NCBI GenBank assembly: GCA_007124095.1
Contig: SLFU01000014.1
Location: forward strand, 1-34,833
From: Gemmatimonadota bacterium
GTDB taxonomy: Bacteria; Gemmatimonadota; Gemmatimonadetes; Longimicrobiales; Gaopeijiaceae
Reading direction: 5' to 3'
DNA: 34,833 bases
The position numbers and the translations under genes are program-made. Under the pieces are notes generated by a model that was given only the letters and a program-made list of their open reading frames with translations, made no database searches and was not told the DNA's origin. Positions 1-34,833 of the stretch are shown one piece after another; position 1 is the stretch's first letter; every line of letters starts with the position of its first letter.

Positions 1-783
1 AGCGATGCCTTCCCCGTGGAATTCCGGGACGATGCTGAGCGCAGGGTGGAGCTGCACACAGCTCCGGCAAGAATCGTCTCGCTGGTCCCCTCCGCCACGA
101 GGGTCCTGCTTGCTCTGGGCCGGGGAGACCGGCTGGTAGCCCGCACGGATCACGACCGAGTCCCCGAGCTGGCCCACCTCCCCTCAGTCGGAGGGGGATT
201 GAATCCCTCTGTAGAGAGACTGATCGCGCTCGAGCCCGATCTCGTCATCCGGTTCGACGCTGCCTCCGATCTCTCCACCCCGAGGAATCTGGATGCCCGG
301 GGCATCCCCCACCTGGCCGTTCGCCCGGACGGAATCGACGATATCCGGCGAATCATAGGGTTACTTGGCGCGAGCGTGGGCATGCGGGCAGAAGCGGATT
401 CCCTTCGAAGGGAGATGGACCGGAAGCTCTTGGAGGTCGCCCGGCGCGTGGAGGGGACGAATCGGCCCAGGGTGGTGTTCCTCCTGGGTGGAGATCCTCC
501 CCTGGTGGTGGGTCCGGGCACCTTTCTCCACGAGCTGGTCGAGCTGGCCGGGGGAAAGAACGCCTTCGACGACGCCGAAGAGCTCTACGCACCCGTGAGC
601 CTCGAGGAGATCATCCGGAGGGAGCCGGACCTGGTCCTCGTCTCAGAGGGTGGTTCTGTTCCCGACGCCCTGCGCGGAATCCCCTCCCGTACGGCTCCGG
701 CCGGCATCGAGCTCCCCGGGCTCGATGTGGGGCGGTCGGCCGAGGAGCTCTCCCGGATCCTCCATCCGGAACCCGGGCCTTGA
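1..783 (+). CDS. ABC transporter periplasmic substrate-binding protein, BtuF/FecB type (5' end outside window)
   Basis: The reading frame is open to the first base, so the N-terminus and any signal peptide lie outside the window. A GTG at 16 is an internal start candidate, but the residues there (PVEFRDDAERRVEL) look like the first beta strand of a mature binding protein, so I treat the gene as 5'-truncated. It shows the class III binding-protein pattern: RIVSLVPSATRVLLALG, then a first lobe ending in EPDLVI, a long connecting helix, and a second lobe with GTFLHELVELAGGKNAF and REPDLVLV. It would capture a corrinoid, siderophore or haem in the periplasm and hand it to the permease that follows. 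Its TGA overlaps the permease's TTG start. Family is clear; the substrate is not, and no riboswitch is visible because the upstream region is missing. Confidence 0.85.
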   Translation, partial: SDAFPVEFRDDAERRVELHTAPARIVSLVPSATRVLLALGRGDRLVARTDHDRVPELAHLPSVGGGLNPSVERLIALEPDLVIRFDAASDLSTPRNLDARGIPHLAVRPDGIDDIRRIIGLLGASVGMRAEADSLRREMDRKLLEVARRVEGTNRPRVVFLLGGDPPLVVGPGTFLHELVELAGGKNAFDDAEELYAPVSLEEIIRREPDLVLVSEGGSVPDALRGIPSRTAPAGIELPGLDVGRSAEELSRILHPEPGP

Positions 784-1784
784 ACCGCCCGCGAGCCCTC
801 CATCTGGTCACCTGGCTCATCCTGCTCTTCGCGATCGGGGGAGCGCTCATGCTGAGCGTGCGGTTCGGCGCGGTCGGGCTCAGCACCGGCGAGGTGCTGA
901 CCGCTCTCCGTGGAAGCGGTTCGGCCACGAATCGATTCATCGTGGTCGAGCTGCGCATGCCCCGCGCGGTGATGGGGATCCTGGTCGGTGGTGGGTTGGC
1001 CCTGTCAGGGGGAGTCTTCCAGGCACTCCTCAGAAATCCCCTGGCGGAACCGTACATCCTCGGGATTTCGGGAGGAGCAGCTGCGGGGGCGGTGCTCCTG
1101 TTGGCGCTCGGATGGGTGGCGGTCACCTCCTGGGCGCTTCCGCTTGGAGCCTTCGTGGGAGCCGGTGTGGCCATCCTCCTCGTTTTCGGGGTGGCCCTCT
1201 CAGCGGACCGTCGGTTGGATGTCCGGGTGCTCCTTCTTTCCGGGGTCGTCGTGGGCGCGTTCTTCTCGGCGTGCATCGCCCTTATCATCTCCCTCTCCGA
1301 TGCCCCCACGGTGCGCTCCGCCGTCCTCTGGATGATGGGAAGCCTCTCGGGAAGCTCCTGGCGGAGTGTGGCGGTGGTCGCCTCGTACACACTTCCGGGA
1401 GCCCTTATCCTCCTTTCACTGGCACGCTCCCTCAATGTGATGGCAATCGGGGAGGAGACCGCCGGCTACCTCGGTACTGAGGTGGAACGGGTCAAGCGAG
1501 TCGCATACGGGATCGCATCTCTCATCGCTGCGGCCGGGGTGGCCTTCGCGGGGATCATCGGCTTCGTCGGGCTCATCGTACCTCACGCCGTACGGATGGC
1601 CGTGGGCTCGGACCATCGACGCCTACTCCCCCTCTCCTTCATCGCCGGCGGGACCTTCCTCGTTCTCGCGGATCTTCTCGCTCGAGTCGTGCTCGCTCCG
1701 GTCGAGATCCCCGTGGGGGTCATCACCGCATTGGTGGGAGTCCCCTTCTTCCTCCTCCTCTTGAGGAGGAGTCTCCGCTCATGA
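780..1784 (+). CDS. FecCD/BtuC-family ABC transporter permease
   Basis: A 334-residue, very hydrophobic protein with about ten predicted membrane segments, the usual size for the FecCD/BtuC family. Family signatures include RMPRAVMGILVGGGLALSGG, the NPLAEPYILGISGG loop near residue 85, and the C-terminal GIIGFVGLIVPHAVR that couples to the ATPase. It forms the inner-membrane channel of the importer. The start is a TTG that overlaps the upstream stop in the string TTGA; the next in-frame ATGs would delete the first membrane segment. The downstream ATPase starts with ATGA overlapping this gene's stop, so all three proteins are probably made in coupled stoichiometry. Cobalamin is the most common substrate for this arrangement, but ferric siderophore is equally allowed. 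Confidence 0.93.
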   Translation: MNRPRALHLVTWLILLFAIGGALMLSVRFGAVGLSTGEVLTALRGSGSATNRFIVVELRMPRAVMGILVGGGLALSGGVFQALLRNPLAEPYILGISGGAAAGAVLLLALGWVAVTSWALPLGAFVGAGVAILLVFGVALSADRRLDVRVLLLSGVVVGAFFSACIALIISLSDAPTVRSAVLWMMGSLSGSSWRSVAVVASYTLPGALILLSLARSLNVMAIGEETAGYLGTEVERVKRVAYGIASLIAAAGVAFAGIIGFVGLIVPHAVRMAVGSDHRRLLPLSFIAGGTFLVLADLLARVVLAPVEIPVGVITALVGVPFFLLLLRRSLRS

Positions 1785-2557
1785 ACTTCGACACCCGGAA
1801 GCTGGTGGTCCGCTACCGGCGGCGCCACAGGGCAGCGCTGGACGGCGTGACGATGGAGGTGCCGTCCGGCTCCCTCTTCGCCGTCCTCGGCCCCAACGGT
1901 TCCGGGAAATCAACACTCATGCGTGCCCTCCTCGGCTCCGTCTCCTTCGAGTCGGGGGACGTTCAGGTGGAGGGGCGTTCCGTCTCGACATGGTCGCGCA
2001 GGGAGCTTTCCCGCTCCGTAGGCGCAGTGACCCAGAGCGAAACCGTAGCCTTTCCCCTCTCGGTGCGGGAGCTGGTTTCGATGGGGCGCTACCCTCACCT
2101 CGGGCCCCTCGGAGTCGAGAGAGCGGATGATCGGCTGGCGATCGAAGAGGCGCTGCGACGGTGCGAAGCCGGTAACCTCGCGGAGCGGGAGGTAGGGACC
2201 CTCTCGGGCGGTGAGTTTCAGAGGGTGCGGATCGCCCGGGCGCTGGCACAACGTCCTCGGGCACTCATCCTCGACGAGCCCACCGCAAGCCTCGACATCC
2301 ACCACGAGATGGGAATCCTCCAACTCCTCCGCCGGTCGGTGGACGACGGGATGACCGTCGTCCTCATTACCCATCAGCTCAACCTGGCAGCACGCTTCGC
2401 GGACCGGATCCTCCTCCTCGATCGTGGGGAGGTCGCGGCGATCGGCTCCGTTTCGGAAGTGTTGCGGGAGGAGGTCCTGGAGGAGGTCTACCGCTGGAAG
2501 CTTCGGGTCCGCCGGGACCCGGAAGCCGGCTACCTGACCGTCACTCCGCTCGCCTGA
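1781..2557 (+). CDS. ABC transporter ATP-binding protein, BtuD/FhuC type
   Basis: A 258-residue ATPase with Walker A GPNGSGKST at residues 37-45, signature LSGGEFQRVRIARAL, Walker B ALILDEPTAS and the switch histidine in VVLITHQLNLAARF. The order and the D-loop are those of FhuC/BtuD/HmuV importer ATPases. It powers the import complex from the cytoplasmic face. The ATG overlaps the permease stop (ATGA). A second in-frame methionine 24 codons later would remove the first strand, so the first ATG is preferred. The gene converges on rsgA with only 15 bases between the two stop codons. Confidence 0.93.
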   Translation: MNFDTRKLVVRYRRRHRAALDGVTMEVPSGSLFAVLGPNGSGKSTLMRALLGSVSFESGDVQVEGRSVSTWSRRELSRSVGAVTQSETVAFPLSVRELVSMGRYPHLGPLGVERADDRLAIEEALRRCEAGNLAEREVGTLSGGEFQRVRIARALAQRPRALILDEPTASLDIHHEMGILQLLRRSVDDGMTVVLITHQLNLAARFADRILLLDRGEVAAIGSVSEVLREEVLEEVYRWKLRVRRDPEAGYLTVTPLA

Positions 2558-2572
2558 TCCGGGGAGCGCCCG

Positions 2573-3517
2573 TCAATCGCCCTCCACCCCCGCGATCGTC
2601 AGGTAGCTTGCGTACCTCGACTCCGGAATCTGCCCTTCCCCCAGCGCTTCCTTCACCCCACAACCGGGCTCGTGCGTATGGGTGCAGCCACTGAAACGGC
2701 AGCTCTCCCCCGGTCCGAAGAATTCGGGAAAGGAATGAACGACCGTGGCGGGATCCACACCCCAGAGAGTGACATCGGAAAAACCCGGCGTGTCGACGAC
2801 CCACCCGGAAGAAAGGGGGAGGAGACGGGCACTGACGGTGGTGTGGCGCCCCCGACCCCGTCGACGGCTCACAGGAGCCGTTCGCAGCTCCAGGCCCGGA
2901 TCCAGGGCGTTGAGAAGGGAGGATTTTCCAACTCCCGACGGTCCGATAAGCGCCGAGGTCCCCGCGCCCAGGATCTCGAGGAGGGACTGCAACCCTTCAC
3001 CCGTCCGGGCCGAGGTCGGACACACCTGATAGCCGATCGATCGATAGAGACTTGCGGGTCCCGAAACCGCCTCGGGGGCACCGGGAAGGTCCATCTTGTT
3101 CAGAACGAGGATCGGTGTGATCCCGCAGCTCTCCACGAGAACCAGAAATCGATCGGCGATTTCGGGGCGGAAGGAGGGGTCGACGACGGAAAGCACCACG
3201 ACGACCCGGTCCAGGTTCGCAGCCACGACCTTCGGCTTCCGCCCCCCAGGCCCCCCCCGGACCAGCTCATTATCCCGCGGCAGCCGTTCCTCTACGACCA
3301 CGCCTTCACCCTCCCCCCCCGGATCCGACACCCGCACCCAATCGCCGGCCACGATCCGCTCCTCCGGACTCACCACCTTCTTCAGGCGCCCCCTCAGAGA
3401 GGCGTCGACCTGCCCCACCCCCTCCAGATCGACCCGATAGACACCGCCAACCGTCTCGAGGACCCGACCCCTGCGAACTCCGGGATCACCGTCTCCTTCC
3501 CCTACGATTTCACTCAT
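2573..3517 (-). CDS. rsgA: Ribosome small-subunit-dependent GTPase A
   Basis: A 314-residue circularly permuted GTPase that assists late maturation of the 30S subunit. It has an OB-fold N-terminus, then the G motifs in permuted order: G4 NKMD at residues 140-143, G1 GPSGVGKS at 192-199 and G3 DTPG at 242-245. A C-terminal zinc site follows with Cys273, Cys278, His280 and Cys286. Length and motif order match RsgA/YjeQ. The start is an ATG 36 codons before the OB-fold core. It lies downstream of the sigma factor on the same strand, separated by about 150 bases that contain alternative hairpins. Confidence 0.95.
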   Translation of the reverse strand: MSEIVGEGDGDPGVRRGRVLETVGGVYRVDLEGVGQVDASLRGRLKKVVSPEERIVAGDWVRVSDPGGEGEGVVVEERLPRDNELVRGGPGGRKPKVVAANLDRVVVVLSVVDPSFRPEIADRFLVLVESCGITPILVLNKMDLPGAPEAVSGPASLYRSIGYQVCPTSARTGEGLQSLLEILGAGTSALIGPSGVGKSSLLNALDPGLELRTAPVSRRRGRGRHTTVSARLLPLSSGWVVDTPGFSDVTLWGVDPATVVHSFPEFFGPGESCRFSGCTHTHEPGCGVKEALGEGQIPESRYASYLTIAGVEGD

Positions 3518-3551
3518 CTGCTACCCTCGGAGGGGTAGGGCATTCACGTGG

Positions 3552-3610
3552 GGGGCAAACAAATGCCCCGCCCCCCCATAGCCCTGCGAAAGGACCCGGG
3601 AAGGCGGGGC
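3552..3610 (-). terminator. Overlapping alternative hairpins between the sigma gene and rsgA
   Basis: Two perfect inverted repeats share an arm. GGGGCA at 3552-3557 pairs with TGCCCC at 3564-3569 across six bases. GCCCCGCC at 3565-3572 pairs with GGCGGGGC at 3603-3610 across thirty bases. Because 3565-3569 is used by both, they cannot form together. The site is in the intergenic stretch transcribed from the sigma gene towards rsgA. No clear U-tract follows either stem, so termination or processing is only a suggestion. Confidence 0.35.
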
Positions 3611-3668
3611 TTCGATGGTACCTAACTCGGACGGTGAAGCCGAGCTCAGCCATCGCAAGATGTTCGGG

Positions 3669-4580
3669 TCAAGCGGCGAAGGACTCCAGAGCGGAGCCCT
3701 TTCCACCTTCCCGCAGGCGACGGAGCGCCCGATCCCGAAGCTGTCGGATCCGCTCGCGGGTCACGCCCAGCATGTTTCCGATCTCCTCGAGGGTGTGCTC
3801 CCGCTCCCCATCCAGCCCGAAGTAGAGACGCAACACCTTGGCATCCCGAGCTTCGAGCGTGTCCAGGGCTCCGGATACGGCCTCGGTAAGGAGGCGAGTC
3901 TCCACGTCCTGCTCCGGCTCGGCGGCTTCTTCGTTGATGAAGCGCTCCACCAACTGGGAATCCTCACTGTCCCCGATCGGGGCGTCCAACCGGATCTCGG
4001 CGGCGTTGAGAGTCTGAAGCGACTCGATCAGCTCAGGCGTCAGGTCCGTCGCGGCGCTCAGCTCCTCCGGGTTTGGATCGCGACCCAGCTCCTGCTTCAG
4101 CCGCTCCTTCTCTCGGAAGATGCGAGCCAGGTCGGAGGCCCGATTGAGGGGCACCCGCACCGAACGGCCGTGGTTCGCGAGGGCCGCCAGGATCGCCTGC
4201 CGGATCCACCAGACCGCGTAGGAGATGAACTTCACTCCCTGCTCCGGGTCGAACTTCCGGGCGGCTGTGACAAGGCCGACATTCCCCTCCTGGATGAGAT
4301 CGGTGAGGGAAACGCCCCGGTTCTGGTACTTCTTGGCTACACTGATCACGAAGCGGAGGTTGGCACGAGCCAACTCCTGGACGGCGTCTTCATCCCCGGC
4401 CTGTGCAAGCGCGCCCAGCTCTTTTTCCCGGTCCGGGGTAATCAACTCATGGCGACTCACATCCCTGAGATATTGGTCGAGCGCGGTCTGCTCGTCGAGC
4501 GTGGCGTCGAAGCCGCCCAGCGATCCCTTCGACCGCCCTTTCCGCTTCTTCGTGCGGCTCTTGGTGGCGGTAGTAGCCAT
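3669..4580 (-). CDS. rpoD: Sigma-70 family RNA polymerase sigma factor, compact primary (RpoD/SigA) type
   Basis: A 303-residue sigma-70 protein with a lysine/arginine-rich head, region 1.2 (QTALDQYLRDVSR), region 2 with DLIQEGNVGLVTAARKFD and FISYAVWWIRQAI, region 3, and a region 4 helix-turn-helix HTLEEIGNMLGVTRERIRQL. It lacks region 1.1 and the large non-conserved insert of proteobacterial RpoD. Size, layout and the tail after the HTH resemble the short primary sigma of Bacteroidota, which is why I favour a principal sigma; a group 2 (RpoS-like) factor is the alternative. The ATG has a good ribosome-binding site, AAGGAG nine bases upstream. The 5' region contains two palindromes that could be regulatory. 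Confidence 0.88.
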   Translation of the reverse strand: MATTATKSRTKKRKGRSKGSLGGFDATLDEQTALDQYLRDVSRHELITPDREKELGALAQAGDEDAVQELARANLRFVISVAKKYQNRGVSLTDLIQEGNVGLVTAARKFDPEQGVKFISYAVWWIRQAILAALANHGRSVRVPLNRASDLARIFREKERLKQELGRDPNPEELSAATDLTPELIESLQTLNAAEIRLDAPIGDSEDSQLVERFINEEAAEPEQDVETRLLTEAVSGALDTLEARDAKVLRLYFGLDGEREHTLEEIGNMLGVTRERIRQLRDRALRRLREGGKGSALESFAA

Positions 4581-4843
4581 ATCGATCTATCTCCTTACTG
4601 ATCCTGTCAGGATCTTGATAACACGTCTGGGGGATCCCCCCATCGAATTAGGTACGGGCCGGATCGACCTCGCGGGAAACACGTAACCGCGCGAGTGCCA
4701 CCGGGCCTCTCGAATTGCTTGCTACCCGGCCCCGAAACGAAGGATCCACAGCCTTTAAACCTAGAAGGGCAAGGGGATTCCGTCCACCCTCCACACGGCG
4801 CCGACCTGCCAATCCCTAAGCGCGGGAGCGGGAGTGCGCCTTG
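4581..4843 (-). promoter_or_regulatory. 5' region of the sigma gene with two palindromes
   Basis: This 263-base gap has no credible gene. It must carry the sigma promoter, but I see no convincing -35/-10 pair. Reading towards the sigma ATG it holds the perfect palindrome GGGGGATCCCCC (4629-4640), then GATCCTGTCAGGATC (4600-4614, seven-base arms), then the ribosome-binding site AAGGAG. The second palindrome ends only about twenty bases before the start codon, a position suited to an operator or an mRNA hairpin. Confidence 0.35.
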
Positions 4844-6181
4844 CTAACCCTGGTCGGGGTGGGTGTTCCCGGAGAACACCTCCTCGGGATGGGCCTCCTC
4901 CGAAGCCAGGAGGGCGAGCGCCTCGTCCGGACCGATGTGCCGTCGCTCGAAAGTGAAGATTCGGAGAACCCGTGTGGTTCGATACAGCTCATCCGCCACC
5001 CGGGGAAGGTCGATGACTCCGCTCAATCCTCCCTCGCTCAAGCGCTCCACCTTGCCGCCCCTCCTCGCTACCAGGAGGTTCAAGTCGAGCATCCGGCGCT
5101 TCGCAGGGTAGTCTACCAACACCTCTCCCGGGGCGAGGCCCAGACGCTTGGCCAGGCGATCCTCCATCCGTCGACGAAGCGGAGAGTCCTGGGAGACCCA
5201 ATTCGGCAGGACGGTGCCGTCGAGCTCCGCAGCGGTAAGCTCGCACGCCCTCTTCGGGAGCCTGCGGTTCCGGAGGGCCTCCACCCACCTGGTTCCGATC
5301 CTTCGCACGGCGGGATCGTCCGATGCGTCGGAGCGAGCGCGGATCCGGTAGAGCAGCTCCTCGTCCGTAGGTCCGACGAGCTCATCGGACTGGATCAGCC
5401 CGACGCTCACCGCCTCGTCCACGATCCGCCGATAGAGGGCGGTGGCACTGCGGACCGCGTGATGCCAGTAGACATTTCGGAACATCTGGTACTTCGCGAA
5501 GAGGAGGGACTCGAGTGCGCTCACCCCCTTCTCCCGGACTCCGACCTCCAGCTCCCCGCTCTCCGGATCGGGAAGGAGGACGAGAGCCTGGAGGAGCCGA
5601 TCCACGTCCACCTCACCGTAGGGCACACCGCAGAAGAGTGAATCCCGACGGAGATACTCCATCTTGTCGAGATCGAGGCTACCTGTGACGAGCCCTGCCA
5701 AGGGGTGCCGGCTCTCACCGCGGATCAGCGCATAGATCTCCTCGGGTGCCCCAGCTCCGAGGGGGGCGAGCGCCTCTCCCAGCTCAGGAGACTCGAAAAA
5801 CCGTGCGCTGACTGCCTCATGGTCGCCCGGCAGACGGTCGGCCTCCAATTCCTCCATCGCGTGCGAAAAGGCGTAGTGCCCGATATCGTGGAGGAGCGCG
5901 GCATAGGGGATCAGCTCGGCCCGGTTCCAGACGGAGGGATCCACTCCCCCCCCCTCCCGAAGCAGGCGGAGGGCGGTCCCGGCAAGGTGGTAAACCCCGA
6001 TCGCGTGATCGAAGCGCGTGTGAGTCGCCCCCGGATAAACGAGGTGGGCGAATCCGAGCTGTCGGATGTACCGCAGCCGCTGGAAGGCGGCCGTGTCCAC
6101 TATGGTCATCGCCACCGGATCCACCCGGATGGTGTTCCAGAGGGGATCGCGCACGATACGTACGCCGGGGGACTGACTCAT
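4844..6181 (-). CDS. HD-domain phosphohydrolase (SAMHD1/dGTPase-like, COG1078)
   Basis: A 445-residue soluble protein of the HD superfamily. Metal ligands are recognisable: His54-x-Arg-x2-His59 in THTRFDHAIGV, the His98-Asp99 pair in LLHDIGHYAFSHAME, and the final aspartate in DLDKMEYLRRD near residue 173. This arrangement is that of SAMHD1-like and YdhJ/YwfO-type dNTP triphosphohydrolases, so a role in nucleotide pool control is likely, but substrate cannot be read from sequence. The ATG at 6181 lies inside a small inverted repeat (GACTCA/TGAGTC, 6176-6192) and has no strong ribosome-binding site. It is downstream of, and co-directional with, the lipoprotein gene, with a 70-base gap. Confidence 0.9.
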   Translation of the reverse strand: MSQSPGVRIVRDPLWNTIRVDPVAMTIVDTAAFQRLRYIRQLGFAHLVYPGATHTRFDHAIGVYHLAGTALRLLREGGGVDPSVWNRAELIPYAALLHDIGHYAFSHAMEELEADRLPGDHEAVSARFFESPELGEALAPLGAGAPEEIYALIRGESRHPLAGLVTGSLDLDKMEYLRRDSLFCGVPYGEVDVDRLLQALVLLPDPESGELEVGVREKGVSALESLLFAKYQMFRNVYWHHAVRSATALYRRIVDEAVSVGLIQSDELVGPTDEELLYRIRARSDASDDPAVRRIGTRWVEALRNRRLPKRACELTAAELDGTVLPNWVSQDSPLRRRMEDRLAKRLGLAPGEVLVDYPAKRRMLDLNLLVARRGGKVERLSEGGLSGVIDLPRVADELYRTTRVLRIFTFERRHIGPDEALALLASEEAHPEEVFSGNTHPDQG

Positions 6182-6251
6182 GCTGTGAGTCTACCCCGTC
6201 GCCGCGGGCGAAGGAATGTGCCGGGAGGGAGTGCGGCCACGGCGGAATCGC

Positions 6252-7061
6252 CTAGGGAGAGAGCGGTGCGAACGCACCCTCCGGGGGCTCGGCCTCCACC
6301 CGCAGGTGTGGGAAGAAGATCCGGGGTTCGGCGTCCATCCCGTCCGGACGTCGATTCTCGGCGAGCTCGATCGGGCCGACCCTTCCCCAATCGGTCCAGT
6401 AAGAGGGAGACGGGTCCGCGTCCGGGGAGGCATAGTAATGCCACAGCTCCATCCGCCCGGTTTCCGGGTTTACGAAGGCGTGGTAGCGATTCTGGGGAGT
6501 GAGACCGGTTCCGTCGTCGAAAGAGAGCTCCACGACCTCCCACTCCCGTCCGTTCTCATCCTCTTCCTGGCCCAGATAGCGAAGAGTCACCCCTGGATCG
6601 GTCCACTTGAAGGGCATGAGGAGCCAGTAGGCATCGTTGATGTGACTGCGGTAAGCCTGGGAAAGCAGCGCCTCGGCTTCATCGCCGGCAACCTCTTCAC
6701 CGTCGAGCCAGGCCCGACCCGCGGTCGGGTCGTCGGTGTTGAACACGGCCACCATCTCCCGGCCATCCACCGGCGCTTGCACCCGTGCATCCCCTTCCCA
6801 CCGGTCCCAGCGATGCTGGCGCACATTCCCCCCGGCTACGGCCCACTCGAACTCAATGTATCGCGCCCGGTCCCAACCTCCGTCCGGTGAGATCACGGAC
6901 ATCATCCGCTCGTGGATTCGCTCTACGTCAGGATCGTCGAATGCCGCCTGGGCCCCCAGCTCCCGGGCCCTCTCCCCCGAGAGCTGGTCATCGGAGACCG
7001 CCTCCCCACACGCCCCGAGAAGGAGAGCGAGGGAAACCGTGATGGCGATCCGTGTACTCAT
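6252..7061 (-). CDS. Predicted lipoprotein of unknown function (DUF6503/LolA-like appearance)
   Basis: A 269-residue protein starting with a lipoprotein signal: MSTRIAITVSLALLLGACG, with the lipobox cysteine at residue 17. The ATG at 7061 is preceded by AGGGAG; the frame stays open further upstream but that part is not protein-like and overlaps the opposite promoter region. The mature part is rich in Trp, Tyr and acidic residues, with YIEFEWAVAGG, YWLLMPFKWTDPGVTLRYLG and NPETGRMELWHYY. These resemble strand patterns of large periplasmic lipoproteins such as DUF6503 proteins, recalled from memory and not verified. It is probably anchored in the outer membrane facing the periplasm. Function is unknown. 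It may be co-transcribed with the HD phosphohydrolase. Confidence 0.8.
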   Translation of the reverse strand: MSTRIAITVSLALLLGACGEAVSDDQLSGERARELGAQAAFDDPDVERIHERMMSVISPDGGWDRARYIEFEWAVAGGNVRQHRWDRWEGDARVQAPVDGREMVAVFNTDDPTAGRAWLDGEEVAGDEAEALLSQAYRSHINDAYWLLMPFKWTDPGVTLRYLGQEEDENGREWEVVELSFDDGTGLTPQNRYHAFVNPETGRMELWHYYASPDADPSPSYWTDWGRVGPIELAENRRPDGMDAEPRIFFPHLRVEAEPPEGAFAPLSP

Positions 7062-7208
7062 GATCAACTCCCTTGTGGCCGGTGCATTCGCCTCAAGCTG
7101 AGACGTCAGAGAAGAAGCTACAGAGTAAGAATCTACGCCCACTCCTGCACTCGGGAAACGATTTTCCTGAGTGACGTACCCGAACGGATGCTGAAGGATC
7201 GAATCCCC

Positions 7209-8057
7209 GTGAACCTTCCCGACTCCTCCCCGCGGCGCCAGTTCGCCCTGGAGGTGTGCCGAACGGACGCCGAGATCGACCTCGCGCGGGCCGCGCTCCT
7301 CGTGGCCCGCGAGGAATACCCTCAGCTGCCGATCGACCACTACCTCGCCCGGCTGGACACGCTGGCCGAGGAGGTCCGGGACCGGATCGCCGGCGAAACC
7401 GCCCACCTGATCATTCTGCAGGAGTTACTGAGAACCCTTTACGAGCGCAACCAGCTGAAGGGGAACCGCGAGGCCTACTACGACCCCAGGAACTCCTTCA
7501 TCTGTGACGTCCTGGACCGTCGAAAGGGAATTCCCCTCACCCTCGGGATCATCCTTCTCGAGGTGGGATGGAGGCTCGAACTTCCTCTCGAGGGGATAAG
7601 CTTTCCAGGGCATTTCCTGGTTCGGTACCCGGGCGAGCAGTTGAGGCTTCTCATGGATCCCTTCGATGGCGGAAGGATCCGGTTCGAGGACCAGGCCCAA
7701 GAGCTCCTCGATCGGGTGTACGGCGGGATGGTGAGGGTTCGGCCGGAGTTCCTGAGGTCGGCTTCCCGGAGGGAGATGCTGGTCCGGCTCCTCACGAACT
7801 TGAAGGGAGTCTACCTGAATGTTCACGACCACAGGAGGGCGCTTTCCGCGGTCGAGCGGATCCTGGTCATTCATCCGACGGCCACGGCGGAGATTCGCGA
7901 CCGGGGAACGCTTCTCGCCCGAATGGGTCGTACCGAGGAGGCGCTGGCGCAGCTGCAGTGGTATCTGGACTACGCTCCCGAAGCCACCGACGCCGGGCGG
8001 ATTCGGGCCCTCGTCGAAGAGCTGAGGGGAGCAGGCACGGAGAGGGATGAAGTATGA
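7209..8057 (+). CDS. SirB1-family transglutaminase-like and TPR protein
   Basis: The N-terminal part (DLARAALLVAREEYP, then NSFICDVLDRRKGIPLTLGIILLEVG and GISFPGHFLVRY) is the SirB1/transglutaminase-like 2 fold. The C-terminal part (LVRLLTNLKGVYLNVHDHRRALSAVERIL onward) forms TPR helices. This is the COG2912 arrangement, of unknown biochemical role. I chose the GTG at 7209 because AAGGA lies ten bases before it; an ATG at 7188 is the alternative and would add seven residues. The frame is open further upstream but there overlaps the divergent lipoprotein gene and is not conserved-looking. The stop overlaps the next gene as ATGA, so it is coupled to ygfZ. Confidence 0.88.
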   Translation: MNLPDSSPRRQFALEVCRTDAEIDLARAALLVAREEYPQLPIDHYLARLDTLAEEVRDRIAGETAHLIILQELLRTLYERNQLKGNREAYYDPRNSFICDVLDRRKGIPLTLGIILLEVGWRLELPLEGISFPGHFLVRYPGEQLRLLMDPFDGGRIRFEDQAQELLDRVYGGMVRVRPEFLRSASRREMLVRLLTNLKGVYLNVHDHRRALSAVERILVIHPTATAEIRDRGTLLARMGRTEEALAQLQWYLDYAPEATDAGRIRALVEELRGAGTERDEV

Positions 8058-9214
8058 CCGACGAGCTCTCGAGCATCCCGGTTGAAAGGAGCACGAAAGG
8101 CAACGAGGTGGGTGACCGGCAGGAGGTCCGCCACCACGGGGATCCCGGCCGCGAGTACCGGGCGGCGACCACGTCAGCCGCCATGGTGGATCGTTCCCAC
8201 CGAACGCTTCTCGTGGTGTCCGGCCGTGCCCCGACCCGAATGCTGCACGGGGTGATCACCGGATCGCTCCCCCCGGATCTGGAGGAGGACGAATCCGGCA
8301 TGCTCCGGGGCCGCATGCCCTACTCCACGATCCTCACCCCCAAGGGAAAGGTGGTTACGGACCTGCGCCTGGCCCGGCTCGAGAACGGTGAGGAGGGCTC
8401 GCTCCTGATGGAGCTTCCCCCGCAGGGAACCACCGCGGCCCTGAGCCATCTACGAAAGTACTTGCCTCCCCGATTCGCCCAACTCTCGGAGTCGGACGAC
8501 CCTCTCGGTCTCCTCACCCTCCTCGGCCCCGGCTCCGCCGACCTGATCTCTCGCGAGCTCCTCGAGGGACGCGTGTCTCCCGAAGAGCTAGCCGGACTTT
8601 CGGAGGGTGAAGAGCGAATTCTCCCCCAGCCGGGGAAATTCGGGATCCGGGTGATCCGGAACGGGGACGTGTCTCCCCTCGCACTCGACGTGATCGCCCC
8701 CGCCCCGCTCCTTTCCGAGCTCTGGCGGAGGCTGGAGGAGGCCGGGACCGTCCCGACCGGAACGGAGGTCTGGGAAACGCTCAGGCTCGAGAAGGGCCGC
8801 CCTTCCTACGGCGTGGAGCTGGATGAGGACACTCTCCCCCCCGAAGCGGGGATCGAAACCCGGGCGATCGACCACGAAAAGGGGTGCTACACCGGTCAGG
8901 AGGTGATCGTGAGAATCCGTGATCGCGGGCGAGTGAACCGGAGGCTTCGGGGCCTCCTTCTGGGAGACGCTGTGCCTCCTCCTCCGGGTACCCCGATCTA
9001 CCATCCGGGGCGGGATCGTCCATCCGGAGAGGTCCGGAGCACCGCCAAGTCGCCCCAGTTCGGCCAGGGAATCGCGCTCGCCTACCTCCGCAGAGAGGTC
9101 GAGCCGCCGGCCCTGGTCCGCCTGGGCTCGGAAGCGGGTCCGGAGGTCCAGGTGCGAGCTCTGGATCCGGAGTCGGGATGGATCCTCAACGAAGGGGATC
9201 CGGGCGCAGACTGA
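8054..9214 (+). CDS. ygfZ: Folate-binding protein YgfZ (GcvT-related)
   Basis: A 386-residue member of the GcvT/YgfZ superfamily. The diagnostic YgfZ motif K-G-C-Y-x-G-Q-E is present in DHEKGCYTGQEVIVRI, followed by the RVNRRLRGLLL barrel strand. This motif separates it from true aminomethyltransferase GcvT. YgfZ uses tetrahydrofolate to support assembly or repair of certain Fe-S proteins, which would fit a cell making the multi-cluster ActB and lipoyl synthase. The N-terminal 45 residues are polar and variable. The ATG overlaps the SirB1-like stop. It ends 30 bases from the convergent YpdA-like gene. Confidence 0.88.
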   Translation: MTDELSSIPVERSTKGNEVGDRQEVRHHGDPGREYRAATTSAAMVDRSHRTLLVVSGRAPTRMLHGVITGSLPPDLEEDESGMLRGRMPYSTILTPKGKVVTDLRLARLENGEEGSLLMELPPQGTTAALSHLRKYLPPRFAQLSESDDPLGLLTLLGPGSADLISRELLEGRVSPEELAGLSEGEERILPQPGKFGIRVIRNGDVSPLALDVIAPAPLLSELWRRLEEAGTVPTGTEVWETLRLEKGRPSYGVELDEDTLPPEAGIETRAIDHEKGCYTGQEVIVRIRDRGRVNRRLRGLLLGDAVPPPPGTPIYHPGRDRPSGEVRSTAKSPQFGQGIALAYLRREVEPPALVRLGSEAGPEVQVRALDPESGWILNEGDPGAD

Positions 9215-9244
9215 GAAGGGCGGCCCGGCCTTCCGAAACTCCCG

Positions 9245-10234
9245 TCATCGGCCACGCAGGATCTCCTCGACGATTCGCCTCCCGTGCAGACGCCCGGTTT
9301 CGATGAATATTCGATTCGCGTCCAACCCCGCTGCCAGGACCCCGGCCAGAAACACCCGAGGAACCGGAGTCTCCATCGTCTCGGGATTGTGGGCCGGCAC
9401 CCCCGTCTCCTCGTCCACGGGAATCCCCATCGAGCGGAGCAGCTTGGGCTCAGGTCGCCATCCGGTCAGTGCGAGCACCCAATCGTTCGGAACCTCTTCC
9501 ATCGCCCCCCCGCTCTCATTTCGAAGGAGGATCGAGCCGGGCCGGATCTGGGTGACGCGGGTCCGCCATCGGACCTCCACCTCACCCTTCGCGATCCGGT
9601 TCCGGATATCGGGGAGAAGCCACGGCTTCACCCCGGGGTCGAAATCCGATCCGAAGTGGACGAGCGTCACTCGAGCCCCCGTCCGAAAGAGCTCCAGAGT
9701 GGACTCCACCGCCGAGTTTCCCCCTCCTACGACTACGACATCCTGCCTCCAGTAGGGGTGAGCCTCGCGGTAGTAGTGAGAGACCTTCGGAAGGTCCTCC
9801 CCCGGCACGCCGAGAGGGTTCGGCTCGTGAAATCCCCCGGTGGCCACAACGACCGCCTCTGCCCTCCAGGCCTCCTCGGCCCCGGCGTGGGTGCGGGTGC
9901 GAAGGACGAAGGCTTCGCCCTCCCGCTCCACCGACAGCGCCTCCTGGTATTGGCGAACATCGAGCTCAAAATACCTGGCCACTCCCCGATAATAGGCCAG
10001 CGCCTCCTTCCGGGTGGGATTCGTGTCGGAGGTCACGAAGGGCACCCCCTCGACTTCCAGGTTCTCGGGAGTGGAGAAGAAGGACATGTAGGGAGGGTAA
10101 TCCACGAGCGAGGCACAGAGCGGCCCCCGATCGAAAAGCGCCGAATGGATGCCCGACCGCCGGGCCGCCGCCCCCACCGCCAGACCACAGGGTCCCGCTC
10201 CGATGACCGCGAGCTCCACCGACTTACCCACCAT
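9245..10234 (-). CDS. ypdA: YpdA-family FAD/NAD(P)-dependent disulfide reductase
   Basis: A 329-residue two-dinucleotide-binding flavoprotein. The FAD Rossmann motif GAGPCG is at residues 12-17 and the second nucleotide-binding motif is VVVVGGGNSAVESTLELF. The early motif SLVDYPPYMSFFSTPENLE and the C-terminal PRVFLAGVLAAGLDANRIFIETGR are typical of YpdA, proposed to reduce bacillithiol disulfide. No CXXC redox pair is visible, consistent with YpdA and unlike thioredoxin reductase. If correctly assigned, the organism may use bacillithiol as its low-molecular-weight thiol. It is transcribed alone, divergent from the LuxE/LuxC cassette. Confidence 0.88.
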   Translation of the reverse strand: MVGKSVELAVIGAGPCGLAVGAAARRSGIHSALFDRGPLCASLVDYPPYMSFFSTPENLEVEGVPFVTSDTNPTRKEALAYYRGVARYFELDVRQYQEALSVEREGEAFVLRTRTHAGAEEAWRAEAVVVATGGFHEPNPLGVPGEDLPKVSHYYREAHPYWRQDVVVVGGGNSAVESTLELFRTGARVTLVHFGSDFDPGVKPWLLPDIRNRIAKGEVEVRWRTRVTQIRPGSILLRNESGGAMEEVPNDWVLALTGWRPEPKLLRSMGIPVDEETGVPAHNPETMETPVPRVFLAGVLAAGLDANRIFIETGRLHGRRIVEEILRGR

Positions 10235-10440
10235 GACCGCATCCTTCCGGAAGAAGACCCACTCCAGGCCGCACGTACATGCGGCTCACCCCGGATCCCG
10301 GCACCGGTTCCCCCCTTCCCGACTCCCCCCATGGCACTCGCCATTGCTCCGAGGGGCCCTATCCATCACCCTTGAATCATGGCCGTCACGGTGGGGAGAT
10401 GTCGGCGATTCTCCCCTGCATCCCAACCCCAGGAGGCTCC

Positions 10441-10707
10441 ATGGCCAAAGTGGAATCGGAAGCTCGAAAGGCCCTGAACCGCCTTCGCAGAGCGCTGGAG
10501 AAGAGCCGTCGCGAGCTGGAATCCTTGGCCGGAGCCATCCGGCACGCCGAAGGAGAGGAGTTCCCGAGTGAAGCCTATCGCGGCGCCGAGGCCCGAATTG
10601 ATGGACTCCTCGAGTTCGCGGAGGGGGAGGCGGCTCGCCTCCAGGCCAAGATCCTCCGCTCGGGCGGACTGGAGCCCGGAAGGGTGCGACGCTCCTCCTC
10701 GAGCTGA
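10441..10707 (+). CDS. Small helical (coiled-coil) protein preceding LuxE
   Basis: An 88-residue protein, charged and almost entirely predicted helical (EARKALNRLRRALEKSRREL), with heptad-like spacing of Leu and Ala and a serine/arginine tail. The ATG has AGGAGG four bases upstream; the frame is open before it but that part lies in the promoter region and looks non-coding. Its stop is ten bases before the LuxE-like start, so the genes are very likely co-transcribed. It lacks the DSL phosphopantetheine motif, so it is not an acyl carrier protein. Function unknown; a scaffold or regulator of the two enzymes is possible. Confidence 0.65.
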   Translation: MAKVESEARKALNRLRRALEKSRRELESLAGAIRHAEGEEFPSEAYRGAEARIDGLLEFAEGEAARLQAKILRSGGLEPGRVRRSSSS

Positions 10708-10717
10708 AGGAGCGAGA

Positions 10718-11917
10718 ATGATGAAAGGGGAGCGCTCACTTGAGGAGCCCGCGCCGCTCGAGGCCACGCGGCACCTCCTCTGCGCGGAGCTGATCACGGA
10801 GATGTCCCGAGGTGCGACCGCCGTGTGGAGCCAGGATCGGTTCGACGACCTTGCGCTCCGCGTCTTCCGCTACCAGGCCCTCGCAAACCCCGTGTACCGG
10901 GCGCTCACCACGAGCCGGGGGCTCGACCCCTCGAGGGTGTCGGATTGGAGGGAGATCCCTCCGGTGCCCACCCGCGCCTTCAAGGAGCTCTCCCTCGCCT
11001 GTTCGAGCCCCAATCCACCGCAGGCCCTCTTTCGGACGAGTGGAACGAGCGAGGGCGGGATGCAGCGCGGGGCGCACCCCGTCCGCGACCTGACCCTCTA
11101 TCGCGCATCCCTCCTCGGGGCGGGATCGAGCTACCTCCGGCCCGAGCTCGATGGCCCCTCCGGCTCCCTGCAGATCGAGATAGCTCATGAGCCTCTCAGG
11201 GTCCTGGCGCTCCTGCCCGAGCCGGCACGATGTCCTGATTCCTCCCTGGCCCACATGGCCGGGGTCTTCGCGGAGGAGTGGGACGACGGTGGCGGCGGCT
11301 TCTTCGCCGACAAGCAGTGGAATCTCGACGTCGACGGCTTCGCCTCCGCCCTCTCGGCCGCACGGGACGACGACGTGGCTGTCTTCCTCCTCGGAACCGC
11401 CTTCGCTTTCGTGCATTGGCTCGACCGGCGGGAGACGAGTCGGCCCGCACCGCTTCCTTCGGGATCCCGCCTTATGGAGACGGGTGGGTTCAAGGGCCGG
11501 AGCCGGGAAGTTCCCAGGGGCGAGCTCTACGCGGCCCTTGGAAGGACTCTCGGACTCCCTCCCGAGCGGATGGTGAATGAATACGGGATGACCGAGCTCC
11601 TCTCGCAGTTCTACGAGCCCGTGCTCCGGGAAGGAGGGCCCGGAGACCTGCGGGAGCGTAGGCACGTCCCCCCCCCGTGGGTCCGGACGCGAGTCCTGGA
11701 CCCCGAGAGCCTGGTGCCCGTGGAGCCGGGAGAGGTGGGGCTCCTGTGCCACCTCGATCTGGCCAACCTCGACTCCGTCTCGGCGATCCTCACCGAGGAC
11801 CTCGGCGTCGCGGTTCCGAACGGACTCAGGATCCTCGGGCGGGCCCCGGGCGCCGAACCCAGAGGGTGCTCCCTCGCGATGGAGGAAATCCTCGAGCTGG
11901 AGGAGGACGCGACGTGA
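10718..11917 (+). CDS. LuxE-like acyl-protein synthetase
   Basis: A 399-residue member of the adenylate-forming LuxE family. Visible motifs are the ATP-binding loop FRTSGTSEGG at residues 105-114, METGGFKGRSREV at 253-265, and the adenylate-site MVNEYGMTELLSQFYEP near 285-301. Cys384 in RGCSLAMEE sits about 15 residues from the C-terminus, the place of the acyl-accepting cysteine of Vibrio LuxE. It would activate a fatty acid as acyl-AMP and transfer it to its own cysteine and then to LuxC. The ATG at 10718 has GAAGGAG five bases upstream. The stop overlaps the GTG of the LuxC-like gene. No luciferase genes are nearby, so light production is not implied. Confidence 0.88.
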   Translation: MMKGERSLEEPAPLEATRHLLCAELITEMSRGATAVWSQDRFDDLALRVFRYQALANPVYRALTTSRGLDPSRVSDWREIPPVPTRAFKELSLACSSPNPPQALFRTSGTSEGGMQRGAHPVRDLTLYRASLLGAGSSYLRPELDGPSGSLQIEIAHEPLRVLALLPEPARCPDSSLAHMAGVFAEEWDDGGGGFFADKQWNLDVDGFASALSAARDDDVAVFLLGTAFAFVHWLDRRETSRPAPLPSGSRLMETGGFKGRSREVPRGELYAALGRTLGLPPERMVNEYGMTELLSQFYEPVLREGGPGDLRERRHVPPPWVRTRVLDPESLVPVEPGEVGLLCHLDLANLDSVSAILTEDLGVAVPNGLRILGRAPGAEPRGCSLAMEEILELEEDAT

Positions 11918-13242
11918 CCCCCCCCGGCTCCCCCGAGGAGGCGGCGGCGCTTCTCGATGGGCTCCGCTCAGCCGGCACCGAGCTGGCCTCCCGACCGATC
12001 CGCGAGCTGATCCGGGTCCTGGGGAGCGCAGGAAACCGCTTCCTCGATCCGGAGGACCCCCTCCGACAGAAAGCGGAGGCCGCGCTCCCGGAGGAAGCGG
12101 GATTGTCCCCCCCGATGGTCCGGGCGGTCGTGGAAGGGATGGCGCGGGACTGGACGGCGCCCCGCCTGGAGGCATTGGTGGAGGCCGACTTCCGGGATCC
12201 CGGGGTGCTCGACGGATTCCGGCCCGGGCCTCGAGGGGAGCTCCTCCGGGCTATGGGAGGGACGCTCGCCTTCCACATCGGCGCAGGGAGCGTCCCCGGG
12301 GTGGGAGCCATGTCCCTACTTCGCTCGCTCCTCGTCAAATGCCCCGTTCTCCTCAAGCCGGGACGGGGTGATGTAACCCTTCCAACCTTGCTGGCCAGGG
12401 CCATTGCGGAATCGGATCCGGGGCTGGCTCGAGCCCTCGCGGTCGTCTACTGGCCCGGCGAGGACGGGGGCACTCTCGAAGACCTCGCGCTCCGGGAGGC
12501 GAGTCGCGTGGTGGTCTACGGTGGTACGGAGACGGTTCGAGCCTTGAGGTCCCGGATCCCGGCCACCACCCCACTGGTCGCCTACCACCACAGATGGTCG
12601 ATGGGGGCGGTCGCTCGAGAGCGGCTCACAGCGGCGGTCTCCGCTCGCCGCACGGCCACCGACGCTGCGATGGCGGTCGCCATCTTCGACCAGAGAGGAT
12701 GTGTGTCGCCCCAGGTGATCTGGGTGGAGGAGGGCGGGGAAATCGATCCGCTCGGGTGGGCGAGACTCCTGGCGAAGGAGCTCGAGGCTCTGGAGGCCTC
12801 CCTTCCCCCGGGCCCGGTCGACGCCGGGACCGCCGCTGCAGTCCATCAACTCCGAGGCACGAGCGAGATTCGGGGAATCGCGGGCTCGGGCGAGGAAGTC
12901 CTGGCCGGCAAAGGCGTGAGCTGGACCGTTCTCTATGAGCCGGACCCGAAGCCGCTACCGAGCTGTCTCTCCAGAACGGTTCGAGTGAAGCCGGTCGAGG
13001 CCCTGGAGCGCATCCCTGAGCTGCTCGTTCCCTTCGCCCCGGTTCTCCAGACGCTAGCCGTGGAAGCCACGAGGACGCGTCGCGAGGCCTTGGCCGAAGG
13101 GCTGGCCCGATCCGGAATCACCCGGATCACGACCTTTCGAGATCAGCCGTGGCCTCCAGCGTGGTGGCGCCACGATGGGACCGGACCACTCCAAGCCCTG
13201 GTCCGGTGGATCTCCCTGGAGGGCCAGAGTGAGGTGGACTGA
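11914..13242 (+). CDS. LuxC-like acyl-CoA/acyl-protein reductase
   Basis: A 442-residue LuxC-family reductase related to aldehyde dehydrogenases. The nucleophile is probably Cys263 in FDQRGCVSPQVIW, the acyl-enzyme cysteine context of LuxC. The Rossmann part includes HIGAGSVPGVGAMSLLRSLL and VVVYGGTETVRALR. It would reduce the activated acyl group to a fatty aldehyde with NADPH. The start is a GTG at 11914 overlapping the LuxE stop, with GGAGGAGG seven bases before it. The frame is open further upstream inside luxE, but that part is a shadow. A perfect hairpin spans its stop codon. Confidence 0.9.
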   Translation: MTPPGSPEEAAALLDGLRSAGTELASRPIRELIRVLGSAGNRFLDPEDPLRQKAEAALPEEAGLSPPMVRAVVEGMARDWTAPRLEALVEADFRDPGVLDGFRPGPRGELLRAMGGTLAFHIGAGSVPGVGAMSLLRSLLVKCPVLLKPGRGDVTLPTLLARAIAESDPGLARALAVVYWPGEDGGTLEDLALREASRVVVYGGTETVRALRSRIPATTPLVAYHHRWSMGAVARERLTAAVSARRTATDAAMAVAIFDQRGCVSPQVIWVEEGGEIDPLGWARLLAKELEALEASLPPGPVDAGTAAAVHQLRGTSEIRGIAGSGEEVLAGKGVSWTVLYEPDPKPLPSCLSRTVRVKPVEALERIPELLVPFAPVLQTLAVEATRTRREALAEGLARSGITRITTFRDQPWPPAWWRHDGTGPLQALVRWISLEGQSEVD

Positions 13243-13257
13243 CGGGAGGGTCAGTCC
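13236..13257. terminator. Bidirectional hairpin over two convergent stop codons
   Basis: Perfect eight-base arms GGACTGAC (13236-13243) and GTCAGTCC (13250-13257) enclose GGGAGG. The arms contain the TGA of the LuxC-like gene on the plus strand and the TGA of the AbrB-like gene on the minus strand. The genes are only eight bases apart, so one palindrome may serve both. No T-run follows on either strand. Confidence 0.5.
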
Positions 13258-13442
13258 TCGGCCGGCTGCTCAGAGCGCCAGATCACCATCTGTCTGGTGC
13301 CGGAAGCGTTCTCTTCGACTCGGACCGTAAGGACATCCCCCTCTTCGATTCCCAGGTCGTCACGCATGTCCTGGGGGATCGTGATCCTGCCTCCAACACC
13401 AACGGTCACATCGCTATAGTAGCGAGTCCGGTAGATGGCCAT
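13251..13442 (-). CDS. AbrB/MazE/SpoVT-type DNA-binding protein
   Basis: A 63-residue protein with the swapped-hairpin AbrB fold: VTVGVGGRITIPQDMRDDLGIEEGDVLTVRVEE. The glycine-rich turn and R-x-T-I-P core are characteristic. It would bind DNA as a dimer. There is no toxin gene beside it: downstream is the convergent LuxC-like gene and upstream, across 136 bases, the 97-residue unknown. A stand-alone transition-state-type regulator or an orphan antitoxin are both possible. Confidence 0.85.
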   Translation of the reverse strand: MAIYRTRYYSDVTVGVGGRITIPQDMRDDLGIEEGDVLTVRVEENASGTRQMVIWRSEQPAED

Positions 13443-13578
13443 CCGGTCTCCTCTCGGATTTCACTGTGGCGTATGACATCTCGACTCGGTCGAAACAGAT
13501 CGCAAACGTCTAGAACCCCCGACCCCCGATGCAGGATCCCCTCCTCCGCGAAGATCCCACACACTCCTCGAACCAGGC

Positions 13579-13872
13579 TCAGGGCAATAGTGAGCGGAGG
13601 AAGGATATCAGCTGGTGGTCCTCGAGTGCACGAGCTTTGTTGACCGCCTCCTCGTAGGATGGCTCGACGATCACGGGGACGGTTCGGAGAGGCCGTTCCC
13701 CGTCGCCCCGGTCGGCGGGGGAATAGCTGAGAGCGGCCCGATAGGACTCCGGCCTCCTGGGGTCGTCGTCGAACTCGAGGTAGACGTCCCAGAAGCGACC
13801 TGAGTGGCTGATCGTGGCGATATGCTGGCCCGGGGACGGCAGCTCCGGCGGCAAGGGGTCAGGACCGCTCAT
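13579..13872 (-). CDS. Hypothetical 97-residue protein coupled to the MscS gene
   Basis: A small protein with a proline-rich start (MSGPDPLPPELPSPG) and a compact beta-rich middle: HIATISHSGRFWDVYLEFDDD, then YRAALSYSP and TVPVIVEPSYEEAVNKA, ending in helix LISFLRSLLP. No signal peptide or membrane segment. Its ATG lies inside the end of mscS, overlapping by 14 bases, so translation is probably coupled to the channel. I do not recognise the family. Amino-acid composition is like that of its neighbours, and codon use supports a real gene. Confidence 0.7.
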   Translation of the reverse strand: MSGPDPLPPELPSPGQHIATISHSGRFWDVYLEFDDDPRRPESYRAALSYSPADRGDGERPLRTVPVIVEPSYEEAVNKARALEDHQLISFLRSLLP

Positions 13873-14809
13873 CGATAGAATCTCCTTCCGGCTGGGTGGG
13901 CTCCGGGATCACACGAACGGGGAAGGGATCGGTCTCGAGCCCGGAGTATAGGGTGCGGTGCGGGAAGGGGATCTCGATCCCCTCCTCATCGAAGCGGGCC
14001 TTGACCTCCTCGAGCAGCGAATTCTTGAGCTGGATGAAGTTCTCGCGCACCGCCCAGACCGCCAGCCGCAGCTCCAGGGCCGAGTCCCCGTACCCGTCGA
14101 AAAGCACCTTCGGCTCCGGCTCCATCAAGGCCTTCGGATTCTTCGTGACCACGTCCAGCAGGACCTCGCGCACCCGGACCACATCTTCCTTGTAGGCCAC
14201 CCCTATGTCGAGGTCCAACCTTCGGATCGGAAACCGGGTGATCGTGGTGACCTGGCTCTTCACGATGGTCTCGTTCGGAATGCGCACGAAGCGATTGTCG
14301 AAGGTTCGCAGCTTCACTGACAGGGTATCGATGGAGATTACCCGGCCCACCGTCTCCCCAACCTGGATGAAGTCGTCCACCTGGAAGGGCCTCTCCCCCA
14401 GGAGGAAGAATCCTGAGATGACGTTGGAGACCGAGGTCTGGGAAGCGAAGCCCACCGCGATCCCGAGAATCCCGGCGGCCCCCAGCAGGGGGCCCAGGCT
14501 GAAACCGAGCTCCGTCAGCACCGAGACGAGGAGGATCAGAATCCCCGGATAGAGGACGACCTTCGCGGCGACCAGCCCCTGCTGCGGCGAGTACTTCCGA
14601 CCGACCGCAGCCCGCGTCCAACGGGTGAGCAAAAGAACCGCCGGGACCCCGATGAGCACCATCGCCACGGAGCGGAGCACTCTTCCGAAATCGACCTGCC
14701 CGGCGAGTTGGCCGAAGGCCTCCTGCGCAATCGGCTCCACGGAGATCGAGGCCGCCGGCTGCAGGGCTTCCACGGAGAGGGCGGCATGGACCAGAAAGTG
14801 CTGTATCAA
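13859..14809 (-). CDS. mscS: Small-conductance mechanosensitive channel (MscS family)
   Basis: A 316-residue MscS-family protein with two N-terminal membrane helices, the pore helix LLGAAGILGIAVGFASQTSVSNVISGF and the beta domain with VGRVISIDTLSVKLRTFDNRFVRIPNETI, then the alpha/beta vestibule. It releases solutes under hypo-osmotic shock at the inner membrane. I chose a TTG at 14809, which overlaps the upstream stop in TTGA and has GGAGGAG four bases upstream; the frame before it lies inside the neighbouring gene and is not protein-like. The C-terminus has a polar extension ending in DSIDERS. It is flanked by two coupled genes of unknown function. Confidence 0.9.
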   Translation of the reverse strand: MIQHFLVHAALSVEALQPAASISVEPIAQEAFGQLAGQVDFGRVLRSVAMVLIGVPAVLLLTRWTRAAVGRKYSPQQGLVAAKVVLYPGILILLVSVLTELGFSLGPLLGAAGILGIAVGFASQTSVSNVISGFFLLGERPFQVDDFIQVGETVGRVISIDTLSVKLRTFDNRFVRIPNETIVKSQVTTITRFPIRRLDLDIGVAYKEDVVRVREVLLDVVTKNPKALMEPEPKVLFDGYGDSALELRLAVWAVRENFIQLKNSLLEEVKARFDEEGIEIPFPHRTLYSGLETDPFPVRVIPEPTQPEGDSIDERS

Positions 14810-15645
14810 AGGGCTCCTCCCATCCCCGGCAGGGTCCGGAAAAGATCGAAGGTACGGGCCCGGAACCCTCTGGGGACCGGAGAGCGGGGCTTCCCCACCC
14901 GCACTCCGCTCCGGGCTTCGACCGGAGCCCGACCCGCCATCTCGATCTGACTCCCCTCGGCATCCCCCTGATACCGGACCGTCACCTCGTCGGTCCAGAG
15001 GTGTTCCTCGTGGACAAAGAGGGAGAGGTGTGCGACCCTCAGCGCCAACTTCTCCACCCGAAGGTCTCCAGAGGATCGGTTCGTGAGGACAAGAGGACAA
15101 ACCGCCAGGTGATCGGCGAAGAGCTCCGTGCGCATCTCCCGCCTCGCGGTGGTCGGCAGCCAGTAGCAGAGCTCACCCGTCATGAAATCCCCCCACCAGG
15201 TGTCCGACAGGGCAACCGCGGGCACTTCCTCCAGGAGAGCGCCTTCGTGCCCCCCCGGCGCGGGCAACTCGATGCGCACGAAGAGGGGGATGCGTACGTA
15301 GATCCTGAGCTCCGCGGCCGGCAAGAGCCAGAATGGCCGCTCCGGTTCGAGGACGAGCGGACGCTCGGGAAGGATCGGCCGAATCAGGAGCTCGCGCTCA
15401 CCGGCGGGGGTGGCCCAGCGCGACCATGAGAGATTGGCGGGATCCGATTCGTCGAGGATCCCCGGATCCCCGCCGTCTGGGCGGGACGTGGGATCGTGGA
15501 ACGAGTCTGCGATCCAGATCTCCCCGTCTCGGGCTCGCAGCCGGAATTCGCGGGGTCCGAAGCGGATGAGGGTGACCCTTTCTCGATCGAGAACATGCCG
15601 TCCCCACGGGGAGGGAAGGTCGGAACGGAGATCGGAGGCTTCCAT
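14806..15645 (-). CDS. DUF432-like protein upstream of and coupled to MscS
   Basis: A 279-residue, beta-rich soluble protein. It contains WGRHVLDRERVTLIRFGPREFRLR near the start, FWLLPAAELRIYVRIPLFVRIEL, a tryptophan-rich ALSDTWWGDFMTGELCYWLPTTARR and KLALRVAHLSLFVHEEHLWTDEVTVRYQ. From memory this pattern fits DUF432, a family first noted in archaea; this needs a profile search. The ATG at 15645 is the first methionine before the conserved part; no strong ribosome-binding site is present, and a GTG about 40 codons upstream cannot be excluded. Its TGA overlaps the TTG start of mscS, implying that it acts with the channel. Confidence 0.75.
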   Translation of the reverse strand: MEASDLRSDLPSPWGRHVLDRERVTLIRFGPREFRLRARDGEIWIADSFHDPTSRPDGGDPGILDESDPANLSWSRWATPAGERELLIRPILPERPLVLEPERPFWLLPAAELRIYVRIPLFVRIELPAPGGHEGALLEEVPAVALSDTWWGDFMTGELCYWLPTTARREMRTELFADHLAVCPLVLTNRSSGDLRVEKLALRVAHLSLFVHEEHLWTDEVTVRYQGDAEGSQIEMAGRAPVEARSGVRVGKPRSPVPRGFRARTFDLFRTLPGMGGAL

Positions 15646-15718
15646 GAAGAGAATCTGCCGCCCGAACCGGGAAGCATGCAACCGGCAGCCGCCAAGCCGA
15701 AACCATTTTCGTACGGCG

Positions 15719-15747
15719 TTGACGGCCTGCACGGGGGTCCCTAACTT
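15719..15747 (+). promoter_or_regulatory. Putative sigma-70-type promoter of the act operon
   Basis: TTGACG at 15719-15724 and TAACTT at 15742-15747 are separated by exactly 17 bases in the divergent gap before actA. The -10 element matches the consensus at its first two and last positions only. Transcription would start near 15754, giving a leader of about 60 bases. Confidence 0.45.
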
Positions 15748-15766
15748 CGGGGCTGTTTGTTTCAGG

Positions 15767-15781
15767 GGGAGCCCGGCTCCC
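15767..15781. promoter_or_regulatory. Palindrome in the act leader
   Basis: GGGAGCC-C-GGCTCCC is a perfect seven-base inverted repeat with one central base. It lies about 15 bases after the expected transcription start and 35 bases before the actA ATG, a suitable place for an operator or a leader hairpin. Confidence 0.35.
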
Positions 15782-15816
15782 GCCCGTGCCTTGACCGACT
15801 GAGACCCGATACGGTT

Positions 15817-16368
15817 ATGAAGACGCAGTGGCTCATCGCTTTGATGGTGGGGTTCGCCCTCGTCGGCTCCCTCGCCTTCGTGCAGGCCCAGACCAACGGG
15901 TCCGACGATCCCGACTCCGAAGAGGACAGGGGGAGCGAGGTCGGTTCCTCCGGCCAGCCCATTGCCTTCCCTCACGACCGCCACGCTGAGGAGTTCCAGA
16001 TCGACTGCCAGTTCTGCCATTTTTCGGCGGAACGCTCCACCAGCGCCGGGATTCCCCCGGTCTCCACCTGCATGGGTTGCCACACCTTCATCTCTGGATC
16101 GCAGAACCCCGAGGAGGTCGAGCTCCTTCGAGGTTACTGGGAGCGGGAGGAGGCCATTCCCTGGAACCGGATCTACCGGGTTTCGAGTCACGTCCAATTT
16201 CCCCACATGCGCCATGTCTCCGCAGGGGTAGACTGCGCGAGTTGCCACGGGAACGTCGAGGAGATTGGAGTGATCCAGGAAGTCGCCCAGCCACTCACGA
16301 TGGGGTGGTGCCTGAGCTGCCACCTGGAAATGGGCGCTTCAAGGGACTGCACGGTTTGTCACTATTGA
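15817..16368 (+). CDS. actA: Alternative complex III subunit ActA, pentahaem cytochrome c
   Basis: A 183-residue protein with an N-terminal signal anchor (residues 5-24) and five CXXCH haem-binding motifs, at residues 64-68, 85-89, 140-144, 165-169 and 178-182. This number and the FPHDRHAEEF and QFPHMRHVSAGVDC histidine contexts match ActA, the periplasmic pentahaem subunit that carries electrons within alternative complex III. The start is the first methionine before the signal anchor; no strong ribosome-binding site is seen. It heads the act operon, 97 bases before actB. Confidence 0.92.
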   Translation: MKTQWLIALMVGFALVGSLAFVQAQTNGSDDPDSEEDRGSEVGSSGQPIAFPHDRHAEEFQIDCQFCHFSAERSTSAGIPPVSTCMGCHTFISGSQNPEEVELLRGYWEREEAIPWNRIYRVSSHVQFPHMRHVSAGVDCASCHGNVEEIGVIQEVAQPLTMGWCLSCHLEMGASRDCTVCHY

Positions 16369-16465
16369 TCGGCCTCTCGGTCCGGCTCCCCGGGGGGAGT
16401 GCGGGCCATCGGTGTGCTCGGAGGGGACGGTCCCTCCGCCAGATCGGATCTTCACAGGGTAATCC

Positions 16466-19400
16466 ATGAGCGACGGGATCAAACGGCGAGATTTCCTCAA
16501 GGTGCTGGGCGTGAGTGGCGCCGGTGCGGGCCTCGTAGGATGTTCCACCGACAAGGTGGAGAGACTGATCCCCTACGTGACTCCGCCGGAGGAGATCACT
16601 CCGGGCGTGGCGACCTGGTACTCCACCGCGTGTGCGGAATGCCCGGCGGGCTGCGGAGTCTGGGTGAAGACGCGGGAAGGGCGCGCCGTAAAGCTGGAAG
16701 GGAACGCCGACCATCCTGTCTCGCAGGGGGCGCTGTGCGCACGAGGACACTCCGCGCTGCAGGGGGTCTACGATCCGGACCGCCTGGACCAACCCATGCG
16801 ACGAAACGGGGACGCCTTCGAGCCGGTGTCGTGGGACGAGGCCGAGTCTCTCCTGGCCGACGGGCTACGGGCGGCCGGAAACGACGTGCTCCTCGTGAGC
16901 GGCCGAACGGGACCGTCCTTGACTCGCCTCCAGGAGGATCTCATGGAGGCCGTGGGTGGGTCTCGAGTGGAGTACGAAGCCCTCTCGGAGGCTCCCCTGC
17001 GGGAGGCTGCGCGCATGGCCTTCGGCACCGACGCCGTTCCCACCTTCGACTTCGAAGCCGCGGGAATCGTCTTCTCCTTCGGGGCCGATTTCCTGGAATC
17101 CTGGCTCTCGCCCGTGGAGCATGCACGAGGCTTCGCCCGGATGAGTGGGACCGACACCGAGGGAGAGAAGGGCCGGTTCGTCTTCGTGGGCCCCAGGCTC
17201 TCCCTCACGGGCCAGAATGCTGACGAGTGGATCCCGGTGCACGGGGGAAGCGAGGGTCTCGTGGCCCTGGCGATGGCGCATGTCATCGTGCGGGACGAGG
17301 GAGGGGACCCCGGGCCCTACGCCGAGCTCCTCGAGACGTACGACCCTCAAAGTGTGGCCCAGGAAATTGATGTCTCCGCCGAGATACTCGAGCAACTGGC
17401 CCGGCAATTCCTCTCCGAGGGTCCCGGCCTCGCAGTCGGGCCGGGGGTGGCGGGACAGAGTGGAAACGCGACGGCGATCAACCTGGCCGTCCTGATCCTG
17501 AACGCAGTCGCCGGGAGCGTCGGCCAGACGGTCCACCCGGGCCGTAGCCACCTCACCGCGGCCTCCGCGGGCCAGGGCAGCCTCTTCGGCGCCATCGAGT
17601 CGATGTCTCAGGGCGGGGTCCAGGCCCTGATCCTTCACGGCACCAACCCGCAGTATACGCTTCCTCCTGCGGCCGGGTTCGCGGATGCCGTCGGAGCCGT
17701 GGGGTTCACGGTCGCGATCTCCGACCGGATCGACGAGACCGCGGAGCTGGCCGACCTCGTCCTTCCGGCGCAACATCCGCTGGAGAGCTGGGGCGATTCG
17801 AACCCCCGCCCTGGATTGTGGACGATTCAGCAGCCCGCGATGCGGCCCGTGCCTCATTTCGACTCCCGGTCCTCCGGGGACATTCTCCTCGCTCTCGCCC
17901 GCAATCTGGACCATGACCTGGGTGCCGAGACCTTCTACGATTATCTCCGCGCTCGCTGGGACGAACTCCATCAGGAGGCGGGAAGCCCGGGTGAATCCTT
18001 CTCGGCGTTCTGGCGCCAGACCCTCCGCGACGGGCTCGTAGAGGTTTCCGCACCTGAGCCGGCGGCCCCAGCCCTTCAGACCCCCGATCGAGCGCTGACC
18101 TTCGAGCCGGCGCCCCTCGACGGAGAGGGGCTCGCGCTCCTGGTCTACCCTTCGTCCCGCTTCGGAGACGGGAGGGGAGCGAACCGGCCATGGCTCCAGG
18201 AGCTGCCCGATCCGGTCTCCAAGATCGGCTGGCACTCCTGGATCGAGATTCATCCGGAGACGGCCACCGAGCGAGGCTTGCGAAAGGGTGAGATCGTTCG
18301 TGTCACCTCCCCCCACGGGGAGCTCGAGGTTCCCGTATGGACCTACCCCGGGATCCGCCGAGACACCGTGGCACTCGCGATGGGTGGGGGGCACACGCGC
18401 TTCGGACGATATGCGGACGATCAGGGCGTCAACCCGATGACGCTCCTGCCCGCCACCATCGAACAGCCGTCCGGATCCCTGGTCCATCTGGCCACCCGCG
18501 TGGAGATCGATCCGACCGGGCGCGGGCGGCAGCTCTCCACCATCGAGGGGTCCGACCAGCAGTTCAATCGCCCGATCGCGCCCGCGGTGGCCCTCGAGGC
18601 GCTGCGGGCAGGTGAGGAGTTCCAGGACCCCGAGCCCGACCGCCTCCACGAGCTTCAGGCTGTCGGAGGCTTCGTGCCGGTTCCCACAGACGGCGAACCC
18701 GGAGCCTTCCCCCTCGAAGGCGCACGGCACGGGGAATACGATCCCGAAGCGCACGCCCGCTGGGCCATGGCGATCGACCTCGACAAATGCACCGGATGCT
18801 CCGCCTGCGTCACCGCCTGCCAGTCGGAAAACAACATCCCCTGGGTGGGCGAAGAGCAGATGGCAATGGGGCGGAGCCTCGAGTGGATGCGGCTGGAGCG
18901 CTACTACGAGGAGGTCGATGCCGACCAACCGGGCCCGGTGGACATCCGTTTCCTGCCGATGCTCTGTCAGCACTGCGGAAATGCCCCATGTGAGCCCGTG
19001 TGCCCGGTGTACGCGGCCTATCATACCCACGACGGGCTGAACGCCCAGATCTACAATCGGTGCGTGGGGACCCGATACTGTGCGAACAACTGTCCCTACA
19101 AGGTCAGGGTGTTCAACTGGTTCCGTTTCTCGGAGGTCCCCGAGCCGTTGAACTGGCAGTACAACCCGGATGTCACTGTGCGCTCGGAAGGGGTCATGGA
19201 AAAATGCAGCTTCTGTGTCCAGCGCATTCGACAGAGAGAGAACCAGGCGACCCTGGAGGGACGATCGGTTCAAGAGGGAGAGGTCGTCCCTGCCTGTCAA
19301 CAGAGCTGTCCGGCCGAAGCGATCGTCTTCGGAAACATCCGTGATCCGAACTCACGCGTCGCACAGGTCTCCCGAGATCAGCGCACGTATCGTGTGCTGG

Positions 19401-19480
19401 ACGTGCTCATCAACACCCAGCCGGCCGTGAACTATCTGCGCAAGGTCACCTTTCACCCGGTAGAAGATATCCATGTCTGA
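16466..19480 (+). CDS. actB: Alternative complex III subunit ActB, molybdopterin-oxidoreductase-like with ferredoxin domain
   Basis: A 1004-residue fusion. It begins with a Tat signal (KRRDFLKVLG) joined to a lipobox with Cys26. The first two thirds form an MopB-like domain in which I see no cofactor-ligating Cys/Ser/SeCys. The last third is a ferredoxin-like domain with cysteines at 775/778/781/785, 834/837/842/846, 866/872/876 and 914/917/944/948, fifteen in all, fitting three [4Fe-4S] and one [3Fe-4S] clusters. It also keeps a complete N-terminal motif Cys56-x2-Cys59-x3-Cys63-x27-Cys91, a likely extra [4Fe-4S] site that I recall as lost in Bacteroidota homologues. The protein passes electrons from quinol to the haem subunits on the periplasmic face. 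Confidence 0.95.
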   Translation: MSDGIKRRDFLKVLGVSGAGAGLVGCSTDKVERLIPYVTPPEEITPGVATWYSTACAECPAGCGVWVKTREGRAVKLEGNADHPVSQGALCARGHSALQGVYDPDRLDQPMRRNGDAFEPVSWDEAESLLADGLRAAGNDVLLVSGRTGPSLTRLQEDLMEAVGGSRVEYEALSEAPLREAARMAFGTDAVPTFDFEAAGIVFSFGADFLESWLSPVEHARGFARMSGTDTEGEKGRFVFVGPRLSLTGQNADEWIPVHGGSEGLVALAMAHVIVRDEGGDPGPYAELLETYDPQSVAQEIDVSAEILEQLARQFLSEGPGLAVGPGVAGQSGNATAINLAVLILNAVAGSVGQTVHPGRSHLTAASAGQGSLFGAIESMSQGGVQALILHGTNPQYTLPPAAGFADAVGAVGFTVAISDRIDETAELADLVLPAQHPLESWGDSNPRPGLWTIQQPAMRPVPHFDSRSSGDILLALARNLDHDLGAETFYDYLRARWDELHQEAGSPGESFSAFWRQTLRDGLVEVSAPEPAAPALQTPDRALTFEPAPLDGEGLALLVYPSSRFGDGRGANRPWLQELPDPVSKIGWHSWIEIHPETATERGLRKGEIVRVTSPHGELEVPVWTYPGIRRDTVALAMGGGHTRFGRYADDQGVNPMTLLPATIEQPSGSLVHLATRVEIDPTGRGRQLSTIEGSDQQFNRPIAPAVALEALRAGEEFQDPEPDRLHELQAVGGFVPVPTDGEPGAFPLEGARHGEYDPEAHARWAMAIDLDKCTGCSACVTACQSENNIPWVGEEQMAMGRSLEWMRLERYYEEVDADQPGPVDIRFLPMLCQHCGNAPCEPVCPVYAAYHTHDGLNAQIYNRCVGTRYCANNCPYKVRVFNWFRFSEVPEPLNWQYNPDVTVRSEGVMEKCSFCVQRIRQRENQATLEGRSVQEGEVVPACQQSCPAEAIVFGNIRDPNSRVAQVSRDQRTYRVLDVLINTQPAVNYLRKVTFHPVEDIHV

Positions 19481-19535
19481 GGCGTTGCTCGTCGAGACGA
19501 GGACCCCCGGCTCCTCCGGGAACACGAGGTAACGA

Positions 19536-20933
19536 ATGGCGACGGCCACGAAACCCGACGAGAAGGCACGCGAGCGAGGCGCGCAGACCCACCCCGACGT
19601 CACATCGCTGGGTGAGGTCAATGTCGATATCCTCAAGATGCTCTCCCGACCGGGGAAGGGCTGGTGGATCCTGTTCGGGCTCTCTGTAGCCGGGATCGGC
19701 CTCCTCTTCTTCTCCTGGGGAAACCAGCTAATAAACGGGATCGGCCTCACCGGCCTGAACACTCCGGTGGGCTGGGGCGTGTACATCGCCACCTTCGTCT
19801 TCTGGGTCGGTATCGCCCACTCGGGGACGCTGATCTCCGCCGTGCTCTACCTCTTCCGGGCTCGGTGGAGACAGTCGATCTACCGGGCCGCGGAAGCGAT
19901 GACGGTCTTCGCGGTCATGACCGCCGGACTCTTCCCCTTGATCCACCTGGGTCGGGCGTGGCATGCCTACTGGCTCTTTCCCTACCCGAACGAGCGGCTC
20001 CTCTGGCCGAATTTTCGCTCTCCTCTGGTCTGGGACGTCTTCGCGGTCTCGACATACTTCACGGTGTCGTCGCTCTTCTTCCTCCTGGGATTGCTTCCCG
20101 ACATCGCCGCGGCTCGTGACCAGGCCAAACCCGGGACCCTGAGGCATAAGCTCTACCAGGTCACCTCCTTCGGGTGGCGGGGAACCGACCGCCAGTGGCA
20201 CCACTTTGGAAAGGCGTATCTCTACCTTGCAGCGCTCGCCACTCCCCTGGTGCTCTCGGTGCACTCCGTGGTTTCCTGGGACTTCGCGATGTCGATCGTT
20301 CCCGGGTGGCACGCGACGATCTTCGCCCCGTATTTCGTGGCCGGAGCGATCTTCTCGGGCGTGGCCATGGTCATCACCCTCATGGTGCCCATCCGAAAGA
20401 TCTTCGGCCTCGAGAAGTACCTGACCACCAAACATTTCGACGCCCTGGCGAAGCTGTGTCTGGTCACGGGCCTCGTCGTATTCTACGCATACCTGGTCGA
20501 GTTCTTCATGGCGTGGTACTCCGGTGAGGATCCGGAGCGCAGGGTCTTTTGGAACCGGGTGTTCGGGCACTACTGGTGGGCCACGTGGATCATGCTGATC
20601 TGCAACGGATTCATTCCGATCCTCCTCTGGTTCAAGCGGGTCCGCTACTCGATCGCGGCGCTCTTCGTCATCTCGATCTTCATCAACATCGGGATGTGGT
20701 TCGAGCGATTCGTGATCGTGGTGACCTCGCTGTCGCATGAATTCATGCCATTTGCATGGAACACTTACCGGCCCTCGGTCACTGAGATGGGGATCGTGGT
20801 TGGAAGCTTCGCCTGGTTTTCCTTCTGGTTCCTCCTCTTCATCCGGCTTCTGCCGCCCGTGGCGATCGCCGAGATCAAGGAGGTCTTGCCGCCACCCATG
20901 CGTCCCAAGCCGAAAAAGGAGGCCGCCCGATGA
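19536..20933 (+). CDS. actC: Alternative complex III subunit ActC, NrfD-like quinol-binding membrane protein
   Basis: A 465-residue NrfD/PsrC-family membrane protein with about ten transmembrane segments. The N-terminal 45 residues are polar, then GWWILFGLSVAGIGLLFF and WGVYIATFVFWVGIAHSGTLISAVLYL follow, the latter carrying the conserved His and Ser of the quinone site. WDFAMSIVPGWHATIFAPYFVAGA is also conserved. In this complex ActC oxidises menaquinol or ubiquinol and passes electrons to ActB; a proton path has been proposed in the family. It starts 55 bases after actB with an ATG after a short purine stretch. The stop overlaps the actD start (ATGA). Confidence 0.94.
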   Translation: MATATKPDEKARERGAQTHPDVTSLGEVNVDILKMLSRPGKGWWILFGLSVAGIGLLFFSWGNQLINGIGLTGLNTPVGWGVYIATFVFWVGIAHSGTLISAVLYLFRARWRQSIYRAAEAMTVFAVMTAGLFPLIHLGRAWHAYWLFPYPNERLLWPNFRSPLVWDVFAVSTYFTVSSLFFLLGLLPDIAAARDQAKPGTLRHKLYQVTSFGWRGTDRQWHHFGKAYLYLAALATPLVLSVHSVVSWDFAMSIVPGWHATIFAPYFVAGAIFSGVAMVITLMVPIRKIFGLEKYLTTKHFDALAKLCLVTGLVVFYAYLVEFFMAWYSGEDPERRVFWNRVFGHYWWATWIMLICNGFIPILLWFKRVRYSIAALFVISIFINIGMWFERFVIVVTSLSHEFMPFAWNTYRPSVTEMGIVVGSFAWFSFWFLLFIRLLPPVAIAEIKEVLPPPMRPKPKKEAAR

Positions 20934-21460
20934 GCGAAGGTCGCAAGGGGATTCTGGCTTCTTTCGATTATCTCGATTCGGCGGTGGAGACGATCGAGAG
21001 GCTGCGCGCCGAAGGGTTCGAGGAGATCACAGCCTTCGCACCCTTTCCCGAACACAACATCGAGCACGCCCTTGGCTACGGAACCAGCCCGGTTCGGCTG
21101 TTCACCCTCGTAGGTGGTCTCACCGGGGCTGCCACCGGCTTCGCGTTCACGACGTTCACCTCGATGGACTGGCCTCTGGTGACGGGTGGAAAGCCGATCG
21201 TCTCGATTCCGGCGTATACCGTCATAGCCTTCGAGTTGACGATCCTCTTCGGGGTTCTGGCGACGGTTATCGGGGTCTTCTGGAACATGCGCGTTCCCGA
21301 GCTCAAGTCGGAAGTGGTTTATGATCCCGAGCTCTCCGCGGGCAGGTTCGGAGTGTACGTCACCACCTCCGACGACCGCCTGACCACCGTACGCGACATT
21401 ATGGAATCGAATGAGCCGGCTCTCATGGAAGAGGATGCCGAAGGGAGGTCCCATGGCTGA
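20930..21460 (+). CDS. actD: Alternative complex III subunit ActD (DUF3341)
   Basis: A 176-residue protein with a small N-terminal alpha/beta domain (ILASFDYLDSAVETIERLR) and two hydrophobic helices (LVGGLTGAATGFAFTTFTS; VIAFELTILFGVLATVIGVF), then a polar C-terminal part with GRFGVYVTTSDDR. This is the DUF3341 arrangement of ActD, a structural subunit in the membrane. Length is normal for the family. Its ATG overlaps actC's stop, and its last eight bases overlap actE. Confidence 0.93.
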   Translation: MSEGRKGILASFDYLDSAVETIERLRAEGFEEITAFAPFPEHNIEHALGYGTSPVRLFTLVGGLTGAATGFAFTTFTSMDWPLVTGGKPIVSIPAYTVIAFELTILFGVLATVIGVFWNMRVPELKSEVVYDPELSAGRFGVYVTTSDDRLTTVRDIMESNEPALMEEDAEGRSHG

Positions 21461-22094
21461 ACCACGAGGTGCCCGATTGCGAGTCCGCAGCTGGGTCGCG
21501 GTAGTCTTGATAGCGATCACCGGAGCCGGCTGCCACCCCATGGACGATCTCCTTTCCTCGATCTTTGGGCGGAGCATGAGGGATCAGCCCTCCCTAGATC
21601 CGTACGACCAGCCGCTCATGCCGGCGGAAGGCTCCGTGCCCTTCGCGGCGGGCAACTTCCCGTCCAATCCGGAGACCGTTCAGCTTGGTCAGGCCGAGGT
21701 GGGAGAAGTTCCCGCCCCGATCCAGCCGATCCAGCTGCTTCAGCAGGCGCCCGAGGTGATGGAGCTCGAGAACCCGATCGATGTGACGGATCAGTCCCTC
21801 GCCCGAGGAGAGGAGCTCTTCAACCGTGCCTGTACCCCCTGTCACGGGCCCACCGGGGAAGGCGACGGACTCGTGACCGCAGCCGGAATGCCGTCCTTCT
21901 CCCTACTCACCGATCAGGCCCGGGGATACCCGGACGGCTACATCTACTCGATCGTGCGGATTGGCCGGGGCGCGATGCCCTCCCTCGGCCACCAGATTAC
22001 GCATTACGACCGCTGGCACGTGGTAAACTACGTTCGCCAACTCCAGGGCCCTTCGCCTGCCGCATCGACCGCTCAGGACGCCGAGGACCGCTAA
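21453..22094 (+). CDS. actE: Alternative complex III subunit ActE, monohaem cytochrome c lipoprotein
   Basis: A 213-residue lipoprotein: the signal VVLIAITGAGC places the acylated cysteine at residue 27. One haem motif CTPCH lies at residues 127-131, followed by a class I cytochrome c fold with the likely axial methionine in GRGAMPSLGHQ. It hands electrons from the complex to a terminal oxidase or soluble carrier. The start at 21453 has AAGGGAGG four bases upstream and overlaps actD; the longer open frame before it is inside actD. Confidence 0.93.
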   Translation: MAEPRGARLRVRSWVAVVLIAITGAGCHPMDDLLSSIFGRSMRDQPSLDPYDQPLMPAEGSVPFAAGNFPSNPETVQLGQAEVGEVPAPIQPIQLLQQAPEVMELENPIDVTDQSLARGEELFNRACTPCHGPTGEGDGLVTAAGMPSFSLLTDQARGYPDGYIYSIVRIGRGAMPSLGHQITHYDRWHVVNYVRQLQGPSPAASTAQDAEDR

Positions 22095-22097
22095 GAG

Positions 22098-23408
22098 ATG
22101 CACGAGATTCACGTTCCCTCCGACATCCAGGCTCGATACCTGCCCCGAGCCAAGGGCCTTACAGCCCTCTTCGCGGGGCTCGTCGCGGTCGGCACGCTCG
22201 CCTTTGTGGTCCTTTTGGCCACCAACGCCGACCGGGCCTGGCAGGCCTACGTCTCCAACTGGCTCTTCTTCACGAGCGTGGCCCAGGGAGGGATCATCTT
22301 CGCGGCCGTCACGCTCATCGTGAAAGCCAGGTGGAACTGGTCGGTACGGCGCCTCTCCCTGGCCGCCGGAGGATTCCTGCCGATCTCGTTCCTCCTCCTC
22401 CTTCCCATGCTGACCCTCCGCGAGAACTACTTCACGTGGATGCGGTACATGGAGTTCGACCCGATCGTGCAGTTGAAGGCGGCGTACCTCAACATCCCGT
22501 TCCTCATCACACGAAACTTCCTCGGAGCGATCATACTCTTCGGGTTGAGCCTCTTCTTCATCTATCTTGCCCTTCGGCCCGACCTCGGCCCGGAACGGGA
22601 ACGGGATGAAAACGACGACATGGGCCGGCGGCGCTGGCGCGAGCGGCTTACCCAAGGCTGGAGGGGACAGGAGGCGGAGGAGTCCCGGAGCTGGGAAGCG
22701 CTGAAGGTGCTCGCCCCCGCCCTGGTCCTGGTCTACGCGCTCATCATGGGGATCTTTTCGGTGGACTGGGCCATGAGCCTCGAGCCCCATTGGTTCTCCA
22801 CGCTCTTGCCCGCGTGGTTCTCGATGGGCGCCTTCTGGGCGGGGATCGGGTTCACCGCTCTGCTCGCGATCATTCTCAAGCGCGGCTACGCCTACTTCGA
22901 CGAGCAGATGGGTCCCCAGCAGCTCCACGATATGGGAAAACTCTTCTTCGGCTTCTCCATTTTCTGGATGTACCTGTTTTGGTCGCAGTACATCGTGATC
23001 TGGTACGGAAAGCTCCCCTGGGAGCAGGAGTGGATCATCCACCGCTCCGGGGCCGAATGGGGACCGATCTCCCTCCTCGTGATCGTCCTCTGCTTCTTCG
23101 TCCCCTTCGCTGGCCTGATTGGACGCAAGCCCAAGCTGATACCGAATTGGTTCGGTGGGGTGGTTCTTCTGGCACTCCTCGGGCTCTGGCTCGAACGGTT
23201 TATCCTGATCGCACCGTCCCTGCACGAGCCCGGCACGGCCACGATCACCTTGTGGGAACCCCTGATCGCTTTGGGATTCCTCGGCCTGTTCGCCGGGAGC
23301 ACTCGGTGGTTCCTCACCACCTTCCCGGTGATTCAGCTATGGCAGTTCCGCGACGAGCCGGAAATGCTCGAGTCGGAAACCCCGCCCGAGCACCAGGTGG
23401 TAGCCTGA
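22098..23408 (+). CDS. actF: Alternative complex III subunit ActF, second NrfD-like membrane protein
   Basis: A 436-residue membrane protein with about ten transmembrane helices, the second quinol-oxidoreductase-type subunit of the complex. WLFFTSVAQGGIIFAAVTLI, MGIFSVDWAMSLEPHWFS and KLFFGFSIFWMYLFWSQYIVIWYG are characteristic stretches. It begins three bases after the actE stop, with only a weak ribosome-binding site, so it is probably translated by coupling. In many genomes cytochrome oxidase genes follow; here a convergent gene on the other strand ends the operon. Confidence 0.94.
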   Translation: MHEIHVPSDIQARYLPRAKGLTALFAGLVAVGTLAFVVLLATNADRAWQAYVSNWLFFTSVAQGGIIFAAVTLIVKARWNWSVRRLSLAAGGFLPISFLLLLPMLTLRENYFTWMRYMEFDPIVQLKAAYLNIPFLITRNFLGAIILFGLSLFFIYLALRPDLGPERERDENDDMGRRRWRERLTQGWRGQEAEESRSWEALKVLAPALVLVYALIMGIFSVDWAMSLEPHWFSTLLPAWFSMGAFWAGIGFTALLAIILKRGYAYFDEQMGPQQLHDMGKLFFGFSIFWMYLFWSQYIVIWYGKLPWEQEWIIHRSGAEWGPISLLVIVLCFFVPFAGLIGRKPKLIPNWFGGVVLLALLGLWLERFILIAPSLHEPGTATITLWEPLIALGFLGLFAGSTRWFLTTFPVIQLWQFRDEPEMLESETPPEHQVVA

Positions 23409-23443
23409 CGGAACGGCCCTGCGGCGTGTACCGCCCGGGATGA

Positions 23444-23492
23444 GAGAGGCGGGCTCGAATTACTGAGCCCGCCTCTCGCTCAGTAATTCGAG
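23444..23492. terminator. Two overlapping long inverted repeats between actF and the IMPase gene
   Basis: Arms GAGAGGCGGGCTC (23444-23456) and GAGCCCGCCTCTC (23465-23477) form a perfect 13-base stem with an eight-base loop. Overlapping it, CTCGAATTACTGAGC (23454-23468) and GCTCAGTAATTCGAG (23478-23492) form a perfect 15-base stem. The order is A-B-A'-B', so the two stems compete. The site lies between convergent genes and includes the stop codon and last ten codons of the minus-strand gene. A bidirectional terminator is the simplest role, though no T-run follows. Confidence 0.6.
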
Positions 23493-24290
23493 CACCTGTG
23501 CGTGCAGGCGGCCATTCGTCGAGATCCCCGAGCCCCCATGGATGGTCGAGCGCCCGTCCAGATCCGTGAACCTTCCTCCCGCCTCCTCCAGGATCGGGAG
23601 GAAGGGTGCGGCATCCCAGGGTGAAAGGACCGGATCTACCATCACCTCGGCACGACCGGTGGCAACGAGGAGGTGGCCGTATGCATCGCCCCAACCCCTC
23701 ACGAACCCCGCCCGGTCCGCGAGCGACCTCCACCCCGGCCCCACCGAAGAGACCAGAATCCCCTCCGGATCCGTGGTGAGCGCGACGGACCGGGAGAGCG
23801 CAGGCTCGTCGGAGACGGCCGCCGAAACCGGGTTGCCTCCGGCCTTCCTCCACCACCGGCACCCCAGTCCCCGGCCCGCCGCAATGGTCTCCCCCAGAGC
23901 CGGGAAATGGGCGACCCCCAGGACGGGCTCTCCGCCCATCTCCACCCCGATCAGCACCGCGTACAATGGGACCCCGTGCAGGAAGGAACGGGTGCCGTCG
24001 ATCGGATCCAGGATCCATCGGATCGGCTCGGTACCCGCCTCCTCACCATACTCCTCACCCAGAATCGCGTGATTCGGAAAGCGTCCCTGGATGGCTTCCC
24101 GGAGCACGGCTTCGGCCTCCCGGTCGGCCCGAGTGACCGGGCTTCCGTCTCCCTTCGCGTCGGCCGACAGGACGCTCCCGAAGTAGCTGAGAGTGACCCT
24201 CCCGGCTTCGCGTGCGAATTCGGTTGCGTGATCGAGGAGGGGAGCCAAGCTCCCGGGATCTCCCGGATGAAAGTGTTCGTCCGATCTCAC
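23460..24290 (-). CDS. Inositol-monophosphatase-family phosphatase (HisN-like)
   Basis: A 276-residue Mg-dependent phosphatase. The metal-site motifs are GEEYGEE, WILDPIDGTRSFLHG and, near the C-terminus, SPWDAAPFLPILEEAGG. The DPIDGTRSFLHGVPLYAVLIG context resembles histidinol-phosphatase HisN more than CysQ, but substrate remains open. I chose the GTG at 24290 because GGGAG sits just upstream and the product then has the normal family length; an ATG at 24323 would add eleven residues. Its last codons lie in the overlapping inverted repeats at 23454-23492. It follows trmJ after a 174-base gap. Confidence 0.88.
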   Translation of the reverse strand: MRSDEHFHPGDPGSLAPLLDHATEFAREAGRVTLSYFGSVLSADAKGDGSPVTRADREAEAVLREAIQGRFPNHAILGEEYGEEAGTEPIRWILDPIDGTRSFLHGVPLYAVLIGVEMGGEPVLGVAHFPALGETIAAGRGLGCRWWRKAGGNPVSAAVSDEPALSRSVALTTDPEGILVSSVGPGWRSLADRAGFVRGWGDAYGHLLVATGRAEVMVDPVLSPWDAAPFLPILEEAGGRFTDLDGRSTIHGGSGISTNGRLHAQVLELLSERRAQ

Positions 24291-24464
24291 AGCTCTCCCT
24301 TTCCCTGAATGCGCCCACGGCATGTCGTCGTCAACGGCCAGGAGCCGATCCTCGGCCGACTCGATCCCCGGGTGTGGTAAGATCACCGAGCTCACCTGGA
24401 TCCCGGGAGAAACGATTTGGGGAAGATATGGCACGCCGGTCCACCGCAACAACCGCGCAATCCA

Positions 24465-25235
24465 TCACGATTCGTCACAGTCTGGATCGCCCCTCCCGAC
24501 CCGATCCAGATAGTTGCCGATCTCGAAGCCGACCGCCCGGACGAGCCCCGCTTCCTGGCTGTCCGGGTCGGCTCGGGACACGAGGGTCCGGAGGGTCCTC
24601 ATGACGCTCTCCGGGGCCCTCGCCTTGAAAAAGTCGATCCTGGCCAGACCATCTTCCAGCGCGCGGAACATCGACTCCATCTCTCCCTTGGTCGCCGGAC
24701 GAGTGGATCTCTTTCCCCTCGGGAGGGGATTCCCATCCCCTTCGGTGGCCATGCGCACTTCGTAGAGGACGAGGAGGCATGCCTGGGCGAGGTTGAGGCT
24801 CGAATACTCCGGGTCCGTAGGAACGACGATGACCTCGTCACAAAGGTCGAGGGCTTCGTTCGAGAGGCCCCGGTCCTCGCGCCCGAAGAGGAGCGCCACC
24901 GGGCCCTCTCTGGCGCGCGCCGCGAGCGCACCCGCTCGAGCCCTCGGGTGCGCGTAGTTGCGATGGGCCGTCCGGGCCCGTGCCGTGGATCCCATCACCG
25001 ACACGCAATCCGCAAGGGCGTCACCCAGATCTTCGAAGAACTCCGTGGATTCGACGACATCCTCCGCCCTGTGGGCGATACCGGTGATCCGCCACGCGTC
25101 GAATTCGGCCGGTCGGACCAACCGCAGTCGCTCTACTCCCATGTTCTTCATCGCCCGCACCACCCCGGCGATGTTGACGAGGTTCTGGGGTTGGTCCAGA
25201 ACAACCACGACGTTCCTGAGAGGGTGCGACTTCAT
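24465..25235 (-). CDS. trmJ: TrmJ-like tRNA/rRNA 2'-O-methyltransferase (SPOUT)
   Basis: A 256-residue SPOUT methyltransferase. The N-terminal VVVVLDQPQNLVNIAGVVRAMKNMG contains the catalytic-site Asn and Arg; the knot is LLFGREDRGLSNEAL and VPTDPEYSSLNLAQACLLVLYEV, which matches TrmJ (tRNA Cm32/Um32). The C-terminal helical extension is present. Cytoplasmic. It begins 42 bases after the MFS gene on the same strand. Confidence 0.9.
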   Translation of the reverse strand: MKSHPLRNVVVVLDQPQNLVNIAGVVRAMKNMGVERLRLVRPAEFDAWRITGIAHRAEDVVESTEFFEDLGDALADCVSVMGSTARARTAHRNYAHPRARAGALAARAREGPVALLFGREDRGLSNEALDLCDEVIVVPTDPEYSSLNLAQACLLVLYEVRMATEGDGNPLPRGKRSTRPATKGEMESMFRALEDGLARIDFFKARAPESVMRTLRTLVSRADPDSQEAGLVRAVGFEIGNYLDRVGRGDPDCDES

Positions 25236-25277
25236 AGGCGATACATGGCTGGAGTCGAGTGGGCGTGCATACGATCC

Positions 25278-26510
25278 TCAGTCGGGCTGGCGGAGGCGAA
25301 GCCCCCAGATCCCGGCCATCGCCCCGATCGCCGAAGCCACGAGGTAAGGCCACGACGGACCGGCGAGGTCCCAGAGGATTCCCGCCATGAGGGGTCCTAG
25401 GATTCGGGCCAGGGCTCCAGCGCTCTGGCCCACCCCCAGCGAGCCCCCTTGCAAGGCGTCCGGAGCGGCGCGCGAGAGTAAGCTGACCAGGGACGGCAGG
25501 GTCCCTCCGAATCCAACGGCCAACAGTGCCAGGCCCACGAGAAGGATCGGAATCGACGAGGAGAGGGCGATGACGAGCAGGCCGGCCACGAAGGGCACTC
25601 CCGAGAGTCGGATGAGGGCCACCTCCCCGAAGCGGGGCACGAGGATTCTGACCAGACCGCCCTGCATGGCCGCCGAGATGACGCCCATGAAGGCGAAGAG
25701 CCACCCCACGCCTCGCTCATCGAGGGCGAACCGCTCCGCCGCGAACAGCGGAAACGTCGGGTGCATCGCCGAAAAAGCCGTCGTGAACAGAAAGGAGAGC
25801 ACCAGAACCCGAAGGAAGTCCGGGTTCCGGAAGACGACCCTCAGTTCGTCGAGGCCCGGCCGGGAGGAAGGTGACGGGTACTCCTCGGCGCGCACCTCGC
25901 GCTCTCGCGCAGAGAGCGACTCCGGGAGGAAGAAGACGGCCAGGAGCGCATTCGTGGCGCAGAGGCTTGCCGCCGCGAGCCCGGGCAGTTCGGGTGCGAT
26001 GGGAGCCAGGATGCCCCCGATCGCCGGCCCGAAGATGAACCCGAGACCGAACGCGGCACCGATCAAGCCCATGTTCCCCGCCCGTTCCCTGGCGGGGGTA
26101 ACATCGGCGATGTAGGCCTGAGCGACCGAGATGTTCGCGCCCCCTACACCCGCCATCAGCCGGGAGAGGAGGAGGACGAGGATCGAATCGGCGAAGGCGA
26201 AGACGACGTACGAGGCTGCCGAGCCCAGCAAGCCGAAAATGAGGATCGGCCGCCGTCCGAAACGGTCGGAGAGACGGCCCCAAAGGGGAGCGAGAAGGAG
26301 CTGGGCAGCGGAATAGGAAAGGACGAGAACCCCGATCTGGATGCCGGAAGCGCCGAAGCGGTCGGCATAGAAGGGGAGCAGGGGGAGTACGATCCCGAAC
26401 CCCACCAGGTCCACGAAGACCGTGAGGAACAGGATCCCGAGGCGCACCCAGGGAGGACTTCCGGAAACCTCAGCCCCTCTCGTCTTCTTCGTCAACTTGA
26501 GAGACTTCAC
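25278..26510 (-). CDS. MFS transporter, TetA/multidrug-type
   Basis: A 410-residue major facilitator with twelve membrane segments. Motif A is GRLSDRFGRRPILIFG after the second helix, and the first helix DLVGFGIVLPLLPFYADRFGAS is typical of TetA/MdtG-type drug/H+ antiporters. Substrate unknown. The frame starts with a GTG at 26510, which overlaps the end of tatA by 41 bases. A later start would clip the polar N-terminus but not the first helix. Confidence 0.88.
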   Translation of the reverse strand: MKSLKLTKKTRGAEVSGSPPWVRLGILFLTVFVDLVGFGIVLPLLPFYADRFGASGIQIGVLVLSYSAAQLLLAPLWGRLSDRFGRRPILIFGLLGSAASYVVFAFADSILVLLLSRLMAGVGGANISVAQAYIADVTPARERAGNMGLIGAAFGLGFIFGPAIGGILAPIAPELPGLAAASLCATNALLAVFFLPESLSAREREVRAEEYPSPSSRPGLDELRVVFRNPDFLRVLVLSFLFTTAFSAMHPTFPLFAAERFALDERGVGWLFAFMGVISAAMQGGLVRILVPRFGEVALIRLSGVPFVAGLLVIALSSSIPILLVGLALLAVGFGGTLPSLVSLLSRAAPDALQGGSLGVGQSAGALARILGPLMAGILWDLAGPSWPYLVASAIGAMAGIWGLRLRQPD

Positions 26511-26667
26511 CCTCGTCCAGCCGTTCGGGGTCCTTGACCCCGGTCTTGAAGTTCCGGATCCCCTCCCCTACACCGCGCGCGATCTCGGGTATCCGCTTCG
26601 CCCCGAACAGGAGCATGAGCAGGAGCAGGACCACGACCACTTCGCCGATGCCGATGCCACCGAACAC
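26470..26667 (-). CDS. tatA: Sec-independent protein translocase TatA
   Basis: A 65-residue protein with a single N-terminal helix (IGEVVVVLLLLMLLFGAKR), the FGAKRIPEIARGVGEGI hinge and amphipathic helix, and an acidic tail. This is the TatA/TatE arrangement. The start is a GTG at 26667 with GGAGG seven bases upstream; the frame is open further but the extension is not TatA-like. It could help export ActB, which has a twin-arginine signal. tatB and tatC are not in the window. Divergent from gcvH. Confidence 0.9.
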   Translation of the reverse strand: MFGGIGIGEVVVVLLLLMLLFGAKRIPEIARGVGEGIRNFKTGVKDPERLDEGEVSQVDEEDERG

Positions 26668-26809
26668 GGTCTTTCCTCCGGGTTTCGGGAAACTGGGAGA
26701 ACTCCGTCCTCGCATACCCCGAGGAGAAGCTTGGTCATCGAGTGGGTCCGAAATCTCTCGAAGAAGCCGGTAGAAAGCCACCCGCCGCGCCGGGAGGGAG
26801 GCGGGGTGC

Positions 26810-26838
26810 TTGACGCCTTCGGTCGGAAAACCTCTATT
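26810..26838 (+). promoter_or_regulatory. Putative promoter of gcvH
   Basis: TTGACG at 26810-26815 and TCTATT at 26833-26838 have 17-base spacing, about 40 bases before the gcvH ATG. The -10 match is four of six. No glycine riboswitch is recognisable in the short leader. Confidence 0.35.
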
Positions 26839-26879
26839 GGCGTGGCATTATCGGCCCCTTCACCCAATCGGAGGCATGA

Positions 26880-27272
26880 ATGTCTGAGATTCCTACCGGG
26901 TTGCACTACACTGAGGAACACGAGTACCTCAGACCTACCGACGAAGAGGACGTCTTCTTGGTGGGAATCACGGACTATGCTCAAGGGGAGCTCGGTGACG
27001 TCGTGTACCTGGAGCTCCCCAGCTCGGGTGAGAGCTTCGGGAGAATGGAGGTTTTCGGCACGATCGAAGCCGTCAAGGCGGTAAGCGATCTCTTCAGCCC
27101 GATCAGCGGTGAAGTCGTCGAGGTCAACTCCGCGCTCGATCAGGACCCGGCCCTGGTGAACACGGACCCCTACGGGGAGGGGTGGATGGTGCGCCTCCGT
27201 GCCAGCGATCCGGCGGAGCTCGAAGGACTCCTGGACGAGAACGGCTACCGGAGTCTCATCGGCGGGGAGTGA
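26880..27272 (+). CDS. gcvH: Glycine cleavage system H protein
   Basis: A 130-residue lipoyl-carrier protein. The lipoylation site is Lys66 in FGTIEAVKAVSDLFSP, matching the ESVKAVSD consensus with Ala for Ser. The hammerhead fold is complete: GITDYAQGELGDVVYLELP, then SGEVVEVNSALDQDPALVN and YGEGWMVRL. It shuttles the aminomethyl group between the P, T and L proteins. GGAGG lies six bases before the ATG. gcvP follows after 231 bases; gcvT and lpd are not in the window. Confidence 0.96.
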   Translation: MSEIPTGLHYTEEHEYLRPTDEEDVFLVGITDYAQGELGDVVYLELPSSGESFGRMEVFGTIEAVKAVSDLFSPISGEVVEVNSALDQDPALVNTDPYGEGWMVRLRASDPAELEGLLDENGYRSLIGGE

Positions 27273-27503
27273 GTCGGATCGGTCGCTTCCCCGCAGGCCT
27301 CACGACACGCTACCTCGGTCCGTGCGTCGCCCTGGACCGACTTCGGGAGCCCCCCGCCGCGGGGTCTCCGCTGGTTGTCGATCGCGCCCCGGTAGCAGAC
27401 CCGCTCGGAACGCCCGGCCTCCAAGCGGGTCTTTCCACACCCGCGGAAGCCCACCCGATCGACGGCGGACCCGATCGGCGGCTTGAATCCCAGCCCGATA
27501 TCC
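27273..27503 (+). other. gcvH-gcvP spacer, no gene
   Basis: This spacer holds no convincing coding sequence. It contains a short hairpin (GCGGGT 27425-27430 with ACCCGC 27439-27444) and an imperfect tandem repeat starting ACCCGATCG at 27453 and again at 27469. No promoter with good spacing was found. Confidence 0.4.
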
Positions 27504-30410
27504 ATGACGACGCCGATGACCCGAAACTTAGATCGCACCGACCGGTTTCTCGACCGGCATCTCGGCCCCGACCCGGAGGCCATCGCAGAGATGCTGGCCA
27601 CCCTCGGCTACGCCTCCATGTCCGAGCTCGTCGACGACACCATTCCGGCGTCGATCCGCAACGATGAGCTCCCGGGCTTCGAAGGGGAACGGTCCGAATT
27701 CCAGCTCGTAAAGGAACTCCGGGAGATCGCTGGAGAAAACGAGATTTATCGATCCTTCATCGGGATGGGATACTACGACACTGTCCCTCCGCCGGTCATC
27801 GTCCGGAACGTGCTCGAAAACCCCGGCTGGTACACACAGTACACGCCCTATCAGGCTGAGATCTCACAGGGTCGGCTCGAAGCGCTCCTCAACTTCCAGA
27901 CCCTGGTCATCGACCTCACCGGTCTGGAGATTGCCAACGCATCCCTCCTCGATGAAGGTACAGCCGCCGCGGAGGCGATGTCTCTCCTGCTCGACGAGGC
28001 GGCAGGCGACCGGAACGTCTTCATCGTCGACGAGGGCTGTCATCCGCAGACGATCCAGGTGGTACGCACTCGCGCCCGCCCCATCGGGGTGGAGGTCCGG
28101 GTCCGGCCGAGGGATGAGATCGTGTTGGACGAGAAGGTCTTCGGCGTACTCCTCGCCTATCCCAGCACGGACGGCGAGGTCGCGGACCTGACCCCTCTGA
28201 CCCGGGCGGCCCACGATGCGGGTGCGATGGTCGCGGTGGTAGCGGATCTTCTGGCCCTGACCCTCCTCCTCCCTCCGGGTGAGATCGGGGTCGACATCGC
28301 GGTAGGCAGCACGCAACGTTTCGGCGTGCCCCTCGGATACGGGGGGCCTCACGCCGCTTACTTTGCGGCGCGGGCTTCCTTCAAGCGGCGGATTCCGGGG
28401 CGCATCATCGGAGTTTCCCGGGATGCCGACGGGAACCCCGCGCTTCGAATGGCGCTCCAGACCCGGGAGCAGCACATCCGAAGGGAGCGGGCCACCTCCA
28501 ACATCTGCACCGCGCAGGTCCTCCTGGCCATCATGGCCTCGATGTATGCTGTGTACCACGGGCCGGAAGGACTGAAGCGCATCGCCACCCGGATCCACGA
28601 GCTGACCCGCCTCCTCGCGAAAGGACTCGCGGGGCTGGGGCATGAGGTTCTGAACCGGCGGTATTTCGACACCCTGCGCATTCGACCCCGTGGACCCGAC
28701 CACCAGGAGGTGCTGCGGAGGGCGGCCCAGGGACGGATGAATCTCAGGGACTTCGGGGACGGTACCCTCGGAATCGCTCTCGACGAAGCGGTGGAGCTGG
28801 AGGAGGTCGGTTCCCTTCTTGGGCTCTTCACTCCCGGAGGGGAGAGCGTACCGGCGCTCGAAGAGCTCCAGGACGGGCTGGAGGAAAGCGCACCGGTCCT
28901 CACCCCGGAACTCACGCGCGACTCTCCCTTTCTCGAGCACCCGGTGTTCAATCGGTACCACTCCGAAACCGAGATGCTCCGCTACCTCAAGAAGTTGGAG
29001 GACCGGGATCTCTCGTTGGCTACCAGCATGATCCCGCTCGGGTCGTGCACGATGAAGCTGAACGCGACGACCCAGATGCAGTCGCTGAGCTGGCCTGAAT
29101 TTTCCCGGCTTCATCCCTTCGCACCGCAGGAGCAGGCGCGGGGATACAGGAGGATCGTCGGGGACCTGGAGCGGTGGCTGGCGGGAATCACCGGACTGCC
29201 AGGAGTGTCCCTTCAGCCGAACTCCGGTGCTCAGGGGGAGTACGCGGGACTGCTGGTGATTCGAGCGTACCAGGACGACCGCGGGGAAGGCCACCGGAAC
29301 ATCTGCCTGATCCCCTCGTCGGCCCATGGGACGAACCCGGCCTCCGCCGTAATGGCGGGGATGAAAGTGGTCGTGGTCCGGTGCGAGGAGAATGGCGATA
29401 TCGACCTGGAGGACCTGCGGTCGAAGGCTGAGGCGCACAGCGACGATCTGGCCGCGCTCATGATCACCTATCCCTCCACGCACGGGGTGTTCGAGCCACA
29501 CATCCAGGATGTGTGCCGGGTCATCCACGAGAACGGCGGGCAGGTCTACCTGGACGGGGCCAACCTCAATGCCAACGTCGGCCTTTGCCGCCCCGGGGAT
29601 TACGGCGCCGATGTCTGTCACATCAATCTCCACAAGACCTTCGCAATCCCGCACGGCGGGGGTGGGCCGGGGATGGGGCCCATCTGCGCCGCCGAACACC
29701 TCGCCCCGTTCTTGCCCGGGCACCCTCTCGTCGAGGTAGGAGGTCAAAAGGGAATCGGTCCGATCGCCGCCGCGCCCTGGGGAAGCAGCTCCATCCTCCT
29801 GGTCTCCTGGGCCTATCTGGCCCTCCTGGGTAGGGAGGGAGTTCGTCGCGCCAGTGAGGTCGCGATCCTGAACGCCAACTACATGGCCAAGCGTCTGGAC
29901 GGACACTTCGAGGTCCTCTTTCGGGGAGACAAGGGCCGAGTAGCGCACGAGTTCATTCTGGACATCCGACCCTTCCGGAAGGCTCTCGGGATCACCGAGG
30001 AGGATCTGGCCAAGCGATTGATGGACTATGGGTTCCACGCTCCCACCATGTCGTGGCCCGTCGCCGGGACGATCATGGTCGAACCCACGGAATCGGAGGC
30101 CCGGGCAGAGCTCGATCGGTTCTGCGACGCGCTCATCTCGATCCGGGCCGAAATCCAGCAGATCGAAATGGGCCTGATCGACGTGGAGGAGAGCCCGCTG
30201 AAGCATGCGCCCCACACGGCGGCCTCGGTCGTGGCGGAGGACTGGCCGCATTCCTACTCCCGCGAACAGGCGGCATTCCCCGCTCCCTGGACGAAGGAGC
30301 GGAAGTTCTGGCCCGTCGTGCGCCGGGTCGACAACGCCTACGGAGATCGGAACCTGGTGTGCGCATGCCCTCCGATCGAATCGTACGCGGAGGCGGAGGC
30401 GGAGGGATGA
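27504..30410 (+). CDS. gcvP: Glycine dehydrogenase (decarboxylating), single-chain P protein
   Basis: A 968-residue homodimeric-type P protein with both halves fused. The N-terminal half begins [22 protein letters not shown], and includes [12 protein letters not shown]. The C-terminal half has the PLP lysine Lys711 in [22 protein letters not shown] and [11 protein letters not shown]. It decarboxylates glycine and loads aminomethyl onto lipoyl-GcvH. The ATG at 27504 gives the expected N-terminus; another ATG at 27516 is possible and neither has a strong ribosome-binding site. Length is normal for bacterial GcvP. Confidence 0.97.
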
Positions 30411-30477
30411 GCCGCCTTTTCCTCACGACGCCAGCACACCAATCCGAGACTCGAACGCACGCACGGAGGAACCACTG

Positions 30478-31167
30478 ATGGCCAAGCTGACCTTCCACGG
30501 ACACGCCACTGTCTCGATCGAGACGGACGACGGCACACGGATCATCGTCGATCCCTGGTTCGATGAGAACCCGCTTTCCGATGTGAAAGCGGATGAGATC
30601 GGAAAGGTTGACTACATCTTCTGCACCCACGGGCACACCGATCATTTCGCGGATGCGATCCCCCTCGCGAAACGGACCGGGGCCACCCTGGTCTCGACCT
30701 TTGAGATCGCTTCGTTCGCGGAGACTCAGGGTGTGGAGAACGTCCACCCGATGCACATCGGAGGCGGATTCGACTTCCCGTTCGGGCGGGTGAAGATGAC
30801 CCCCGCGCTCCATGGCGGGAAGGTGCACGGCGACGAGACGGGGGCGTTCACCACCGTGCCGGGCGGGTTTCTTTTCAAGGTCGACGGCCTGGGGCTGTAT
30901 CACGCGGGCGATACCGCCCTTCTCGGCGACATGCGCTTCCTGGAGGGTCAGGTGGACGTAGCCCTTCTTCCGATCGGTGACAACTTCACGATGGGTCCCG
31001 ACGACGCCGTGCGGGCCACCGAGCTCATCCACCCGCGGGTCGTGATTCCCATCCACTACAACACCTGGGACCTGATCGCACAGGACCCGGAAGCTTTCCG
31101 GAAGAAGATGGGGGACCGGGCGCGGGTCGAGATCATGGCGCCGGGAGACACGATTCCGCTCTCCTGA
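30478..31167 (+). CDS. UPF0173 metal-dependent hydrolase (metallo-beta-lactamase fold)
   Basis: A 229-residue metallo-beta-lactamase-fold protein. Metal ligands are visible in CTHGHTDHFADA (HxHxDH), ALHGGKVHGDE, LYHAGDTALLGDM and the terminal IPIHYNTWD. Opening LTFHGHATVSIETDDGTRIIVDPWF is characteristic of UPF0173/YtkL proteins, whose substrate is unknown. GGAGG lies about nine bases before the ATG. It sits between gcvP and the LipM-like gene on the same strand, 67 bases after gcvP. Confidence 0.9.
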   Translation: MAKLTFHGHATVSIETDDGTRIIVDPWFDENPLSDVKADEIGKVDYIFCTHGHTDHFADAIPLAKRTGATLVSTFEIASFAETQGVENVHPMHIGGGFDFPFGRVKMTPALHGGKVHGDETGAFTTVPGGFLFKVDGLGLYHAGDTALLGDMRFLEGQVDVALLPIGDNFTMGPDDAVRATELIHPRVVIPIHYNTWDLIAQDPEAFRKKMGDRARVEIMAPGDTIPLS

Positions 31168-31170
31168 GCG

Positions 31171-32016
31171 TTGAGCCTCCCCGGCCCACCGCCGCGATGG
31201 CGGATCCTGCGCGACCCGCCACAGTCGGGTGCCTGGAACATGGCGATCGACATGGCGCTCGCCCGCGAACTGCCGGAGGGCGAAGGGATCCTTCGGATCT
31301 ACCGCTGGGCCCGCCCCACCCTCTCCCTTGGAAGGAACCAGCCGGCCCGCAACGTCTACGACGAGAGCGCACCACGCTTCCTCGGGGGTGAGATCGTTCG
31401 CCGACCCACAGGGGGTAGGGAGGTGCTGCACGATCGGGAACTGACCTACGCCGTCATCCTCCCACTCGAGGCACTTGGTGGGCTGCGGGAAAGCTATCGC
31501 ATCCTGAACGAGGCTCTGGTCCAGGCCCTTCGGTCGCTGGGGGCGGACGTTCGACTCGCCCCGTGGAGCGGCCCGACCCCCTCTCCCGCTGCCGGGGATT
31601 GCTTCCGGGAGGCGGCGGAGGGAGAGATCGAGGCTCGCGGACGCAAGCTCGTGGGAAGCGCACAGGTCCGAGTGGGAAGGACCCTTCTGCAGCACGGATC
31701 CATCCTCCTGGCGCCTCCCTCCCTCTCCCTCGACTCCTTCCGCGTCTCCCCGGAGGGATACGAGGAATCGCGAACCGATAGGAGCCCCTCCGGAGCGTCC
31801 GCCGGGCGCGAGCTCCGGAGGGCGCCCGGGATAACCCTTGCGGAAGTACTTCCGGGCGGCGTAGGCTTTCGGGGGGTGGGCGCCGCCGTAGAGGCAGCGA
31901 TGGCGGGCACGCTCGGTGGGAAGTGGAAGGAGGGCAGGCTCCGAGAAGGGGAATCGTCGTCGGCCGAAGCCCTTCTCCGGAAGTACCGGTCCTCCTCATG
32001 GACCTGGCGGAGGTGA
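31171..32016 (+). CDS. lipM: LipM-like octanoyltransferase / lipoate-protein ligase family
   Basis: A 281-residue BPL/LPL-fold protein. It has RRPTGGREVLHDRELTYAV at residues 77-95, the catalytic lysine Lys159 in GRKLVGSAQVR, and LLQHGSILL. Cys144 in GDCFREAAEG sits where Bacillus LipM has its acyl-accepting cysteine, which lipoate ligase LplA lacks. I therefore favour an octanoyl-ACP:GcvH octanoyltransferase over a lipoate ligase; its position after gcvH/gcvP supports this. The TTG start lies three bases after the UPF0173 stop, implying coupling. The C-terminal 60 residues are weakly conserved. Confidence 0.82.
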   Translation: MSLPGPPPRWRILRDPPQSGAWNMAIDMALARELPEGEGILRIYRWARPTLSLGRNQPARNVYDESAPRFLGGEIVRRPTGGREVLHDRELTYAVILPLEALGGLRESYRILNEALVQALRSLGADVRLAPWSGPTPSPAAGDCFREAAEGEIEARGRKLVGSAQVRVGRTLLQHGSILLAPPSLSLDSFRVSPEGYEESRTDRSPSGASAGRELRRAPGITLAEVLPGGVGFRGVGAAVEAAMAGTLGGKWKEGRLREGESSSAEALLRKYRSSSWTWRR

Positions 32017-32133
32017 GGGCGCCTCGAACGTCGGGGACCCCGGCGCGGAGGCGGTAACCTCATACCTCTTCAGAGGTGGAAGAGGCGAACGGATCCCGTG
32101 CATCCAGCTCGAAACGAAGGTTGGAAACTGGAC

Positions 32134-32170
32134 TTGACATGCGGCAAAGGTGGCCTCATTATCCCACCTT
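32134..32170 (+). promoter_or_regulatory. Promoter of the TolQ-like gene with inverted repeat around the -10 box
   Basis: TTGACA (32134-32139) and CATTAT (32157-32162) are separated by 17 bases, the best promoter match in the window. The inverted repeat AAGGTGG (32147-32153) and CCACCTT (32164-32170) encloses the -10 box exactly. Such a layout suggests an operator where a repressor would block the polymerase. The leader to the TTG start is about 90 bases. Confidence 0.6.
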
Positions 32171-32259
32171 CCACTTCAAAGAGCCCGACGTTCCGCTGCG
32201 GTAGTCCGGGACGAGAGTTCGATTGATTGCAATAGCATCCACTTTGGCGGGAGGTCCTT

Positions 32260-32964
32260 TTGGTCGGTCAAATGCAACTCTACGGCGCCCTTCTTCAGAT
32301 CCCGGGGGTCGATGCCCCCGAAATGACGATGACCGAGCAGATGGCTTTCGTCTGGGACGAGATGGGCTTCATGCGCTGGCCTCTCGGCGCCTGTGTCGTG
32401 GTAGCAATCCTCGTGATCATCTGGAAGTTCTTCGACTTGCTGGCGAAGAGCGGAAAGACCAGAAAGATCCTTACCGAGGTGAACCAGCTTCTTTCCGACC
32501 ACAAGGTCGAAGAGGCGATGGAAGTCTGCCGGGAATCGGACTCTCCCGCAGCCAACATCCTCTTCGCCGGGCTGGAGCGTCGGAAGGAGGGCACCGACCG
32601 GATCATGAAGGCGATCGAGAACCAGGGGCTCCTGGAGTTGTCCAGGCTCGAAAAGGGACTGGTGGTTCTCGCCACGTTGATCAACATCGCACCTCTCCTC
32701 GGCTTCCTCGGCACCGTGATCGGGATGATTCTCGCTTTCCAGGCCATCGAGGTCGCGGGTGAGGTGGAGGCGACGCTGGTGGCGGGCGGAATCAAGGTGG
32801 CATTGCTCACGACCGCAACGGGCCTCGCGATCGCGATTCCGGTGAGCATCGCTCACAATTACTTCGTGTCGCGGATCGACTCTCTCGTGATCGACATGGA
32901 GGAGTCCGCACAGAAGATGATCGACACGCTGCACGCGATGGAGAGCCCGCGCCCGCGCGTCTGA
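32260..32964 (+). CDS. MotA/TolQ/ExbB-family proton channel protein, stand-alone
   Basis: A 234-residue TolQ/ExbB-type inner-membrane protein. The first helix is LGACVVVAILVIIWKFFDLL, followed by a cytoplasmic domain with EEAMEVCRESDSPAANILFAGL. The conserved pair of helices is LATLINIAPLLGFLGTVIGMILAF and TLVAGGIKVALLTTATGLAIAIPVSI, the latter with the polar Thr residues of the proton path. It would use proton motive force to energise outer-membrane transport or envelope integrity. The TTG at 32260 has GGGAGG five bases upstream; the ATG at 32272 is too far from it. No ExbD/TolR gene follows; a strong hairpin does. Confidence 0.88.
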   Translation: MVGQMQLYGALLQIPGVDAPEMTMTEQMAFVWDEMGFMRWPLGACVVVAILVIIWKFFDLLAKSGKTRKILTEVNQLLSDHKVEEAMEVCRESDSPAANILFAGLERRKEGTDRIMKAIENQGLLELSRLEKGLVVLATLINIAPLLGFLGTVIGMILAFQAIEVAGEVEATLVAGGIKVALLTTATGLAIAIPVSIAHNYFVSRIDSLVIDMEESAQKMIDTLHAMESPRPRV

Positions 32965-33005
32965 TTCCGATCCCCGGGTTCGCCCGGTGAGAGGTGAAGG
33001 GCAGG

Positions 33006-33042
33006 ACAAGGGGGGTCACTCGATTCGGGTGACCCCCCTTGT
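33006..33042 (+). terminator. Long terminator hairpin after the TolQ-like gene
   Basis: A perfect 14-base stem: ACAAGGGGGGTCAC (33006-33019) pairs with GTGACCCCCCTTGT (33029-33042) across a nine-base loop. The bases after it are TCGCACC, so the U-tract is only the TTGT at the stem foot. It lies 41 bases after the stop codon and 70 before polA. Confidence 0.8.
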
Positions 33043-33113
33043 TCGCACCCCGTTTCCCGGAGCCCCCGCTCCTCCTGCGCCCCGTTCGTCTGAACCCCCC
33101 GGGCCCGCCGACC

Positions 33114-34833
33114 ATGGTCGATGTCCCCCCGAAGAAGGCTCCTCGCCTCTTCCTGATCGACGCCTACGCGCTCATCTACCGGGCCTACTTCGCTCTGATC
33201 AACCGGCCTCTCACAAACTCGAGGGGAGAGAATACCTCGGCCCCTTGGGGCTTCGTGAACTTCCTACTCAAGATCCGGGACGAATTCGATCCGGACTACC
33301 TCGCGGTGGTCTTCGACTCGGGAATGAGTCATCGGGAACAGCTATTCCCGGAGTATAAGGCGACTCGGGAAAAGATGCCCGATGACCTGAGGGATTCGCT
33401 TCCCAGGATCCGGGCCCTCGTCGAGGCTTTCAACGATGTGATCGTCGAGCTCGACGGGTACGAGGCGGACGATGTGATCGGTACCCTCGCACGGAAGGCC
33501 GAAGTTGCCGGAGTCGAGGCGGTGATCGTTTCCGGAGACAAGGACTTTCACCAGCTCGTCGGCCCAGGAGTGCATCTCTTGAACCCCGGCCGGGGAGGGG
33601 TGACCGGTGTAGAAGCCGAGTGGGTGGACGAGTCCAACGCAACCGAGCGCTTCGGGATCCCGCCCTCGCAAGTTGTGGACTACCTCGCGCTCGTAGGGGA
33701 CGCGTCGGACAACGTTCCTGGTGCCCCCGGCATCGGGGACGGGTGGGCTCGGCGGCTCCTGGTGGAGGTAGGCTCTCTCGACCAGATGCTGGAGGAGCCG
33801 GACACGATCCCCTGGAAGGGGAAGCGCACGGCCGTAGCGGAGCATGTGGAGCAGATCCGCCTTTCAAGACGTCTCGTAACGATCCAGACCGACCTCCCCG
33901 TCGAGCTGGAGCTGGATCGCCTCCGGGTGCAGGATCCCGACCCCGAGCGCCTCCGACAGATCTGCGTGGAGCTCGAGTTCCGGTCCCTGATCGAGCGCTT
34001 CTCCGACGGATTGGCACAATCCGAAACGGACGGGGGGACGAAGGCGGATTACCGCGCGATCACCGACGTCTCGGAGATAGCGGAGCTGGTCGACACGATG
34101 CGGAAGGCAGGTCGGATCGCGGTAGACGCGGAAACGACCTCGCTCGAGCCGATGAAGGCCGAGCTCGTGGGCCTCTCCTTCTCGTGGGAGACCGGATCCG
34201 GTGTGTACCTCCCCTTGGGACACACGGCACCGGAGGCGTCCCTCCTCGAGTCGCCCGCCGAGGACGGTGCCCCGACCAACCTTCCTCCCCTGAGCGACCC
34301 CGACATGGCTCCCCTCGTGGAGCTTCTCGAAGACCCGAACCTTCCCAAGGGAGGGCAGAACCTCAAATACGACCTCCTGGTCCTCCGCCGGGCCGGAATC
34401 GAGCTCCGAGGGGTGGACTTCGACACGATGGTCGCTTCCTACGTTCTGGATCCCGGTCGCCGACAGCATTCGCTCGATGTTTTGGCGACAGACTTTCTCG
34501 GGTATACGACGATTTCTTATGCGGACGTGGCGGGAAAGGGCCGGAGCCAGATCCCTTTCGCGGCAGTTCCCCTTGCCCGAGCGGTCGACTACGCCTGCGA
34601 GGACGCGGACCTCGCCCTTCGGCTGTGGGAGCGCTTCCAACCCGAGCTGGAGGAGCAGGAGCTCGAGGCCCTCTTTCACCGGCTGGAGATGCCGCTGGTA
34701 CCCATCCTGGCCGAGATGGAATGGCACGGCATACGTATCGACGCCCCCTTCTTTCGGGACATGAGTCACAAGCTCGGAATGGAGCTCCGCCTCATCCGGG
34801 AGGAGATTTACAAGGAGGCGGGAGAGGAATTCA
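33114..34833 (+). CDS. polA: DNA polymerase I (3' end outside window)
   Basis: Open from the ATG at 33114 to the window edge, 573 codons. The N-terminal 5'-3' exonuclease has Asp16 (LFLIDAYAL), GYEADDVIGTLA, SGDKDFHQL and GDASDNVPG. The 3'-5' exonuclease is intact by its residues: Asp338 and Glu340 in VDAETTSLE, the Asn/Asp of NLKYD, and the Tyr/Asp of YACEDAD. The polymerase domain begins with LEMPLVPILAEMEWHGIRID and is cut off. It repairs DNA and processes Okazaki fragments. No strong ribosome-binding site precedes the ATG. A long hairpin separates it from the upstream gene. Confidence 0.95.
   Translation, partial: MVDVPPKKAPRLFLIDAYALIYRAYFALINRPLTNSRGENTSAPWGFVNFLLKIRDEFDPDYLAVVFDSGMSHREQLFPEYKATREKMPDDLRDSLPRIRALVEAFNDVIVELDGYEADDVIGTLARKAEVAGVEAVIVSGDKDFHQLVGPGVHLLNPGRGGVTGVEAEWVDESNATERFGIPPSQVVDYLALVGDASDNVPGAPGIGDGWARRLLVEVGSLDQMLEEPDTIPWKGKRTAVAEHVEQIRLSRRLVTIQTDLPVELELDRLRVQDPDPERLRQICVELEFRSLIERFSDGLAQSETDGGTKADYRAITDVSEIAELVDTMRKAGRIAVDAETTSLEPMKAELVGLSFSWETGSGVYLPLGHTAPEASLLESPAEDGAPTNLPPLSDPDMAPLVELLEDPNLPKGGQNLKYDLLVLRRAGIELRGVDFDTMVASYVLDPGRRQHSLDVLATDFLGYTTISYADVAGKGRSQIPFAAVPLARAVDYACEDADLALRLWERFQPELEEQELEALFHRLEMPLVPILAEMEWHGIRIDAPFFRDMSHKLGMELRLIREEIYKEAGEEF

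Follow-up and report, generated by a model that had tools for sequence, protein, structure and literature searches.

Template switching is known to make perfect RNA stems and to invert their loops (Monttinen and Loytynoja, PMC8794818), and spacer inversion is described for yeast genes (PMC8604942). In Escherichia coli, the nascent strand switches templates at quasipalindromes (PMC7202029), and in yeast, fold-back at microhomology yields short inverted insertions, most of them under 14 bp (PMC11724301). For large rearrangements, a series of successive switches has been described (PMC7954356). All five reports are cited here for what their consulted sections contain. Here, we describe a 50-base sequence at the junction of two convergent genes that is probably the scar of a template-switch (fold-back) mutation at the 3′ end of a phosphatase gene, and that looks like a mutation footprint rather than a genetic switch.

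A crossing pair of perfect inverted repeats

The window (the whole stretch of DNA analyzed, 34,833 nucleotides) is one contig of a 2.83-Mb assembly comprising 242 contigs. The last gene of an alternative complex III (act) operon, an ActF-like gene taken from the open reading frame list, occupies 22098–23408 of the plus strand, with its stop codon at 23406–23408. The name is presumed from operon position, and the protein itself has no Pfam match; Pfam matches in the operon identify ActD (PF11821), NrfD (PF03916), a cytochrome c and a molybdopterin/Fe-S protein. Converging on it from the minus strand is a gene of the inositol-monophosphatase family (23460–24452; Pfam PF00459, 155.7 bits) with a TAA stop at 23462–23460, and neither gene is followed directly downstream by another in the same direction. 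The called TTG start of the phosphatase gene is probably placed too far upstream, since most of the best matches in relatives start at residues 50–70. Elsewhere in the window, a perfect 14-bp stem enclosing a 9-base loop (18-nucleotide arms, 94%) lies at a gene boundary at 33006–33042, without a T-tract.

Two fully complementary stems are present at the junction. Stem 1 comprises 13 bp (23444–23456 with 23465–23477) and encloses an 8-base loop, and stem 2 comprises 16 bp (23453–23468 with 23478–23493) and encloses a 9-base loop. They cross in the order A-B-A′-B′, as a preliminary description of this DNA had reported. Of the stem lengths given there, 13 bp was reproduced, whereas the second stem proved to be 16 rather than 15 bp long, which moves the end of the unit from 23492 to 23493. 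The shared inner arms noted at that time are also present, the overlap amounting to 4 bases (GCTC at 23453–23456 and GAGC at 23465–23468), and the stems cannot both form in full, again as described.

Read on the phosphatase coding strand from 23493 to 23444, the unit is GCTCGAATTACTGAGC GAGAGGCGG GCTCAGTAATTCGAGC CCGCCTCTC, that is, X(16)-Y(9)-X′(16)-Y′(9), where X′ and Y′ are the exact reverse complements of X and Y and the 50 bases are contiguous, with zero spare bases between the parts. On this minus strand, X (23478–23493) supplies the last base of a Val codon followed by LELLS, and Y (23469–23477) encodes ERR, residues 326–328. X′ (23453–23468), the partner of X in stem 2, encodes A and Q, then the TAA stop, and continues as noncoding sequence; Y′ (23444–23452) contributes to stem 1 together with the shared GCTC/GAGC. 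Since X starts with GCTC and finishes with GAGC, 4 bases are common to both stems at each inner end. Stem 1 starts after 35 intervening bases beyond the ActF stop, and the phosphatase stop (23460–23462, minus strand) sits in its 8-base loop. Thus, the unit does contain the last codons and stop of the phosphatase gene and does lie at a convergent junction, as first described, but only part of it is intergenic, since phosphatase sense codons make up 31 of the 50 bases (23463–23493).

The frequency of such arrangements was assessed by scanning for crossing pairs with both stems at least 8 bp in 488 kb of this genome (G000, window included), 229 kb of its congener (G001) and 400 kb of another member of the family (G005), with 20 dinucleotide-preserving shuffles per genome as controls. 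Seven pairs were found in G000, and in the six besides the window's the shorter stem was 8 bp; the best pair in each of the 20 shuffles of G000 had a shorter stem of 8–10 bp. Stem lengths approaching 13 and 16 bp were seen in no other crossing pair of the three genomes, and after shuffling the shorter stem of the best pair never exceeded 10 bp. Non-contiguous crossing pairs occurred at numbers near those of the shuffled sequences in G000 (7 versus 5.7) and G001 (2 versus 3.05) and above them in G005 (20 versus 14.0).

The contiguous form X-Y-X′-Y′ was scored as |X|+|Y|. The window's unit scores 25; no unit scored above 13 when 1.12 Mb was shuffled 15 times, or above 15 when another 0.80 Mb was shuffled 12 times. 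Totals of 9, 10, 11, 12 and 13 were reached by contiguous units about as often in the real as in the shuffled sequences, with 28, 10, 5, 1 and 1 in the 1.12 Mb (shuffled means of 26.8, 13.4, 3.87, 1.07 and 0.33) and 18, 10, 2, 2 and 1 in the further 0.80 Mb (15.92, 6.58, 2.33, 1.17 and 0.08). The preliminary description had suggested looking for similar units elsewhere; in the 1.92 Mb sampled from five family genomes, the window's unit alone has both parts longer than 7 bases. Two further real units exceeded every 1.12-Mb shuffle, one at 2808 of L133 (G001:C3; 4+14, total 18) and one at 669 of L172 (G005; 10+4, total 14). These are 14- and 10-bp hairpins with a 4-base loop complementary to the bases adjoining the stem, and they were not counted as the same thing; in each, one part is only 4 bases long.

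A chance origin of the unit is rejected by the shuffles. Membership of a class of repeated intergenic elements is likewise rejected, given that a DNA search and a pattern search placed the unit at one position in the genome. Two more perfect inverted repeats, 13 and 14 bp long, were seen in G000 at 10430–10460 of L089 and 6694–6735 of L093, inside called genes or at the edge of a stretch; they are possible further template-switch scars.

Probable ancestral sequence and proposed fold-back copying

To establish which half of the unit is old, 47 orthologue sequences of the phosphatase were aligned at their C-termini. Two of these (L066 and L098), alike over the last 120 residues, were collapsed to give 46 distinct sequences, 45 of which reached a stop (L014 reached none); three that are cut or misaligned (L026, L105 and L112, ending at residues 186, 310 and 313) were kept in the denominator of 45. 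Orthologues end at window residues 326, 327 and 328 in 12, 11 and 9 cases, respectively, so that 32 of the 45 end on the three codons of Y. A further three end at residue 329 and seven at residue 330, which is also the last residue of the window's gene; with 10 of 45 ending at 329–330, the length of the window's tail is in itself not unusual. XY encodes the C-terminus of the phosphatase (...LELLSERR), which is homologous at the protein level to the orthologue ends (for example, VLELLAP, VLTLLRER and ALELLSDR), and X′ begins after residue 328. Given that XY matches the ordinary gene ends of orthologues, X and Y look ancestral and would be the donors, and X′ and Y′ look derived.

Codon usage was counted over 265 kb using crude gene calls based on codon usage. 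TTA accounts for 29 of 7,970 leucine codons and TAA, the rarest stop, for 14 of 191 stops. The co-occurrence of a rare codon and the rarest stop fits a stop codon copied from the gene's own TTA.

A scheme in which the scar was probably made by two fold-backs can be written as follows. The phosphatase coding strand, with its 3′ end at X-Y-GCTC, would fold back such that GCTC (23465–23468, minus strand), the putative first primer, pairs with the GAGC ending X across a 9-base loop, and 12 bases of X would then be copied to complete X′. The new 3′ end, GAGC (23453–23456, minus strand), would act as the second primer by pairing with the GCTC that begins X′ across an 8-base loop; 9 bases of Y would be copied into Y′, after which synthesis would rejoin the normal template. 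The presence of GCTC after Y before the event is an assumption of the model. The two steps would supply a TAA stop two residues past Y, derived by inverted copying from the TTA leucine codon of the gene itself, and would leave a 13-bp GC-rich hairpin between the two convergent genes.

When this scheme was run as a script, a 29-base progenitor (X, Y and GCTC) gave all 50 bases through two 4-base-primed fold-backs, fixing 21 bases. The same GAGC/GCTC complementarity serves both switch points, and the complementary ends of X that the model demands are found in X. Along the coding strand, the start of the second copied helix falls inside the first copy (positions 57–61 of the stretch), with an overlap of 4 bases; on the opposite strand, the two helices merely abut at 54, without a shared primer. 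Because the overlap is confined to the coding strand, we infer that copying ran along that strand and that the second primer was made by the first step. This direction is consistent with what the orthologue proteins indicate about the older copy. It is suggested, tentatively and at somewhat less than even chance, that a single replication or repair event, in which two successive self-primed fold-backs used the same 4-base complementarity, built the unit, turned TTA into a TAA stop and created the hairpin. Alternatively, the two inversions could be separate events.

Junctions in relatives, folding and rival explanations

The junction was compared with 23 distinct junctions besides the window's, obtained from 112 loci as places where both genes were found together. 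The preliminary description had proposed such a comparison and had taken the perfect identity of both stems as a sign of recent origin or selection. That statement stands, and the present data do not separate the two. Gene order at the junction is common to the window's contig and its relatives, but neither the junction sequence nor the stem of the window is conserved among the 23 others. At 7 of the 23, a perfect stem of at least 11 bp is present whose sequence is unrelated to that of the window, which implies that hairpins come and go at this spot. At genus level, the comparison consists of two genomes, this one and its congener, which are 77% identical over the region. In the congener, a 7-base gap separates the two stops, the 3′ flank is of another length and sequence, and a search within 60 bases of the two stops gave no perfect stem of at least 8 bp (loop up to 25).

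Folding energies were calculated for the unit as RNA and as single-stranded DNA. As RNA, stem 1 has an energy of −30.0 kcal/mol (−35.4 with a small neighboring hairpin), and stem 2 has −27.3 kcal/mol on the plus strand and −28.0 kcal/mol on the minus strand; on both strands, the minimum-energy fold contains stem 1. When prefixes of the act RNA were folded, stem 1 appeared first and persisted in every longer prefix, whereas prefixes of the phosphatase RNA showed stem 2 at 54–60 bases, after which stem 1 replaced it. In DNA single strands, the stems have nearly the same energy (−17.0 to −18.1). Because no unpaired bases connect the arms, a full pseudoknot is implausible on steric grounds.

With respect to termination, a GC-rich hairpin as in intrinsic terminators does follow the ActF stop, but it overlaps the phosphatase stop. 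No T-tract lies beside stem 1 on either strand (3 T in 10 bases on the plus strand and 2 in 10 on the minus strand). Ten other stems of at least 12 bp with loops of up to 20 were found in the 488 kb; four (two in L076, one in L078 and one in L129) are flanked by 6–7 T on one or both sides, and six are not. A search of the whole window against Rfam at gathering thresholds gave zero matches, and the unit is not among the three sites reported by a promoter/terminator scan. In the first 265 kb, using the same crude gene calls, 1 of 24 convergent junctions of up to 400 bp carries a perfect stem of at least 10 bp, namely that of the window. Rho is encoded in the genome; two Rho-like genes were seen, at G000:C6:11734–12972 (693.9 bits, above the family cut-off) and at G000:C28:17623–18720 (480.2 bits, below it). 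A separate observation concerns L076 (G000:C1), in which two strong hairpins (9447–9486 and 9684–9721) lie ∼200 bases apart in a convergent gap of 1,224 bases, each bearing a T-rich tail on either side. By their look, they are bidirectional terminators; this gap fell outside the 400-bp limit of the convergent-junction census.

These data bear on two functional readings of the hairpin. The preliminary description had offered a switchable terminator of the act operon, or more generally a terminator or attenuator with stems 1 and 2 as alternative states, as one of two explanations. Mutually exclusive stems, the transient appearance of stem 2 in phosphatase RNA prefixes and the near-equal DNA stems count in favor of a switch, but the RNA states are dissimilar (stem 1 with its small hairpin at −35.4 against −27.3 and −28.0 kcal/mol for stem 2), stem 1 dominates the folds of both strands and is the first to form and persist on the act RNA, and the junction offers a switch no directly downstream same-direction gene, T-tract, Rfam match or conservation. 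The genes converge, and a switch is accordingly considered very improbable. On the folding and termination data above, we consider stem 1 to be a passive 3′-end hairpin at most. That it acts as a passive bidirectional 3′-end element for both convergent genes, be it a terminator lacking a T-tract, a Rho pause site or an exonuclease barrier, is a doubtful but not negligible proposition, and one compatible with an origin as a scar. A stem of −30 kcal/mol placed 35 bases beyond the ActF stop, the strong hairpins at 7 of 23 other junctions and the encoded Rho speak for such an element. Against it stand the missing T-tract on either strand, where 4 of the 10 other stems have 6–7 T, the single stem-bearing junction among the 24 of the census and the lack of conservation of sequence and stem among relatives. 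Any regulatory role of the hairpin is inferred to be small or absent.

The remaining rivals concern how the sequence arose. Given that strong hairpins are frequent at relatives' junctions, stem 1 may predate the copying of X and have been kept by selection, a point that counts against the scar. In the corresponding explanation, stem 1 was present between the genes beforehand, and an inverted X was inserted into its loop by a single subsequent template switch, perhaps after a tandem duplication of X-Y. Loop or spacer inversion by template switching is documented in the consulted sections of PMC8794818 and PMC8604942, and perfect stems of at least 11 bp at 7 of 23 other junctions make a pre-existing hairpin conceivable. 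However, Y is coding sequence at the usual end of the gene, so that an inverted copy of Y would be needed as well, and the prior tandem duplication would be an extra step that has left no trace; this route is therefore regarded as unlikely. An artefact of library preparation or assembly in this metagenome bin is more unlikely by far. Fold-back chimeras can arise in libraries, the assembly is in 242 contigs and has the unit at a single location, but the unit lies inside a contig whose gene order is shared with relatives, and a reading frame ends within it. By contrast, the template-switch scar, the other explanation first offered, is the better supported of the two, on account of the contiguous inverted copies, the 4-base complementarity and a coding donor shared with orthologues; the one congener without such stems lends it further backing.

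Relation to described systems

Titles and abstract openings retrieved by full-text literature searching contain no description of an A-B-A′-B′ unit made by two fold-backs, and absence from print is not claimed. If the proposed origin is correct, the junction would preserve a clean natural trace of successive fold-back copying in a bacterium, in which the direction, the primer and the order of the steps can be read from the crossed order of the repeats and the 4-base ends that they share. One mutation could then be enough to produce both a stop codon and a strong 3′ hairpin, and template switching could be a de novo source of gene ends and 3′ hairpins. The contiguous X-Y-X′-Y′ arrangement with complementary ends of X also provides a searchable signature for counting such events in genomes.

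With intrinsic (Rho-independent) terminators, the unit shares a GC-rich hairpin at gene 3′ ends, but it differs in having no T-tract on either side and in using the coding sequence of one gene for its stem. Closer likenesses are found among template-switch mutations. In the consulted text of PMC8794818, an adjacent reverse-complement copy produces a perfect stem in one mutation and loops are invertible, as here; unlike in that text, two donors have each been inverted with their order kept, so that the repeats cross. The quasipalindromes of PMC7202029, as presented in the sections consulted, likewise involve a nascent strand that templates itself through a hairpin, but there an existing imperfect palindrome is perfected, whereas here new inverted copies seemingly start from 4-base complementarity. 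The insertions at yeast breaks, as set out in the consulted part of PMC11724301, are similarly short, inverted and primed by fold-back at inverted microhomology; they arise in a eukaryote during break repair from one fold-back with a 41-base loop, in contrast to the two fold-backs proposed for this bacterium, with loops of 9 and 8 bases. The kind of event is thus already known; what seems unusual is that the copying is double, with the order kept, and that it affects the end of a gene.
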